Source of the DNA: Naumannella halotolerans
GTDB taxonomy: Bacteria; Actinomycetota; Actinomycetes; Propionibacteriales; Propionibacteriaceae
DNA: 64,000 bases
Direction of reading: 5' to 3'
Assembly: GCF_004364645.1 (NCBI RefSeq)
Contig: NZ_SOAW01000001.1
Span: 186,001-250,000, forward strand
Numbering within the stretch: the stretch's first letter is position 1; each line of letters begins with the position of its first letter. This document shows positions 1-64,000 of this stretch, piece by piece. The notes under the pieces are model-generated. The model was not told where the DNA came from, did not search any database, and saw nothing but the letters and a program-made list of their open reading frames with translations. Both the position numbers and the translations under genes were made by a program.

Positions 1-713
1 ACACCGACAAACTGCCCCAGCATGTTGCGGTGATGGCCGACGGGAACCGTCGCTGGGCCCGACTGAACGCCCCCGGGCAACCGCTGGCAGCCGGTTACCG
101 CGCCGGTGCAGACCGTTTGGAGGAATTCGTCGACTGGTGCGCCGAGGCAGGGATCGGACTCGTCACCTTGTGGGTGCTGTCCACCGACAACCTGCGCCGC
201 GCCGACGCCTCGGAGCTCGGGCCACTGCTGGAGGTGATCGCCGAACTGGTCGAGGAGCTCGCCGACAATGGCCATCGGCGGGTGCAGCTGGTGGGGGCGC
301 TCGACCTGTTGCCGATCGAGGTACGGCAACGATTGCAGGCCGCCGAACGCCGCAGCAGTGCCGATGCGCCGATCCACGTCAACATCGCCATCTCCTACGG
401 CGGACGACACGAACTGCGGGACGCCTTCCGGTCCCTGCTGGCCGATCAGGCGAGCAAGGGCGTCAGTACCGCCGAGTTGGCCGACATCCTGGAGATCGAG
501 GACATCGCCGACCACCTCTACACCGCCGGTCAGCCCGATCCGGACCTGGTGATCCGGACCTCCGGTGAGCAGCGGATGTCGGGATTCCTGATCTGGCAGT
601 CGGTGCACAGTGAGTTCTACTTCTGTGAGGCCCTGTGGCCCGACTTCCGCAAGGTCGACTTCGTCCGGGCGCTGCGCTCGTACTCCCAGCGGGAGCGTCG
701 CTTCGGACGCTGA
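1..713 (+). CDS. uppS: Isoprenyl (cis-prenyl) transferase, 5' end outside the window
   Basis: Condenses isopentenyl diphosphate onto an allylic diphosphate in the cis configuration to make the polyprenyl carrier lipids of wall synthesis. The frame is open from base 3 and begins with the family motif HVAV-MADGNRRW, so the true start lies upstream; the GTG at 30 is internal. The motif RTSGEQRMSGFL and the following SEFYF block near the C-terminus are the substrate-binding signature of UppS. The first Asp of the DGNRRW motif is the expected catalytic residue. The visible part is about 237 residues and ends in a normal stop. Actinobacteria often have two such enzymes (short-chain Z-FPP and long-chain decaprenyl types); the sequence here does not tell me which one this is. 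Confidence 0.9.
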   Translation, partial: TDKLPQHVAVMADGNRRWARLNAPGQPLAAGYRAGADRLEEFVDWCAEAGIGLVTLWVLSTDNLRRADASELGPLLEVIAELVEELADNGHRRVQLVGALDLLPIEVRQRLQAAERRSSADAPIHVNIAISYGGRHELRDAFRSLLADQASKGVSTAELADILEIEDIADHLYTAGQPDPDLVIRTSGEQRMSGFLIWQSVHSEFYFCEALWPDFRKVDFVRALRSYSQRERRFGR

Positions 714-851
714 GCGGTATCGGCGGTTCACCGCGCGTGTTGTGGTCGGCTGTCGATCCTGCGAGGTGTCCAACTCGCTGTAACGAAACGTTCATCCGCA
801 ACCGGGCGAGTCGGTGTGTCGTACCCCGCCGGGCGCCGTAGCGTCTGTGCC

Positions 852-875
852 GTGACCGGTGGGGAAGCCGGTCAC
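852..875. repeat. Perfect 8-bp inverted repeat upstream of a small ORF
   Basis: GTGACCGG (852-859) and CCGGTCAC (868-875) pair perfectly around an 8-nt loop, followed by a strong ribosome-binding sequence GGAAGGAAG at 878-886. It lies in the 403-bp gap between the isoprenyl transferase gene and phoH. It could be an RNA hairpin in a leader or an operator. No riboswitch class was recognised. Confidence 0.4.
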
Positions 876-892
876 CCGGAAGGAAGTCATCC

Positions 893-1066
893 ATGACAGA
901 CCCGGCAGGACACGGTCGCTGGACCGTGCAGCCCCGGGCCCGCGTTCGGCACGAGGTGTCGATCACGGGAGCGGGGGAGAGGTGTTGCGGCCGAGCCGCC
1001 GTACCACCCCCGATCTGCCGTGCAGGGGCATCACCAGCCCCCGACCAATCCCGGCCCATCACCTGA
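893..1066 (+). CDS. Possible 57-residue protein or leader ORF
   Basis: ATG at 893 sits 6 nt after an unusually good Shine-Dalgarno sequence (878-886), and the frame stays open for 57 codons to TGA at 1064. The product is rich in Arg, Pro and Cys, has no membrane segment and resembles nothing I recognise. Its position inside the phoH leader, between two inverted repeats, would fit a regulatory leader peptide. The amino acid composition is also what a random frame in high-GC DNA gives, so the ribosome-binding site is the only real support. Confidence 0.25.
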   Translation: MTDPAGHGRWTVQPRARVRHEVSITGAGERCCGRAAVPPPICRAGASPAPDQSRPIT

Positions 1067-1070
1067 AAAG

Positions 1071-1102
1071 GTGGGGCCGGACTCGGTGAGGTGCGGCCCC
1101 AC
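1071..1102. promoter_or_regulatory. Hairpin immediately upstream of phoH
   Basis: GTGGGGCC (1071-1078) and GGCCCCAC (1095-1102) form a perfect 8-bp GC-rich stem with a 16-nt loop, starting 5 nt after the stop of the small ORF and ending 14 nt before the phoH start. No T-run follows, so it is an attenuator or translation-control candidate, not a clear terminator. Confidence 0.4.
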
Positions 1103-1116
1103 GGCGAGGACAAACC

Positions 1117-2436
1117 GTGTCATTGAGCACCGCCCACACCGCCGCAGCCGCTACGACGCGCACCATCGTCATCGACACCTCGGTGTTGTTGAGCGATCCG
1201 CACGCCATGCGTCGATTCGCCGAACACGACGTGGTCCTGCCGGTCGTCGTGATCACCGAGTTGGAGGGCAAACGCCACCATCCCGAACTCGGCTACTTCG
1301 CGCGTACCGCGCTGCGACATCTGGACGACCTGCGGATCAAGTTCGGCCGACTCGACGCCCCGGTCCCGGTGAACGAGGAGGGCGGCACCATCCATGTCGA
1401 GCTCAACCACACCGATCCGACCGTCCTGCCCAGCGGGTTCCGGCTCGGGGACAACGATTCCCGGATCCTGGCCGTCGCCCTGAACTACCGCGCCGAGGGT
1501 CACGACGTGGTGCTGGTCAGCAAGGATCTGCCGATGCGGGTGAAGGCCTCCTCGGTCGGCCTGCCGGCCGAGGAGTACCGCGCCGATGCCGCCATCGAGA
1601 CCGGGTACACCGGGATGGCCGAACTCGAGGTCGATGCGGGTGTGGTCGACCGGTTGTACGCCGACCAGGTGATCGATCTCGACGAGGCTCGCGACATCCC
1701 CTGCCATTCCGGGGTGGTGCTGCTCGGCGGCGGTTCCTCCGCGCTGGCCCGGGTCACCCCGGACAAGCAACTGCGTCTGATCAACACCGACCGCGACGCA
1801 TTCGGGCTGCACGGTCGCTCGGCCGAGCAGCGAGTCGCCCTGGACCTGTTGCTGGATCCGACGATCGGTGTGGTCTCCCTCGGCGGTCGTGCGGGTACGG
1901 GCAAATCCGCCCTCGCCCTGTGCGCCGGGTTGGAGTCGGTGCTGGAGCGGCGTCAACACTCCAAGGTGATCGTCTTCCGCCCGCTGTACGCCGTCGGCGG
2001 TCAGGAGCTGGGATACCTGCCCGGTTCGGAGAGCGAGAAGATGGGGCCGTGGGCGCAGGCGGTCTTCGACACCCTGAGCGCGGTCACCGACAAGAACGTG
2101 ATCGACGAGGTGGTCGACCGGGACCTGCTGGAGGTGCTGCCGTTGACCCATATCCGTGGCCGCTCCCTGCACGATGCCTTCGTGATCGTCGACGAGGCGC
2201 AGTCGTTGGAACGCAATGTGCTGCTGACCGTGCTCAGCCGGGTCGGTCAGGGCTCGCGGGTGGTCCTCACCCACGACGTCGCCCAGCGGGACAACCTGCG
2301 GGTCGGCCGGCACGACGGCGTGGTGGCCGTGGTGGAGAAGCTGAAGGGGCACCCGCTGTTCTCCCATGTCACCCTCACCCGCTCCGAGCGTTCGCCGATC
2401 GCGGCGCTGGTCACCGAGATGCTGGAAGGTGAGTGA
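1117..2436 (+). CDS. phoH: PIN domain-PhoH ATPase fusion (PhoH2-type)
   Basis: Predicted RNA helicase-RNase. The N-terminal ~150 residues are a PIN nuclease domain starting with the [10 protein letters not shown] strand (first catalytic Asp) and containing the acidic GDNDSRILA segment. The C-terminal PhoH ATPase has Walker [11 protein letters not shown] (about residues 255-264) and Walker [10 protein letters not shown]. The 439-residue length is normal for PhoH2. The GTG start at 1117 is preceded by CGAGGAC. It is preceded by a hairpin and a possible leader ORF. PhoH2 proteins are known as sequence-specific RNA-unwinding ribonucleases in mycobacteria; the target here is unknown. It converges on the membrane protein gene at 2454. 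Confidence 0.92.
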
Positions 2437-2453
2437 TCATCGCATCCTGATGG

Positions 2454-4160
2454 TCACAACTTCGCGGTGAGCACCAGCTCGTGCTCGGGATGCGCGGTCT
2501 CCACGACGGCGTCGGCCTCGCCCATGGCGAGCAGGCCGACGACCACCGCCGGGGCGACCGCGTAGCCGATCACCGCATCACCGGCCTCGGCCAGTTGGCC
2601 CAGGTCCAAGGCCATGGCCATGGATCCCGAGCCGTGGGCGACCAGCGCGGTCATCGTCGCCGCCCACATGGCATAGGCCAGGAAGAGCAGCAGGCGTGGG
2701 GTTCTGGGCAGCCGCGGGGAATCCCGGCGGGTGAATTCGGCCTCGGTCAACAGCAACCAGACCAGACCGATCAGCAGTACCGCCAGTTGTGAGCTGCCCA
2801 CCAACGATTCCAACGGCTCGGCCACGTAGATCCGGTAGGGGGAGATCAACAACACCAGCAGAGCCAGCGCCAGGACGAACCATCGCCGGTCGGTGAAGCC
2901 CGATCGCCCCCATCGCGGCAGGGCCAGCGCGACCGCGATCACCGCCAGTGCCGCTGAGCCGACGGCACCGCTCAGCGAGGGCAGCTCAGCCAGGATGCGG
3001 ATGCCGGCGAAGGCTGCCATCACCGCGATCGCGGCCGCCAGCACCGCGGCGGCTGCATCCGCACGCCGGATCGCCTGCACCCCGATGATCACCGCTCCGG
3101 TCAGCAGCACACCGTCGGCGAGCACCCCGGAGCCGAGCGGCAGGGTGAACCACAGGCTGTCGACCATGTTGAGCAGACCCCAACTGCCCAGCAGCAGACC
3201 GAAGAGCATCCCGCGATCGGCCAGGGACTGGGTGATCCGCAGTGGTTGCGGGGCAGAGGCCCCTCGTCGAGCGGCCAGCGACATCGCAGCCCAACAGGCA
3301 CCGATGCTGATCAGCATGTGGCCGATCGTCAGTGCCGTCGCCGATCCGCCGATCCGCAAGCCGGTGGAGACCCCCAACCCGACCACCGGCACGGCCAGCA
3401 ATCCGGTGACGACCGGCCAGATCCGGGCCTCGGTCAGGTCGCGCAGCGCGGTGAACGTGTAGACGCCGAGATTGACCGCCACCTGGGCGAACGTCGTCCC
3501 GGCCGCAACCGCCAGCGGTACCGAGACCGGGATCAGCAGGGCCGCCACCATGGTCAGCGCGTCCGATCCCAGCACCGAGGCCCGGGTGCTGATCAGTGAT
3601 GGTGCCAGCTGGGTACCCGCCAGGCCCAGCGTGGCCAGGATGGTGGTCGACCACCGAAGCTCCCCACGGGTGCCGGTGATCGTGGCCACCAGCATCAGGA
3701 TCGCCCCCACGGTGATGCTGATCAAGCTCAGCGCAGCGCTCAGCAGGTTGCCGCCGTCCAGCACGGCGAAGACGCCGACCAGCCAGGTGACGACACTCAC
3801 CACCAGCAGCACCAGCCAGCAGCCGATCCGCCAGGCCCAGCCGAGACCGAGGGAGGCCAAGTAGGTGAGGAGCATCGTGAACCAGTAGCCCAGCGCGACC
3901 GGAAGATCGGCGGTCCGAGCGATGTCGAAACGATTCACCGGCGTGGTCCGGTCCACCACCACGGCCGAGACCAGAACGGTGATGATCAACACCGCGTACA
4001 TCAGATAGGCGCCGACGATCACACTCGGCAACGGTCGCCGCCAACCGCGCGGATCGACATGCCCGTCACGGACCGGGACGACCAGGGTTTCCCGCAACGC
4101 AACCACAGCGACTCGACCGGGTACGCGCAAGGAGGGGACAGCCACGGGACCACTATGCAC
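2454..4160 (-). CDS. Polytopic membrane protein of unknown function
   Basis: A 568-residue hydrophobic protein with roughly 14-16 predicted transmembrane helices separated by very short loops, with Arg-rich turns such as RRADA and TRRDSPRLPR. No transporter signature, nucleotide-binding loop or catalytic motif is visible. The start is a GTG at 4160 with GGGGG about 10 nt upstream; an internal GTG at 4148 is possible. It is transcribed towards phoH with an 18-bp gap. The regular hydrophobic helices and normal codon use support a real gene; the function is not recognised. Confidence 0.75.
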   Translation of the reverse strand: MHSGPVAVPSLRVPGRVAVVALRETLVVPVRDGHVDPRGWRRPLPSVIVGAYLMYAVLIITVLVSAVVVDRTTPVNRFDIARTADLPVALGYWFTMLLTYLASLGLGWAWRIGCWLVLLVVSVVTWLVGVFAVLDGGNLLSAALSLISITVGAILMLVATITGTRGELRWSTTILATLGLAGTQLAPSLISTRASVLGSDALTMVAALLIPVSVPLAVAAGTTFAQVAVNLGVYTFTALRDLTEARIWPVVTGLLAVPVVGLGVSTGLRIGGSATALTIGHMLISIGACWAAMSLAARRGASAPQPLRITQSLADRGMLFGLLLGSWGLLNMVDSLWFTLPLGSGVLADGVLLTGAVIIGVQAIRRADAAAAVLAAAIAVMAAFAGIRILAELPSLSGAVGSAALAVIAVALALPRWGRSGFTDRRWFVLALALLVLLISPYRIYVAEPLESLVGSSQLAVLLIGLVWLLLTEAEFTRRDSPRLPRTPRLLLFLAYAMWAATMTALVAHGSGSMAMALDLGQLAEAGDAVIGYAVAPAVVVGLLAMGEADAVVETAHPEHELVLTAKL

Positions 4161-4288
4161 AGGCGAGGTTTCCCCCGACCAGTTCGGGGCTGCGCCGGCG
4201 GCTCGTTCCCGGACCGGGGCGACTCGCCGAGAGCCCGACGGCGACGGCGCCGGACGTCGACGGCACCGGAGTGGACGGTGCCGCCTGA

Positions 4289-4813
4289 TCAGTCGGTACG
4301 GATCAGCCGGCGCATCGCCATGTTGGCCCAGGTAGGGCCGGAATCGGCATCGATCCCCTCATCGACGAAACCGTGTCGCTGGTAGAACTCGACCGCCCGG
4401 CGGTTGCTCGCGAACACCCACAGATAGGCCCGGTCGGTTCCCAGGGCCCGCTGCAGCATCGCCTGGCCGAGGCCTCGTCCCTGGGCGCGGGGCAGTAGAT
4501 AGAGCTTGATCAACTGGTGCTCGACCCGCGGGGCGGGGAAACCGAGTTCGATCTCCCAGCCCTGCGGTCCGGGCCCGGTCTCGGCCACCCCGAGCGGGCC
4601 CTCGGCATCCTCGGCCAGCCACAGCGCGTACCGAGGGTCGGCCAGGGCAGCGGTGGCCTCGGCCAGTTGCTCGGCTGTCTCACTGCGGCGCAGGGAGGCG
4701 AACTCGGGGCCGAAGTCGTAGGTGGCGATGGTGGCCTCGATCAGCGTCTCCACCCAGACGGTGACATCAGCGAGCCGGGCACGACGGATGGTCGTACCCG
4801 GCTCGGTGTGCAC
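4289..4813 (-). CDS. GNAT family N-acetyltransferase
   Basis: Transfers an acetyl group from acetyl-CoA to an amine of an unknown substrate. The 174-residue product starts TTIRRARLADV, typical of the GNAT N-terminus, and has the acetyl-CoA loop QGRGLGQAM followed by the LWVFASNRRAVEFYQRHGF segment of motif B. The start is uncertain: the GTG at 4813 lies 20 bp downstream of the fumarase stop and has a weak ribosome site, so translation probably depends on coupling to fumC. No ATG is available in frame. Confidence 0.85.
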   Translation of the reverse strand: MHTEPGTTIRRARLADVTVWVETLIEATIATYDFGPEFASLRRSETAEQLAEATAALADPRYALWLAEDAEGPLGVAETGPGPQGWEIELGFPAPRVEHQLIKLYLLPRAQGRGLGQAMLQRALGTDRAYLWVFASNRRAVEFYQRHGFVDEGIDADSGPTWANMAMRRLIRTD

Positions 4814-4833
4814 CGCGGGAGGGTGTTCGCCGC

Positions 4834-6240
4834 TCAGCTCGGCCGCCTGGTCATCGCCAGCACGTCGAGTGCGGTGTCGAGCTGCTCCTCGGTCAGCAGG
4901 CCGTCGCTGACGTACCCACGCTCGACCACGACCTGACGGATCTTCTTGTTCTCCTTCAGCGCCTGCTTCGCCACCGCGGCCGCGTTCTCGTACCCGATGT
5001 ACTTGTTCAACGGGGTGACGATGGACGGCGAGGACTCGGCGAGATGGGTGCAGTGCTCGACATGGGCGGTGATGCCATCGACACACCGGTCGGCCAGCAG
5101 TCGCGAGACCGCCGACAGCAGCCGGATCGATTCCAGGACGTTGCGCGCCATCATCGGCAACATCACGTTCAGCTCGAAGTTGCCCGTGGTGCCGGCGAAG
5201 CCGACCGCTGCGTCGTTGCCGATCACCTGCGCGCCGACCTGGATGGTCGCCTCACACATCACCGGGTTCACCTTGCCCGGCATGATCGACGAACCGGGCT
5301 GCAGATCCGGCAGCGCGATCTCGCCGAGACCGGCCCGGGGTCCTGAGCCCATCCAGCGTAGGTCGTTGGCGATCTTGACCAGGGAGACGGCGATGGTACG
5401 CAACACCCCGGAGGCCTCCACCAGACCATCGCGTGCACCCTGGGCCTCGAAATGATCCTTGGCCTCGGTCAGCGGAAGACCGGTCTCGTCGGCGATCGTG
5501 GCGATCACCTTCGGCGCGAACCCGGGCGGGGTGTTGATGCCGGTGCCCACGGCGGTCCCGCCGAGCGGCAGTTCGGCGACCCGCGGGAGGGCGGCCTCGA
5601 TCCGCTCCACGCCCAGCTGGACCTGCCGGGCGTAACCGCCGAACTCCTGGCCGAGGGTGACCGGGGTGGCATCCATCAGGTGGGTACGGCCGGACTTCAC
5701 CACCTCGGCGAACTCCGTGGCCTTGCGCTGCAGCGACTCCTCCAGATGGCGCAGGGCGGGGATCAGGTGGTTGATCAACGAATCGGTGGTCGCGATGTGG
5801 ATCGCGCTGGGGAACACATCGTTGGAGGACTGGGAGGCATTGACGTCGTCGTTCGGGTGCACCGAAGGTCCGGCGTCACTGGCCAGGCTGCTGATCACCT
5901 CGTTGGCGTTCATGTTCGACGACGTGCCGGAACCGGTCTGGAAGACGTCGATCGGGAACTCCGCGTCGTACTTGCCGGCGGCGACCTCGGCAGCGGCGGC
6001 GGAGATCGCATCGGCGACATCGGCGTCCAGCACACCCAGCTCTGCATTGGCCTTGGCGGCGGCACCCTTGATCAGTCCGAGGGCACGGATCAGGGCCGGC
6101 TCGATGGGCGTACCGGAGATCGGGAAGTTCTCCACGGCTCGCTGGGTCTGGGCCTTCCACAAAGCGTTCTTCGGCACCCGGACCTCGCCCATGGTGTCGT
6201 GCTCGATGCGGTACTCCGTTGTCGGGTCGTTCTCAGTCAT
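4834..6240 (-). CDS. fumC: Class II fumarate hydratase
   Basis: Interconverts fumarate and L-malate in the citric acid cycle. From the ATG at 6240 the protein has 468 residues, the normal length for the oxygen-stable homotetrameric class II enzyme. It contains [12 protein letters not shown] (substrate binding), TVG-type active-site segment [11 protein letters not shown], and the superfamily signature [20 protein letters not shown] lies about 7-15 nt before the ATG, so independent translation is likely even though the upstream gene has no stop. The GNAT gene follows after 20 bp. Confidence 0.95.
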
Positions 6241-6927
6241 GGTTCCATTCTGCCCCTTTCCGGCGCTTCGGTGTACCCGGTGGATGGCGTAGTCGATGTG
6301 GTGTCCGTCGCGTTCGACAGCGACCTCGATCAGGTCGGTCTCGCCGAGCCGAGCCAGCCGCTCGGCCAGGTCGTCGGAGCGTTGCTGACACCAGATCGCG
6401 AGCACACCGCCGGGGTTCAGGGCGGCCACGGCTGCGGTCAGCAGGTCGGGTTCGTAAAGCTCGGCGTTGCCGGCATGGATCAGGAAGTCGGGGCCGTTGT
6501 CCACGTCGAGCCCGATCGCATCGAAGCTCCGGCCGGGCTCGGTCAGCAGGGCGCTGACATCGGTGTGCAGAAGCGTGGTTCGCGGATCGGCGCCGACTCC
6601 CGCGAGCTGCTCGGTCAGACCCTGGTGGGCCCACTCGATCAGTGGCTCCTCGATCTCGGCGATCACCAGATCGGAGAGGTCGGACTCGAGCAATCGGGCG
6701 GCGGTGAACCCCAGACCGAGACCACCGAGCAGGATCGTCGATGCCGGCAGCAGGGCCTCAGCCAGGGCTCGTTCGGACTCGACCTCGGCGGAGTCCATGG
6801 CGAATGTGCCGTTGACGATCAGTTCGTGCACCGCCCCGGTCCCCGTGCCACGGCGGCGCAGTGCGATCTCTCCCCGTTCGGTACGTGCCCGGGCGAGGGT
6901 TCGGGGTGGTTCGTACGGGTGGGTCAT
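4834..6927 (-). CDS. Spermidine-synthase-like protein reading in frame into fumarase (697-codon ORF)
   Basis: The ATG at 6927 opens a frame whose first ~229 codons encode a spermidine synthase/SAM-methyltransferase-like Rossmann protein: glycine loop LLGGLGLGF near residue 62, acidic strand IAEIEEP, and the [12 protein letters not shown] segment. Such actinobacterial proteins usually end shortly after the YAIHRVHR strand. Here there is no stop: 10 more codons lead straight into the fumarase ATG at 6240 and on to the stop at 4834. The product is either a bifunctional fusion or a stop-less cistron ending in fumC, with fumC also started internally. The actual polyamine-synthase activity of the family is unproven. 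Confidence 0.6.
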
Positions 6928-7049
6928 GGTGCGGGACTGTTCGCCTCGGATCGGGGAGCGGTGTGCTGTACGGGTCCACGGTAACCGTCGTCGTCGGCGA
7001 CCCGTCGTGGCGGTTTGGACCAGCCTGTGCGATCTGTGACCATGGGGCG

Positions 7050-7628
7050 GTGAGTGACCAGCCGGAGCCCGAGGGACCGCCACCGTCGCACGGCGGATTG
7101 AAGAAGGCGCGCCCCACCGACATGGTCTGGTCGCTGCTGATCATCGCCATTCCGCTGGTGATCATCACCTTCCTGTTCACCCGCGGTGAGACGCCGGTGA
7201 AGGAGGTGGACTGGCAGGCCCCGTTGGCGCAGGCCCGGTCCGAGGTCGACTGGCCGGTGCTGGCGCCGGAAGGGTTGCCGGACTCCTGGGTGCCGATCCG
7301 GGTCAGTTGGACGCCCGAGGGCTCGCCCGGTCTGAACAGCCAGCCCTCGCCGCGAAACCAGTGGCGGCTGGGCTTCCTCGATCCGTCACAGATCTACATC
7401 GAACTGAACCAGGGCGATGCCGAGATCGACGAGTTCATCGCCGAGACCACTCGCGAAGGCCTGCCGGACGGGATCAGCCAGATCGGTGAGGACACCTGGG
7501 ACCGGTTGGTGACCGCCGATGAACGTACCCGGGCGCTGGTCTTGCGTACCTCGGAGGTGACCACCGTGGTGGTCGGGGACACCGACTACTCCGAGCTCGA
7601 GACCTACGTCACGGTCCTCGAGGACTGA
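7050..7628 (+). CDS. DUF4245 single-pass membrane protein
   Basis: A 192-residue protein with one transmembrane helix (about residues 28-46, [14 protein letters not shown]) and an extracytoplasmic domain carrying the family's [13 protein letters not shown] and SWTPEG motifs. The function is unknown. In many actinobacteria DUF4245 genes lie next to fumarase or glpX, and here it is divergent from the methyltransferase-fumarase unit. GTG at 7050 was chosen because it places the basic cytoplasmic tail correctly before the helix. Confidence 0.8.
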
Positions 7629-7667
7629 CATCGACGGACGCAGGGCTCTAACGTCGCTGTTACTGGT

Positions 7668-7683
7668 ATGTAATATTGTACAT
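7668..7683 (+). promoter_or_regulatory. Palindrome over the -10 region of the MHS transporter gene
   Basis: ATGTA (7668-7672) and TACAT (7679-7683) flank ATATTG. A -10-like TAATAT at 7671-7676 lies inside the palindrome, 5 nt before the ATG at 7682. A GntR-type repressor bound here would block a leaderless transcript. It differs from the island operator at 12173, so the regulator is probably another one. Confidence 0.4.
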
Positions 7684-9028
7684 GTTAGATGCTTCCATGA
7701 CCTCCATGGATCACACCAGCCAGAGTGCTGGGACCGACCGGGTGCTTTCCGCCGAGCAGGCGAAGAAGGCCCGAACTGTGATGGGCGCATCTGCGATCGG
7801 CCACTTCGTCGAGTGGTTCGACTTCGCCGTGTACGCCTACGCAGCGCCGATGATCGCGTTGCTGTTCTTCCCCGAGTTCGACCCTGCGGCAGCGCTGCTG
7901 TCGACATTCGCCGTCTACGCGGTGGGGTTCGTGGCCCGACCGATCGGCGCCTTCGTCCTCGGTGCCCTGGGAGACCGGTACGGGCGCAAACGCGTGCTGG
8001 CCGGCGTGATCTTGCTGATGGGCGTCTCGACCACCTGCATCGGACTCCTGCCGACCTACGCCACGATCGGGGTGGCCGCCCCGATCCTGCTGGTGCTCTG
8101 CCGGATGTTGCAGGGTCTGTCGGCCGCCGGGGAGACGATCGGCTCCAACTCCTTCGTTGCCGAACACTCACCGATCGCCACTCGTGGCCGCAACGTCGGG
8201 ATCGTCTACACCGCCTCCAACCTGCCACCGGTGCTCGCCGCATTGCTGGTGCTGTGGTTGACCACCGCCCTGGCCCCCGAGGCCTATGAATCCTGGGGCT
8301 GGCGGGTGCCCTTCCTGCTCGGTGCACCGCTCGCGGTGGTCGGTCTCTACATCCGTACCAGGGTCGAGGAATCACCGGCATTCCTGGAGATGCGGGAGAC
8401 GCGGACCGTCGAGACGGCTCCGATCTGTACTGTCTTCGCCGAGCAGTGGCCGGCGATCTTGCGGGTCTTCGCCATGGCGGCCGTGGCCAGCTTGGGCTAC
8501 TACTCGCTCACCGGATACTTCTACTCCTACATGACGGTGACGATCGGGCTGTCCTCCTCCGACGCACTGATCTCGAACAGCATCGCGTTGTTGATCACCT
8601 TCTTCACCGTTCCCCTGGCGGCAGCGGCCTCCGACCGCGTCGGCCGGCGCCCGATGCTGCTGCTCGCCATCGCCGTCAGCGCGATCGTCGCCGTACCCGC
8701 CTATCTCCTGGTCGGGGTCGGCACGTTGACCACAGCGGTGATCGCCCAGTCGATGCTCGGTCTTGCACTCGGCCTGGTGTTCGGCCCTGCGGGTCCGTCC
8801 TATGTCGAGATGTTCCCGGCCCGGGTGCGGTTCACCGGGGCATCGATCAGCTACAACCTGGCGTTCACCATCTTCGGTGGCACTGCGCCACTGCTGGCCA
8901 CGGCGCTGGTCACCGCGACCGGATCGACCATTGCTCCCGCCTGGTACATCGTGATCGTCACCGTTCTGGCCCTGCTGGTCCTCTGGAGCATGCCGGAGAC
9001 ACGTCATCGCTCAATGCGTGACAGCTGA
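7682..9028 (+). CDS. MFS transporter, metabolite:H+ symporter (MHS) type
   Basis: A 448-residue, 12-helix carrier. The N-terminus has the MHS hallmark IGHFVEWFDFAVYAY, and the loop between helices 2 and 3 has GDRYGRKRV, the MFS motif A. Relatives such as ProP, ShiA and KgtP carry osmolytes, shikimate or 2-oxoglutarate. Its place at the edge of an ectoine-type catabolic cluster would fit an osmolyte or organic acid substrate; this is inference. ATG 7682 is preferred; TTG 7676 and ATG 7697 are alternatives. A strong terminator follows. Confidence 0.88.
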   Translation: MLDASMTSMDHTSQSAGTDRVLSAEQAKKARTVMGASAIGHFVEWFDFAVYAYAAPMIALLFFPEFDPAAALLSTFAVYAVGFVARPIGAFVLGALGDRYGRKRVLAGVILLMGVSTTCIGLLPTYATIGVAAPILLVLCRMLQGLSAAGETIGSNSFVAEHSPIATRGRNVGIVYTASNLPPVLAALLVLWLTTALAPEAYESWGWRVPFLLGAPLAVVGLYIRTRVEESPAFLEMRETRTVETAPICTVFAEQWPAILRVFAMAAVASLGYYSLTGYFYSYMTVTIGLSSSDALISNSIALLITFFTVPLAAAASDRVGRRPMLLLAIAVSAIVAVPAYLLVGVGTLTTAVIAQSMLGLALGLVFGPAGPSYVEMFPARVRFTGASISYNLAFTIFGGTAPLLATALVTATGSTIAPAWYIVIVTVLALLVLWSMPETRHRSMRDS

Positions 9029-9051
9029 GACCGAACAGGCCTGCGACGCCG

Positions 9052-9089
9052 ACGAGCCCTGCCCGGGTCCCGGGCAGGGCTCGTTCTGT
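9052..9089 (+). terminator. Bidirectional terminator between convergent transporter genes
   Basis: The segments 9052-9067 and 9069-9084 are almost perfectly complementary (ACGAGCCCTGCCCGGG against its complement), giving a very stable GC-rich stem, with TTCTGTT after it. It separates the converging MHS and dicarboxylate symporter genes. Confidence 0.85.
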
Positions 9090-9128
9090 TGGTTGTTGGT
9101 CTTGTTGGTGGTCGGGTCCGGCGGACGT

Positions 9129-10538
9129 TCAGTGACGAGCGCCGGCACCGGCCGTGGCGGGTTCGACGCCATCGACGTCGTCGTCGTTGAACGGCAGCTC
9201 ACCGCGCGGAGCGTCGTACAGGGACTGATCGAGGATGCCCTCGCGCTTGGCGACGATGGTCGGCACCAAGGCCTGGCCGGTGACGTTCAGCGCGGTCCGT
9301 CCCATGTCGACGATCGGCTCGATCGCCAGCAGCAGGCCAACGCCCTCCAACGGCAGGCCCAGGGTGGACAGGGTCAGGGTCAACATCACCGTGGCGCCGG
9401 TCGTACCGGCCGTGGCCGCCGAACCGATCACCGAGACGAAGACGATCAGCACGTACTGCACGAAGGTCAGCTCGATGCCGAAGAACTGGGCGACGAAGAT
9501 CGCGGCGATCGCCGGGTAGATGGCCGCACAACCGTCCATCTTGGTCACCGCACCGAGCGGTACGGCGAACGAGGCGTAGGAGCTCGGTACGCCCAGGTTC
9601 CGCTCGGTCACCCGCTGGGTCAGCGGCATCGTGCCGACCGAGGAACGGGAGACGAAGCCGAGCTGGGTGGCCGGCCAGACCCCGGAGAAGAACTGGCGGA
9701 TGCTCAGTCCGTTCGCCTTCACCAGGGCCGGGTAGACCACCAGGTAGACGATCGCCATCGCCGCGTACATGCAGATCACGAACACGCCCAGTGAACCCAG
9801 GGCATCCCAGCCGTAGGTGGCGACTGCCTTCGCGATCAGGGCCAGGGTGCCGATCGGCGCGAGACGGATGATCCACCAGAGGATCTTCTGGATGATCTCC
9901 AGCAGCGAACGGGTGACGGCGATGAACGGATCGGCCTTCTTGCCGATCAGCATCGCCGCGATGCCGACGGCGATCGCGATCACCAGGATCTGCAGGACGT
10001 TGAAGGTGATGTCGGCCTCGATGTCACCGGAGGAGGACTGACTGGCATCGGCGGTCAGGCCGAGGAAGTTCGCCGGCACCAGGGAGTCCAGGAAACCGAG
10101 CCAGGACCCCTGGGTGGAGGATTCGGCTGCGTTCTCCGCACTGACGCTGGTACGTGAACCGGGTTGACCGATCAGACCGGTGGCGATACCGATCAGTACC
10201 GAGATGAAGGCGGTGATGGCGAACCACAACAAGGTGCGCCACGCCAGCCGGGCGGCATTGGTGACCTCCCGCAGGTTCGCGATCGAGGTGACGATCGCGG
10301 TGAACACCAGCGGTACGACCGCAGCGGTCAGCAAGGAGACGTAGACGCTACCCACCTCAGTGACGGTGGTGGTCAGCCAGTTCGGGTCGTCCTCGGTGCC
10401 GCCCAGGCCGCGGGCGATGAACCCGACCCCGAGGCCCAGGACGAGGGCTGCGAGGATCTGGTTGCCGAAGGAGGTCATCCACGAGGGGAGGCGTCGCCTC
10501 CGGTGCGGTTCGGATGTGGGGGTCGCCGCGGTTGTCAT
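9129..10538 (-). CDS. Dicarboxylate/amino acid:cation symporter (DAACS family)
   Basis: A 469-residue sodium- or proton-coupled carrier of the GltP/DctA family. The serine-rich reentrant loop SRSSVGTMP, the MDGCAAIYP segment of helix 7 and the substrate-binding NVTGQALVP in helix 8 are all present. Likely substrates are glutamate, aspartate or C4-dicarboxylates, which would match an Asp/Glu-racemase-rich neighbourhood. The ATG at 10538 follows a good AAGGAG. The C-terminal tail (FNDDDVDGVEP) is acidic. The preceding 159 bp to the divergent racemase gene hold both promoters, but no copy of the island operator. Confidence 0.9.
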   Translation of the reverse strand: MTTAATPTSEPHRRRRLPSWMTSFGNQILAALVLGLGVGFIARGLGGTEDDPNWLTTTVTEVGSVYVSLLTAAVVPLVFTAIVTSIANLREVTNAARLAWRTLLWFAITAFISVLIGIATGLIGQPGSRTSVSAENAAESSTQGSWLGFLDSLVPANFLGLTADASQSSSGDIEADITFNVLQILVIAIAVGIAAMLIGKKADPFIAVTRSLLEIIQKILWWIIRLAPIGTLALIAKAVATYGWDALGSLGVFVICMYAAMAIVYLVVYPALVKANGLSIRQFFSGVWPATQLGFVSRSSVGTMPLTQRVTERNLGVPSSYASFAVPLGAVTKMDGCAAIYPAIAAIFVAQFFGIELTFVQYVLIVFVSVIGSAATAGTTGATVMLTLTLSTLGLPLEGVGLLLAIEPIVDMGRTALNVTGQALVPTIVAKREGILDQSLYDAPRGELPFNDDDVDGVEPATAGAGARH

Positions 10539-10697
10539 TGGAGGCTCCTTCGGTACGTGCGGGAGGCGAAGTGTTCAGGAAGGGTCCGCGACCGGGCGGT
10601 CGTTCGGGCCGACCCCGGGTGAACACGACCCGCCGGGTCGACTATTCCCGCGGCGGAACCGAAAATGGTGGTCAGTCCGACGGCAGGGGAGTCTTTG

Positions 10698-11384
10698 ATG
10701 AGGATCGGTGTGATCAATCCACACGACATGGCTCTGGATGCCGAGTTGTGGCGGTGGGTCCCGGTGGGGGTTTCGCTGCACTGCACGCGGTTGCCACCGC
10801 ACGGGGACAAGGTGGACCTGTCGATGGTCGAAGGATTGTCCGACCCGGCCGAGCTGGCCGCCGCCGCCCGCAGCATCGCGCAGTTGCGGCCCGATGCCTA
10901 TGCCTACGCCTGCACCTCGGGGAGCTTTGTCGGCGGAGTGGCCGCCGAGGAGAGGATCAGTCGGACCATCGCCGTGGCGGGAGGGGCGCCGGCCGTCACC
11001 ACCTCGGGCGCACTGGTGAAAGCACTGTCGGAACTCGGTGTACAGAAGATCTCGGTGGCGACGCCGTACATCGCTCAGGTCACCGCGCGGTTGGTCGATT
11101 TCCTCGCCGAGACCGGTGTGCAGGTGGTCCGTTCGGCCGGGCTCGGCCGAGACCGGGGGATCGAGACGATCCCGGCCCGGGAGACCGCCGAGTTGGTGCG
11201 GGCGGTGGACGATCCCGACTCCGAGGCGATCTTCCTCAGTTGTACGAATCTGCCGACGATCGATGTCGTCGACGAACTCCGCGCCGAATTGGGCAAACCG
11301 GTGATCAGCGCGAACCAGGTCACCTTGTGGGCTGCCCTGCGGGCCGCCGGGGCGTCAGCCGAACTGACCGGCGTACCCGTCTGA
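10698..11384 (+). CDS. Asp/Glu racemase superfamily (maleate isomerase/EutA-like)
   Basis: A 228-residue protein of the Asp/Glu racemase fold, closest in motif pattern to maleate cis-trans isomerase, arylmalonate decarboxylase and EutA of ectoine clusters. Both catalytic cysteines are visible: YACTSGSF near residue 75 and LSCTNLPT near residue 183. The ending ISANQVTLWAALR is typical of the group. ATG 10698 has AGGGGAG 6 nt upstream. It is divergent from the symporter and lies next to a second paralogue on the other strand. Substrate unknown. Confidence 0.8.
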   Translation: MRIGVINPHDMALDAELWRWVPVGVSLHCTRLPPHGDKVDLSMVEGLSDPAELAAAARSIAQLRPDAYAYACTSGSFVGGVAAEERISRTIAVAGGAPAVTTSGALVKALSELGVQKISVATPYIAQVTARLVDFLAETGVQVVRSAGLGRDRGIETIPARETAELVRAVDDPDSEAIFLSCTNLPTIDVVDELRAELGKPVISANQVTLWAALRAAGASAELTGVPV

Positions 11385-11426
11385 CGCTCTACGCGGATCG
11401 TTCGATCGAGGAGACGGCCAGCCCGG

Positions 11427-12149
11427 TCAGGCTCGGAACAGACTGCCCACTCCGTCGGCGATCGGTGATCGGCCGAGCAGGCGCAGGCCCGACCAGACGC
11501 TGACCTGGTTCGCGGTGAGTACCGGCCGGCCGGCATCGGCCTCCAGCTGCGGCAACAGCCCGGCGGTGTGTAGGGCCGTGTCCGGGACCACGACCACATC
11601 GGCATCAAGGGGGCCGAGGTCGTCGACCATCTGACGGATCCGGTCGGCCGACCAGCGCCCCGCATCCTCACCGGACGGGACGTCGGAGCTCGCGGTGACC
11701 GCGACCTCGAATCCCGCTTCGGTGAGCAGTCCACTCAGGCAGCGGCTGACCGGTTCGGGGTAGCTGGCGGCGATCGCCACCCGACGGGCATCCAGGTGGT
11801 GCAAGGCGTCGACGAAGGCAAGGCTGGTGGAGGTGGCCGGTACGCCGGCCGCGTGCGCGAGTCGGGCCGCCTGGTCCCGGGCGCCCTCGAGGCCGTCGAC
11901 GAAGCTGCCGGAGGTGCAGGCCCAGACGATCGCCGCGACCCCCGCGGCAACCGCTGCCTTCGCGGTCGGGTGCAGTTGGTCGTCGGCGCCCAGTGCGCGC
12001 AGGGCCGCCATCTCGTGGTCGGTCGGTCCGGCCCAGGTGTGGCGTACCTCGATCGGTTCGGTGATCCCATGGCGCCGTAGATCGGCACTCCAGGCCACGA
12101 AATCGTCCTCGGCGCTGTGGCCGGGGTAGAGCATGGTGACTCCTGCCAT
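11427..12149 (-). CDS. Asp/Glu racemase superfamily paralogue lacking the second cysteine
   Basis: A 240-residue paralogue of the neighbouring gene, with WACTSGSF (first cysteine, near residue 79) and the conserved LTANQVSVWSGLR end. At the place of the second catalytic cysteine it reads VVVPDTALHT, so a two-base racemase or isomerase mechanism looks unlikely. This is the mirror image of arylmalonate decarboxylase, which keeps only the second cysteine. The ATG at 12149 faces the amidase gene, and the island operator lies in the 48-bp gap between the two starts. An internal ATG at 12134 is possible. Confidence 0.75.
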   Translation of the reverse strand: MAGVTMLYPGHSAEDDFVAWSADLRRHGITEPIEVRHTWAGPTDHEMAALRALGADDQLHPTAKAAVAAGVAAIVWACTSGSFVDGLEGARDQAARLAHAAGVPATSTSLAFVDALHHLDARRVAIAASYPEPVSRCLSGLLTEAGFEVAVTASSDVPSGEDAGRWSADRIRQMVDDLGPLDADVVVVPDTALHTAGLLPQLEADAGRPVLTANQVSVWSGLRLLGRSPIADGVGSLFRA

Positions 12150-12172
12150 GGGGCCAGTCTGCGGGATCAGTT

Positions 12173-12186
12173 GATTGTTGACAATC
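12173..12186. promoter_or_regulatory. Island operator copy 1
   Basis: GATTGT-TG-ACAATC is a perfect palindrome 12 bp before the amidase ATG and 24 bp before the divergent racemase-like start. The same 14-bp motif recurs at 14809 and, with centre CA, at 22806. The form TTGT-NN-ACAA fits known FadR-family sites, so the FadR-type protein at 14131 is the likely ligand. Confidence 0.75.
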
Positions 12187-12197
12187 TTCTCGACACG

Positions 12198-13637
12198 ATG
12201 GGCTCCATGACTCCTGGCGACCCACCCGCCCATGACAGTCGTTGGCTCGGAGCGACCGAGTTGACTCACGCCTACGCCGACGGACTCGACCCGACCGAGG
12301 TCGCGAGCCTGCTGCTGGAGCTGGCCGAGGCCGAGCCCACCAACGCCTTCTGCCTGCTCGACCCCGAGACCACCCTCGAACAGGCACGCGCATCCGCCGA
12401 CCGATGGCGGGCCGGGGAACAACGCGGACCGCTCGACGGGGTGCCGATGACGATCAAGGACCTGATCCTCACCCGGGGGTGGCCGACCTTGCGCGGATCG
12501 AACCTGATTCGGCCCGATTCCGACCCCTGGCAGGTCGACGCACCGGCGGTGGCCCGGCTCCGGGAAGCCGGCGCGGTCCTGCTGGGCAAGGTCGCCACTC
12601 CCGAGTTCGGTTGGAAGGGGGTCGCCGACAGTCCTCGTACCGGGATCAGCACCAACCCCTGGGACACCTCGCGTACCTGTGGCGGCTCGTCCGGTGGCTC
12701 GGCCTCCGCGGTTGCCCAGGGGCTCGGCGTCGGATCGGTGGGCACCGATGGTGGTGGATCGGTACGGATCCCCGGTGGCTTCTGCGGCGTGGTCGCGTTC
12801 AAGCCCACGTACGGTCGGATCCCGCTGTGGCCGGCCAGCCCCTACGGCACCTTGGCCCACGCTGGCCCGATGACCCGTACCGTCGCCGATGCCGCGATCA
12901 TGCTCGACGTCCTGGCCGGACCGGATGCGCGGGACTGGTCGGCTCTGCCTCCGCCCGTCGGTTCCTTCGCCGAGGCGGCCGGGGCCGCCGACGTCGCCGG
13001 TCTACGGATCGCCTGGAGTCCCGATCTCGGGTACGGCGTGAACGACCCGCAGGTGCTGGAGACGGTGCAGCGGGCCGTTGCTGCCCTGGCCGATGCCGGT
13101 GCTGTGGTCGAGCAGGTGGACCTGCAACTCGGCGACCCGGTCTGGGCGTACCACACCCTGTGGTTCGCCGGTGCCCTCGCCGTGGTGAATGGGTACGGGC
13201 CGGGCGCGATGGAACGGATCGATCCGAATCTGGCCGACGCGATCGCACGGTACGGCCACACCAGCTCCCAGGACTACCTGCGGGCGGTCGACTGTCGGAT
13301 GGCGCTGGGGCAACGGTTCGGGGCGCTGCACGAGACCTATGACGTGTTGCTCACCCCGACCCTGCCCGGGGTCGCCTTCGAGGCCGGGGTCGACGTACCG
13401 GCCGGATCGGCGGTCCGGGACTGGACCTCCTGGACGCCGTACAGCTACCCGTTCAACCTGACCCAGCAACCGGCGATCACGGTACCTTGCGGTGTGGTCG
13501 ACGGGCTGCCGGTGGGGTTGCAGGTGGTCGGTCCCCGGCACGGTGATGCGACCGTCGTGCGGGTTGCGGCCGCCTATGAGCAGATCGGTGGTTGGGAAGG
13601 TCTCGGGGGAACGACGAAAGGGAGTGGGCAGGGATGA
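12198..13637 (+). CDS. Amidase signature (AS) family amidase
   Basis: Hydrolyses an amide or aryl-amide bond. The 479-residue protein has the full Ser-cisSer-Lys triad of the amidase signature family: Lys about 87 in GVPMTIKDL, the cis-Ser in TCGGSSGGSAS (about 164-165), and the nucleophile Ser about 188 in GTDGGGSVRIP. Start ATG 12198 is the first after the operator; a second in-frame ATG lies at 12207. It leads a three-gene operon with DUF3830 and the FadR regulator, linked by ATGA and GTGA overlaps. The substrate is not known; a role in opening an amide intermediate of the island pathway is inference. Confidence 0.9.
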   Translation: MGSMTPGDPPAHDSRWLGATELTHAYADGLDPTEVASLLLELAEAEPTNAFCLLDPETTLEQARASADRWRAGEQRGPLDGVPMTIKDLILTRGWPTLRGSNLIRPDSDPWQVDAPAVARLREAGAVLLGKVATPEFGWKGVADSPRTGISTNPWDTSRTCGGSSGGSASAVAQGLGVGSVGTDGGGSVRIPGGFCGVVAFKPTYGRIPLWPASPYGTLAHAGPMTRTVADAAIMLDVLAGPDARDWSALPPPVGSFAEAAGAADVAGLRIAWSPDLGYGVNDPQVLETVQRAVAALADAGAVVEQVDLQLGDPVWAYHTLWFAGALAVVNGYGPGAMERIDPNLADAIARYGHTSSQDYLRAVDCRMALGQRFGALHETYDVLLTPTLPGVAFEAGVDVPAGSAVRDWTSWTPYSYPFNLTQQPAITVPCGVVDGLPVGLQVVGPRHGDATVVRVAAAYEQIGGWEGLGGTTKGSGQG

Positions 13638-14134
13638 ACGAACGACATCTGAGGGTCGGCTTGCGAGAGCGTGGGGTGAGCGCCAAGGTGCTGCTGCTCG
13701 ACGACGAGGCGCCGAGGACGTCGGCTGCGGTCTGGGAAGCGCTGCCGCTGGAATCGCAGGTCTACCACGGCAAGTACGCCCGCAACGAGATCTATGCCCT
13801 CTTCGACGCCTTCGGCGATCCGGGGTCGGAGAACACGACGATCACCCCGATCCCCGGGGATCTGTGCTGGTTCACCTTCGCCGGTGACCTCGGCAACCCG
13901 GCCTACGGGTACGACGAGGCCTCGGCGGCCAAGCAGCATGCGACGGTGATCGATCTCGCGGTCTTCTACGGTCGCAACAATCTGTTGATCAACGGTGACG
14001 TGGGTTGGGTGCCGGGCAACGTCTTCGGCTCGATCGTCGAGGGTCTGTCGGAGTTCGCGGCCGCCTGTCAGGACATCTGGATGGGTGGCGCCCGGGGGGA
14101 GACCCTCTATCTGGATCGGTGGGAGGAGCGGTGA
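13634..14134 (+). CDS. DUF3830 family protein
   Basis: A 166-residue soluble protein of the DUF3830 family, which has a cyclophilin-like barrel fold. The core VWEALPLESQVYHGKYARNE and the GDLCWFTFAGDLGNPAYG segment are typical. No catalytic residues are established. The ATG overlaps the amidase stop (ATGA, 13634-13637), which indicates translational coupling and probably a joint function. DUF3830 genes are often seen with amidases, racemase-fold enzymes and ABC importers in catabolic clusters. Confidence 0.8.
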   Translation: MNERHLRVGLRERGVSAKVLLLDDEAPRTSAAVWEALPLESQVYHGKYARNEIYALFDAFGDPGSENTTITPIPGDLCWFTFAGDLGNPAYGYDEASAAKQHATVIDLAVFYGRNNLLINGDVGWVPGNVFGSIVEGLSEFAAACQDIWMGGARGETLYLDRWEER

Positions 14135-14790
14135 GCGGTCTGCATCCGATCGAGCAGGAGTCGACGCCGTCGCTGATCGCACGACAGCTGCGGACAGCGA
14201 TCGCGGCGGGCCGCTTCGCCCCCGGTACCCAGCTGGCCGAGGCCGAGCTCGCTCGCGAACTCGGGGTCAGCCGGGGGCCGTTGCGCGAGGCTATGCAGCG
14301 GCTCAACCAGGAAGGGCTGCTGGTCGGCCATCGCAACCGGGGGCTGTTCGTGATGGACCTCGATGCCGACACGGTGCGCGACATCTATCTCGCCCGTGGC
14401 GCGATCGAGCGCGCGGCGGTGGAGTCGCTGATCGAGGCCGGGCGCAATGGGGAGGCCGACGCCTTGTTGTCGATCGTGCAGGAGATGCAGGCTCGCTCGG
14501 AGGACCCGAACTCGAAGGAGATGTCGGAGATCGACCTGCGGTTCCACGAAACCCTGGTGGCGCTGGCCGACAGTCCTCGGTTGATCCGGATGCATCGCAC
14601 CTTGTTGACCGAGACCCGGCTGTGCCTGACCCGGATGCAGGGCACCTACGACAGTGCCGAGGTACGGGTACGCGAACACGAACGGATCGCCCGGGCCGTC
14701 CTCGACGGGCGGCTGGTCGACGCGGTGCAGTCCCTGGAGGAGCACATGCACGACGGGCTGGCACGTCTCCATCCGTTGTCGCAAGACTGA
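14131..14790 (+). CDS. GntR/FadR-family transcriptional regulator of the island
   Basis: A 219-residue one-component regulator. The N-terminal winged helix includes SLIARQLRTAIAAGRF, LAEAELARELGVSRGPLREA and the wing GHRNRGLFV. The C-terminal all-helical FCD domain (from about residue 80) has the metal/ligand pattern with FHETLV and REHERIARAV. The GTG start overlaps the DUF3830 stop. It lies 16 bp upstream of operator 2 and in the middle of the transcription units that carry the three operators, so it most likely represses them and releases on binding a pathway intermediate. Confidence 0.9.
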   Translation: MSGLHPIEQESTPSLIARQLRTAIAAGRFAPGTQLAEAELARELGVSRGPLREAMQRLNQEGLLVGHRNRGLFVMDLDADTVRDIYLARGAIERAAVESLIEAGRNGEADALLSIVQEMQARSEDPNSKEMSEIDLRFHETLVALADSPRLIRMHRTLLTETRLCLTRMQGTYDSAEVRVREHERIARAVLDGRLVDAVQSLEEHMHDGLARLHPLSQD

Positions 14791-14806
14791 AACATTGAAT
14801 AATCGT

Positions 14807-14824
14807 CAGATTGTTGACAATCTG
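14807..14824. promoter_or_regulatory. Island operator copy 2, extended palindrome
   Basis: CAGATTGTTGACAATCTG is a perfect palindrome with 8-bp arms, the longest of the three copies. It lies 52 bp before the ehuB ATG and just after the regulator gene, so it should control ehuBCDA. Confidence 0.78.
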
Positions 14825-14876
14825 ACAGGCGCCTCCGTACGTTCGACGCAATCGCAGATCGTGAGGAAGGCCCGTC

Positions 14877-15758
14877 ATGCCGTTCATCCTGAACCGTCGT
14901 TCATTGTTCGTAGCCGGACTCGGAGCAGCCGGTGCCGGCCTGCTCGGAGCCTGCACCACGACCACTCCCGGAGCACCGGGAGGCCAGGCGAGCGCGAACC
15001 TGCTGGAAACTGCCCGGCAACAGGGCTACCTGCGGGTGGCCATCGCCAACGAGCCTCCCTACACCCAGGTCGAGACCGACGGAACCGTCACCGGTTGTGA
15101 GCCGGACATCCTGCGGGCCGTGGCCCAGCGACTGGGCATCGACGACATCCAGGGCATCGTCACTCCGTACGAGTCGATGATTCCGGGGTTGCAGGCCAAC
15201 CGCTGGGATGTGATCGCAGCCGGCCTGTTCATGAAGCAGTCGCGCTGTGCCGAGGTCAGCTATTCCGAACCGGTGATCGTCTCCACCGAGTCCTTCGCCG
15301 TACCGAGCGGCAATCCCGGCAAGATCACCACGATCGCCGACGTGCTGGCCAACCCCGAGCTGAAGGTCGGCGTGATCCCCGGTGGCTTCGAGGAGGGGAT
15401 CCTCAACAGCGCCGCAGTCCCGGCCGAACAGCAGGTACAGGTCGACGATGGACGATCGGGTGTGGAAGCGCTGCAGGCAGGACGCTGTGACGTGTTCCTG
15501 CTGCCGACGCTCTCCTTGGAGGCCCTGATCGAGGACGGCGACGAGTTCGAGGTCACCGACCCGATCCCCGATGCCCCCGCGACCGGTTCGGGTGCCGCCT
15601 TCCGACAGTCCGATCAGTCCTTCGTCGACGCCTACAACACCGAACTCACGGCGTTCAAGGCCACCGATGAGTTCACCCGGATCCAGGAACAGTGGGGATT
15701 CGATCCCGCCGCGGTCGAAGGCGTGACCGCCGAACAGCTCTGCCAGAACGAGGGCTGA
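14877..15758 (+). CDS. ehuB: Ectoine-type ABC transporter, substrate-binding lipoprotein
   Basis: A 293-residue family-3 solute-binding protein. The N-terminus RRSLFVAGLGAAGAGLLGAC is a lipoprotein signal with the modified Cys at 26 and a twin-arginine, so Tat export is possible. The mature part has the two-lobed SBP_bac_3 pattern (LRVAIANEPPYTQVE, then GVEALQAGRCDVFLLP). The gene order binding protein-permease-permease-ATPase and the detailed permease and ATPase sequences match the ehuBCDA ectoine/hydroxyectoine importer. It has a good AGGAAGG ribosome site and the island operator upstream. Substrate specificity is inferred from the operon. Confidence 0.8.
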   Translation: MPFILNRRSLFVAGLGAAGAGLLGACTTTTPGAPGGQASANLLETARQQGYLRVAIANEPPYTQVETDGTVTGCEPDILRAVAQRLGIDDIQGIVTPYESMIPGLQANRWDVIAAGLFMKQSRCAEVSYSEPVIVSTESFAVPSGNPGKITTIADVLANPELKVGVIPGGFEEGILNSAAVPAEQQVQVDDGRSGVEALQAGRCDVFLLPTLSLEALIEDGDEFEVTDPIPDAPATGSGAAFRQSDQSFVDAYNTELTAFKATDEFTRIQEQWGFDPAAVEGVTAEQLCQNEG

Positions 15759-15767
15759 CCCGACGCC

Positions 15768-16472
15768 ATGAGCGTCCTCGTCGATTACGCGCCGCTGCTG
15801 CTGCGGGGGCTCGGGATGACCGTTCTGATCACCGTGCTCGGCGCGGTGGTGACGGTGATCGTGGCCTTCGCCGCCGGCATCGCCCGGTTGTCCGAACACG
15901 CATGGATCCGGGTCCCGGCAGGGGTCTTCGTCGAGGTGTTCCGCGGCACCTCGATGCTGGTGCAGCTGTTCTGGTTCTTCTTCGCCCTGCCTTTCCTGGG
16001 AATCCAGTTGGCACCGCTCACCGCAGCGGTCCTGGTGCTCGGCCTGAACGAGGGCGCCTACGCCTCGGAAGTGGTCCGTGCCTCGATCAAGTCCCTGCCC
16101 AGAGGGCAGACCGAAGCCGCGATCGCCTGCGGTATGCGACCGGTGCAGCGCATGCGTCGGATCCTCGTCCCGCAGGCGATTCCGACGATGTTGCCGCCGA
16201 TGGGCAATGTGATGGTCGATCTGATGAAGAACACCTCCCTGGTGTCGTTGATCACCGTGCTCGACCTGACCTTCGCCGCCCAACAGATACGTACCACCAC
16301 CGGTGAGACGATGGCGGTCTTCACCACGATCCTGATCATGTACTTCGCGCTCAGTCTGGCGATCAGTGCGATCACCGCCATGCTCGAGCGTCGCTTCTCC
16401 CTCGACAGTTCCGACCTGCCGAAGCTGAAGCTGACCGATGTGCTCGCCCGGAGCAAGGCGGTGTCGCAATGA
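15768..16472 (+). CDS. ehuC: Ectoine-type ABC transporter permease
   Basis: A 234-residue inner membrane permease of the His/Glu/Gln/opine family with about five transmembrane helices. The EAA loop YASEVVRASIKSLPRGQTEAA (residues about 98-118) contacts the ATPase. It follows ehuB after 9 bp and overlaps ehuD by ATGA. The C-terminal tail beyond the last helix is longer than usual and charged. Confidence 0.85.
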   Translation: MSVLVDYAPLLLRGLGMTVLITVLGAVVTVIVAFAAGIARLSEHAWIRVPAGVFVEVFRGTSMLVQLFWFFFALPFLGIQLAPLTAAVLVLGLNEGAYASEVVRASIKSLPRGQTEAAIACGMRPVQRMRRILVPQAIPTMLPPMGNVMVDLMKNTSLVSLITVLDLTFAAQQIRTTTGETMAVFTTILIMYFALSLAISAITAMLERRFSLDSSDLPKLKLTDVLARSKAVSQ

Positions 16473-17122
16473 TCTGGGACAACGAGTTCGCGCTGTCGAT
16501 CGTCCCGGCCCTGCTGCAGGGATTCCTGACGACGATCGAGATCACCCTGCTGGGTACGGCGCTGGCTGCCGCTCTCGGCCTGGTGGTGGCCATCCTTCGT
16601 CACCTGAGGATCCCGGTGATCAGTCGGCTGCTCACCTTCTCCGTGCTGTTCGTCCGCGGTACACCGCTGTTGGTGCAGGCCTACTTCGCCTTCTTCGTGC
16701 TGCCGAGCTTCGGCCTCACGTTCAGCGCGCTGGCGACCGGTGTGGTGGTGATCGGAATCAACTACAGCGCCTACATGGCCGAGGTCTACCGGGCCGGGAT
16801 CGAATCGGTGCCCAAGGGACAGTGGGAAGCCGCCACCGCCCTGAACCTGCCGCGCGGAAGGGTCTGGTCCAAGATCGTCCTGCCGCAGGCCCTGCGCACC
16901 GTGGTCCCGATGCTCGGCAACTATCTGATCATGATGTTCAAGGACTCGGCGATCCTCTCGGCGATCACGGTGGTCGAACTGATGGCGGTCGCCCAGCAGA
17001 TCGGCAGCAGTGAGTTCCGCTACCTGGAGCCGATGACCATTGCTGCCGTCCTCTACTTCATCGTCAGCTACCCGTCCTCGATTCTCGTGAACCGGCTGGA
17101 GGCCCGTCTTGCCCACTCGTGA
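16469..17122 (+). CDS. ehuD: Ectoine-type ABC transporter permease
   Basis: A 217-residue second permease subunit. The start segment IWDNEFALSIVPALLQGF and the loop YMAEVYRAGIESVPKGQWEAA follow the EhuD pattern. The last 14 nt overlap the TTG start of ehuA. It would form the channel with EhuC. Confidence 0.87.
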   Translation: MIWDNEFALSIVPALLQGFLTTIEITLLGTALAAALGLVVAILRHLRIPVISRLLTFSVLFVRGTPLLVQAYFAFFVLPSFGLTFSALATGVVVIGINYSAYMAEVYRAGIESVPKGQWEAATALNLPRGRVWSKIVLPQALRTVVPMLGNYLIMMFKDSAILSAITVVELMAVAQQIGSSEFRYLEPMTIAAVLYFIVSYPSSILVNRLEARLAHS

Positions 17123-17882
17123 TGACATGATCATCTTTTCCTCGGTGAACAAGTCCTTCGGGGCGCACCATGTACTGCGAGACCTCGATTTCGTGGTCGG
17201 TCGCGGCGAGAAGGTCTCGATCATCGGCCCGTCCGGATCGGGCAAGACAACGATCCTGCGGATCCTGATGACCCTGGAGCACCCGACCTCGGGCCAGGTG
17301 ATGGTCGACGGTGACGAACTGTGGAACCTGCACACCGGTCAGAAACCGAAGGAGACCAAGGCGATGCGACGCACTCGCAGCCGGATCGGGATGGTCTTCC
17401 AACAGTTCAACCTGTTCCCGCACATGACCGCGCTGGAGAACATCACCGAGGCGCCGATCCGGGTGCAGGGCAAGAGCCCGGCGCAGGCCAGGCAGCAGGC
17501 GATGGAGCTGTTGGAGATGGTCGGCCTGGCCGAACATGCCAACAAGCGCCCGGCCAAACTGTCCGGTGGCCAGCAGCAACGGGTGGCGATCGCCCGGGCG
17601 ATGGCCCTGCAGCCGGCCGTGATGCTCTTCGACGAGCCGACCTCGGCCCTGGACCCCGAACTGGTCGGCGGGGTGCTGAACGTGATCCGGGATCTGGCAC
17701 AGACCAGCGACATGACCATGCTGATGGTCACCCACGAGATGCGCTTCGCCCAGGAGATCTCGGATCGAGTGGTGATGTTCGACGAGGGAGTGGCCATTGA
17801 GGACGGGCCGCCGCAGCAGATCTTCGGCAACCCGTCGCACGAACGTACCCGCCGGTTCCTGCAGGCGGTCCTGGAGGCCTGA
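17109..17882 (+). CDS. ehuA: Ectoine-type ABC transporter ATP-binding protein
   Basis: A 257-residue ATPase with Walker A GPSGSGKTT, Q-loop VFQQFNLFPHMT, signature LSGGQQQRVAIARAM and Walker B VMLFDEPTSALDPELVG. The short insertion LWNLHTGQKPKE after the first domain strand resembles EhuA. TTG at 17109 is chosen as start because TGGAGG lies 6 nt upstream inside ehuD; ATG 17127 has no ribosome site. It converges on the M20 gene with an 83-bp gap. Confidence 0.87.
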   Translation: MPTRDDMIIFSSVNKSFGAHHVLRDLDFVVGRGEKVSIIGPSGSGKTTILRILMTLEHPTSGQVMVDGDELWNLHTGQKPKETKAMRRTRSRIGMVFQQFNLFPHMTALENITEAPIRVQGKSPAQARQQAMELLEMVGLAEHANKRPAKLSGGQQQRVAIARAMALQPAVMLFDEPTSALDPELVGGVLNVIRDLAQTSDMTMLMVTHEMRFAQEISDRVVMFDEGVAIEDGPPQQIFGNPSHERTRRFLQAVLEA

Positions 17883-17965
17883 ACCGGTCGCGACCCGGCG
17901 GCACACACGGTGCCCGGACCGCCCCCCGGCCACGACGCCGGTCGGCAGCAGCCCAGTTGCCCGGT

Positions 17966-19105
17966 TCAGCCGGCTTGCTCGTCACCGAGCAGGTCGAGTG
18001 CCAGTTGCTCGTAGCGACGGGTCGCGGTCACCAGTTCGTCGATGCCGACCGATTCGTCGACCTGGTGTGCCTGATCGTTCAGGCCGCCGGGGCCCAGAAT
18101 GATGCAGTCGATCCCGAGATCGCGGGAGAGGAACCCACCGTCGCAGGCGGCAGTCCATCCGGTCGGGGTGCCGCCGGCGGCCCGGACCAACCGATGCTCG
18201 GGTTCGGTACGAAATCCCGGCATCTCCATCGACACATCGATGGCGACCTCGATCCCGTCGCCGGTGATCCCGGCCTGCCGGATCCGCTCCAGTAGGGTCT
18301 GCGCGATCGCCGCAGGATCCTCATCGGGCAGCAGGCGACGGTCCAGCGAGATGCTGCAGTTCGGGGCGACCATCGAGGTGCCGTGACCGCCGGAGATCCT
18401 GCCGGTGCTCCAGGTGCCGGACCCCAGCAACGGATCGGCGTGGTCGTCCAGCCGGTGCTGGTCGTCTGCGAGCAACATCAGCACCCGGGCAGCGGCGTCG
18501 ATCGCGTTCCGGCCGTCGGCGGGTCGCCCGGAGTGGGCGGGCACACCGGTGACGGTCACCTCGAGATAGCTGTCACCCCGACAGGCGATGACGGTCTGCA
18601 GGTCCGTGGGCTCGGCGACCACACAGCCCAGGTAGTCGTGGTCGAGCCCGGCCTCCACCAGCGCGCGGATGCCGAGACCGGTGTCCTCCTCGTCCACGGT
18701 GCAGGCCAGGGTGAGTGGCCCACTCAGTTGCGCACCGGCACGCTGCAGACGGCCCATCGCGGTCAGCACCGCTGCGAGTCCGCCCTTCATGTCCGAGCTT
18801 CCGCGGCCGTGGACCCGATCGCCGACCACCGCTCCGCTGAACGGCGCGCGGCTCCATCCCGGACCCGCGGGCACGACATCGGAGTGGCCGAGGAACAACA
18901 ATCCCGGTCCGTCACCTCCGGGCAGGGTGATCGAGATGTTCTGCCGGCCCGGGGCGACCTCGTCGATCCGGGTCTGCAGACCCAGCGAGGCGGCCGCTCC
19001 GGCGAGTACGTCGACGGTGGCTGCCTCGGTGCCACCGGGGTTCTCCCCGGCGGCGCGGATCAGCGCCGAGGTGAGCCGGATCAACGGGGCATCGGCGGTC
19101 GACAC
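17966..19105 (-). CDS. M20 family metallo-deacylase (ArgE/DapE-like)
   Basis: A 379-residue zinc amidohydrolase. Zinc and catalytic residues are visible in LFLGHSDVVPA (His, Asp), GRGSSDMKGG (Asp), CTVDEEDTG (Glu-Glu), VVAEPTD (Glu) and the C-terminal LGPGGLNDQAHQVDE (His). The insert dimerisation domain begins near residue 175. Such enzymes remove N-acyl groups from amino acids. In the known ectoine route DoeB, a different family, deacetylates N-acetyl-diaminobutyrate; this enzyme is the obvious candidate to replace it. GTG 19105 has GAGGAGG upstream. It ends the operon that starts with the class III aminotransferase. Confidence 0.85.
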   Translation of the reverse strand: MSTADAPLIRLTSALIRAAGENPGGTEAATVDVLAGAAASLGLQTRIDEVAPGRQNISITLPGGDGPGLLFLGHSDVVPAGPGWSRAPFSGAVVGDRVHGRGSSDMKGGLAAVLTAMGRLQRAGAQLSGPLTLACTVDEEDTGLGIRALVEAGLDHDYLGCVVAEPTDLQTVIACRGDSYLEVTVTGVPAHSGRPADGRNAIDAAARVLMLLADDQHRLDDHADPLLGSGTWSTGRISGGHGTSMVAPNCSISLDRRLLPDEDPAAIAQTLLERIRQAGITGDGIEVAIDVSMEMPGFRTEPEHRLVRAAGGTPTGWTAACDGGFLSRDLGIDCIILGPGGLNDQAHQVDESVGIDELVTATRRYEQLALDLLGDEQAG

Positions 19106-19115
19106 GGCTGCCTCC

Positions 19116-20342
19116 TCAGCTCGCCGGTGTGAGCTCGGCACGCGCCCGGTCCAGGGCGACGGCCAGCCGCCGTACCCCTTCGTCGATCCGTTCGGGGGTG
19201 CTGGAGGCGAAGCACAGGCGCAGGGCATCGGAGAACGCACCGGCAGGGGAAAAGGCGACGCCGGGAATGTAGGCCACCCCCTCGGCCAGTGCCAGTTCGA
19301 AGAGCTCCTGCGGCGGGAACACCCCGTCGGCACCGTTCAACGTGAGCCAGCAGAAGAAGCCACCATCAGGATGGGTACTGCTCACCAGCTCGCCCAGATG
19401 GGTCTGCAGGGAGGTCTGCATCGCGGCCTCCCGTTCGGCGTACAACCCCCGCAGGTGGTCCAGGTGATCGGCCAGACCGCCGGTGGCGATGTAGCCGGCG
19501 ACGAGCTGCTGGGCCGGCACATTGGTGCAGGTGTCCATCGCCTGTTTGGCGTTGATCAACAACTGCCGCAGCCGCGGGTCGGCGTCCACCCAGCCGACCC
19601 GCAGGCCGGGTGCCAGGATCTTGGAGAAGGTACGGACGGAGAAGACCAGCGGGTCGTTGTCGCTCAACTCGGGGAAGCCCGGAATCGGGTCACCGCGGAA
19701 CCGCAACATGCCGTAGGGGTCGTCGTCGATGATCACCGAGTTCCAGCGGCGTGCGAGTTCGATCACGCGCTCACGCCGTTCGCGGGAAAGGGTGACGCCC
19801 TTGGGGTTCTGGAAGTTCGGGATGGTGTAGATCGCCTTCGGGGTACGGCCGGCGCGCGCGACCAATTCCTCCAGTTGGTCGACATCCATGCCGTCGTCGT
19901 CCATGCCCACCTCCAGCAGGTCGGCACCGTAGGACAGGGCGGTGGCCGAACCATTGGTGTAGGTCGGGGATTCGATCACCACCAGATCCCCGGGATCGAT
20001 GAACAGCTTGCCCGCGAGATCCAGACCCTGCATACCGCCACTGGTGATCACGATCCGCTCGGGATCACAGGGAACGTCGAGCCGTTCGGCGACTGCCTCG
20101 ATCAGTTCGGGCTCGCCCTCGGTCGCGCCATAGGTGAACGAGTCGGGATCCCAGACCCGGTCGGCGATGGCGGTGAACTCGGAGTCCGGAATCGCCTCCG
20201 GGGCGGGGGCGCCCATGGCAAACCGGACGATGTCATGGGTCTGGGCGGCCAGCAACGAGGTCGAGGAGTCGATCACCGAACCGACCAGCTGGTCGGCCCG
20301 GTCGGCGAGGGGCAGCGGTCCGCTCGGGTGGCCTGAAGACAT
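19116..20342 (-). CDS. PLP-dependent class I/II aminotransferase (MocR/LysN-like)
   Basis: A 408-residue fold-type I aminotransferase. PLP lysine in RTFSKILAPGLRVGW, phosphate-binding TSGGMQGLDL, and Asp in IIDDDPYG are present. The sequence is of the subgroup that forms the effector domain of MocR regulators (such as EnuR in ectoine clusters), but there is no winged-helix domain at the N-terminus, so it should be an enzyme. It overlaps the hydrolase gene by TGATG and precedes the M20 gene by 10 bp. The amino donor is unknown. Confidence 0.85.
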   Translation of the reverse strand: MSSGHPSGPLPLADRADQLVGSVIDSSTSLLAAQTHDIVRFAMGAPAPEAIPDSEFTAIADRVWDPDSFTYGATEGEPELIEAVAERLDVPCDPERIVITSGGMQGLDLAGKLFIDPGDLVVIESPTYTNGSATALSYGADLLEVGMDDDGMDVDQLEELVARAGRTPKAIYTIPNFQNPKGVTLSRERRERVIELARRWNSVIIDDDPYGMLRFRGDPIPGFPELSDNDPLVFSVRTFSKILAPGLRVGWVDADPRLRQLLINAKQAMDTCTNVPAQQLVAGYIATGGLADHLDHLRGLYAEREAAMQTSLQTHLGELVSSTHPDGGFFCWLTLNGADGVFPPQELFELALAEGVAYIPGVAFSPAGAFSDALRLCFASSTPERIDEGVRRLAVALDRARAELTPAS

Positions 20343-21514
20343 CAGGTACCTTTCGTCAGCAGTTGGCGGGGAAACTCAGTGAAACACTCGACGCCGGTTC
20401 CGGTCACCCTGACGGTCTCGGAGACCTCGTAGCCGTACCCGGTCATCCACATGCCACAGATGATGTGGAAGGTCATGTTCGTTCGCAGCACCGTCGGATC
20501 ACCGGATCGGATACTCACGGTGCGCTCACCCCAGTCCGGTGGATAGCCGATGCCGACCGAGTAGCCCAGGCGACTCTCCTTGCTCAGCCGGTGACGATTC
20601 AGTGCCGCGGTCCAGGCCTGCGCGACAGTGTCCACCGGCACACCGTCGGCGATCGTGTCCAGCACGTCGGCGAGCCCCTCGGCGACCGCTGCCTCGGTCC
20701 GGCGCAACTCGTCGCTGGGCGTACCGAGCATGATCGTCCGGGCCAGCGGTACGTGATAGCGCCGATGGGCACCGGCCAGCTCGACCACCACGGCGTCGTC
20801 GTCGACGAAGCGTTGAGCGGTCCAGGTCAGGTGCGGGGTGTCGGCCGCGGCTCCGGTCGGCAGCATCGGCACGATCGCCGGATAGTCACCCCAGACCTCG
20901 TCGGTGCCCGTGATCTGAGCCTGGCTGATCCTCGCGGCCACGTCGTTCTGCCGGACGCCGACATCGATGCTGTCGATGGCCGCGGTCATGGCGGCAGTGG
21001 TGGCCCGGGCGGCAAGCCGCATCAGTGCGATCTCGGTGTCGGACTTGACCACCCGTACCCAGTTGACCAGCTCCTGCGAATCCACCAGCTCCCGGCCGGG
21101 CAGGGCTCGCTGGAGCGCCAGATAGGCCTTCGGGCTGAAGAAGTGTGCATCGGCCTCGATCCCGATCACCGACCCCTTGGGCAGTTGTTCGGCGAGCTGA
21201 TCCCCGACCACGTCGAAGGGATGCTCGGTCGGCCGGTGGACCAACGACTCGGGATAGCCGAGGATATGTTCGGCCGGCAACCAACTGGTGCGGGTCGCTC
21301 CCGGCGCATCCATGGCCCGGGTGTGGAAGACCAGTTCGCCGCTGGCCGGGACGAACAGCACCTGCGGGGTGTAGAAGGACCAGGCGTTGTAACCGATCAG
21401 GTAGTACAGGTTGGCCGGATCGCTGACCAGCAAGGCATCCAGGCCGGCCTCGGTCATCCGGGTACGGACCGCGGCGAGACGTCGGGCGTACTCCTCGGCG
21501 GTGATCTCGATCAT
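20342..21514 (-). CDS. doeA: Ectoine hydrolase-like M24 family enzyme
   Basis: A 390-residue pita-bread hydrolase that matches DoeA/EutD closely in remembered motifs: IGYNAWSFYTPQ near the N-terminus, the DYPAIVPMLPTGAAADTPHL block, HRRYHVPLART, YPPDWGERTVSIR and the NMTFHIICGMWM end. The usual M24 metal ligands are replaced (ELAG and HVPL where prolidases have Asp), as in creatinase-type members that act without metal. DoeA opens the ring of ectoine to N-acetyl-diaminobutyrate. The close link with ehuBCDA supports this, but hydrolysis of a related cyclic amidine cannot be excluded. Confidence 0.8.
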   Translation of the reverse strand: MIEITAEEYARRLAAVRTRMTEAGLDALLVSDPANLYYLIGYNAWSFYTPQVLFVPASGELVFHTRAMDAPGATRTSWLPAEHILGYPESLVHRPTEHPFDVVGDQLAEQLPKGSVIGIEADAHFFSPKAYLALQRALPGRELVDSQELVNWVRVVKSDTEIALMRLAARATTAAMTAAIDSIDVGVRQNDVAARISQAQITGTDEVWGDYPAIVPMLPTGAAADTPHLTWTAQRFVDDDAVVVELAGAHRRYHVPLARTIMLGTPSDELRRTEAAVAEGLADVLDTIADGVPVDTVAQAWTAALNRHRLSKESRLGYSVGIGYPPDWGERTVSIRSGDPTVLRTNMTFHIICGMWMTGYGYEVSETVRVTGTGVECFTEFPRQLLTKGT

Positions 21515-22779
21515 GCCAGCACCTGCGCGACGGCGGCACCGAATCGCTCCAGTCCCAGATCGATCTCCTCGGCACTGACCACCAGCGCCGGGATCAACCG
21601 GACGACATTGCCCCGCGGGCCGCAGGTGAGGCTGAGCAGACCGTGACCGGTGGTCGCCTGTTGCACCGCGGTGGCGATCTCGGTTGCCGGCGCACCGTCG
21701 CTGGTGCTGAACTCGATGCCCTGCATCAGCCCCAGGCCGCGGACGTCACCGATACCGCCCCGCTCGGTCGGCCCGAACTTCTCCTGCAGCTGTTGCAGTC
21801 CGGCCTGCAGTTGCTCACCGCGAATCAGGGCGTTCTGCACCAGGTTCTCCTCCTCGATCACACCCAGGGTCGCGACCCCGGCGGCCGCGGCGACGGCATT
21901 GCCGCCGTAGGTGCCTCCCTGGGAACCGGGCCAACCCTTGCCCATCAGCGATTCCGAGGCCGCGATGGCCGAGATCGGGAACCCCGAGGCGATCCCCTTG
22001 GCGGTGATCAGGATGTCCGGGGTGATCGAGGACCACTGGTGACCCCAGAAGCGACCGGTACGACCGACCCCGGCCTGCACCTCGTCGACGATCAACACGA
22101 TCCCATGGGCATCGGCCCGCTCACGCAGACCTTCGAGGAAGGCCGGGGGAGTCGGCAGGTAACCACCGTCGCCGAGCGCGGGCTCGATCAGCATCGCCGC
22201 GGTGTCGTCGGGGGCGGTCCGGGTCGCCAGCAGGTAGTCGAGCTCGGTCAGTGCGAAGTCGACGGCCTGCTCGACCGACCAGCCGTACCGATAGGCGTAG
22301 GGAAACGGCGCCAGGTGCACCCCCGACATCAGCGGCGACCAGCCGGCGGAGAACTTCGTACCGGCCGTGGTCAGGCTGGAGGCGGCGGCGGTACGCCCGT
22401 GGAACCCGCCCTGGAAGACGATGATGTTCGGCCGGCCGGTGGCCATCCGGGCCAGCCGGATGGCGGCCTCCACGGCTTCGGAACCGGAGTTGGCGTAGAA
22501 GACCGAGTCGAGCCCGGCCGGCAGCACCTCGCCGAGCTTCTCGGTCAGTTCCAGCAACGGGCGGTGCATCACGGTGGTGTACTGCGCGTGGATCACCTTG
22601 CCGACCTGATCCCGTGCGGCTTCGACCACCTTCGGGTGGCAGTGGCCGGTGCTGGTGACCCCGATCCCGGTGGTGAAGTCGAGGTAGTCGCGTCCGTCGG
22701 TCCCGTGGATCCACGAACCGTGGGCGTGGTCGACGACAACCGGGGTGGCCTGCTTCAGCAGGGGGCTCAGGGAGGTCAT
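21511..22779 (-). CDS. Class III aminotransferase (GabT/DoeD-like)
   Basis: A 422-residue omega-aminotransferase. NSGSEAVEAAIRLAR (PLP phosphate), FHGRTAA, LIVDEVQAGVGRTG (Asp) and the lysine in ITAKGIASGFP are all present. In ectoine breakdown DoeD converts diaminobutyrate to aspartate semialdehyde; GABA transamination is the alternative. ATG 22779 follows GAGGGT and lies 26 bp downstream of operator 3. It leads the minus-strand operon aminotransferase-hydrolase-aminotransferase-deacylase with all junctions overlapping or within 10 bp. Confidence 0.87.
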   Translation of the reverse strand: MTSLSPLLKQATPVVVDHAHGSWIHGTDGRDYLDFTTGIGVTSTGHCHPKVVEAARDQVGKVIHAQYTTVMHRPLLELTEKLGEVLPAGLDSVFYANSGSEAVEAAIRLARMATGRPNIIVFQGGFHGRTAAASSLTTAGTKFSAGWSPLMSGVHLAPFPYAYRYGWSVEQAVDFALTELDYLLATRTAPDDTAAMLIEPALGDGGYLPTPPAFLEGLRERADAHGIVLIVDEVQAGVGRTGRFWGHQWSSITPDILITAKGIASGFPISAIAASESLMGKGWPGSQGGTYGGNAVAAAAGVATLGVIEEENLVQNALIRGEQLQAGLQQLQEKFGPTERGGIGDVRGLGLMQGIEFSTSDGAPATEIATAVQQATTGHGLLSLTCGPRGNVVRLIPALVVSAEEIDLGLERFGAAVAQVLA

Positions 22780-22805
22780 ACCCTCATCGTTCGCGGTGCA
22801 TTGCA

Positions 22806-22819
22806 GATTGTCAACAATC
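22806..22819. promoter_or_regulatory. Island operator copy 3
   Basis: GATTGT-CA-ACAATC, the same palindrome as at 12173 and 14809 but with centre CA, i.e. the reverse orientation. It lies in the 66-bp gap between the divergent class III aminotransferase (22779) and D-2-hydroxyacid dehydrogenase (22846) genes and can control both. Confidence 0.75.
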
Positions 22820-22845
22820 ACTCTGCAGTGGGATAGCGTGGGCAC

Positions 22846-23808
22846 ATGCCGGTACTGACGATCCTCACCGATGACGCGTTGTCACCGCCCCCGAACCTCG
22901 ATCGCCTGCGGGAACTGGTCGAGGTACGACTTTCGTCTGCGGCCGACCTGCCGGCACTGGTTCGCGGGGCCGACGCGGTCTTCGGCTGGGACTTCTTCTC
23001 CGGTGCGCTGCGCGAGGCCTGGCCGGCCGCCGATCGGTTGCGCTGGTTGCACGTCGCAGCCGCCGGGGTGGACGCGATGCTGTTTCCCGAATTGGTGGAC
23101 TCCGAGGTGGTGGTGACCAATGCGACCGGGCAGTTCGACCGGCCGATTGCCGAGTTCGTCGCCGCGCAGGTCCTGGCCGAGGCCAAACAGCTTTACCCGA
23201 TGCACGACCTGCAGCAGCGCAAGCAATGGCGCCACCGGGAGACCGAACTGATCGCGGGGCGCCGGGTGCTGGTGGTCGGTACCGGCGGCATCGGTCGGGC
23301 CATCGCCCGTCTGCTGCGTGCCCTCGACATGTCGGTGACAGGGGTGGGGCGGGTGGCCAGGGAGACCGACCCGGACTTCGGCACGGTGCTGAGCTCGGAT
23401 CGCCTCGCCGAACACGTCTGCGGGGTCGACCACCTGGTGGTGATCGCCCCGCTGACCGACAGCACCCGGGGGATGATCGACGCTCAGGTCCTGGCCGCAC
23501 TGCCCGATGGGGCACAGGTGATCAATGTCGGCCGGGGCGCACTGATCGATGAGCAGGCGCTGATCGCACTGTTGTCGACCGGGCGGATCACGGCGGCCCT
23601 GGACGTGGTGCAGACCGAGCCGCTGCCCGTCGACAGCCCTCTGTGGGAATTACCGAATGTGCACCTCAGCCCGCACATGTCCGGTGACGTGAACGGTTGG
23701 CGGGATCGGCTGGCCGAGCAGTTCGAGGCCAACCTGCGTCGTTGGCTGGCCGGCGACGAACTGCACGGGGTGGTCGACAAACGGGCCGGGTACGTGCGGC
23801 ACGGCTGA
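22846..23808 (+). CDS. D-2-hydroxyacid dehydrogenase
   Basis: NAD-dependent interconversion of a 2-oxoacid and its D-2-hydroxyacid. The 320-residue protein has the dinucleotide loop VVGTGGIGRAIA and the catalytic Arg (INVGRGALID), Glu (DVVQTEPLP) and His (LSPHMSGD). TAGCGT at 22834-22839, 6 nt before ATG, would give a leaderless mRNA. It is divergent from the aminotransferase operon over operator 3, so it probably reduces a keto product of that pathway. Confidence 0.88.
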   Translation: MPVLTILTDDALSPPPNLDRLRELVEVRLSSAADLPALVRGADAVFGWDFFSGALREAWPAADRLRWLHVAAAGVDAMLFPELVDSEVVVTNATGQFDRPIAEFVAAQVLAEAKQLYPMHDLQQRKQWRHRETELIAGRRVLVVGTGGIGRAIARLLRALDMSVTGVGRVARETDPDFGTVLSSDRLAEHVCGVDHLVVIAPLTDSTRGMIDAQVLAALPDGAQVINVGRGALIDEQALIALLSTGRITAALDVVQTEPLPVDSPLWELPNVHLSPHMSGDVNGWRDRLAEQFEANLRRWLAGDELHGVVDKRAGYVRHG

Positions 23809-23829
23809 TCGAGGACTTGGCAGGGTCGC

Positions 23830-25530
23830 CTACCGCTCGCCGATGCTCGCCTGCTGCGCCTCCACGCTGTCGGCATCGATCGGTTCGTGATCGCTGAGAC
23901 CGTGCTCGGTCTTCTCCCAGTAGTGCGGACGGACGATCAACTGCCACAACGCCTTGTAGGCCGCGATCGAATGCAGCAGCCAGTACACAGGATTCAGCAG
24001 CGCCCAGAGCACCAGGTTGAAGGCACCGCGGCGGTACGGCCCCATCATGTTCAGGTAGACCATCAGCACATTGCCGATCAGGAAGTTCATCAGCGCCGGC
24101 CACAGCACCCACAACGGGAACCACTGTTCCAACAGGGTCACCGGTACGAAGACGCTGGCGATGGTGGCGAGGGTGAACGGCAGCATCGCCAGGAAGACGA
24201 ACGGGGTCCCGGCGATCAGCAGGGTGAACCCGAGGAAACTGCGCAGACCGATGGCCCGGATCAGCTGCAGCGGATGCCTGGCATGGACCAGGGCGGTCTG
24301 CATGTACCCCTTGATCCAGCGGCTGCGCTGGCGGATGAAGTTCGGGACGGAGGTGTTGGCCTCCTCGAAGGTGGTCGATTCCACGATGCCCACCCGCTGT
24401 CCACGGGCACTGGCACGGATACCGAGGTCGGCATCCTCGGTGACGTTGTGCGGATCCCAGCCACCGAGCTCGCGCAGCGCCTCCACCCGGAAGTGGTTCG
24501 AGGTGCCACCGAGCGGGATCGGCAGCCGGTCCAGGTCCAGGCCCGGGAGCATGTAGTCGAACCAGTAGCTGTACTCCAAGGTGAACATCCGGGTGAGCAG
24601 ATTCTCCTGGGCGTTGAAGTAGTTCAGGGCGGCCTGGACGCACACCACCTCCTCACCTCCTCGGCGAAACGCCAGATAGGCCTTCTTCAACTGGTCCGGT
24701 TCGGGGACGTCCTCGGCGTCGTAGATCACCAGGTAGTCGCCGGTGGCGATCGCCAGACCCAGATTGCACGCCCGGGGTTTGGTCTGCGGGGTGCCGGGGG
24801 GCACGGTGACGATGGTGACATTGGCCGGTGGCTCGGCGCCCTCGATCGCGGTCCGGGTCTCGTCGTCCTCGGCCTCCACCAGGACCAGGATCTCCAGCCG
24901 GTCCGCCGGCCAGTCCAGGGCCCCGAGGTTGTCCACCAGTCGGGCGACGATGTTGGCCTCCCGGAACACCGGGACCAGCACGGTGTAGCGGGGGAGGGTT
25001 TCGTCGTCGAGCTCGTCCAGGCTCTCGCTGGAGATTCGCTGCACCACGTCCACCCGGGCGCCGCGCAGGGAGACCACGAACTTGAACGCGGTGCCGGCCA
25101 GGAACAGGACACTGCAGAGGAACAGCAGGGCCAGGATCGTCTGTCTCGGGAACGCGATCAGCAGACCGAGGAGAACCAGGATCAGCAGCGCCCCCGCGAT
25201 CTTCTGGCCGCGCACGAGCACCGAACGGGCCGAGCGCTCCGGATCGCGATCATGCAGTGCGTCGACGGCCTCGGCGGCGAACGGGCCGGCGAACCCCTCG
25301 AGAACGGCGTCGACGATCACCTGTCGGGGTGCAGCGGTCAGTCTCACCGGCTCGGCGAGAGCCCGGGAGACCTCGGCTGCCAACTCGGCGTCGGGAGCCG
25401 CCGCGGCGACCACCCGTACCCCTTGGTCGCGTCCGATCGGCACCCACAGTCGCCGGATCATGTCCACCCGCAGTTTCGGGGAGACGTCGGCCACATCTGC
25501 CCGCAGGTGCGCAGGTGACGGGTGGCTCAT
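23830..25530 (-). CDS. Membrane GT2 glycosyltransferase with GspE-N-like domain
   Basis: A 566-residue processive-type family 2 glycosyltransferase. The first ~100 residues resemble the MshEN/GspE N-terminal domain (VSPKLRVDMIRRLWVPIG, then APRQVIVDAVLEGF). Two helices (residues about 110-155) are followed by the GT-A domain with VPVFREANIV, DAEDVPEPDQLKKA (DxD region), TEDADLG and QRSRWIKG, then about five helices. It would use a nucleotide sugar to extend an exported glycan. The start overlaps the stop of the membrane gene upstream (TGATG), so the two proteins probably work together. Confidence 0.85.
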   Translation of the reverse strand: MSHPSPAHLRADVADVSPKLRVDMIRRLWVPIGRDQGVRVVAAAAPDAELAAEVSRALAEPVRLTAAPRQVIVDAVLEGFAGPFAAEAVDALHDRDPERSARSVLVRGQKIAGALLILVLLGLLIAFPRQTILALLFLCSVLFLAGTAFKFVVSLRGARVDVVQRISSESLDELDDETLPRYTVLVPVFREANIVARLVDNLGALDWPADRLEILVLVEAEDDETRTAIEGAEPPANVTIVTVPPGTPQTKPRACNLGLAIATGDYLVIYDAEDVPEPDQLKKAYLAFRRGGEEVVCVQAALNYFNAQENLLTRMFTLEYSYWFDYMLPGLDLDRLPIPLGGTSNHFRVEALRELGGWDPHNVTEDADLGIRASARGQRVGIVESTTFEEANTSVPNFIRQRSRWIKGYMQTALVHARHPLQLIRAIGLRSFLGFTLLIAGTPFVFLAMLPFTLATIASVFVPVTLLEQWFPLWVLWPALMNFLIGNVLMVYLNMMGPYRRGAFNLVLWALLNPVYWLLHSIAAYKALWQLIVRPHYWEKTEHGLSDHEPIDADSVEAQQASIGER

Positions 25531-26684
25531 CAGCCGGCCAGCCTTTCCATCCAGAGGAGTACGTTGTTGCGGCCCAGGGCGTCGGCCCAGCCGATGCCCA
25601 GCAGGCTCAGCGCCAGCAGACTGAGCGTGACCCGTTGCCACCGACGAACCCCGCCCGGGGTGATCGACAACAGCACCACCAGGATCAGCATGAAGATCAC
25701 GCCGACCGAGCCCAGGGGGAGAAGGGTCAACCCATAGGCGGTCAGGACTGCCAGCAGCAAGAGGATCATGATCACCATCGCTGCCGGCCTGCGCAGCAAC
25801 ACGGTGCCGAGCATGCCGACCGCAACCGGGGCCAGGATCAACAGGCCCTGCACGCTGCTGAAGGTGGTGGCCAGCGTCTGCAGGCGGTCAGCGTCGAGGC
25901 TGAACCCGGACGGCAGGATGGCCAGCACCGTGCCGGCGAAGGCCGCCTGCAACAGCGCCGCGGCGGCGAAACACCCCAAAGCCGGGAACGTGACCACCAA
26001 CAGGTTCGCCCAGCGTGCTCCGCGAGCGCGCCAGGACGGTTTGATCAAGGGGACGATGGCGGCGGCGATCAGCACGTAGACGATGCCCATCGTCGAGGAC
26101 AGTGCGGCACCGGCGAAGTAGAGGCCGGCACGGAAACCGGCCTGGGTGTTGGCCAGGGCGGTGAACCTGACCAGGTCGGCCATCCCCAGAGCGAAGAGCG
26201 TCAGGCAGAGCGTCTGCCCGTAATCGGTGGTGACCAGATAGCCGAACAGCGGGGTGCCGATCAGGGCGAGGCTGAAGGCCGCCGTCTGGTACCAGGCGAA
26301 TCTGCGGCGCCACATCGTCTCCACCAGTCGATGGGCGGCGACACCGGCGATCAAGGCACCGGCGACCGAGAGGCTGGTCGTACCGAAGGGCAGGAGCAGC
26401 AGGAGCCTGGCCGTGATCGTGGTCAGTGGCGGGTAGAGCGAGTTGATCGCGACCACGCCGGTCTCGTTCGGGTCGATCAGCCGAACCTGTTGGGCGAGCG
26501 TCGCATTCGGTGTCGCGAAGGGTGCCCCGGAGGTGTCGCCGAGCAGGACGGCGAGGACGAGGAACGGGGCGGCGTAGGCCAACCGGACCAACCACCGGCT
26601 GACCGGGTGCGTCGGCCACAAGGTGACGCGTCGGGCATCGTCGCCGTCGATCCGAATCGGGCGGGCAGTGCTGGACAGGGCCAT
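25530..26684 (-). CDS. Polytopic membrane protein, partner of the glycosyltransferase
   Basis: A 384-residue protein with about 10-11 transmembrane helices and an early extracytoplasmic segment with PNETGVVAINSLYPPL, a layout seen in GT-C-like or glycan-export proteins. No signature could be assigned. ATG 26684 is preferred because GAGGAC lies 6 nt upstream; ATG 26726 is an alternative. The 200 bp upstream (26685-26885) hold no other gene that I can see. Confidence 0.7.
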   Translation of the reverse strand: MALSSTARPIRIDGDDARRVTLWPTHPVSRWLVRLAYAAPFLVLAVLLGDTSGAPFATPNATLAQQVRLIDPNETGVVAINSLYPPLTTITARLLLLLPFGTTSLSVAGALIAGVAAHRLVETMWRRRFAWYQTAAFSLALIGTPLFGYLVTTDYGQTLCLTLFALGMADLVRFTALANTQAGFRAGLYFAGAALSSTMGIVYVLIAAAIVPLIKPSWRARGARWANLLVVTFPALGCFAAAALLQAAFAGTVLAILPSGFSLDADRLQTLATTFSSVQGLLILAPVAVGMLGTVLLRRPAAMVIMILLLLAVLTAYGLTLLPLGSVGVIFMLILVVLLSITPGGVRRWQRVTLSLLALSLLGIGWADALGRNNVLLWMERLAG

Positions 26685-26885
26685 CGTGGGTCCTCGGGCT
26701 GGAGCGGCGGTGCGGGGCTCGACCATCCTTGTGTCCGGATCGGCGTGAGGGTCCGGACCGGCGTGGCGAGCCAACGATTCGACCCGACGGGCGGGTGCTG
26801 GACCAAGTGTTGAGCGATCAACTACCGGATGGCAAATCGAGCGGCTGAATCTGCCGTTGGCCCACCCGTGAGGTCGGCGGGCCGA

Positions 26886-27083
26886 TCAGGACTCGGTCTC
26901 GGAGCGGGCCGCCGCCACCTTCGCCTTTGCGCCGTCGAGCCACTCCTGGCAGATCGCGGCCAGTTTCTCCCCGCGCTCCCACAGCTCCAGCGACTCGGCC
27001 AGCGGTACGCCGCCGGACTCGAGTTTCGCGACGATACCGGTGAGTTCCTCGCGGGCGGCTTCGTAGCTGATCTCTTCGCTCAT
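26886..27083 (-). CDS. xseB: Exodeoxyribonuclease VII small subunit
   Basis: A 65-residue helical subunit with the family core SYEAAREELTGIVAKLESG and LESLELWERGEKL. Several copies bind the large subunit to form the nuclease that trims single-stranded DNA. It overlaps xseA by ATGA. Confidence 0.93.
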   Translation of the reverse strand: MSEEISYEAAREELTGIVAKLESGGVPLAESLELWERGEKLAAICQEWLDGAKAKVAAARSETES

Positions 27084-28318
27084 GGCTGCTCACCTTCGGG
27101 TTCGGTACTGCGGGGGATGACTTCGTCCACGGCGACCCACAGATCACCGTCGGCCAGCCGGAGGGTCAACGCCTGGTCGGGACTGACCTGGTCGACGCTG
27201 CTGACGGTGGCACCGTCGGCATCGGCGACGATCGCGTACCCACGATCCAGGGTCGCCTTCGGCGACATCGCCCGCACCCGGGCGAGTGCCTGCTGGATCT
27301 CGCTGCCCTCGGCCTGCAGGCGATTCTGCACGCTGCGGCGGGCCCGGTCACGCAGCGCTGTGATCTGGTCGTGGCGCAGTTCGAAACCGTACAGCGGGTT
27401 GGCCAGCCCGGGGCGGTGCCGCAACTGGTCCAGGCGTTGCTGCTCGGCCCCGAGCAGATTGCCGATCGCCCGGTCGAGCCGCTGTCGGGCCTGCTGCACA
27501 CCGCGGGCCTCCTCCCGGGCATCGGGAAGGATGTGCCGGGCCGCATCGGTCGGGGTCGAGGCCCGCAGGTCGGCGACATGGTCCAGCAACGGGGTGTCGG
27601 TCTCGTGTCCGATCGCGGAGACGATCGGGGTACGAGCGGCCGCCGCGGCACGGACCACTCCTTCGTCGGAGAAGGCCAGCAGATCCTCCAAGGAACCGCC
27701 GCCGCGGGCGATCACGATCACCTCCACCGAGGGATCGCGGTCGAGATGACCGATCGCGGTGATGATCTCCAGACCGGCCTGTTGTCCTTGGACCGGGACA
27801 TTGCGAACGGTGAAGGTAGCCGCCGGCCAGCGGCGACGGGAGTTCTCCAACACGTCACGCTCGGCAGCGCTGCCACCGGCTGTGATCAGCCCGATGCTGC
27901 GGGGCAGGAACGGCAGTGGTCGTTTGCGCTCGCGGTCGAACAGCCCCTCGGCGGCCAGCCGTTGTCGCAACTGCTCGAGTCGGGCCAACAGCCGGCCCTG
28001 ACCGCTGGGCCGCAGGTCGGTACAGGCGAACCGCAGGCTGGTTGCCTTGGTGTGCACATAGGGCTTGAGCTCGGCCACCACCTGGGCCGAGGGCTGCACC
28101 GGCCCGGCGCCGTTGAGTACGACGCTGTCGACGGTGGCGGTGACCGAGACCTCGGCCAGCGGGTCGCGCAGGGTGAGGAAGGTCACCGACGGGTAGGACT
28201 TGAGCTCCACCACCTGGGCCTCGATCCAGACCGAGCCGAGCCGGTCGACCCAGCCCTGGACGCCACGAACGACCTCCCGCAGCGGCGCGGGGGAGTCCGG
28301 GGAGGTCTGCAGTGCCAC
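27080..28318 (-). CDS. xseA: Exodeoxyribonuclease VII large subunit
   Basis: A 412-residue nuclease subunit: N-terminal OB fold (to about residue 100), then the catalytic domain with IGLITAGGSAAERDVL, IARGGGSLEDLLAF and AIGHETDTPL, then a coiled-coil arm and a C-terminal segment. Degrades single-stranded DNA to oligonucleotides. GTG start at 28318. Divergent from ispH, a common actinobacterial arrangement. Confidence 0.94.
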   Translation of the reverse strand: MALQTSPDSPAPLREVVRGVQGWVDRLGSVWIEAQVVELKSYPSVTFLTLRDPLAEVSVTATVDSVVLNGAGPVQPSAQVVAELKPYVHTKATSLRFACTDLRPSGQGRLLARLEQLRQRLAAEGLFDRERKRPLPFLPRSIGLITAGGSAAERDVLENSRRRWPAATFTVRNVPVQGQQAGLEIITAIGHLDRDPSVEVIVIARGGGSLEDLLAFSDEGVVRAAAAARTPIVSAIGHETDTPLLDHVADLRASTPTDAARHILPDAREEARGVQQARQRLDRAIGNLLGAEQQRLDQLRHRPGLANPLYGFELRHDQITALRDRARRSVQNRLQAEGSEIQQALARVRAMSPKATLDRGYAIVADADGATVSSVDQVSPDQALTLRLADGDLWVAVDEVIPRSTEPEGEQP

Positions 28319-28474
28319 CGGTGCAGCCTAGCGAGACCCGCCGACGGGCGGGTGGTTGGTTGCGGCGGTGCCGGGCGCTGTTCGCGAAATCGCTAACCGT
28401 CATGCCGGTGGGGTCGAGGAGGGTACGTGGTGGAGGCCTCCCCGGTGTGCGACCGTCGCTGGTTGGCCAGCCCG

Positions 28475-28480
28475 TACACT
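28475..28480 (+). promoter_or_regulatory. -10 element for leaderless ispH mRNA
   Basis: TACACT ends 7 nt before the ispH ATG and no Shine-Dalgarno sequence precedes the ATG, so transcription probably starts at or next to the A of the start codon. Confidence 0.5.
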
Positions 28481-28487
28481 GGCGCAT

Positions 28488-29504
28488 ATGACTGCCACCG
28501 ACAATCGGCCGAGCACGCCCGCGACTCCGCAGGAGACCGCGGCGTCGGAACGGCAGGTGGTGGTCGCCGCCCCCCGCGGCTACTGCGCCGGGGTGGACCG
28601 GGCGGTGATCACCGTCGAGAAGGCGCTGGACCACTACGGCCCGCCGATCTACGTGCGCAAGCAGATCGTGCACAACAAGCACGTGGTGGAGACCCTGGCC
28701 GAGCGCGGCGCGATCTTCGTCGAGGAGCTCGACGAGGTGCCCGAAGGGGCGATGGTCGTCTTTTCCGCCCACGGGGTGTCCCCGGCGGTGAAGCAGGAGG
28801 CGAAGGATCGTGGCCTGCGCACCATCGACGCCACCTGCCCGCTGGTCACCAAGGTGCACCAGGAGGCGAAGCGTTTCGCCCGGGAGGACAAGCAGATCCT
28901 GTTGATCGGCCATGCCGGTCACGAGGAGGTCGAGGGGACCGCCGGCGAGGCTCCCGAACACATCACGCTGGTGCAGTCGCCGGAGGAGGCCGATCAGCTC
29001 GACATCAGCGAGCTCGACAATGTGGCCTGGCTGTCGCAGACCACGCTCAGCGTCGACGAGACGATGGAGACGGTGAACCGGCTCCGCAAGCGGCTGCCGC
29101 TGCTGCAGGACCCGCCCAGCGACGACATCTGTTATGCGACCTCGAACCGGCAGGCGGCGGTGAAGCAGATCGCCGCCCACAGCGACCTGGTGATCGTTGT
29201 CGGATCGGCCAACTCCTCCAATTCGGTACGGCTGGTGGAGGTGGCACTGGAAGCCGGCGCGAAGGCCTCGTACCGGGTGGACAATGCCGGTGAAGTCGAT
29301 CCCGCCTGGTTCGAGGGAGTGGAGTCGGTCGGTGTCACCTCCGGCGCCTCGGTCCCCGACGATCTGGTGCAGGGCGTGCTGGACCTGCTGACCGAGCACG
29401 GTTACCCAACCGCCACCGAGGAGAAGCTGACCGAGGAGAACCTCGTCTTCGCGCTCCCGCCGGAACTGCGCAGGGATCTGCGCCGCGACACCAGCGGTGA
29501 CTGA
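28488..29504 (+). CDS. ispH: 4-hydroxy-3-methylbut-2-enyl diphosphate reductase
   Basis: Last step of the MEP isoprenoid route: reduces HMBPP to IPP and DMAPP with an Fe-S cluster. The 338-residue protein has the three cluster cysteines in GYCAGV (33), ATCPLV (117) and DICYAT (215), plus SAHGVSP and the [11 protein letters not shown] substrate loop. Substrate for the prenyl transferase at the start of the window comes from this pathway. Confidence 0.96.
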
Positions 29505-29571
29505 GCAGCCTCTCGCCGCGGGCAGGGCGGCCGCCGACGGTGCCGATCGGCGAGTGCGGCAGGATGGGGAC

Positions 29572-29751
29572 ATGCTCGTAGCCTTCAGCATCGCCCCCTC
29601 CACCGAATCCGCCGACGGTGGCGTCCACGAGGCCGTCGCCGAAGCGGTCCGGATCGTGCGCGACTCCGGACTGCCCAACGAGACCAATGCCATGTTCACA
29701 AGTATCGTCGATCTAGGACATGGGTCTTTCATCCGGCCCGCAGGAATCTGA
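29572..29751 (+). pseudogene. N-terminal fragment of a thiamine-binding (YkoF/MTH1187-like) gene
   Basis: From ATG 29572 the first ~43 residues ([12 protein letters not shown], then [19 protein letters not shown]) match the start of the 107-residue protein encoded just downstream at 29765. After AMFTSI the similarity stops and the frame ends in unrelated codons at 29751. The gene has lost its C-terminal half at about 29707. It marks the left edge of the insertion described in the findings. Confidence 0.75.
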
Positions 29752-29764
29752 GGAGGGAACCGCC

Positions 29765-30088
29765 GTGCTACTCGCATTCTCCGTCGCCCCGTCCGGAACC
29801 GGCCGCGAAGATGGATCAGTCCACGATGCTGTCGCTGCCGCAGTGAAGGTCGTCCGCGACTCCGGTTTGCCCAACAGGACATCGAGCATGTTCACAGAGG
29901 TCGAAGGTTCGTGGGACGAGGTCTTCGACGTCGTGAAGCGCGCGACCGAGGCTGTGGCGCCGTTCGGCTCTCGGATCTCACTGGTGATCAAGGCGGATAT
30001 CCGTCCCGGCTATGCGGGAGAGCTGGAAGGCAAGCTGGAACGGCTGGAGAGGGCGATCGAGCAGTCACCTTTTGCGCTGCCGAAGTGA
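29765..30088 (+). CDS. Thiamine-binding (YkoF/MTH1187 family) protein, intact copy
   Basis: A 107-residue small ferredoxin-like-fold protein of the family formerly called DUF77; members bind thiamine-like ligands. The core is [30 protein letters not shown] and ISLVIKADIRPG. GTG 29765 has a perfect GAGGAGGG upstream. The first half is about 70% similar to the fragment at 29572 and the second half is nearly identical at first (43 nt exact) to the fragment at 33206. It is followed, after 200 bp, by the SDR gene. Confidence 0.8.
   Translation: MLLAFSVAPSGTGREDGSVHDAVAAAVKVVRDSGLPNRTSSMFTEVEGSWDEVFDVVKRATEAVAPFGSRISLVIKADIRPGYAGELEGKLERLERAIEQSPFALPK
29885..29927 (+). repeat. 43-bp direct repeat, left copy (inside YkoF-like gene)
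   Basis: Identical to 33206-33248. Similarity continues at a lower level for about another 150 bp, covering the rest of the YkoF-like coding sequence. The two copies flank the SDR-MFS-GntR segment. Confidence 0.9.
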
Positions 30089-30289
30089 TTCCTCGGGAGG
30101 CTGCTTGCGAACATCGCGAAATGGGTTGAGTAGCATCATGCAACGCTAACGAACTTGAACGGATGAACCCGGCGAGAGAGCTAGGCTGGAAAGTGGAGAG
30201 GGCACCGGGGAGAGATCCTCGTCTGCCACCTCGTCTTTCCACTGAGCGGAGAACCCGCCCATCAATTCATCTGAGAAGGCATACACACT

Positions 30290-31072
30290 ATGGACTCCAC
30301 TAAGGTCGCACTCGTTACCGGGGCCGGTCAGGGCATCGGACGCGGAATCGCGCTTCAGCTCGCTTCTGACGGCTATCACATCGCCATCGCGGATCTGGCC
30401 TTCCAGGAAGATAAGGCCCGCGTCGTCGTCAAGGAGATCGAAGAGCTCGGACGCAAGGCAATCTTCGTCGCCACGGATGTTTCGAAGAAAGAAGACATCT
30501 TCGCCGCGGTCGACGCCGCGGCAGAGCAGCTCGGAAGCTTCGACGTGATCGTCAACAATGCCGGTATCGCGCAGGTCAAGCCGATCGAGGAGATCTCCGA
30601 AGAGGATCTGAACAAGATCTTCTCGATCAACGTCAATAGCGTCGTATTCGGCATTCAGGCCGCTGCGGCAAAGTTCACTGCTCTCGGCAAGAAAGGCAAG
30701 ATCATCTCCGCCGCCTCGATCGCCGCCGTCAAGGGTTTCCCGATCCTGGGCGCCTACTCGGCATCCAAGTTCGCGGTTCGCGGCCTCACGCAGGTTGCTG
30801 CGCAGGAGCTGGCGCCGCGCGGCATCACGGTCAATGCGTACGCCCCTGGCATCGTCGGAACGGGCATGTGGGATCTGATCGACGAGAAGCTGTCGGAGAT
30901 CAACGGCAAGTCCCGCGGTGAGAACCTCAAGGAGAATGTCGAGTCGATCATGCTCGGACGCATCGAGACGCCCGAGGACGTCGCCGGCGTCGTGTCATTC
31001 TTCGCCAGCCCGAAGGCGGACTACGTCACCGGTCAGGTGCTGCTCGTCGATGGTGGCATGCTCTACAACTGA
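30290..31072 (+). CDS. SDR oxidoreductase, acetoin/2,3-butanediol dehydrogenase type
   Basis: A 260-residue NAD(P)-dependent short-chain dehydrogenase with VTGAGQGIGRGIA (cofactor), VNNAG, and the Ser-Tyr-Lys triad in SAASIAAVK and YSASKFAVRG, ending YVTGQVLLVDGGM. The pattern is that of diacetyl/acetoin reductase and meso-butanediol dehydrogenase (BudC/ButA). Codons are more A-rich (many AAG, GAA, AAA) than in neighbouring genes, consistent with transfer. A divergent MFS carrier and GntR regulator lie next to it. Confidence 0.88.
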   Translation: MDSTKVALVTGAGQGIGRGIALQLASDGYHIAIADLAFQEDKARVVVKEIEELGRKAIFVATDVSKKEDIFAAVDAAAEQLGSFDVIVNNAGIAQVKPIEEISEEDLNKIFSINVNSVVFGIQAAAAKFTALGKKGKIISAASIAAVKGFPILGAYSASKFAVRGLTQVAAQELAPRGITVNAYAPGIVGTGMWDLIDEKLSEINGKSRGENLKENVESIMLGRIETPEDVAGVVSFFASPKADYVTGQVLLVDGGMLYN

Positions 31073-31160
31073 GCCCTCGAGGGGACGGTGCGACGAACCT
31101 GGTCGCAGACCAGTCGGGCCAGATGCGCATCCGGCTTGACTGCGTCTGTCGATCAATCGA

Positions 31161-32393
31161 TCAGCTTTCCGGCAGGTGCTTGCGCCAGCTGAAGGCAATC
31201 ACTCCCACGCTCAGCAATGCGATCACCGCACCTGTGAAGAACATCTCCGTGTAGTTCAGCCAAGCGCCGATTGCCGAGAGGATCATCGGGATAAAGAACC
31301 CGAGATACGTCAACGAGTAGAACACTGCGGTCAGCCCGGCCAGATCGTTGGGCCCGGCGATCCGCTGGATTTCGCGAAGGCCGCCCACCAGGAGTAGGCC
31401 GTAGGCTGCGCCGAGCAGGGCTGCAGCAGCGACTGCCCAGGGCAGCGAGTCCAGACCTGCCGCCGCGGCTGCGAGGAGCATCGCCGGAACGGTCACCACG
31501 AGCGCAATCCCGATACCGCGGGCAGAATGCGGTGAGTCGACCAATGATGCCAGTCTTTGTACAGCGACTCCGCATCCGAGTGCTACTACGCAGAGCAACC
31601 CGGACATGCCGATCTCGAATCCGGGTGCCTGCGACATCATGAGTCCTGGGAGTATCGCGTAGGCGCTCGCGGCGGTTCCGAACACCCAGGGCGCCATGGG
31701 TGCTACGACAAAAAGGAACCTGCGATGCTTGGCTGCGGGGATCGCGAGGTCCTCGAGCAGGGGAGTACTGGTCTGTGCTCGTGGGCGGCTCTCAGGTGCC
31801 CCCAACAGTACAAAGAACGATACGAGTGTGATGCCGATGTGGACCAGATATGGCAGCGCGGTCGGGATCGGCCCGAACTGTGCCAACGCGGCGGCGATAC
31901 CCGCTCCGAGCGCGAAACCGGTCGTCAGTGAGAGAGCCGCTCGGGCCGCGCCCTGTCCCTCGGGCGCGTGGGTGTCGAAGGGAACCTGAGACAACTCCTT
32001 CAGCCAACTCGTCCCCACCGCCATGACTAGACCGAGCGCGATACCAGAGCACACGCGTCCGAGGAACAGCAGCGTCGCATCTGACGCGCCGATGGCCAGT
32101 AGCGAGCTGCCCAGCACTGCGACGAGCGGTGCTGGCACGAACAGTGGGCGTCGTCCGAATCGATCCGAGAGCGGGCCGCCGAGCAGCAGTGCCGGAATGA
32201 TCCCGAGGACGTAGGCACCCAGGAGGACGTTCACGGTGAACGAGTCCAGGTGGTTGACATGCCGGTACATGACCAACAGCGGAGTGAACTCGTTACCTCC
32301 CCACGCGACGGCGAAAAGACCGAAGCTTACACGCTTCCAGGGGAGCATTCCATGGCGGGATCGGGAAGGGGAGGGGACTGCGGTGGTGCTCAC
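31161..32393 (-). CDS. MFS transporter in the inserted segment
   Basis: A 410-residue, 12-helix carrier with GGPLSDRFGRRPLF (motif A) after helix 2. Relatives are drug or metabolite exporters; the substrate cannot be told. Converges on the SDR gene and lies 27 bp downstream of the GntR gene on the same strand, so it is probably co-regulated. Confidence 0.85.
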   Translation of the reverse strand: MSTTAVPSPSRSRHGMLPWKRVSFGLFAVAWGGNEFTPLLVMYRHVNHLDSFTVNVLLGAYVLGIIPALLLGGPLSDRFGRRPLFVPAPLVAVLGSSLLAIGASDATLLFLGRVCSGIALGLVMAVGTSWLKELSQVPFDTHAPEGQGAARAALSLTTGFALGAGIAAALAQFGPIPTALPYLVHIGITLVSFFVLLGAPESRPRAQTSTPLLEDLAIPAAKHRRFLFVVAPMAPWVFGTAASAYAILPGLMMSQAPGFEIGMSGLLCVVALGCGVAVQRLASLVDSPHSARGIGIALVVTVPAMLLAAAAAGLDSLPWAVAAAALLGAAYGLLLVGGLREIQRIAGPNDLAGLTAVFYSLTYLGFFIPMILSAIGAWLNYTEMFFTGAVIALLSVGVIAFSWRKHLPES

Positions 32394-32420
32394 GAGGGCT
32401 CGGTTCTGTGTGAGGCTGAA

Positions 32421-33080
32421 TCAGCGGGATTGAGGGGAGAGGAGCTGGCGGTGCGTTCCTCGGACATGCGTGTCGAGAGCAGCGGCGAACGCGTCGGCGT
32501 CACCCATGGCGATCAGGTCGGTCAATCGCTCGTGTTCGGCAATGACTGTGGCGGCGATATCGTCTCTGCGCCACAGTGATCGCGCCGTCATGCGCTGCTG
32601 ACGTTCGCGCAGAGTGGCGAAGAAGTCAGCGAGGAGCGCGTTGCCGCCGGCCTTCACGATCAGCCAGTGGAAGGCGGCGTCCGCGGCTGTGAATGCTCCC
32701 AGGTCACCGGTTGCGTGCGTGCTGCGCTGCAGTGCGATTTGCTCGAGCAGGTCGCTGCGCAGTTGTGCGAGAGAAACCTCACTCCGCTCGAAGCGGCGAA
32801 CCGCAGCGCTCTCGACGACCACGCGAGCCTCGAGGATGTCCTCCAATTCGTGCGGATGAACCTCCACCACGAGGGCGCCCCGCTTCGGGTACAGTCGCAT
32901 CCATCCCTCCGCCTGCAGGCGGAGAAAGGCCTCACGGATCGGCGTGCGGCTCATGCTGAGACGGTCGGCGATGGAGCCTTCGCTGACCATCGTCCCGCCG
33001 AGGAGCTCTCCGTCGAGGATCGCCTCCTTCAGGTGGGCGTAGGCCGTATCCGCTGAGGATTGGGCGTTCTTCGGTGCCAT
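32421..33080 (-). CDS. GntR/FadR-family regulator in the inserted segment
   Basis: A 219-residue regulator: winged helix with AYAHLKEAILDGEL, SIADRLSMSRTPIREAF and YPKRGALVV, then an FCD domain with FHWLIVKAGGN and AEHERLTDLI. ATG 33080 is chosen as the first Met before the DNA-binding domain; in-frame starts at 33119 and 33131 would overlap the putative operator. It probably controls the MFS and SDR genes. Confidence 0.87.
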   Translation of the reverse strand: MAPKNAQSSADTAYAHLKEAILDGELLGGTMVSEGSIADRLSMSRTPIREAFLRLQAEGWMRLYPKRGALVVEVHPHELEDILEARVVVESAAVRRFERSEVSLAQLRSDLLEQIALQRSTHATGDLGAFTAADAAFHWLIVKAGGNALLADFFATLRERQQRMTARSLWRRDDIAATVIAEHERLTDLIAMGDADAFAAALDTHVRGTHRQLLSPQSR

Positions 33081-33093
33081 TCTGCTGTTATGC

Positions 33094-33115
33094 ACAACAT
33101 AGATACTAGTTGTAT
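33094..33115. promoter_or_regulatory. Possible operator of the GntR gene
   Basis: ACAAC (33094-33098) and GTTGT (33109-33113) form an inverted repeat, overlapping ATAC-N5-GTAT (33103-33115). The AT-rich stretch just upstream of the GntR start is where an autoregulatory site is expected. Confidence 0.35.
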
Positions 33116-33205
33116 TCATGTATCCCTGCAAAGATCAAGCGCACTTCCCGAAGCCGTCGTCGCGTGATCCGATCAGTGCGCTACGGCCGCGTAGGCCACT
33201 GGCAA

Positions 33206-33248
33206 AGCATGTTCACAGAGGTCGAAGGTTCGTGGGACGAGGTCTTCG
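33206..33248 (+). repeat. 43-bp direct repeat, right copy
   Basis: Exact copy of 29885-29927. See the left copy. Confidence 0.9.
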
Positions 33249-33415
33249 GCGTCGTGAAACGCGCGACCGAGGCTGTCGGGCCGTTCGGCTCCCGCATCTC
33301 GCTCGTGATCAAGGCGGATATCCGTGCTGGTTGCGAAAGAGAGCTCGACGGGAAGGTCGAACGCCTGGAGCGGGCGATCGAAGAGACCGTCGAGCAGTCC
33401 CCTCGCGTCACTGAC
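33206..33415 (+). pseudogene. C-terminal fragment of a YkoF/MTH1187-like gene
   Basis: Starting at SMFTEVEGSWDEVF the frame matches the second half of the protein at 29765 through IKADIRAG and LERLERAIEE, with a 4-residue insertion before EQSP, then runs on into unrelated codons. There is no start region. It is the right partner of the direct repeat at 29885. Confidence 0.75.
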
Positions 33416-33608
33416 CGCGTTTCGCCTAAGCGGGATACGCCGTCGGTCCGAGTATCGGTCGCGGTCGACCCGGCGGATGGGGTGAGACGGGGAGCCCGGC
33501 TCACCCGCACCCGCCAGGACGACCCCGGCCGATGCTCGGGCCGAAGAGGCACTTGCCCGTGAACCCCGGCAGTGGATCGAATCGGCGTCGGCGCGAGGAA
33601 GGGCGGTT

Positions 33609-33902
33609 GAACAACCAGCTCACGGTCTGCAGCCCGGTGTGCGGGTGCGGGGCGACGTCCATCCCGCCGGTCGTTTCCACCTGATCTGGCCCGTAATGGT
33701 CGACGAAGCACCAGGCGCCGATCAGGGAACGCTGGCGTTGCGGAAGAGTGCGCCGTACCGTCATCGACCGCGGCCCACCCAGCGGCACGTCCCGGGCGGT
33801 GATGATCTCCACCGGCGCCCGGCCACCCTCCTTCGACGACGGTCCGCTGAGTCCGTCGGAGTGGCACACGACCTCGTCCGGCCGGGTCTCGAGGTTGCTC
33901 AT
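33609..33902 (-). pseudogene. Pirin gene truncated after ~100 codons
   Basis: ATG 33902 (with AAGGAG upstream) starts a pirin-family cupin: RSMTVRRTLPQRQRSLIGAW, FVDHYGP and MDVAPHPHTGLQTVSWLF, including the metal-binding His-x-His. After WLFN the pirin sequence stops; a normal pirin has about 300 residues and continues with a further His-Glu cupin motif. The reading frame runs on to 33501 without similarity. The loss coincides with the right-hand edge of the insertion region; 33416-33608 has no recognisable gene. Confidence 0.75.
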
Positions 33903-34008
33903 GTCCGATCACTCCTTCGGTGCCGATCGGGAGCCACCGGCGGGTGGGACTCGGGCGATCGCCTGTCAGTGAGTCTGCACACCTGCAGTTCTGCTGCCGA
34001 ACCCGGGG

Positions 34009-35580
34009 TCAGCCGACGCCGTGCTGTCGGTCGGGCCCTTCGGTCTCCACCTGATCGGCCAGCAGCTCGAACAGATCGGGGTCACGTCGACGCAGTTCGC
34101 CGGCCTCGGGAAGTGATGCCCGCGACTTCGCCGCGGTGTCCGACTCCTGTTCCACCGGCTCGATCACCGGGGTCACCTGGGCGGCATCCTCGACCAGCTC
34201 GGTCTGGCTGACCCGCCGGATCGGGGTCTCCACCGGGGTCGCCGTGGCCAGGTCGACATCGCTCACATGCAACTCGGTGAACCGACGGGCACTGACCAGC
34301 ACCCGGGTCTCCAGGGAGGAGACCGTCGAGTTGTACTGCGCCACCGTCCGGTCCAGGGCGCGGCCGAGCCGGTCGAAGTGGCCGCCCATGGTGCCGATCC
34401 GCTCATGCAGTTCGCGGCCCAGCCGGAAGACATCGGCGGCGGACTCGGCCAGCGCGGCCTGCTTCCAGCCGTAGGCGACCGCGCGCAGGGTGGCGATCAA
34501 GGTCGTCGGGGTGGCCAGTACGACATTGCGGGCGGCCGCATACTCGTGCAGATCCGGTGCCTGGGCCAATGCCTGGGCGCCCAGGCTCTCACTGGGCAGG
34601 AACATGATCACGAACTCCGGCGTACCCTCCTCGGCCTGCCAGTAACGCTTGCCGCTCAACTGGTCGATGTGGGTCCGGACATTGCCTGCGAACCGGTTCA
34701 GCGCCTCCTCGTGCTCCCGCTCGTCATCGGCCTCGTGGGCATCCAGGAACGCGGCCAGCGGGACCTTCGCATCGACGAAGATGCACTTGCCGTCGCCCAT
34801 CGCGACCCGCATGTCGGGACGGACCGCACGATCGTCGGCACTGGTCGTGTGCTGGGTGTTGAAGTCACAGTGCTCGACCATGCCGGCCACCTCGGCCACC
34901 CGCTTCAGCTGCAACTCGCCCCAGGCCCCCCGCAGATGGGGTTTGCGCAGGGCTGTGGCCAGGGCATGGGTCTCCCGGCGCAGGTGCTCACCGGTCGCCT
35001 GCACCGCCTGCACCTGATTGCGCAGGTCGGTGGCCAGGGCCACCCGCTCCTTCTCCACCGCGGTCAACCTGGCCTGGAACAGCGCCAACGTCTCGGTCAC
35101 CGGCTTCAACGCCTGCTCGGTCGCCTTCAACCGTTCATCGGCGCGCGCATCGGCCTGTTTGCCCTGATTGGCCAACGACTCGGCCGACAGTGCCTTGAAC
35201 TGCAGGACCAACGACTCCCGGTCGGCGGCCAGCCGCTCGACCCGGTCGCGGGCCGCGTCACGTTCGGCCACCGCCTTGGCCAGCTCCGCACCCACTGCCG
35301 CCGCCTCGGCCTGGGCATTGGCGGCCTCGGCGCGGGCGTCGGAGATGGCAGCCTTGCCGCCGGCCAGTTGTTCACGGGCGGCGGCGGCCTCGGCACGGGC
35401 CTGGGCTGCCTCGGACCGGAACTGTGCGAGCTCGGCCTCCCGCTGGGCCGCATCGGCACGATCGGCGCCCGCTGCCCCGACCAGCTCGGCCTGCTGGCGT
35501 GAGCGCAGGACCAGCCATGCACCGACCGCCCCCAGAGCCAGCCCGATCAGCAGCATCAGTACCCCGGTTGCGATGTCCAT
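34009..35580 (-). CDS. rmuC: DNA recombination protein RmuC
   Basis: A 523-residue membrane-anchored nuclease-fold protein that limits sequence inversions. One N-terminal helix (residues about 5-25), a long Ala/Glu-rich coiled coil to about 215, then the RmuC domain with LRGAWGELQLKRVAE, RPDMRV, VDAKVPLAAFL, FVIMFLPSE and PTTLIATLRAVAYGW. The C-terminal ~60 residues are a disordered Pro/Glu tail. ATG 35580 was chosen because it puts the helix at the N-terminus. Confidence 0.92.
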   Translation of the reverse strand: MDIATGVLMLLIGLALGAVGAWLVLRSRQQAELVGAAGADRADAAQREAELAQFRSEAAQARAEAAAAREQLAGGKAAISDARAEAANAQAEAAAVGAELAKAVAERDAARDRVERLAADRESLVLQFKALSAESLANQGKQADARADERLKATEQALKPVTETLALFQARLTAVEKERVALATDLRNQVQAVQATGEHLRRETHALATALRKPHLRGAWGELQLKRVAEVAGMVEHCDFNTQHTTSADDRAVRPDMRVAMGDGKCIFVDAKVPLAAFLDAHEADDEREHEEALNRFAGNVRTHIDQLSGKRYWQAEEGTPEFVIMFLPSESLGAQALAQAPDLHEYAAARNVVLATPTTLIATLRAVAYGWKQAALAESAADVFRLGRELHERIGTMGGHFDRLGRALDRTVAQYNSTVSSLETRVLVSARRFTELHVSDVDLATATPVETPIRRVSQTELVEDAAQVTPVIEPVEQESDTAAKSRASLPEAGELRRRDPDLFELLADQVETEGPDRQHGVG

Positions 35581-35673
35581 GACTCCATCTTGGTCGACGG
35601 GTCCGACACAACCGGGGACCACGCGCCCGCGTGCGGTGAGACAGGTGGGCGACGGCGCCGACGACAGCGCCGC

Positions 35674-35679
35674 TACAGT
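35674..35679 (+). promoter_or_regulatory. -10 element for leaderless M18 aminopeptidase mRNA
   Basis: TACAGT lies 7 nt before the ATG at 35687 with no ribosome-binding sequence between, the same spacing as at ispH. Confidence 0.45.
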
Positions 35680-35686
35680 CGGCGGC

Positions 35687-36949
35687 ATGCAGCCCGACTC
35701 CGATGAGCTGACCGATCTGTCCGCATTCGTCCAGGCCTCACCCAGTGCGTACCACGCGGCTGCGGAGACGGCGCGCCGGTTGACCGCGGCCGGTTGGTCG
35801 CCGCAGCCCCGTACCGAGGCCTGGGACGTCAGCCCGGGTGGGCACTTCACCCTGCGTGGCGGGGCGCTGATCGCCTGGTGGGTGCCGGAATCGGCCGATA
35901 CTCGCTCCGGTTATCGGATCGTCGGTGCGCACACCGACTCCCCGGGGTTCAAACTGAAGCCACATCCGCAGCTGCGGCGGCACGGCTGGGACCAGCTCGG
36001 CGTGGAGGTCTACGGTGGCCCGTTGCTCGCCAGCTGGACCGATCGTGATCTTGGTCTGGCAGGTCGAGTGGTCGACCGGCTGGGCAACGAGGCGCTGATC
36101 CGTACCGAGGCGGTCGCGCGGATCCCGCAATTGGCGATCCACCTCAACCGCTCGGTGAACGCCGACGGGTTGAAGCTGGACCCGCAGGCGCACACGATGC
36201 CGATCATCGGCCTGGGGGAGCGGGAACTGTTCGACCTGCTGCTGGACGGTGTGGACCTGCCGGCCGATCCGGTCGGGTTCGATCTGCACACCTACGACAC
36301 CCAGCCGCCGGCGGTGATCGGCGCCGGCGGCGAGTTCTTCGCCAGTGCGCGGTTGGACAACCTGAGCAGTGTGCATGCCGGGCTGACCGCCTTGCTGGAA
36401 CCGGCTGACGATCATGGACCGGAGATCCGGGTACTGGCGATCTTCGACCACGAGGAGGTGGGCAGTGCCAGCACCACCGGTGCTGCCGGACCGCTGCTGG
36501 AGGAGGTTCTGCGACGCACCTCCCTCGGCCTGGGGGCCGACGAGGAACAGCATCTGGCGATGCTCGCCGGTTCCAGCTGCGTCTCCTCCGATGCCGGTCA
36601 TGCGGTGCACCCGAACTATGCCGAGTACCACGATCCGGCCAACCACCCGCTGCTGAACGGCGGACCGTTGCTGAAGATCAACGCCAACCAGCGCTACGCC
36701 ACCGATGGTGTCGGGGCAGCGTTGTGGAGTCGGGTCTGCGACCAGGCCGGGGTACGGGTGCAGCCCTTCGTGTCCAACAATGCGATCCCCTGTGGCAGCA
36801 CCATCGGTCCGATCACGGCCACCCGGATCGGGGTCACCACCGTCGACGTCGGCGTCCCGCTGCTGAGTATGCATTCGGCCCGCGAACTGGCCGGAACCGG
36901 TGATCTGCTGGACCTGGGCGCCGCACTACGTGCCTATCTCTGGCTCTGA
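35687..36949 (+). CDS. M18 family aminopeptidase
   Basis: A 420-residue dizinc aminopeptidase that releases N-terminal acidic or neutral residues. Metal ligands are visible in GAHTDSPGFKLKP (His, Asp), ASARLDNLSS (Asp), FDHEEVGS (Glu-Glu) and LSMHSARE (His). Length and the whole-domain pattern match the PepC/ApeB type. Head-to-head with rmuC across about 106 bp. Confidence 0.93.
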   Translation: MQPDSDELTDLSAFVQASPSAYHAAAETARRLTAAGWSPQPRTEAWDVSPGGHFTLRGGALIAWWVPESADTRSGYRIVGAHTDSPGFKLKPHPQLRRHGWDQLGVEVYGGPLLASWTDRDLGLAGRVVDRLGNEALIRTEAVARIPQLAIHLNRSVNADGLKLDPQAHTMPIIGLGERELFDLLLDGVDLPADPVGFDLHTYDTQPPAVIGAGGEFFASARLDNLSSVHAGLTALLEPADDHGPEIRVLAIFDHEEVGSASTTGAAGPLLEEVLRRTSLGLGADEEQHLAMLAGSSCVSSDAGHAVHPNYAEYHDPANHPLLNGGPLLKINANQRYATDGVGAALWSRVCDQAGVRVQPFVSNNAIPCGSTIGPITATRIGVTTVDVGVPLLSMHSARELAGTGDLLDLGAALRAYLWL

Positions 36950-37108
36950 ACCACACCCGCGAGTTCTCCGGCGGCGATTGCCTCGGTCACGGTTAGGCAA
37001 CGATCAGATAGCGAAATCGTCAACTGTGTCCCGCGTACGCGTGCCAAGGGCAAACATTGCAGGCAGATCCGCGGCACGGGCAGCGGACCGTAGAGGAGAA
37101 CCAGACTT

Positions 37109-38395
37109 ATGACTCGAGCGAAGACGTTCATGCGTACCGCTGCTGTCGTCGGCGCACTCAGCCTTGCGCTCACGGCCTGTTCCAGCGGCACCGAGACCGA
37201 GACCCCCAGTGGCGACACCGGTGGCTCGGGCGGTGAAGGCGGTCAGCTGCACTTCGGCACCCTGCTCCCGGTGACCGGTTCACTGTCCCAGCTGGGCCCG
37301 CCGGAAATCGCCGGTGTCGACCTGGCCACGAAGGAGATCAACGACGCCGGCGGCGTGTTCGGCAACGAACTGCAGATCACCCACACCGACTCCAGCGATG
37401 CCGACAACGCCCAGGTGGCGACGGAGTCCTCGCAGCAGTTGATCTCCGAGCAGGTGCAGACGATCATCGGTGCCGCGTCGTCCAGCGTGACCCTGAACGT
37501 GATCGACGACATCACCGGTTCCGGCATCGTCCAGTTCTCGCCGGCCAACACCGCGACCGAACTGTCCGGGTACAGCCCGTTCTTCTTCCGGACCGCTCCG
37601 CCGGACTCGGTGCAGGGTGACGCGCTGGCCAACCTGATGCTGGCCGACGGCGCGTCCAGCGTCGGTGTGCTGGTGTTCAACGATGCCTACGGCACCGGCC
37701 TGCGCGACACCGTTGAGACGGTCGTCACCGAAGCCGGCGGCTCCATCACCTACGGCACCTCGGGCCAGGAGTTCGACCCGAACGAGACCAACTACTCCGG
37801 CATCGTGAGCGACGTCCTGGCGACCAACCCCGACGCGATCACGATCATCGCCTTCACCACCCAGACCCCGCTGATCGTGCGGGAGCTGGAGTCGCAGGGC
37901 TTCGACATGAGCAAGCTGTACTTCGTCGACGGCAACCTGCAGAACTTCGGCACCTCGGGCGAGAACGGCTTCCCCGAAGGAACCCTCGAGGGCGCCAAGG
38001 GCACCCTGCCGGGTGCCTACCCGACCGAGGAGTTCCAGAGCCGGTTGCTGGAGGTGAACCCGGACCTGAGTGACTTCTCCTACAGCGCGGAGTCCTACGA
38101 CGCCACCATGATGTCGGCGCTGGCTGCGCTGAAGGGTGGAGCAGCCACCGGTGCGGCGATCCAGGAAAACCTGCCGGCGATCTCCGGCGCGAACGGTGGC
38201 ACCGAGTGCACCGGCTGGGTGGAGTGCTCCGAGCTGGTCTCGAGCGGCCAGGAGATCCATTACCAGGCCGTCTCCGGTGTGGGACCGTTCAACGCCCAGA
38301 ACGATCCGTCCTCGGCGTTCGTGGGCATCTACGAGTTCGACGCCAACAACGAGTACTCCTTCGTCGAGTCCCGTGAGGGCGTCGTCGCGGAGTGA
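37109..38395 (+). CDS. Branched-chain-amino-acid-type ABC binding lipoprotein
   Basis: A 428-residue LivJ-type (Peripla_BP_6) binding protein. The signal RTAAVVGALSLALTACSSG has a lipobox with Cys 24, followed by a Gly/Thr-rich linker and the FGTLLPVTGSLSQLGP start of the first lobe. It stands alone, with its own promoter region and a strong terminator. The livHMGF operon at 56.3 kb lacks a binding protein, so this is its likely partner. Branched-chain amino acids, amides or urea are possible ligands. Confidence 0.87.
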   Translation: MTRAKTFMRTAAVVGALSLALTACSSGTETETPSGDTGGSGGEGGQLHFGTLLPVTGSLSQLGPPEIAGVDLATKEINDAGGVFGNELQITHTDSSDADNAQVATESSQQLISEQVQTIIGAASSSVTLNVIDDITGSGIVQFSPANTATELSGYSPFFFRTAPPDSVQGDALANLMLADGASSVGVLVFNDAYGTGLRDTVETVVTEAGGSITYGTSGQEFDPNETNYSGIVSDVLATNPDAITIIAFTTQTPLIVRELESQGFDMSKLYFVDGNLQNFGTSGENGFPEGTLEGAKGTLPGAYPTEEFQSRLLEVNPDLSDFSYSAESYDATMMSALAALKGGAATGAAIQENLPAISGANGGTECTGWVECSELVSSGQEIHYQAVSGVGPFNAQNDPSSAFVGIYEFDANNEYSFVESREGVVAE

Positions 38396-38415
38396 CCCCG
38401 TCACCGCTGTGACAT

Positions 38416-38459
38416 GAGTCCGGCCCCGGCAGGTCTTCCTGCCGGGGCCGGACTCTTTG
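38416..38459 (+). terminator. Strong bidirectional terminator
   Basis: An 18-bp perfect stem (38416-38433 with 38438-38455), loop TCTT, then TTT. It sits between the converging binding-protein and phosphoketolase genes. Confidence 0.93.
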
Positions 38460-38547
38460 CATTCGCCGATCAGTCCGTCCGTGCCGGCGAAGATCCATCC
38501 CGACCGGGTCTCGCCACCGCGAGCCCGGCCGGGATGGGAGCGATCGG

Positions 38548-41034
38548 CTACTCGTTGTCGCCACCGGTGCCGCTGGTGCCGACCTGGCTGATCACCGTCT
38601 CGGGATCGCCGCCGGGCCAGACCCATTCGCCGACCTCGGGCAGGTCCTCACCATGGACCCGGGTGTACTCGCGCGCGGCCAGCCGGGCATCGACCATCTG
38701 CTGACGCAAGCCGGCGGCCCGAGAACCCAGACTCGGAACGCGATCGATCACGTCGATCACCAGGTGGAACCGGTCGAGATCGTTCAACATCACCATGTCG
38801 AAGGGGGTGGTGGTCGTCCCCTCCTCCTTGTAACCACGGACATGCCAGTTGGCATGGCCGGTACGCCGGTAGGTCAGTCGATGGATCAGCCACGGATACC
38901 CGTGGTAGGCGAAGATCACCGGCGCATCGGTGGTGAAGATGGTGTCGAAGTCGTGGCTGCTCAGGCCGTGCGGGTGCTCGGCCTCATCCTGCAGCCGCAT
39001 CAGATCGACGACGTTCACCACCCGTACCCGCAGGTCGGGCAGATGGGTACGCAGCAGATCCGCCGCGGCCAGCACTTCCAGGGTCGGGACATCACCGGCA
39101 CAGCCCAGGACCACATCGGGCTCGGTTCCGGGCTCCTCGGTGCCGGCCCATTCCCAGATGCCCAGCCCGCGGGTGCAATGGGCCACGGCCTCATCCATGG
39201 TCAGCCACTGCGGTGCCGGCTGCTTGCCGGCGACCACCACATTGACGTAGTTCTTCGAGCGCAGGCAGTGGTCGTAGGTGGACAGCAAGGTGTTGGCATC
39301 GGCCGGCAGGTAGACCCGCACGATCTCGGACTTCTTGTTCAGCACATGATCGATGAAGCCCGGGTCCTGATGGCTGAAACCGTTGTGGTCCTGACGCCAG
39401 ACATGGGACGACAGCAGGTAGTTCAGGCTGGCGATCGGTCGCCGCCACGGGATGTGCCGGGTGACGTCCAGCCATTTGGCGTGCTGGTTGAACATCGAGT
39501 CGATGATGTGGATGAACGCCTCGTAGCAGTTGAACAATCCGTGCCTGCCGGTCAGCAGGTACCCCTCGAGCCAGCCCTGGCACTGGTGCTCGCTGAGGGT
39601 TTCCACGACCCGCCCGCGAGGTGCCAGGTGGTCGGCGGAGTCGCTGTCGGCGTACAGCCCGTTCCACTGTTTGTCGGTGACTTCGAAGACCGACTGCAAC
39701 CGGTTCGAGGCAGTCTCGTCGGGGCCGAAGATCCGGAAGTTGTCGGGGTTGCGCTCGATCACCGCGGTCAGCCAGTTGCCGAGGACCCGGGTGGCCTCGG
39801 CCACCGTCGCACCCGGATGGGGGACCTCGACACCGAACTGACGGAAGTCGGGCAGTCGCAGATCGCGCAGCAGTTGCCCGCCGTTGGCGCTGGGATTGGC
39901 GCTCATCCGCAGCTCGCCGGCCGGAGCCAGGGCAGCGATGTCGGCGGCCAGCGCTCCGTCGTCGTCGAAGAGCTCGGCCGGGTGGTACGAGGCGAGCCAG
40001 TCGTGCAGCACCGCCAGATGCTCGGGAGTGTCGCGGGCGTTCGACAACGGCACCTGATGGGAGCGCCACGATCCCTCGGCGGGCAATCCGTCGATCACCT
40101 TCGGGCAGGTCCAACCCTTCGGGGTACGGAAGACGATCATCGGCCAGGCCGGACGGTCGATGTCTCCCTGCGCGGCGGCTGCCTTGTACTCCGCGATCTG
40201 ATTCAGCACCTCGTCCAGCAGCAGCGCGAACCGCTCGTGGATGGAGGAGATCGGCTCGTCGTCGAAGCCGGCGGTGAACAGGTAGGGGGTGTGCCCGTAC
40301 CCGCGCATCAGTTCGGCCAGTTCCGACTCCGGGATCCGCGACAGCACCGTCGGGTTGGCGATCTTGTAGCCGTTCAGGTGCAGGATCGGCAGCACCACCC
40401 CGTCGGTGGCCGGATTGAGGAACTTGTTGCCATGCCAGCCGGCGGCCAGCGGGCCGGTCTCGGCCTCCCCGTCGCCGATCACACAGGCGACCAGCAGATC
40501 GGGATTGTCGAAGGCCGCGCCATAGGCGTGGGACAGGGCGTAGCCCAGCTCACCGCCCTCGTGGATCGATCCGGGGGTCTCCGGGGCGACGTGGCTGGGG
40601 ATGCCGCCGGGGAAGGAGAACTGGCGGAACAACAGGCGCAGGCCCTCGGCGTCGCGGCTGATGTCGGGGTAGGTCTCGGTGTAGGTGCCCTCCAGATAGG
40701 AGTTGGCGACCAGCCCGGGGCCGCCGTGACCGGGCCCGGTGATGTAGAGCGCATGGGTCGACCGCTCGTTGATCACCCGATTCAGATGGGCGTAGAGGAA
40801 GTTCAGGCCGGGGGTCGTTCCCCAGTGGCCGAGCAGTCGCGGTTTGACGTCGTCGGCAGTCAACTCGGTCCGGAGCAGTGGATTGTCCAGTAGGTAGATC
40901 TGGCCGACCGAGAGGTAGTTGGCTGCCCGCCACCAGCGGTCCAGGCCTTCGAGGCTGGGTGCGTCGAGCGCGCCCGGTTCGCGGAACGGCCAGGCGGTGC
41001 CGCTGGTCGGGGTGTCGGTGAGGATCGAGTTCAT
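38548..41034 (-). CDS. xfp: Xylulose-5-phosphate/fructose-6-phosphate phosphoketolase
   Basis: Thiamine-diphosphate enzyme that splits xylulose 5-phosphate or fructose 6-phosphate with phosphate to acetyl phosphate plus a triose or tetrose phosphate. The 828-residue length is normal. Motifs: [35 protein letters not shown], the TPP motif GDGEAETG, and [14 protein letters not shown] in the Pyr domain. GGAGATG precedes the ATG. No acetate kinase gene is nearby. Confidence 0.96.
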
Positions 41035-41252
41035 GGCATCTCCGAAGAAGGAGCGGACAGTGACGGAACCTCGCTGTTCCCGCTGGGCGGATCGATCACC
41101 CTCGCGTTACTACGAATGGTAGTAGCAATTCGGGGGTCCGTGAAAGCGGTTTCGGCGAACCGGTCCCGCAGAGTCGGTGCCCATCACGTACCGGCAGGTC
41201 TCGACCCGGAAAATCCCGGACGCGACGGCCCCGGATGGGACAGACTCGAGGG

Positions 41253-41702
41253 ATGCCCGATCTGCTCCTGCCCCCCGGTCCCGGGGCTCCGCACGGGTTG
41301 CGGGTGCCGGCCGCGGAGTTGGCCGAACAGTTCTCCCATGCCTCCGGTCCGGGTGGCCAGGGGGTGAACACCGCCGACTCGCGGGTGCAGTTGAGCCTCG
41401 ATCTGGCGCAGACCACGGCCCTGGACGATGTCCAGCGTCAACGGGTGCTGGAGCGGCTGGCGCCGCGGCTGGCAGGCACTGTGTTGATCATCAGCGCTGC
41501 CGAGCACCGCTCGCAACGCCGGAACCGGGTGGCCGCCCGGGAGCGCCTCGCGAGCCTGCTTCGCGAGGCGGTGATGCCGGTACCGGTACGCCGGGCGACC
41601 CGACCGTCGGCGGGATCGCGACGGCGCCGACTCGATGCCAAACGGCGACGGGCGCAGACCAAACGCCGACGTCGTCCACCCGGCCCCGGCGATCAGGCCT
41701 GA
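41253..41702 (+). CDS. arfB: Peptidyl-tRNA hydrolase ArfB (ribosome rescue)
   Basis: A 149-residue release-factor-like protein that frees peptides from stalled ribosomes. The catalytic SGPGGQGVNTADSRVQL block carries GGQ near residue 36, and the C-terminal tail is Arg/Lys-rich (RRRRLDAKRRRAQTKRRRR) for insertion into the mRNA channel. GAGGG precedes ATG 41253. Confidence 0.93.
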   Translation: MPDLLLPPGPGAPHGLRVPAAELAEQFSHASGPGGQGVNTADSRVQLSLDLAQTTALDDVQRQRVLERLAPRLAGTVLIISAAEHRSQRRNRVAARERLASLLREAVMPVPVRRATRPSAGSRRRRLDAKRRRAQTKRRRRPPGPGDQA

Positions 41703-41876
41703 CCCGAGGTGGACCCGCCGGGGTCGTCAGCCGTGGCGCCGGCGCTCGTGATCAGGGTCTGCAGGGTCGTGGTCAACATCGCATTCTGCTGCTCGTCCAG
41801 GTGCTGGGCTTGTGCCGCCTCATCGCTGCGCGTAGGTCTGGAACCGCCCCCCCGTATCGGTCCGAAGGAGCCCAGC

Positions 41877-42134
41877 ATGAGTATCGGATTCGGAATCTTC
41901 CTGATGGTCGTCGGTGCGATCCTTGCGTTCGCGCTGGAGATCCAGGTGTCCTGGATCGATCTACGCCTGGTGGGCTATCTGTTGATCGCCGCCGGTGCGC
42001 TGGTCACGGTCCTGGGTCTGGTCCTGATCTTCCGGCGTCGCAGCAGCAGCACGGTGTCGAGCACCAGTATCGACCCGAAGTCCGGTGCCCGGATCACCCG
42101 TCAGGAGAGCTCGCGCCCCGAGACGAAGTACTGA
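41877..42134 (+). CDS. DUF6458 small membrane protein
   Basis: An 85-residue protein with two helices (IGFGIFLMVVGAILAFAL, then LVGYLLIAAGALVTVLGLVLIF) and a basic, Ser-rich tail, the pattern of the actinobacterial DUF6458 family. GAAGGAG lies 6 nt before ATG 41877. Function unknown. Confidence 0.85.
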   Translation: MSIGFGIFLMVVGAILAFALEIQVSWIDLRLVGYLLIAAGALVTVLGLVLIFRRRSSSTVSSTSIDPKSGARITRQESSRPETKY

Positions 42135-42147
42135 GGTCTCGTGCCGG

Positions 42148-42153
42148 TACGGT
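42148..42153 (+). promoter_or_regulatory. -10 element for leaderless dihydroxyacetone kinase mRNA
   Basis: TACGGT ends 6 nt before the ATG at 42160, identical in sequence and spacing to the element before pepN at 62159. Confidence 0.45.
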
Positions 42154-42159
42154 GAGTGC

Positions 42160-43848
42160 ATGACCGGTGCCCGAGCATCCTTCGTCAACGACGTCCCCCA
42201 CTTCCTCCGCGATGCCCTGCGGGGAACCGTGGCGCGAAGGGCGGATCTGACCTGGTTCGGTGACCCCGGCTTCCTCGCCTTGAACACCCCGCTGCTTCCC
42301 GGAACGGTGGGACTGGTCTCCGGCGGTGGCTCCGGCCACGAGCCGATGCACACCGGATTCCTCGGCGAGGGCATGCTGCGGGCCGTCGCGCCCGGGTTGC
42401 TGTTCACCTCCCCGAATGCGGTCCAGGTGGCCGCCGCCACCCGGTCGGCCGACGCCGGAGCCGGGGTCCTGCAGATCGTCAAGAACTACACCGGGGATGT
42501 AATGAACTTCCGGGTCGCCCGGACCGTGGTCGGCTCCGAGGGGATCGAGACCGAGGCCGTGGTGGTCGATGACGACGTGGCGACCGATCACGGTGATGCC
42601 GGTGGGCCCGGGCGTCGCGGTACCGGTGCGACCATCATCGTGGAGAAGATCTGCGGGGCGGCCGCCGCCCGCGGGGACGGTCTGTCGGTGGTCGCCGAGC
42701 TCGGTCGCCGGGTGGTGGCGCGATCCCGCAGCATGGCGGTGGCAGTGGCCCCGGGAGCCCTGCCGGGGGCCGACGGACCGACCTTCGACCTGCCCGAGGG
42801 AAAGCTCGAGCTGGGAATCGGCATCCATGGCGAGCGTGGGGTGGAACGGCTGGACGTCCGTCCGGCGCGGGAGATCGTCGGCCTTGTGCTGGACCGGATT
42901 CTCGACTCGCTGGCCACCGACGGCGATGATGGTGCGGATGTGGGCGGTACGGGTGAGGACGCCGGGCTGATCGTGCTGGTCAACGGGCTCGGGGCCACAC
43001 ATCCCTTGGAACTGGATCTGGTCGCCGGCGAGGTGAGTGCCCAGTTGGCCGATCGGGGGGAGTCAATCGCTCGGATCCTGGTCGGCACCTACGTCACCGC
43101 CTACGACATGGCCGGGGTGTCGATCACCCTGACCCGCGCCGACGAGGAGGTGCTCTCGCTGTGGGACGCTCCGACGACGGCCCCGGCCTGGCCCGATCCG
43201 GCCAGCACCCTGCCCGGGAAGCTGGTCGACACCTCGGTGGCCGAACCCGATGATGCTGCCGCCGACGGGGCCGAGGTGCCGTGGCTGACCGCCTTCGTCG
43301 CCCGGGTCGGTGCCGCGATCGGTGAACTGACCGATCTCGATCGGCGGGCCGGTGACGGCGATTTCGGGACCAACATGGAGGCGGCGCTGGGGCACTTCGG
43401 CTCCCAGATCCGCGGCGACCAGGTGGCGGCGCTGCGGGCGGTCGAGCGGTCCTTCCTGATGCGCGCCGGAGGTACCTCGGGTGCGGTGTTCGGCAGTCTG
43501 TTCCATGCCCTGGCCGAGGCCTTCGCCGACGAGTCGGACCCGCAACAGGCGTTGAGAACGGGCCTGCGTACCGGGCTGGAAGAGATCACCGCCCTGGGTG
43601 GCGCCCGGGTGGGGGACAAGACCCTGGTCGATGCGCTCGCCCCTGCGGTGGAGGTGCTCGATGCCGGGGGAGACCTGGCTGCTGCTGCCGAGGCCGCCGC
43701 CGAGGGCGTCGAGCGGACCAAGGATTCGGTGGCCACGAAGGGCCGCGCGAGTTATGTCGGAGAGGGGGCCGTCGGCGTACCCGATCCCGGTGCCCTGGTG
43801 GTCAGCTGGTTGCTGCAGGCGGCCGCCGAGAACCTGCCGCAGGATTGA
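42160..43848 (+). CDS. dhaK: ATP-dependent dihydroxyacetone kinase (DhaK-DhaL fusion)
   Basis: A 562-residue single-chain kinase. The DhaK part (residues 1-~330) has GLVSGGGSGHEPMHTGF and the covalent substrate His in LGIGIHGERG. The DhaL part (from about 370) has the Mg-ATP motif DRRAGDGDFGTNM and GGTSGAVFGSLF. Phosphorylates dihydroxyacetone with ATP, feeding glycolysis. No PTS-type DhaM is present. Confidence 0.93.
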   Translation: MTGARASFVNDVPHFLRDALRGTVARRADLTWFGDPGFLALNTPLLPGTVGLVSGGGSGHEPMHTGFLGEGMLRAVAPGLLFTSPNAVQVAAATRSADAGAGVLQIVKNYTGDVMNFRVARTVVGSEGIETEAVVVDDDVATDHGDAGGPGRRGTGATIIVEKICGAAAARGDGLSVVAELGRRVVARSRSMAVAVAPGALPGADGPTFDLPEGKLELGIGIHGERGVERLDVRPAREIVGLVLDRILDSLATDGDDGADVGGTGEDAGLIVLVNGLGATHPLELDLVAGEVSAQLADRGESIARILVGTYVTAYDMAGVSITLTRADEEVLSLWDAPTTAPAWPDPASTLPGKLVDTSVAEPDDAAADGAEVPWLTAFVARVGAAIGELTDLDRRAGDGDFGTNMEAALGHFGSQIRGDQVAALRAVERSFLMRAGGTSGAVFGSLFHALAEAFADESDPQQALRTGLRTGLEEITALGGARVGDKTLVDALAPAVEVLDAGGDLAAAAEAAAEGVERTKDSVATKGRASYVGEGAVGVPDPGALVVSWLLQAAAENLPQD

Positions 43849-43983
43849 GCGGACCCCAGTCAATGGGCAGCGCTGATCTGTCTGTTCGACGCGGTCTCAC
43901 GGTCGGTCGTGATCATGGATTTGCGCAAGCCCGAACGCGCGAAAATCGAATGATCAGAATTTGCGGTGATCTTCGGGAATCCG

Positions 43984-44014
43984 TTGATGGACAGGAGATC
44001 GAGAGGGTTACACT
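43984..44014 (+). promoter_or_regulatory. Probable promoter of lutABC
   Basis: TTGATG (43984-43989) and TACACT (44009-44014) are spaced by 19 bp in the 240-bp gap before lutA. A TGATCAT/ATGATCA inverted repeat (43910-43916, 43950-43956) lies upstream and could be an operator. Confidence 0.4.
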
Positions 44015-44088
44015 CGAGTCAACTCCGGATGCGGCACTGCTGCGGAAGTCGCCCCCGTCCGCGCCGGGTCCGAAGGAGGATTTCGCCC

Positions 44089-44832
44089 ATGCGTGTGGCC
44101 TTGATGGTTCCCTGTTACGCCGATGCCCTCGAGCCGGAGACCGGGATCGCCACCCTGCAACTGCTGAGACGTCTCGGCATCGATGTGGACTATCCGGTCG
44201 ACCAGACCTGCTGCAGCCAGCCGATGGTCAATGCGGGTTTCCACGAGGACGCCAAGGCCACCCAGGCCCACTTCGTCGACACCTTCGCCGGGTACGACTA
44301 CATCGTCGCGCCGTCCAACAGTTGTGTGCGCAATGTGCGGGAGAACCTGACCGCGGTGGAGCAGACCGACCGGACCCGCGAGGTACGGTCGCGCATCGTC
44401 GAACTGGTGGAGTTCCTGCACGATGTGCTGCAGGTGGAGGATTTCCCCTGGGCCGAGTTCCCGCACAAGGTGACCTATCACGACAGCTGTTCCTCGATCC
44501 GCTTCCTGAAGTCCTCGAGTATGTCGGAGCTGCGGGAGGAGCCCTACTCCAAGCCGCTGGCACTGCTCAGCCGGGTGCGGGGTATCGAGATCGAACAGAC
44601 GAAGCGTCCGGACGAGTGCTGTGGGTTCGGCGGGACCTTCTCGGTCCTGGAGCCGGCGACCTCGGTGAAGATGGGGCAGGACAAGGTCGCCGACCATTCC
44701 TCCACCGGTGCCACCCATGTGGTCTCCGGTGACGGTTCCTGCACGATGCACCTGAACAGTTGCGCCAGGCGGCTCGGACTGCCGATGAAATTCCTGCACA
44801 TCGCCCAGGTGCTGAACGGAGACCGAGGATGA
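44089..44832 (+). CDS. lutA: Lactate utilisation protein A (CCG-domain iron-sulfur subunit)
   Basis: A 247-residue subunit of the LutABC L-lactate oxidase complex. The two cysteine-rich CCG domains are visible: QTCCSQPMVNAGF with HDSCSSIR, and DECCGFGGTFSV with GDGSCTMHL. GAAGGAGG precedes ATG 44089. The next gene overlaps by ATGA. Confidence 0.93.
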   Translation: MRVALMVPCYADALEPETGIATLQLLRRLGIDVDYPVDQTCCSQPMVNAGFHEDAKATQAHFVDTFAGYDYIVAPSNSCVRNVRENLTAVEQTDRTREVRSRIVELVEFLHDVLQVEDFPWAEFPHKVTYHDSCSSIRFLKSSSMSELREEPYSKPLALLSRVRGIEIEQTKRPDECCGFGGTFSVLEPATSVKMGQDKVADHSSTGATHVVSGDGSCTMHLNSCARRLGLPMKFLHIAQVLNGDRG

Positions 44833-46373
44833 GCCTGAACCACCATCTGCGTCACGCCGAGGCGGCTTCCCCCGAGGCCATCCCTGACCAGCAACCGAGG
44901 GAGCCGCAACCGCGGGGGGCGAAGGTTCACGGCAACCACCCGGTCGACCACGACGAGGCCGCCGCGCGATTCATCGCCGCACCGCATCACGAACACATGC
45001 ATGACTCCCGGTTGTGGGATCTGCGCCAGCAGCGCGATGCGCAGATGCACGGGATCGAGGAGTGGGAGGAGCTGCGCGAACACGCCTCCCGGGTCAAGTC
45101 GCACACCTTGGCCAATCTCGGTGACTACCTCGAGCAGTTCACCGCCGCCGCCCAGGCCAACGGAGTGCATGTGCACTGGGCCCGCGATGCCGCCGAGCAC
45201 AATCAGATCGTGCATTCGATCATGAGTGATCACGGCGCCCGGAGTTTGATCAAGTCGAAGTCCATGCTGACCGAGGAATGCGGATTCCGGGAATACATGG
45301 CAGGAGTCGGGATCGAGGTGATCGAGACCGACCTGGGCGAGCGCATCCAGCAGTTGGACGACGAGCCGCCGAGTCACATCGTGGTCCCGGCCACCCACAA
45401 GCTGCGTACCGATGTGGCACAGGTCTTCGCCCGTACCCTCGGTACGGATCCGAACAATTCCGAGGTGCACTATCTGGCCGAGCAGCAGCGGGAGAAGACC
45501 CGGCCGCTGATCCTGCAGGCCGATGTCGGGATGACCGGTGCCAACTTCGCGATCGCCGAGAACGGTGCGATCGCGGTCTGCACCAATGAGGGCAATGCCG
45601 ATCTCTCGGCCAATGTTCCGCCCCTGCACATCGCCTCGATCGGGATCGAGAAGATCATTCCGCGGGTCGCCGACCTCGGGGTCTTCATCCGGTTGCTCTC
45701 CCGATCGGCACTGGGTTCGCCGATCACCCAGTACACCTCGCATTTCCGGGGCCCACGGCCCGGTGCCGAGATGCACTTCGTGATGGTCGACAACGGACGG
45801 TCCGAGCGGCTCGGCGATGAGACCTTCTGGAGCAGTCTCAAGTGCATCCGCTGCAGTGCCTGTATGAACACCTGCCCGGTGTTCCGCCGCTCCGGCGGGC
45901 TGTCCTACGGCGCCACCTACTCCGGTCCGATCGGGCTGATCCTCGATCCGACGATGAACCGGCGCAAGTACTCCAAACTGCCCTACGCCTCGACGCTGAA
46001 CGGCTCCTGCACCAATGTCTGCCCGGTGAAGATCAACATCCACGAGCAGATCTTCGAGTGGCGCAAGGTGATGGCCAGTGAACATCAACCGGCAGTGGCC
46101 GAGCGGGCGATGATGAAGGCTGCCGGCGTGGTGCTGTCCAACCCACGTGCCTATCGGGCGGCCGTCGCCGGAGCCGATCGGGCGCTCCGCGTGCTGCCGC
46201 AGTTCGCCGTCGACATCCCGCTGAATCCCTGGGCCACCCCGGGTCGGGAGACGCCGCAGGCCCCGCGGGAGACCTTCCACGAGTGGTACCGGCGTACCGA
46301 TGGCGGCCGCATCGACACCGAGCTGCCGGCCAGCGGTGAGGACGGTTCCGGCACCGAGGAGGATCAGGGATGA
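44829..46373 (+). CDS. lutB: Lactate utilisation protein B (LUD/ferredoxin-type)
   Basis: A 514-residue subunit with an N-terminal LUD domain (KSKSMLTEECGF, NFAIAENGAIAVCTNEGNADL) and two [4Fe-4S] motifs, CIRCSACMNTCP near residue 340 and CTNVCP near 397. Passes electrons from lactate oxidation. ATGA overlaps on both sides. The N-terminus carries an extra ~60 polar residues rich in His and Pro. Confidence 0.94.
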   Translation: MSLNHHLRHAEAASPEAIPDQQPREPQPRGAKVHGNHPVDHDEAAARFIAAPHHEHMHDSRLWDLRQQRDAQMHGIEEWEELREHASRVKSHTLANLGDYLEQFTAAAQANGVHVHWARDAAEHNQIVHSIMSDHGARSLIKSKSMLTEECGFREYMAGVGIEVIETDLGERIQQLDDEPPSHIVVPATHKLRTDVAQVFARTLGTDPNNSEVHYLAEQQREKTRPLILQADVGMTGANFAIAENGAIAVCTNEGNADLSANVPPLHIASIGIEKIIPRVADLGVFIRLLSRSALGSPITQYTSHFRGPRPGAEMHFVMVDNGRSERLGDETFWSSLKCIRCSACMNTCPVFRRSGGLSYGATYSGPIGLILDPTMNRRKYSKLPYASTLNGSCTNVCPVKINIHEQIFEWRKVMASEHQPAVAERAMMKAAGVVLSNPRAYRAAVAGADRALRVLPQFAVDIPLNPWATPGRETPQAPRETFHEWYRRTDGGRIDTELPASGEDGSGTEEDQG

Positions 46374-46957
46374 GCGCCCGGGAGGAGATCATGGCGGCGG
46401 TGCGGGCCAATCAGCCCGCCGGTGACTTCCCGCTGCCGGAGACCGTGGTCTTCCCGATGGATGAGCGGGGGAACCGGACCGAGTTCTTCCTGCACAACCT
46501 GGGGGTGATGGGCGGCAGTGAGCTGTACGTCGTCGACGGTCTGGAGTCCGCAGTGCAGTCGGCCTTCCCCGATGCCGCGGTGATCGCATCGGCGGTCCCG
46601 GAACTGCAGGGCAATCGGGATCTGTCCACGGTCGCCGAGCAGGCCGATCTGCACGATGTGGACGTGGCGGTGGTACGGGCGGTGCTGGCGGTGGGGGAGA
46701 CCGGTTCGGTGCTGCTCGCCGACAGCGACATCGTGGTGAACTCGCTGGTCTACCTGGCCCAGCACCTGGTGGTGCTGGTCGATCCGGACGACATCGTGCC
46801 CGGGCTGCAGGATGCGTACCTGAGTCCGGAGTTCCAGCAGCACGCCTACCTGGCCTTCCATTCCGGACCCTCGGCGACCGCCGACATCGAGGGCGTCCTG
46901 ATCCACGGTGCACAAGGTGTGCGTACCCTGCAGGTCGCCCTGATCCCCCGCAGCTGA
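46370..46957 (+). CDS. lutC: Lactate utilisation protein C
   Basis: A 195-residue LUD-domain subunit (VVRAVLAVGETGSVLL, AYLAFHSGPSATADIEG, GVRTLQVALI). Last gene of the lutABC operon, overlapping lutB by ATGA. Confidence 0.92.
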   Translation: MSAREEIMAAVRANQPAGDFPLPETVVFPMDERGNRTEFFLHNLGVMGGSELYVVDGLESAVQSAFPDAAVIASAVPELQGNRDLSTVAEQADLHDVDVAVVRAVLAVGETGSVLLADSDIVVNSLVYLAQHLVVLVDPDDIVPGLQDAYLSPEFQQHAYLAFHSGPSATADIEGVLIHGAQGVRTLQVALIPRS

Positions 46958-47078
46958 GCGAACCCGACCGGATCACGATCACGGCGCCGGGTGCTGCCGT
47001 GGTGGTGCCGGGTGAGCGGTACCGTGGAGATGCAATGGCAAGCCCGCCCGATCGGGCGCCGTGGAAGGGGAGTGCAGG

Positions 47079-48141
47079 ATGCGTGCCGTCACCTATGTGC
47101 GTAACGAAACCGTCGAGGTCCAGGAGAAGCCGAAGCCGGAGATCCAACCCGACGAGATCCTGCTGAAGGTCACCGGTGCCGGGGTGTGTCACTCCGACCT
47201 CGCGATCATCAATCTCGGTGACGACAGCCCGCTGATCGGTAGCACCCTCGGCCATGAGGTGGCGGGTACGGTCGCCGAGCTCGGTGATCAGGTCTCCGGT
47301 TGGCAGGTCGGTGAGGCCGGGCCGGTCTCGCTGATCCTGTCCTGTGGCCAGTGTCGCGAATGTCTGGCCGGGCGGGACAACAACTGCGAGGTGGCCTACC
47401 CGCGGGGCGCCTTGGCGCCGCGCTCGCCGGGCATCGGCAGCCCGGGCGGATGGCCGACTGGCTGCGCGCCTGGTCGAGTGCGGCTTGTACGTGGCCGTGA
47501 CGGCGCGCCACCTGCATCCGCTGGGTGATCTCGATCCGGTGGATGCCGCACCGCTTGCCGATGCCGCGCTGACCCCGATGCATGCGATCAACACTGTCCG
47601 TGACCGCCTCACCGGTGATGCCACCGTGGTCGTGCTCGGGCTCGGTGGTCTGGGGCACCTGGGTCTGCAGATCCTGCTCGCCACCACCGGCTCGCGGGTG
47701 ATCGCCCTGGACACCGATGCCGAGAAGCTGGCCTATGCCGAGAAGCATGGTGCGACCGCCATCCCGAGCGATACCGAGGCCGCTCAGAAGGTGCTCGACC
47801 TGACCAACGGTGTCGGGGCCGATGTGGTGATCGACTTCGTCGGTGTGCAGCCGACGGTGTCCACCGCGGTCGGTGCCATCCGTGGCGGCGGTGCGATCCG
47901 TTTCGTCGGCCTCGGTGGTGGCGCATTCGACTATGTGGCGGGCAATTCTAGGCTGCCGTGGGGAGTGAACGTCGAGCGTGCCTACGGTGGCACGAGCTCG
48001 GAGATCCGACAGGTGATCGATCTCGCCCGTCGGGGCAGGATCAAGGTCGAGGTGAAGCGATACCCGCTGGATGATGCGGTCACGGCCTTCGACGATCTGC
48101 ACCACGGAAGGATCCAGGGACGCGCTGTGCTGGTTCCGTGA
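47079..48141 (+). pseudogene. Zinc-dependent alcohol dehydrogenase, frameshifted
   Basis: ATG 47079 (after GAAGGGGA) opens a medium-chain alcohol dehydrogenase: catalytic zinc GVCHSD and GHEVAG, structural zinc CGQCRECLAGRDNNC. After GIGSPGG at about 47448 the frame is lost. The second half continues in the +1 frame from ARHLHPLGDLDPV (about 47495) with the cofactor loop VVLGLGGLGHLGLQ to the stop at 48141. Between them, 47449-47490 fits MADWLRAW in the third frame, so at least two indels separate the halves. A real pseudogene or an assembly error are both possible. Together the parts would make about 350 residues. Confidence 0.75.
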
Positions 48142-48274
48142 TCGGCACCGGGTCGGATCGACGACCATGCCGGCGTTGTCGTGTGGGGCGTTGATGCCTC
48201 GCTGACGCATTCGTCCGGCCACCCATAGGCACATCGACATCCGTCCGGTCGGCCGGAGCGATGGCCTCGCCATC

Positions 48275-48304
48275 GTCGTCGCCCACTCAGTCGTCGCCCA
48301 CTCA
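48275..48304 (+). repeat. 15-bp tandem repeat in a 316-bp intergenic gap
   Basis: GTCGTCGCCCACTCA occurs twice head to tail. The gap 48142-48457 has no gene that I can support; it also contains the inverted repeat at 48373. Confidence 0.7.
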
Positions 48305-48372
48305 TCGGTCTTCCAGTTGAGGCGGGTGTGTCGAAGACGATCGCCATGCCGCTGCGCTGGGGAGTGCCTCAC

Positions 48373-48417
48373 TTCTGGTCACTTGGCGTCCGCAGACTGT
48401 CAGCAAGTGACCAGAAC
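48373..48417. repeat. 13-bp perfect inverted repeat
   Basis: TTCTGGTCACTTG (48373-48385) and CAAGTGACCAGAA (48404-48416) with an 18-nt spacer. It lies between the converging alcohol dehydrogenase remnant and the gene at 48458. It may be a weak terminator or an inverted repeat left by a mobile element; there is no T-run. Confidence 0.6.
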
Positions 48418-48457
48418 CCGACGCATGGACGGGCATGGCCGCAGGTCAATAACCTGG

Positions 48458-49030
48458 TCAGTGCTTTCGCACGTACTGCATGGCGAGGCTCCAGAGCTCC
48501 GGGCGACCTCCATCGGCCGGCAGGTGATCGGGGACGGGTGGCCTGGAGTCCGGGTTGGTGATCAGTTCGCTGTAGTCCTGGTCGTATGCCGGCGCAGGTT
48601 GCACGCGAGGCTTCCTGACCCGGGACCGGGCAGCGGCAACACTTACCCGTTGGAGTTCTTCGTGTGCCTCAGAGCGCAACCATTCGGGCCCATGGGTTGC
48701 TCGTTCCAGATCTTCAACGGCGCGACGCGGGTCACCGACATGGTCGGCGACGACGAGACCGCGGACGAAGTGAAGGAGGCTTCGGTCACCCGGCCGCTGA
48801 ACCCACAGCGGCAGTGCCATGTCGCAGCAGTGGGCGGCTGTCTTCGGCTGCCGATGCAAGAGGGCCGAACAGACATCCATGAGCCACGCCTCCGGTGTGT
48901 AGGCGCCACCATCGATCCGCCAACCCATAGCCGTCGTGTAGAGCCCGTACCAGTCGTTCGCCTGCAGCAGCGCAACGCTCTCGTCACGCCACCACGAAGC
49001 GGGGCGCCGGCTGGCCTGGGGGTTGAGCAC
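48458..49030 (-). CDS. Hypothetical protein, 190 residues
   Basis: A soluble protein without recognised family: helical N-terminal part (ASWWRDESVALLQANDWYGLY, AYTPEAWLMDVCSALLHRQ) and a Pro-rich C-terminus. The low Arg/Pro content and regular helices of the first 130 residues argue for a real gene. GTG start at 49030. It is transcribed away from the ychF side and lies just outside the decayed higBA pair. Confidence 0.55.
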   Translation of the reverse strand: MLNPQASRRPASWWRDESVALLQANDWYGLYTTAMGWRIDGGAYTPEAWLMDVCSALLHRQPKTAAHCCDMALPLWVQRPGDRSLLHFVRGLVVADHVGDPRRAVEDLERATHGPEWLRSEAHEELQRVSVAAARSRVRKPRVQPAPAYDQDYSELITNPDSRPPVPDHLPADGGRPELWSLAMQYVRKH

Positions 49031-49141
49031 TGCTCAAGCCTAATGTCGCGACGACGTTCGCCGCGGAACGATCCCCTCCGCGGCGCGTGACTCCGTGCGA
49101 TGCGGCTCGGGCATTGGCAAGCTCGACGGACGGGCGCGACT

Positions 49142-49306
49142 TCAGGACGCCGCAGATCGTTGATGGCGGGTCCGTTGTGATCCCTCGCTTGCCGTGCACG
49201 ATCTCGTTGATGCGCCGCGGCGGCACCGATCGCGACGGCGAGCTGTCCTGCGTGATTTGAAGCCCTCGATGAAGTCCTCCATCAGAATCTCCCCGGGTAG
49301 ATCGGT
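49142..49306 (-). pseudogene. higA: higA antitoxin remnant
   Basis: Pieces of a HigA XRE antitoxin in two frames: DLPGEILMEDFIEGF (about 49262-49306), then PPRRINEIVHGKRGIT in another frame (to about 49180). The start of the helix-turn-helix is scrambled by indels and the C-terminal half is missing. Directly follows the higB remnant, as in intact higBA. Confidence 0.65.
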
Positions 49307-49310
49307 TCGA

Positions 49311-49600
49311 TTAGATCGGCCCCCAGTGGTCGTCGACGAGTTCGACATCTTCTGCACCGCGATCTGTGCACATGAAGCAGAGCCGCCATCGCACAGTCAC
49401 ACGGATACTGTGCTGTCCGCGGCACCGACGAGCCGCTCCAAGCGGTTTCCCGGTAGGATCCGTAGGTCCTCGACGGACTTCGCGGCATGAATCAGGCCGA
49501 GCTTCCGCAAAGTCGCTCGTTGCACGGCGCGATCGGTGCGCTTGACGTACTGCTCGTGCCAGATCCGGTCCGTGCCCTTGCTCCCGAACGATCTGATCAC
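49311..49600 (-). pseudogene. higB: higB toxin, frameshifted
   Basis: GTG 49600 starts a HigB/RelE-type mRNA interferase: IRSFGSKGTDRIWHEQYVKR, ATLRKLGLIHAAKSVEDLR, PGNRLERLVG. The frame breaks at about 49413-49428; the end continues in another frame as GQHSIRVTVRWRLCF and AEDVELVDDHWG, stopping at 49311. A single indel explains the break. Confidence 0.75.
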
Positions 49601-49632
49601 GAACCCAGCGCATGGAGGAGCCGTCAATACCG

Positions 49633-49657
49633 CTAGGCGTTGAACCGGAACTCCACC
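49633..49657 (-). repeat. Displaced 3' end of ychF (copy 1, VEFRFNA-stop)
   Basis: Read on the minus strand this is GTG GAG TTC CGG TTC AAC GCC TAG, the last codons of a ychF gene. Bases 49638-49657 match the present ychF end (55013-55032) in 19 of 20 positions. This is probably the original end of ychF, moved away by insertions. Confidence 0.75.
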
Positions 49658-49666
49658 GAGTTGCGT

Positions 49667-50035
49667 CTACCTTCTCGCATCAAACCCACGCTCCAGCAAG
49701 TCCCGGTCCTTCGTAGGCAAACCAACTGATTCAGCGACGTGCGCAAGCAGATCGGCCACGGCGCTCATGTTCACTGCTGGCGTTGAACTATTTGGCAAGG
49801 CGTCGCGGTAGAGATCCAAAGCGATGTCATCCTGCGCGAACAGCACCGGAACTTCGTTCAGCGCCGCGGCCAAATCCGGGCCAGCTTTGCACCGCACAAT
49901 CTGCCGCACGAGGTCAAACTGAGCATCACGCACACGCCGTTTCGTTTCCCATCCGAGCTGATACACCGTTACCGCCCATGAGGCCAGGGCACCAGCTACA
50001 GCACCGACCACTGCACCGATCAAGGCTTCAATCAC
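49667..50035 (-). CDS. Small membrane protein, only cargo of a 0.4-kb ychF element
   Basis: A 122-residue protein with a Gly/Ala-rich N-terminal helix (IEALIGAVVGAVAGALASWAV) and a cytoplasmic helical domain with RDAQFDLVRQIVRCK and LFAQDDIALDLYRDAL. Similar short proteins of unknown function occur in phage and island DNA. It lies between ychF tail copies 1 and 2. Confidence 0.65.
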   Translation of the reverse strand: MIEALIGAVVGAVAGALASWAVTVYQLGWETKRRVRDAQFDLVRQIVRCKAGPDLAAALNEVPVLFAQDDIALDLYRDALPNSSTPAVNMSAVADLLAHVAESVGLPTKDRDLLERGFDARR

Positions 50036-50053
50036 GTTGTCCTCTCCAGACGA

Positions 50054-50072
50054 CTAGACGTTAAACCGGAAC
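50054..50072 (-). repeat. ychF tail copy 2 (FRFNV-stop)
   Basis: On the minus strand: TTC CGG TTT AAC GTC TAG. Bases 50058-50072 are identical to 55012-55026 at the end of ychF. Left boundary of the larger element and right boundary of the smaller one. Confidence 0.7.
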
Positions 50073-50196
50073 GAAAACCGGAGTAGTCGGTGGTTGTCGG
50101 TCATCGTCGGTTGATGCCGAAAAATGCCGTCTGACCTGCGGAAACGCGTTCGCTGCACCGTTGGACGTCGTCGGCGAGAATCGGTCTCCGTTGGAC

Positions 50197-50218
50197 TTCT
50201 TGCGGACTGTTTGCGGAC
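50197..50218 (+). repeat. Direct repeat near the left end of the larger ychF element
   Basis: TTCTTGCGGACT-GTTT-GCGGAC, 20 of 22 bases identical to 54943-54964 in the same orientation. The unit TTGCGGAC itself occurs twice here, like arm-type integrase binding sites. Confidence 0.6.
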
Positions 50219-50233
50219 CGCTGGACGGGAAGG

Positions 50234-50956
50234 CTAGTCCGAGCCCCGACCGCGACCTTCGATCTTCGCGCACCTTGCGGAGAGATCGCGGATGCTCTGC
50301 CAGACAACTGCTCGGGGGGCGTCGATCTTGAGTGCTCGGATGTATTCGTCGAGACGTTGTGGGCGATCTTGGAGGTAGGTGACTGCGTTGTTGAGGCTCT
50401 CGCCGACCGTCTTGCCGTATGCATCGACTGCCTTGCGCGCGCCGGCCTTCAGGGCGACCGTGTCGGGTTTCATCATGGCCAAGTCGATGAGGTCGCGGCT
50501 GAACGTCGATGTGTCTGCCCAGCGGTCGTCATTGGCGAGCAGCTTGGTTGCGACCTGGTCTGTTCGCGTCAGGATCCGTAACCCACAGATCTCATCGCCC
50601 GAGGCGGGGGTGTCGAGGTCGATGCGGCCTTCATGGATGATCTCGAACTTGATCGCACTCCCCGCAACGAGCACCGACGTCCTAATCCCGTAACCGTCAA
50701 CAGAGGGTGTTCGACCCACGTCCAGTTCGCGTGTAGCCAGAGCGGCGAGCCCGTGGTCCCTGACCATCTGGCGCAGCGCGCGGTAGGACTGCGGGTCGGA
50801 GACGAGGAAGTCGATGTCGACCGATTCGCGGAACTCGCCGTTGGCAAGGACGATCGCGGTGCCGCCTCCGAACCAGCAGTTGTGCTCGGCCAGGAGCGGT
50901 GCGTCGAGCATCGACAGCACCTCAGCCACCTGTTGGTGGTGCAGCCGCCTAAACAA
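50234..50956 (-). CDS. Nucleotidyltransferase toxin (AbiEii/AbiGii-like)
   Basis: A 240-residue protein with the minimal nucleotidyltransferase motif FGGGTAIVLANG (about 30-40) and SVDIDFLVS with Asp 47 and 49, followed by a helical domain. AbiEii-type toxins transfer nucleotides to tRNA or other targets. TTG at 50956 is chosen since GGGAGG lies upstream and it overlaps the antitoxin stop by 8 nt, which gives tight coupling. Confidence 0.7.
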   Translation of the reverse strand: MFRRLHHQQVAEVLSMLDAPLLAEHNCWFGGGTAIVLANGEFRESVDIDFLVSDPQSYRALRQMVRDHGLAALATRELDVGRTPSVDGYGIRTSVLVAGSAIKFEIIHEGRIDLDTPASGDEICGLRILTRTDQVATKLLANDDRWADTSTFSRDLIDLAMMKPDTVALKAGARKAVDAYGKTVGESLNNAVTYLQDRPQRLDEYIRALKIDAPRAVVWQSIRDLSARCAKIEGRGRGSD

Positions 50957-51410
50957 GGAGCCTCCCGTTGCTGTAGGTGTCCGCGAGGTGCTGGATGAAT
51001 GCCTTCTCGTGATCGGTGAGGGCTTCCTGGTTGAGGTGTCGCCAGCCGCGTTCGTAGAGGTTGAGTGCCTCCGTCTCGGTGATGGTGGTGCCGGCGTCGG
51101 TCTGCCATGCCAGCGTGCGCAGGCCGGGATAGTCCCCGACGGTGATCGTCGCCGGTTCTGCTGCTGGCGCGTCGAGGATCGGGATGACGAGGTGAAGTCC
51201 GAGTGCGGCGGCCACGTTGACGTAGGCGCCGATCGTGACCGAGGGGTTGCCCGCCTCGATCCTGTACAGGGTGACACGCGAAACGCCAGCAGCTTCGGCA
51301 CAGGCGACTACCGTGACACCGAGGGCCTTTCGGCGTTCGCGCAGCCGGGCGCCCAGGCGTTCGAGGTCCGCCTGTTGCTCGGGGCTCGTGTACGGGCTAG
51401 GGGCTGGCAT
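50949..51410 (-). CDS. XRE-family antitoxin/regulator of the nucleotidyltransferase
   Basis: A 153-residue protein: helix-turn-helix LGARLRERRKALGVT, VACAEAAGVSRVTLYRIEAG at residues about 20-60, then a C-terminal domain with TITETEALNLYERGW. It precedes and overlaps the toxin gene. ATG 51410 is chosen because the promoter -10 element covers the two upstream ATGs (51419, 51428), which would make the mRNA leaderless. Confidence 0.7.
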   Translation of the reverse strand: MPAPSPYTSPEQQADLERLGARLRERRKALGVTVVACAEAAGVSRVTLYRIEAGNPSVTIGAYVNVAAALGLHLVIPILDAPAAEPATITVGDYPGLRTLAWQTDAGTTITETEALNLYERGWRHLNQEALTDHEKAFIQHLADTYSNGRLLV

Positions 51411-51458
51411 GTTTCTCATTTTAGTCATTCAGTCCCTTATGTCAATAATGGGAAACAT
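51409..51458 (-). promoter_or_regulatory. Promoter of the toxin-antitoxin pair inside an inverted repeat
   Basis: On the minus strand TTGACA (51440-51445) and TAAAAT (51418-51423) are spaced by 16 bp, an almost ideal promoter. ATGTTTC-T-CATT (51409-51420) and AATG-G-GAAACAT (51447-51458) form an inverted repeat with 11 of 12 pairs that brackets it: a clear autoregulatory operator. Confidence 0.7.
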
Positions 51459-51548
51459 TTCGAAGGATCTCTCGGTCAAACGACTTGCCCGCGCGAAGCC
51501 AGCCGTGCGTCCAGTTCGTCCAAGAGACACTCTCTGGGCTCGAGCTCG

Positions 51549-51881
51549 CTAGCCCCAGAAGATCGGGTCACCGCTGCTGTCGATGTGGTCCAGGAGCGCC
51601 TGGACGCTCTTGGTCGGGCGCTTGCGCTTGTACTCGTGGAACTTCAGGTTTCGGTCGCGCCAGTAGATCGCCCACTGGCCTGTCGACTTCGTGTACCTAA
51701 GCCGCGCGATCGGGAATCGGGTGTGCTCACCGACACCGTCCCACGGCGGCCGCACCTCGACGATGTCGACGTGTCGGTCGGAGACGTCGGCCTCGACCTT
51801 GACCTGGTCCCACAGGTGCTCGGGCACGCGCTCCCGCGCCCAGAGGCGGATGCGGTGCAGATCAGTCTCGGGAAGCGCCAT
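51549..51881 (-). CDS. DUF3024 family protein
   Basis: A 110-residue protein with the DUF3024 pattern: VEADVSDRHVDIVEVRPPW, IARLRYTKSTGQWAIYWRDRNLKFHEY and a short helical end. Often found in mobile and defence islands; no function known. ATG at 51881. Confidence 0.75.
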   Translation of the reverse strand: MALPETDLHRIRLWARERVPEHLWDQVKVEADVSDRHVDIVEVRPPWDGVGEHTRFPIARLRYTKSTGQWAIYWRDRNLKFHEYKRKRPTKSVQALLDHIDSSGDPIFWG

Positions 51882-52011
51882 CGCACCCTTCCAGTCAGTT
51901 CGGGACAAGCACCGGCAACCACGGAGCGGATCGGAGAGAGTCGGTGCACTCCGACCAGCGTCGTCGATCCGCCTGCCGACGCCGAGAGACGACGATAACC
52001 TCAGAGGTACC

Positions 52012-52844
52012 ATGAACCTCGGGGACGACGCCAACCGCCTTGCCGCGGAGGCGCGTGCCCGCGTTTTGATCGATCGCCAGCTCACCGACGCAGGCTGGTC
52101 GGTGCAGGACAGCAGGTCGCTCAACCTGTTCGCGGCCCAAGGCGTCGCGCGCCGCGAGGCGACGATGGCGACCGGGCACTGCCGTGCCGACTATCTCCTG
52201 TACGTCGACCAAAGGGTCGTCGGGGTGATCGAGGCCAAGTCCGAGGGCACTCCCCTATCAGGTGTCGAGTGGCAGTCCGCGATGTACGCCGAAGGGCTCC
52301 CGGCCGACGTCAGGCTCGCAGCGCTGACCAAGGACGGCCGGCTCCCGTTCGTCTTCGAGGCCAGCGGCACCGAGACCCACTTCACCAACGGCTTCGACCC
52401 CGAACCACGGGCCCGGCGGATCTTCAACTTCCCCAAGGCGGCGACCCTCGCCAAGACCCTGCGTAGCAAGGACGAGGAACACCCGACCTGGCGGGGCAAG
52501 GTCACCGCGATGCCCCGCTGGACACCACTCCGCTACGGCCGGCGCAGATCGAGGCGATCAACGGCGTCGAGCAGAGCTTGCGCGAGCAGCGCTACGACCG
52601 GAGCCTGGTGCAGATGGCGACGGGCGCTGGCAAGACATTCGCGGCCGTGACGCTGTCATATCGGCTGCTGAAGTTCGGTGGATTCGACCGGATCCTGTTC
52701 CTCGTCGACCGCAACAACCTGGCCAAGCAGACGATGGCCGAGTTCGAGAACTACCGCACCCCCGACGACGGCCGCCGCTTCACCGAGCTCTACAACGTCA
52801 ACCGCCTCAACCGCGGCCCGATGCCGGAGTCGACGGCCGGGTGA
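52012..52844 (+). pseudogene. hsdR: Type I restriction R subunit (hsdR), frameshifted and truncated
   Basis: ATG 52012 starts an HSDR_N domain: LIDRQLTDAGWSVQDS, DYLLYVDQRVVGVIEAKSEG (nuclease Asp...Glu-x-Lys). At 52513-52516 one C is missing from a C-run; restoring it joins the frame to LREQRYDRSLVQMATGAGKT (Walker A) and ILFLVDRNNLAKQ. The gene then breaks off after NRLNRGPMPESTA at about 52840; roughly two thirds of the protein are missing. No hsdM or hsdS is present, so the system is dead. Confidence 0.8.
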
Positions 52845-53272
52845 ACGGGACGAAGATCTTGCGTCCCTTGCCGGTGGAGACGATCGCGTCGCCGGTCACC
52901 TCGGCCCAGTACGCGATCTGGTTCGTGGTGTCGACCAGAACGAGCAGGTACGGCAGGCCGAAGGAGAGCCAGTGGTCGAAGTGGTAGGTGCCGGACTCGT
53001 CGAACCACCAGCCTGGCTCGCCCTTGCGCTTGTTGGCCGGCTTCAGGTACTCGGTGGGGCTGCCCTTGACCTGCATGAAGACGGGCGCGCCCAAGTCCCA
53101 GGCGTTCTCCTTGTCCTCAGGTGCCGCATCATCGCGCGAACGTAACGAGATCGGTCCCGATGTCCTCGCTGAGCTTGACCGGGGGAGCCCACCCGATGTC
53201 AGCGAAGATCACCTGGGCCTTGAGCTCGCCGCGCGAGCCCGTCGTCTTGGTGGAGTGCACCGGCGTCGTCAT
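52840..53272 (-). pseudogene. DUF4365 gene, frameshifted and cut at its 3' end
   Basis: ATG 53272 opens TTGSRGELKAQVIFADIGW and KLSEDIGTDLVTFAR, then hits a TGA at about 53150. After a one-base correction it continues RDDAAPEDKENAWDLGAPVFMQVKG, WWFDE, HWLSFGLPYLLVLVD and STGKGRKIFVP (to about 52850). Members of this family resemble nuclease-associated island proteins. Its 3' end abuts the broken end of hsdR, which shows a deletion or recombination joint. Confidence 0.65.
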
Positions 53273-53451
53273 GGCCCCAGTCCATCAGGTCCATGAGTCT
53301 GCGTCGCCCCAAGACCACTGATGGGCTCGCAGGCTCGAGTACGAAACTGCGGCGATCCTGCTTCAGGAGCGTGACCCCGCGTTTGACGAGGTCATGTGTT
53401 CGTGGGGAAGTCTGCTAGAGCGTGTCGGTTTGCTGTGGAACTGTACAAGGT

Positions 53452-54764
53452 ATGCCGGAACGACCTGCGCTGACCCCAGGGAGACCCCGCCTCGGAACCG
53501 TCTTCTTCGACGCACGAGAGCCCGGGCGACCCGCGATGGCCTTCGATACCGGAGAAGAGATCGAGTTGACAGTCAACTTCGATCATGGAGATCCGATCGG
53601 CCGCCGCTTCAGCGGACGATCAATGTCGTATGGCGACGATCCCGACTACCGCCTCCACGACTACTCGATGCCAACGCAAGCGTGGTTCTACGATCCGCAC
53701 GGCGTCATCTGCTTAGTCGAACCGCACGGGAGATCGCACAGCTTCGGCACTCTGCAAGAGGGGCGATTGCGCTTCGCATACGCGATCGAGGTCGGCGACG
53801 TCGGCCTTCGATATGAGCGGATCAACGCGATGCAGTCGCGAATCGAAGGTTTGGAAGAATGGATTCCCATAAGCTCGATCGAGCACGAGTACGTCCACGA
53901 GGATGATTCGATCTTGTCGAGCATCTTCACGGTCAAGCGCCAGGCGCCGGTGAAGATATCCCGAGTGCTCAACGCGCAGATCCGCCCGGCCTACTCGTTC
54001 ATGGCCTCGTCTGTCCCGGGGCAAACCACACTTGCCGATGAGATGCGCGTAAAGACCAGCGCCACGCGAGCGCGTTCATGGCAAGAGCACCTCGACGTTC
54101 ACCGAGGCGTGCGGGATCTCCTGGTCGTCGCGGGATGGCGAGACTACGGGACCTGGGACTTGAGCGTGTCTCGCCAAGACGACCCCGAGCGAGCTCTTGC
54201 CGGAAATGCCCTGGGCGATCGATGGGCTCGCGTATCGACCTACGCGATGCCAAAGCCGACTGGAAACGACCAAGGAAACCGATTCCTGTTCAAGTTCGAT
54301 GACGTTGGTGCGCCCGGTATTGGCCGCTGGCTTCGACTCAGGCGCAGGCATCGTCGAGCCATCTCTGGGATGATCCACTCTGTTGGTATGCCGGGAGTTG
54401 CTCTCGAAACCGCATCTCGGAAGCGGGCGCAGCGCTTGAACACCTTGGCTACGGCATTGCGATCGAACGAGGCGAAACTCCCGGCAGGCACCTCGCAACC
54501 CATCTGCGACGCGTCGCAGAGCAATGCCGTTGCGACATGGGAGTCGATGCGGACGCTTGGCCGGCGCGCTTCGCCGACGCGTACAACACTGTCAAGCACC
54601 CCGACCGGCCAGACGAGTGGGACACTCTTGACCTTCACAACATTCTTCGAGAATCTCGGCTGCTGTTTCGCACTTGGGTCGCCCTCCGCTTGGGAGCCGG
54701 GGTTATAGCCCTCGAGCGAAACCGCGGCCTCGTGCCCATGTCGCGCCCGTACGAGCGGTGGTGA
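53452..54764 (+). pseudogene. ApeA-like HEPN abortive-infection protein, frameshifted
   Basis: From ATG 53452 (GTG 53422 possible) about 315 residues resemble the ApeA N-terminal domain: beta-rich, with PHGRSHSFGTLQ and LDVHRGVRDLLVVAGW. Near 54400-54410 the frame is lost. The other frame continues ISEAGAALEHLGYGIAIERG and ends with RFADAYNTVKHPDRP, the likely HEPN RNase motif, to the stop at 54764. One base deleted explains the break. ApeA is an antiphage HEPN ribonuclease. Codon use is less GC-rich than the core genes. Confidence 0.55.
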
Positions 54765-54942
54765 CCGACGCGCAAGTAGTCACGGTGATGGGTGACTCCG
54801 GGACCATCAAACTCCCTCGTACTTGCTGACCACAGTTGCATCACTGCGCCGCCAAAGGTCACGTCACGGGCGGGGCAATTGGCAGCGCCGGGGTCCAGAG
54901 ATTGGCCCTCCGAACGGCCAGATCGAGGGCATCGCGCTGAAT

Positions 54943-54964
54943 TTCTTGCGGACTCTGTGCGGAC
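54943..54964 (+). repeat. Direct repeat near the right end of the larger ychF element
   Basis: TTCTTGCGGACT-CTGT-GCGGAC; see the copy at 50197. The 243-bp gap 54765-55007 has no gene that I can see. Confidence 0.6.
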
Positions 54965-55007
54965 TGGGAGGGATCACACCCACTCTGACCTGCGGTTTTG
55001 CGCCGAT

Positions 55008-56081
55008 TCACACGTTAAACCGGAACTCCACCACGTCACCATCGGCCATCACGTAGTCCTTGCCCTCCAGGCGTACCTTGCCCTTGGCCTTGGCTGCGTT
55101 CATCGAGCCGGCTTCCACGAGGTCGTCGAAGCTGACCACCTCGGCCTTGATGAAGCCCTTCTCGAAGTCGGTGTGGATCACACCGGCCGCCTGCGGCGCG
55201 GTGGCACCCTTCGGGATGGTCCAGCCGCGGGCCTCCTTCGGGCCGGCGGTCAGGTACGACTGCAGTCCGAGGGTGTCGTAGCCGACCCGGGCCAGCACGT
55301 CCAGGCCCGGTTCTGCGATGTCCAGATCGGTCAGGAACTCCGCGGCATCCTCGGGGTCCATCTCCGACAGTTCGGCCTCGATCTTCGCGTCCAGGAAGAT
55401 CGCCTCGGCCGGTGCGACGATCTGCCGCATCCGATTCTTCAAATCCTCATCGGCCAACTCGTCGGAGTCGCAGTTGAAGACGTAGATGAACGGTTTGGCG
55501 GTCAACAAGAACAGCTCCCGCAACGGCTCGCGGTCCAGCCCCGCCTCGAAGATGCCCTTGCCCGACTCCAGCACCTGCTGCGCCTGGCGTACCGCCTCGA
55601 CCTGGGCGGCCCGGTCCTTGTTCATCCGGGCCTCCTTCTCCATCCGCGGCAGCGCCTTCTCGATCGACTGCAGATCGGCCAGGATCAGCTCGGTCTTGAT
55701 CGTCTCGATGTCGGAGGACGGATTGACCTTCCCGTCGACATGGGTCACCTCGGGATCGGAGAACACCCGGGTGACCTGACAGATCGCGTCGGCTTCGCGG
55801 ATGTGGGAGAGGAAGGCATTGCCCATGCCCTCACCCTGGCTGGCACCCTTCACGATGCCGGCGATGTCGACGAAGGTGACCGTCGCCGGCACGATCCGTT
55901 CCGAACCGAAGATCTCGGCCAGCTTGGGCAGCCGCGAATCCGGTACGCCGACGACTCCGGTGTTCGGTTCGATGGTCGCGAACGGATAGTTCTCGGCGAG
56001 AACGTCGTTGCGGGTCAATGCGTTGAACAAGGTCGACTTGCCCGCATTCGGCAGGCCGACGATTCCGATGGTGAGTGCCAC
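55008..56081 (-). CDS. ychF: Redox-regulated ATPase/GTPase YchF
   Basis: A 357-residue Obg-family NTPase (ATP-preferring) that binds ribosomes. G1 GLPNAGKSTLFNALT, switch PFATIEPN, G3 DIAGIVKGASQGEGMGN, and the TGS domain with ARGWTIPKGATAPQAAGVIHTDFEKGF are all present. GTG start 56081. The C-terminal VEFRFNV-stop is supplied by the inserted element, not by the original gene end (see findings). Confidence 0.96.
   Translation of the reverse strand: MALTIGIVGLPNAGKSTLFNALTRNDVLAENYPFATIEPNTGVVGVPDSRLPKLAEIFGSERIVPATVTFVDIAGIVKGASQGEGMGNAFLSHIREADAICQVTRVFSDPEVTHVDGKVNPSSDIETIKTELILADLQSIEKALPRMEKEARMNKDRAAQVEAVRQAQQVLESGKGIFEAGLDREPLRELFLLTAKPFIYVFNCDSDELADEDLKNRMRQIVAPAEAIFLDAKIEAELSEMDPEDAAEFLTDLDIAEPGLDVLARVGYDTLGLQSYLTAGPKEARGWTIPKGATAPQAAGVIHTDFEKGFIKAEVVSFDDLVEAGSMNAAKAKGKVRLEGKDYVMADGDVVEFRFNV
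55013..55032 (-). repeat. ychF tail, current copy (attachment site core)
   Basis: CGTTAAACCGGAACTCCACC spans the last codons of ychF. Matches 49638-49657 (19/20) and 50059-50072 (14/14). Confidence 0.75.
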
Positions 56082-56270
56082 GGGGGACAAGAGTAGTGGC
56101 GACGGGCCGGACAACGCCGAATCGTCGCCCGCGACAGGCGTCCGGACCAAAAGTTGCGCCACGATAACAATGGTCCGGATGCGGTCCCAGCGGCCGAACC
56201 GCGCCCTATGCTCACCACCTGGGCAGCCACTGGGATGCCCTGAAATCTTGCGACCATTCGGAGGAGCTCT

Positions 56271-57695
56271 GTGCACTCAGTAGCCGCGCAACGGGGGCAG
56301 ACGTGGTTGATCCGCGGCCTGGCACTCCTTGCGCTCCTCATGACCAGTTGGGTGATCACCGCCGGCAGTGCCGCGGCGGCTGACGATTGTGTTCCCGATT
56401 CCTCCACCGGATGTATCGCCGGAACGATTCGGACCGCCGCCGGCGATCCGGCCGAGGGTGTCGAGCTGACCGCCACCGGCCCGGCCGGTGAGCTGTCGGC
56501 CAGCACCGACGACACCGGCGCCTGGGCGATGGCGGTCGAGGAGGCCGGTACCTACGAGGTGAGCCTCGACGAGGCCACCCTGCCCGAGGGGGAGACCCTG
56601 CGGCAGCCGGAGAACAACCCGCGCACGGTCGAGGTCGAACTCGGCAGCCAGACCGCCGCCCTCTTCCCGCTGGGTGAACCGGAGGCCGGTGGCGGCACCG
56701 AGCCGAGTGCCGGGGCCGAACCGACCGAACCTGCCGCCGGGGAGCCGGAGGGCGAGGAGACCGCAGCCGGGACCGACGAGGCGGGCGAGGCGTCCGAGAG
56801 CGCCGGGGCCGCGGGCAACAACCGCGTGGTGCAGCTGATCGTCTCCGGGCTCACCTTCGGGCTGCTGCTGGCCATGGCCGCGGTCGGGGCCAACCTGATC
56901 TACGGCACCACCGGCCTGTCCAACTTCGCCCACGGTGACCTGGTCACCCTCGGCGGGCTGGTGGCCTTCACCTGTGTCCGTACCTTCGGCCTGCCGCTCT
57001 GGTTGGGATTGGTGGTGGCCGTGCTGGTGGGTGGCGTGGCCGGATTCCTGCTCGATGCCGGGATCTTCGGCCGGTTGCGGCGCATCGGCGTCGGAACCAC
57101 CCAGCAGCTGATCGTCACCATCGGTATCTCCCTGGCCGCGATGAACCTCTTCCTCACCATCTACGGTGGCAACCCGTTGCCGATCGTCGGCACCATCTCC
57201 GAGCGGATCAACTTCGGCCTGTTCTCGATGTCGATGCAGACCATCTGGTTGCTGATCGTTGCGGTGATCGTGCTCGGTCTGGTCACCGTGGTACTGCAGA
57301 AGACCCGGCTCGGACGAGCGACCCGAGCGGTCTCCGACAACAGCGCCCTGGCCGCGGCCTCAGGAATCAACGTGAACCGGATCATCCGCGGTGTCTGGGT
57401 GTCGGCGGCCATGCTGGCCGCACTCGGTGGAGCCCTGCTGGCGCTCTACCTGGGCTCGACCCGCTTCAACTTCGGTCAGGTCATGCTGCTGCTGATGTTC
57501 GCCGCAATCACCCTCGGTGGCCTCGGGTCCCCGCTGGGCGGCATCCTCGGTGCGATCGTCATCGGGCTGGTGGTCGAACTGTCGACCCTGATCCTGCCGA
57601 ACGACGTCCGGTACGCCACCGCACTGGTGATCTTGATCGTCGTGCTGCTCTTCCGGCCGCAAGGCATACTCGGCCGCGCTCAACGGATTGGATGA
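56271..57695 (+). CDS. livH: Branched-chain amino acid-type ABC permease LivH with secreted N-terminal domain
   Basis: A 474-residue permease. Residues 1-37 are a signal peptide (LALLALLMTSWVITAGSAAAA), 38-~130 an Ig-like carboxypeptidase-regulatory-type fold (IAGTIRTAAGDPAEGVELTATG, ASTDDTGAWAM), 130-185 an acidic Pro/Glu/Ala linker, and 185-474 a normal LivH with NLIYGTTGLSNFAHGDLVTLGG and the EAA-like loop. GTG 56271 follows GGAGGAG. First gene of livHMGF; no binding protein gene in the operon. Confidence 0.88.
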   Translation: MHSVAAQRGQTWLIRGLALLALLMTSWVITAGSAAAADDCVPDSSTGCIAGTIRTAAGDPAEGVELTATGPAGELSASTDDTGAWAMAVEEAGTYEVSLDEATLPEGETLRQPENNPRTVEVELGSQTAALFPLGEPEAGGGTEPSAGAEPTEPAAGEPEGEETAAGTDEAGEASESAGAAGNNRVVQLIVSGLTFGLLLAMAAVGANLIYGTTGLSNFAHGDLVTLGGLVAFTCVRTFGLPLWLGLVVAVLVGGVAGFLLDAGIFGRLRRIGVGTTQQLIVTIGISLAAMNLFLTIYGGNPLPIVGTISERINFGLFSMSMQTIWLLIVAVIVLGLVTVVLQKTRLGRATRAVSDNSALAAASGINVNRIIRGVWVSAAMLAALGGALLALYLGSTRFNFGQVMLLLMFAAITLGGLGSPLGGILGAIVIGLVVELSTLILPNDVRYATALVILIVVLLFRPQGILGRAQRIG

Positions 57696-57702
57696 CAGGT
57701 TC

Positions 57703-58686
57703 ATGGACATCGTAGATCTCTTGGTCGGCGCCCTGCGGGAGGCCACCGGTCCGACGGCGATCGCCTACGCGTTGGCCGCGATAGGACTCAACATCCACTT
57801 CGGTCTGACCGGTCTGATCAACATGGGCCAGGCAGGCTTCATGCTGCTCGGCGCCTACGGCTTCGCCATCTCCACCATCTACGGCGCGCCGCTGCTGCTG
57901 GCGTTCCTGGTGGCGATCCTGGCCGCCGTGGTGTTCGCCTTCATCCTCGGTCTACCGACACTGAAACTACGAGGCGACTATCTCGCCATCGTCACCATCG
58001 CCGCGGCCGAGATCATACGGTTCGTGGGGCGTTCGGTCTCCATGAGCTGGCTGACCGGCGGGTCCCACGGACTGACCGGCAACTCCTACAAGAACACCTT
58101 CCAGGACGCCTCGCCGTTCGCCGACGGGCTGGTGGCGATCGGTCCGATCGCCCTGCCGATGAACCAGTCGAACTCCTGGTGGTTGCGGATCGTCGGCTGG
58201 TCGCTGGTGATCCTGGCCTGTGTGCTGGTCTTCCTCTGGCTCCGCAGCCCCTGGGGACGTGTGCTGAAGGGAATCCGGGAGGACGAGATGGCGGTCCGTG
58301 CCCTGGGCAAGAACGTCTACCTCTACAAGATGCAGGCGCTGATCCTGGGCGGTGTCTTCGGCGCCCTCGGTGGCGTGATCTTCGTCCTCGCCAGTTCGGT
58401 CCAACCCGACTCCATCGGCAGGCCGGTGACCTTCAACACCTGGACGATCCTGCTGCTCGGCGGTGCCGCGACGGTCTTCGGCCCGGTGCTGGGATCACTG
58501 TTGTTCTGGTTCGCGTTCACCGTCGTCCGCGGCATCCTGCGTGGGGTGATCCCGCCCGAGGTGATGGATGCCACGCAGGTCGAACCGCTCGGTCTGGTGC
58601 TGGTCGGTATCACCTTGGCGTTGTTGATCATCTTCAGACCACAAGGCATCCTCGGCGACAAGAAGGAGTTGGCGATCAATGGCTGA
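57703..58686 (+). CDS. livM: Branched-chain amino acid-type ABC permease LivM
   Basis: A 327-residue permease with about ten helices, GLTGLINMGQAGFMLLGAY near the N-terminus and LLGGAATVFGPVLGS in the last third. ATG 57703 is preferred; TTG 57688 would overlap livH. Overlaps livG by 8 nt. Confidence 0.88.
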   Translation: MDIVDLLVGALREATGPTAIAYALAAIGLNIHFGLTGLINMGQAGFMLLGAYGFAISTIYGAPLLLAFLVAILAAVVFAFILGLPTLKLRGDYLAIVTIAAAEIIRFVGRSVSMSWLTGGSHGLTGNSYKNTFQDASPFADGLVAIGPIALPMNQSNSWWLRIVGWSLVILACVLVFLWLRSPWGRVLKGIREDEMAVRALGKNVYLYKMQALILGGVFGALGGVIFVLASSVQPDSIGRPVTFNTWTILLLGGAATVFGPVLGSLLFWFAFTVVRGILRGVIPPEVMDATQVEPLGLVLVGITLALLIIFRPQGILGDKKELAING

Positions 58687-59629
58687 CGTGATCACCCGAA
58701 TCCCCGAGGTCGAACAGGCACGGGCCAGCCTCGCCGGGGTCGAACAGGTACCCGGGTCGGCCAAACCCGATCCGATGCTGATCGCCGACGGGGTACGCCG
58801 GACCTTCGGCGGTGTGAACGCCGTCGACGTGCAGCACCTGGAGGTGCAGCGGCACGTGATCACTGCGCTGATCGGGCCGAACGGCGCAGGCAAGACGACC
58901 TTCTTCAACCTGATGACCGGCTTCGACAAGCCCGACGGCGGGGACTGGACCTTCGACGGGCGCAACCTCGGTGGCGTCGCCGCCTCCAAGGTGAGCAATC
59001 TGGGTATGGTCCGTACCTTCCAGCTGACGAAGGTGCTGTCACGGATGACGGTGTTGGAGAACATGCGGCTCGGCGCGAGGAAGCAGCGCGGGGAGAGTAT
59101 GTTCGGCGCCCTGCTGCCGCCGCTGTGGAAGCAGCAGGAGAAGGAGATCACCGAGAAGGCGATGGACCTGCTGGTCAGGTTCAAGCTCGACGCCAAGGCC
59201 AGCGACTTCGCCGGCTCGCTCTCCGGAGGTCAGCGCAAGCTGCTGGAGATGGCGCGCGCACTGATGAGTGACCCGGCGCTGGTGATGTTGGACGAGCCGA
59301 TGGCCGGTGTGAACCCGGCGCTCACCCAGTCCTTGCTCGGGCACATCATCGACCTCCGGGACCAGGGGACCACGGTGCTGTTCGTCGAACACGACATGCA
59401 CATGGTCCGCCACATCTCCGACTGGGTGGTGGTGATGGCCGAGGGCAAGGTGGTGGCCGAGGGGCCGCCGAAGGACGTGATGGCCAACCAGGCCGTGATC
59501 GACGCCTACCTCGGTGCCCACCACGACACCGACCTGGGCGACGACGCGCTGCTCGAGGAAGGCGTCGAGGACGAACTGCGCGCCCAGGCCGAGGCCGAGG
59601 AGGCCGAACAGGCCAAGGAGGACAAGTGA
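58679..59629 (+). CDS. livG: Branched-chain amino acid-type ABC ATPase LivG
   Basis: A 316-residue ATPase: Walker A GPNGAGKTTFFN, signature SLSGGQRKLLEMARAL, Walker B VMLDEPMAGVNP, and the switch His in FVEHDMHMV. The last ~40 residues are an acidic Glu/Ala tail not needed for the family fold. GTGA overlap with livF. Confidence 0.9.
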   Translation: MADVITRIPEVEQARASLAGVEQVPGSAKPDPMLIADGVRRTFGGVNAVDVQHLEVQRHVITALIGPNGAGKTTFFNLMTGFDKPDGGDWTFDGRNLGGVAASKVSNLGMVRTFQLTKVLSRMTVLENMRLGARKQRGESMFGALLPPLWKQQEKEITEKAMDLLVRFKLDAKASDFAGSLSGGQRKLLEMARALMSDPALVMLDEPMAGVNPALTQSLLGHIIDLRDQGTTVLFVEHDMHMVRHISDWVVVMAEGKVVAEGPPKDVMANQAVIDAYLGAHHDTDLGDDALLEEGVEDELRAQAEAEEAEQAKEDK

Positions 59630-60588
59630 GTACCGAGACTGCCCAGGATCTGCACCGCGGTGCGCCCAGCGGTACGCCGCTGCTGCACGCCGACGACCTG
59701 TACGCCGGCTACCTGCCCGGGATCAACATCCTGCAAGGATGTTCGCTGGTGCTGCACCCCGGTGAACTGGTCGGCATCATCGGACCGAACGGCGCCGGCA
59801 AGTCCACCTTGTTGAAGGCCCTGTTCGGGCTGGTGAACATCCGCGAGGGATCGCTCACGCTGAAAGGTGAGGACATCACCAACAAGCGGGCCGATGTGCT
59901 GGTCCGCAAAGGCGTCGGTTTCGTCCCCCAGACCAACAACGTGTTCCCGAGCCTGACCATCGAGGAGAACCTGCAGATGGGGGTCTTCCAGACCCCGAAG
60001 CAGTTCGCCAAACGGGTCGACGCGGTCTTCGACATGTTCCCCGAGCTGGGCAAGCGTCGTCGCCAGCGAGCCGGTGCGCTGTCCGGTGGTGAGCGGCAGA
60101 TGGTCGCGATGGGCCGGGCGTTGATGGCCGAGCCGAGTGTGCTGCTGCTCGACGAGCCGTCGGCAGGTCTGTCACCGGTACGCCAGGACGAGGCGTTCCT
60201 GCGTACCCGGCGGATCAACAAGGCCGGCGTCTCGGTCGTGATCGTGGAACAGAACGCCCGCCGCTGTCTGCAGATCTGTGATCGCGCCTACGTCCTGGAC
60301 CAGGGACGCAATGCCTACTCCGGTCCCGGCCGGGAACTGATGAACGATCCGAAGGTGATCGAGCTCTACCTGGGAACCCTGGCCGCCGATGTCGAGGCCG
60401 AGGAGGCCCAGGCCACCGAGGTGGTCGGTGCGGTGGAGGCCGAGGAGACCGGGACGCTCGGCGATCTCGACGCCCAGCGAGCCGTCGTCGACTCCTCCGA
60501 CGAACCGGTGATCATCGACGACGCCGACCCGATCGAACCCGAGCACGCGGTGGATGGCGGCGAGACGCAGCCCCGCGACAAGGAGTGA
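59626..60588 (+). CDS. livF: Branched-chain amino acid-type ABC ATPase LivF
   Basis: A 320-residue ATPase with GPNGAGKSTLLK, ALSGGERQMVAMGRAL and VLLLDEPSAGLSP. After the normal end (about residue 255, VIELYLGTLA) comes a ~65-residue acidic tail (Glu/Asp/Val/Thr-rich), longer than in LivG. GTG start overlapping livG. Confidence 0.9.
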   Translation: MSTETAQDLHRGAPSGTPLLHADDLYAGYLPGINILQGCSLVLHPGELVGIIGPNGAGKSTLLKALFGLVNIREGSLTLKGEDITNKRADVLVRKGVGFVPQTNNVFPSLTIEENLQMGVFQTPKQFAKRVDAVFDMFPELGKRRRQRAGALSGGERQMVAMGRALMAEPSVLLLDEPSAGLSPVRQDEAFLRTRRINKAGVSVVIVEQNARRCLQICDRAYVLDQGRNAYSGPGRELMNDPKVIELYLGTLAADVEAEEAQATEVVGAVEAEETGTLGDLDAQRAVVDSSDEPVIIDDADPIEPEHAVDGGETQPRDKE

Positions 60589-60613
60589 TCCCGGCGGCGA
60601 CGGATCCATGGTG

Positions 60614-60649
60614 ACCAACCCCTGATGACCACGGTCATCGGGGGTTGGT
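60614..60649 (+). terminator. Hairpin after livHMGF
   Basis: ACCAACCCCTGATGACC (60614-60630) pairs with 60633-60649 over 17 positions with one G-T wobble and a 2-nt gap. No clear T-run follows, as is common for actinobacterial terminators. Confidence 0.7.
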
Positions 60650-60709
60650 GATCGTCAGGCGAAAACATGGTCCGGATCACTGACGTCACGCTGAATCGCG
60701 TGTGACAAT

Positions 60710-60745
60710 CACCCGGTGAACAACCAGCACCCGGTGAACAACCAG
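60710..60745 (+). repeat. 18-bp perfect tandem repeat over the start of the MFS gene
   Basis: CACCCGGTGAACAACCAG occurs twice without a gap. Each copy contains an in-frame GTG (60716, 60734), so the gene has two equivalent starts. Confidence 0.85.
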
Positions 60746-62134
60746 ATCGCGGGCGGTCAGGGACCTACCCTGACCCGTACCGAACGGCTCGACCGACTGC
60801 GGTTCAACCGGGCCCATGCCAACCTGCTCGGACGTTCCGGCGTCGGCTGGGCGCTGGATGCCATGGACGTCGGGTTGATCAGTTACGTGATGGTCGCAGT
60901 CGGTCAGCAGTGGGCCCTCAGCTCGACCGAACTGTCGTTGGTCGGCGCGATCGGCTTCGCCGGGATGGCCGTCGGGGCCAGCCTGGGTGGCCTGCTGGCC
61001 GACCGGTTCGGCCGCCGCCAAGTCTTCGCCCTCACCTTGCTGGTCTACGGCCTGGCCACCGGCGCCTCGGCACTGGCCGGTGGACTGGCGGTGCTGATCG
61101 CGCTCCGCTTCCTGGTCGGCATCGGGCTCGGGGCAGAACTTCCGGTCGCCTCCACCCTGGTCAGTGAGTACGCCCCGAAACACATCCGGGGGCGGGTGGT
61201 GGTGGCCCTGGAGGCATTCTGGGCGCTCGGCTGGGTGATGGCCGCCCTGCTCGGCTTCTTCCTCGTACCCTCGGGGGACAACGGTTGGCGATGGGCACTG
61301 GCCTTCGGCCTGGTGCCGGCGATCTATGCCATCGTGATCCGGCTCGGGCTGCCCGAGTCGGTCCGATTCCTGGAGTCCAGGGGCAGACATGCCGAGGCCG
61401 AGGAAGCCGTACGCAGGTTCGAGGCTGCCGGCGGTGCCCGACCGCATGCCGAACCGGACAGTGCGGTCGCCGTCGATGATCAACAGCCGACCCCGGGCCG
61501 ACGGGCGACCCCGGCGCTCGGCACCGAGTCGATCTGGTCGAAGCGCTTGCGTTCCCGGACGATCGCCTTGTGGATCATCTGGTTCTGCATCAACTTCTCC
61601 TACTACGGCGCCTTCATCTGGCTGCCACAACTGCTCGTCGACCGGGGATTCCCGATGGTCCGCTCCTTCGAGTACACCTTGATCATCACCATCGCACAGC
61701 TGCCCGGCTACCTGGTCGCGGCGATCCTGATCGAGAAGATCGGTCGACGATCCACCCTGGCCATCTTCCTCACCGGGTCGGCCATCTCCGCCGCCGGATT
61801 CGGCCTGGCCGAGACCCCGACCATGATCATCGTCGCCGGCTGTGCCCTGTCGTTCTTCAACCTCGGCGCCTGGGGTGCGCTGTACGCCATCGGCCCGGAG
61901 ATCTATCCCACCACCGCCCGCGGCAAGGGGACCGGAGCAGCAGCCGCGTTCGGCCGGATCGCCTCGATCCTCGCCCCGCTGTCGGTACCGGTGATCATCG
62001 GATTCGGTGGTCCGGTGCTGCTCTTCGGGGTGTTCGGGGTGGCCTTCGCCATCGCTGCGATCGCCGTCCTCGGCGTACCGGAGATGCGCAATGTCGAGCT
62101 GGAGGAGGGGGCACCGACGACGGTGGGCGGGTGA
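60716..62134 (+). CDS. MFS transporter (NiaP/SV2-like group)
   Basis: A 472-residue, 12-helix carrier. VGWALDAMDVGLISYV in helix 1 and LLADRFGRRQVF after helix 2 are typical of the NiaP/YceI group that carries nicotinate or other aromatic acids; GPEIYPTTARGKGTG is the motif after helix 10. The substrate is unknown. GTG 60716 or 60734. The promoter-like TGACAAT lies just upstream, which suggests a leaderless mRNA. Confidence 0.85.
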   Translation: MNNQHPVNNQIAGGQGPTLTRTERLDRLRFNRAHANLLGRSGVGWALDAMDVGLISYVMVAVGQQWALSSTELSLVGAIGFAGMAVGASLGGLLADRFGRRQVFALTLLVYGLATGASALAGGLAVLIALRFLVGIGLGAELPVASTLVSEYAPKHIRGRVVVALEAFWALGWVMAALLGFFLVPSGDNGWRWALAFGLVPAIYAIVIRLGLPESVRFLESRGRHAEAEEAVRRFEAAGGARPHAEPDSAVAVDDQQPTPGRRATPALGTESIWSKRLRSRTIALWIIWFCINFSYYGAFIWLPQLLVDRGFPMVRSFEYTLIITIAQLPGYLVAAILIEKIGRRSTLAIFLTGSAISAAGFGLAETPTMIIVAGCALSFFNLGAWGALYAIGPEIYPTTARGKGTGAAAAFGRIASILAPLSVPVIIGFGGPVLLFGVFGVAFAIAAIAVLGVPEMRNVELEEGAPTTVGG

Positions 62135-62158
62135 GCCCGGCCCACACCCGCCGCCCAC

Positions 62159-62164
62159 TACGGT
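62159..62164 (+). promoter_or_regulatory. -10 element for leaderless pepN mRNA
   Basis: TACGGT ends 6 nt before ATG 62171, the same word and spacing as before the dihydroxyacetone kinase gene. Confidence 0.45.
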
Positions 62165-62170
62165 GATGCC

Positions 62171-64000
62171 ATGGTGAGTTTGCAGAAGGCCGAGGCCGTG
62201 CAGCGGGCATCCCTGCTCGAGATCAACTCGATGCACATCGCAGTCGACCTGACCGGTGACGACCGCACCTTCACCTCCACCTCCACGATCTCGTTCGGCT
62301 CCCGCCGTACCGGTACCTCGACCTTCTGCGACTTCGCCGGCGAGGAACTGCTGAGCGTCGAGCTGAACGGCACACCGGTGCCGCACCATGCCTGGCAGGA
62401 CAACCGGATCCGGCTGGCGCGGCTGGCCAACAGCAATGTGCTGACCGTCACCGGGAGGATGGCCTACAGCTCCGACGGGGAAGGCCTGCACCGCCACGTC
62501 GACCCGGCCGACGGCCGTACCTACCTGTACGCCATGAGCTTCCTCGACGCCGCACCACGCTGGTTCGCCTGCTTCGACCAGCCGGACCTGAAGACCACCG
62601 TCGCCATGACGGTACGCGCACCGCACGGCTGGACCGTCCTGGGGAACGGACGATTCACCCAGACCGAACCCGGCATGTGGGAGTTGTTCCCCACGCCACC
62701 GCTGGCGACCTACTTCATCACCCTCGTGGCCGGTCCTTACGCCTCGGTCCTGGACGAGGTGCCGAAGACCGCGACCTCGGATCCGGTGGTGCTCGGCCTG
62801 CATGCCAAACAATCACTGGCCACCGAACTGCAGAACGAGGCAGCCGACCTGTTCGCCGTCACCCGGGCGGGCTTCGGGGCCTATCACGACCTGTTCGGCG
62901 TCCCCTACGCCTTCGGTGACTACCACCAGGTGTTCGTCCCCGACTTCAACGCCGGAGCGATGGAGAACCCGGGCTGCGTCACCCTCCGCGACTCCTACCT
63001 CTTCCGCGGCGCGGCCACCGAGTTCGAACGGGGCTCCCGGGCCTGCACCGTTGCGCACGAACTGGCCCATCAATGGTTCGGTGACCTGGTCACCATGCGC
63101 TGGTGGGACGACCTGTGGCTGAACGAGTCCTTCGCCGAGTACCTGGCCCATCGGGTCTGTTCGAACTCGACGCGCTACCCGCTGTGGGTCGACTTCGGCA
63201 TCAACCGCAAGGACTGGGGGATGGTCGCCGACCAGTCACCCTCGACCCATCCGGTGGCCGGCAACGGCGCGGTCGACGCCGCAGCCGCCCTGGCCGACTT
63301 CGACGGCATCTCCTATGCCAAGGGCGCGGCGCTGCTGAAACAGCTCGTCGCCCACCTCGGCGACGAGGTCTTCCTGGCCGGGCTGCGGGACTACATCGGC
63401 CGCTACCAGTACCGCAACGCCGAGTTGGCGGAGTTGCTGCGCTGCTGGACCCGGGCCGGTGCGGACAACCTGTCCGAATGGTCCCAGGCCTGGCTCACCA
63501 CCACCGGTGCCGACACCCTGCGCGCGGTCGGCGGCAGGATCGTGCGTACCGGTGACGAACGCCGCGAACACCGGATGGCCGTGGCGGCGCTGGACACCTC
63601 GGGCAGCGAACTCGACCGCCTGCAGGTACGGGTACGTGGTGATGGCGTCGACCCCGGACTGTCGGCCGCCGTGGTCGTACCGGATGCAGCCGACCAGACC
63701 TGGGCCAGCATCCGCTTCGACGGCGAACTGTCGGCCCTGGCCTCGATCTCCGCGGTGGCCGACCCGCTGACCCGGGTCGTGCTCTGGAACTCCCTGCGCG
63801 ACAGTGTCCGCAATGCCGAACTGGACCCGGCAGTGGTGCGGCACCGGGTCGTCGCCGACCTGCCCGACGACCCGTCGGACCAGATCGTCCGCTCCCTGCT
63901 CGGTTTCGCCGCCGACGAACTGGTCGGTCACTTCACGCCGATGGCCGATCGCCCAGAGCGCCTGCAGGAACTGGCAGCGGGCGCCGAACAGGTGATGCAG
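62171..64000 (+). CDS. pepN: Aminopeptidase N (M1 family), 3' end outside the window
   Basis: Zinc aminopeptidase with broad specificity. The visible 610 residues include the substrate-binding GAMEN (about 260), the zinc motif HELAHQWFGD with the third ligand Glu in NESFAEY 19 residues later, and the catalytic Tyr region DGISYAKGAALL. The frame is open to the last base; the family has about 850 residues, so the ERAP1-like C-terminal domain lies beyond the window. Confidence 0.95.
   Translation, partial: MVSLQKAEAVQRASLLEINSMHIAVDLTGDDRTFTSTSTISFGSRRTGTSTFCDFAGEELLSVELNGTPVPHHAWQDNRIRLARLANSNVLTVTGRMAYSSDGEGLHRHVDPADGRTYLYAMSFLDAAPRWFACFDQPDLKTTVAMTVRAPHGWTVLGNGRFTQTEPGMWELFPTPPLATYFITLVAGPYASVLDEVPKTATSDPVVLGLHAKQSLATELQNEAADLFAVTRAGFGAYHDLFGVPYAFGDYHQVFVPDFNAGAMENPGCVTLRDSYLFRGAATEFERGSRACTVAHELAHQWFGDLVTMRWWDDLWLNESFAEYLAHRVCSNSTRYPLWVDFGINRKDWGMVADQSPSTHPVAGNGAVDAAAALADFDGISYAKGAALLKQLVAHLGDEVFLAGLRDYIGRYQYRNAELAELLRCWTRAGADNLSEWSQAWLTTTGADTLRAVGGRIVRTGDERREHRMAVAALDTSGSELDRLQVRVRGDGVDPGLSAAVVVPDAADQTWASIRFDGELSALASISAVADPLTRVVLWNSLRDSVRNAELDPAVVRHRVVADLPDDPSDQIVRSLLGFAADELVGHFTPMADRPERLQELAAGAEQVMQ

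Follow-up and report, generated by a model that had tools for sequence, protein, structure and literature searches.

A spermidine-synthase-like gene merged in frame with the fumarase gene of Naumannella halotolerans, probably a tolerated fusion with a leaderless internal start

We found that a spermidine-synthase-like gene and the fumarase gene fumC of Naumannella halotolerans form one reading frame, with no internal stop codon between positions 6927 and 4834 (minus strand) of the window, the 64,000-nucleotide stretch of DNA that was analysed. In terms of sequence, the case comprises the merged frame, a second fusion in another genus, a common −10-like element and intact domains. Most likely, the fusion is a tolerated accident of two genes that abut each other. 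The fumarase very probably keeps a start signal of its own, and the change thus looks tolerated rather than essential.

The fused reading frame and its two domains

Translation of the minus strand from 6927 to 4834 gives 697 residues, and the sole stop is the terminal TGA at 4836–4834. A complete domain with the spermidine synthase fold, a fold of SAM-dependent transferases (229 aa; 6241..6927, minus strand, 229 codons without a stop of its own), leads in the same frame into a class II fumarase that is likewise complete (468 aa and the stop; 4834..6240, minus strand, with the ATG at 6240–6238). The linker [10 protein letters not shown] (6241..6270, minus strand) is the site of the stop in the sister species L005. 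The earlier note on this DNA had described two complete domains joined without a stop, and this description is borne out: the upstream domain, there called methyltransferase-like, aligns end to end with 35 relatives, and FumC, counted without its first Met, aligns to solved fumarases over residues 4–464 of 467.

In GC-rich DNA the length of an open frame alone is weak evidence of a fusion. The frame carrying the fusion stays open for 768 codons in its own genome, and the unfused fumC frames of the genomes G092 and G070 stay open for 766 and 703 codons, despite which the upstream neighbour in both terminates in a stop. The weight of the evidence is that both genes lie in one shared frame that no stop interrupts at the junction. 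In either of the two remaining frames of the window, a stop occurs in the first bases of fumC (aTGA or acTGAg).

Profile searches against Pfam and NCBIfam gave no confident name for the upstream half. Its match to Pfam Spermine_synth (PF01564) is weak, with a score of 17.3 below the gathering score of 22.9, and it reaches 20.3 with NCBIfam PRK00811, where the cut-off is 260. PF01564 matches 13 of 36 members of the upstream family at an E limit of 0.01; with the same limit, it found nothing in the six frames of the N. halotolerans genome. A structure modelled from 36 aligned sequences reaches a mean pLDDT of 94.7. The solved structures ranked best for this model are spermidine synthases (Foldseek TM 0.76 to 6o64_A; Z 22.9 over 213 residues at 3.1 A to 6o64_E), so that the domain is predicted to have the spermidine synthase fold. 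At the position of the DxxD that binds putrescine in SpeE, the alignments put a conserved LDVDNGP, and the solved SpeE proteins carry another motif there. Judged from the model, the domain is best called spermidine-synthase-like.

For the downstream half, the closest solved relatives are fumarases and not aspartases, with near full-length matches of 673 bits to 3qbp and 665 bits to 4adl against 394 bits for the best aspartase (1j3u). The protein also contains the loop [11 protein letters not shown], which we take to be diagnostic of class II fumarases. It scores 560 with the NCBIfam model TIGR00979 (fumC_II), below the naming threshold of 664.75, and 550 with PRK12273, a broad aspartate ammonia-lyase subfamily model, above the cut-off of 510; the three relatives tested behaved alike with both models. 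The name class II fumarase is thus given by similarity to solved fumarases, not by the NCBIfam cut-off. Some solved FumC chains have an N-terminal extension (residue 6 of the query corresponds to residue 28 of 5f91 and 29 of 4adl, against residue 7 of 6s43), and an addition at this end therefore need not block folding.

No second close copy of FumC was found in the N. halotolerans genome, where the next match is 28% identical over a part only. A search of the same genome for class I fumarase with Pfam Fumerase (PF05681), the sole class I model used, gave no match, while five of 14 control genomes matched. With neither another close FumC nor a PF05681 match, the fumarase of this genome is therefore probably supplied by the fused gene.

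The fused frame is flanked downstream by a GNAT acetyltransferase-like frame (4292..4834, minus strand; translated as given, with a provisional start) and on the other side by a divergent DUF4245 reading frame (6861..7628, plus strand), whose domain covers residues 84–251. As the match begins only at residue 84, the true start of the latter is probably further in. Positions 1117-7628 show the order PhoH, fumC and the divergent DUF4245 gene, an order reminiscent of Rv1095–Rv1100 in Mycobacterium tuberculosis. Positions 9132-13634, at a distance of a few kb from fumC, contain a sodium:dicarboxylate symporter, two convergent genes of the arylmalonate-decarboxylase / Asp-Glu-racemase family and an amidase. 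These genes may possibly make up a small dicarboxylate or maleate pathway able to feed fumarate.

The start of fumC and its putative promoter

A −10-like hexamer, CAGAAT (6247..6252, minus strand), lies 6 nt 5' of the fumC ATG and is the proposed promoter of a leaderless fumC mRNA. For comparison, we took the nearest in-frame ATG upstream of each fumC match as the start and merged identical sequences, which left 54 distinct upstream regions; five of the 76 loci with fumC (L006, L019, L078, L086 and L151) were dropped for want of a usable upstream stretch. In 50 of the 54 regions, 6 or 7 nt separate the end of the pattern '.A...T' from the start (33 at 6 nt and 17 at 7 nt); none of the other spacings from 0 to 38 has it in more than four of 54. 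With the stricter TA...T, a spacing of 6 or 7 is found in 29 of 54. The hexamer of the window fits '.A...T', not TAnnnT, and stands where the box of a leaderless gene is expected, 6–7 nt before the start. Since the 54 regions share ancestry, they are not 54 independent observations, and the contrast between spacings is the stronger point. The element is lacking in L096, L141, L155 and L174; among the dropped loci it is visible by eye in L006, in L019, which equals L078, and in L151.

It had been claimed in the earlier note that the fumarase ATG keeps its own ribosome site. We rejected such a site, as 12 nt separate the end of the purine run AAAGGGG from the ATG and SD-like 4-mers between −16 and −5 are rare in the relatives (4 of 54 regions). 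The accompanying suggestion, that both a 697-residue fusion and free FumC could be made, stands as far as the fusion frame is concerned and is probable for free FumC; the route through a ribosome site falls, and a leaderless transcript is more likely.

Published work on actinobacterial transcripts (PMC3160421, PMC3848588, PMC3898074) includes a map of Propionibacterium acnes in which a TAnnnT box stands near −9 relative to transcript starts, a map of Mycobacterium tuberculosis with the box 7–12 bp upstream of transcript starts, and a genome survey in which a TAnnnT box about 12 bp before the start codon is the mark of a leaderless gene. Taken with these maps, the conserved −10-like box at 6–7 nt makes a leaderless fumC, with a promoter inside the upstream frame, the most probable case. 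From the sequences, fumC is thus probably made from a leaderless mRNA whose promoter lies in the end of the upstream gene.

Several relatives show other arrangements at this junction. In three Nocardioides loci (L145, L148 and L159), the upstream frame extends across the −10 box as far as a TGA that overlaps the start of fumC. In L161, L162 and L151, the upstream TAG stop forms the first three letters of the fumC box TAGnnT, so that, by its sequence, one triplet appears to double as a stop codon and as part of a promoter. An uncultured member of the Nocardioidaceae (L141:3130-3215) has a strong ribosome site, GGAGGAG, an upstream stop that overlaps the ATG (ATGA) and no −10 box; here coupled translation seems to have replaced the leaderless start.

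We consider it likely that the locus is a genuine stop-loss fusion in which free fumC comes from its own leaderless promoter and the upstream mRNA gives the 697-residue two-domain protein. A spermidine-synthase-like gene abutting fumC would have lost its stop codon and become fused to it. The gene fumC would be transcribed from its own promoter, with the −10 box within the last codons of the upstream gene, and the leaderless mRNA would begin at the fumC ATG; the upstream transcript would continue and be translated as the long protein. Constraint would act on the promoter and the fumC ATG only, not on the upstream stop, whose position could therefore shift by a few tens of bases. For the window there are three possible frames: two of them would reach a stop where fumC begins, and the third, the one found, merges the genes. 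We infer from these features leaderless transcription, translation of the fusion, tolerance rather than selection and free FumC as the main fumarase.

It is unlikely that free FumC alone is made, the upstream gene being silent or its message ending early, although the spacings tried revealed no clear promoter ahead of the upstream gene in the window. In the upstream domain, dN is well below dS, which argues against a silent gene: the pairwise values are 0.121 and 0.48 for the fused L052 against L042, and 0.352 and 0.92 for the window against L005, each an average over time both before and after fusion. A −10-like element stands before one possible start in 96 of 135 upstream genes of relatives, which also speaks against a silent gene; this count is weak, as the script was free to choose the start and had no control.

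Occurrence and origin of the fusion among relatives

Among the family genomes, the upstream gene was matched in 79 of 198; 69 of the 79 were read, giving 70 loci (G116 gave two). In 17 of these 70 Propionibacteriaceae loci, fumC is next downstream. Two of the 17 pairs are fused. The other 15 retain a stop close to where fumC starts, and this stop ends anywhere from 116 nt ahead of the fumC match to 17 nt within it; the match does not always begin at the ATG. The remaining 53 loci have no fumC in the downstream stretch covered, some of these stretches being short (277 nt in L049, 909 nt in L070).

The second fusion lies in another genus of the Propionibacteriaceae (L052, genome G097) and is 712 aa long. 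The earlier note knew of no such fusion, and this case in the same family revises that statement. Both domains are intact here as well. The linkers of the two fusions are of unequal length and unlike sequence; both fusions retain the −10-like element. A search of openly licensed PMC papers found nothing on this fusion or on stop-loss fusion.

A comparison with close relatives had been proposed in the earlier note, where a stop in relatives together with a base error in the reads would count as refutation; the first half of this holds, as the only congener compared, L005, has a stop. L005 carries a TGA 4 nt before fumC and a spacer 1 nt longer than that of the window. A spacer one base shorter, with the TGA gone, would have given the window its fused frame with an internal promoter. 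The same difference could come from an assembly or sequencing error, in which case the true gene would carry a stop like that of the sister species, with the fusion a one-base artefact. If the sequence of the window were shifted by one base, the upstream gene would terminate where fumC starts, and a one-base mistake near AAAGGGG is possible. However, the L005 TGA is itself altered in the window (AATGACC against AATGGAA), and the listed completeness and contamination of the assembly (3.47 Mb in 6 contigs, in which the region has one full match) are 100% and 0.48%. Moreover, a fusion of the same kind is present in G097, a single-contig genome of another genus listed as 100% complete. We regard an error as quite improbable.

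A FumC tree of 30 rows pairs the window with the unfused L075 as its sister (96/93), and the fused L091, which is the same place as L052 of G097, with the unfused L089 (100/99). The starred branches of the tree force two changes. With an unfused sister beside either fused gene, two separate stop losses are the simplest account of this tree; a single old fusion followed by many regained stops is less simple.

Fusion in two separate lineages, with both domains intact, would also be expected of a selected bifunctional enzyme, whose activities gain from being joined, for example by co-regulation or substrate proximity. The pair of upstream gene and fumC occurs outside the Propionibacteriaceae too: among the named loci, the best 80 of at least 582 relatives and mostly actinobacterial, 29 have fumC downstream in the stretch covered (L113 and L117 repeat L053 and L062), and none of them is fused. 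The named matches place the family of the window in the Propionibacteriaceae. The order-wide search gave matches in 248 of 391 genomes, and frames of at least 690 codons were found only in G000 and G097 among the 150 matches listed; open-frame length is a rough guide here, as it differs between searches for some genes (G080: 750 against 434). The rarity of fusion among the loci read, the stops retained in most neighbouring pairs, the many family loci without a fumC in the stretch covered, the unlike linkers and the −10-like element retained in both fusions make selection for a bifunctional enzyme very unlikely. There is likewise only a slim chance that a dual-product locus, giving the long two-domain enzyme together with free fumarase from the nested leaderless promoter, was fixed twice as useful; mixed tetramers would then put a SAM-dependent transferase on an enzyme of the TCA cycle. 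Overall, we judge the stop-loss fusion to be real, repeated and probably tolerated, with free fumarase preserved by the proposed leaderless promoter.

Implications and comparison with known systems

The two fusion events, each with an unfused sister and with a downstream promoter and start that appear fixed, offer a clean natural case of how adjacent genes merge. If a leaderless promoter protects the downstream gene, loss of the upstream stop costs little. For annotation pipelines, the locus is a caution against labelling such frames plainly as one gene or two.

In comparison with the actinobacterial class II fumarases 3qbp ('Fumarase Fum') and 4adl, the protein of the window is alike in its near full-length match (673 and 665 bits) and in the loop [11 protein letters not shown]. 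It is unlike them in its N-terminal, in-frame domain of 229 residues and in scoring below the NCBI fumC_II cut-off. The upstream domain shares with SpeE (6o64, 6qmm) its predicted fold (Z 22.9, 213 residues, 3.1 A to 6o64_E) and a weak profile match; unlike SpeE, it falls below the PF01564 and PRK00811 cut-offs and has LDVDNGP in place of the motif of the solved proteins. Neighbouring bacterial genes that are co-directional can fuse by stop loss and become merged in frame. The window resembles such fusions in general in its co-directional neighbours joined in frame, but its fumC appears to keep an internal promoter, so that fused and free forms are both possible. With actinobacterial leaderless genes, as described in the published work (TAnnnT about 12 nt before the start; PMC3160421, PMC3848588, PMC3898074), it has in common how far the −10 box stands from the start codon, whereas the box of the window lies within an upstream frame that continues into the very gene it would drive.
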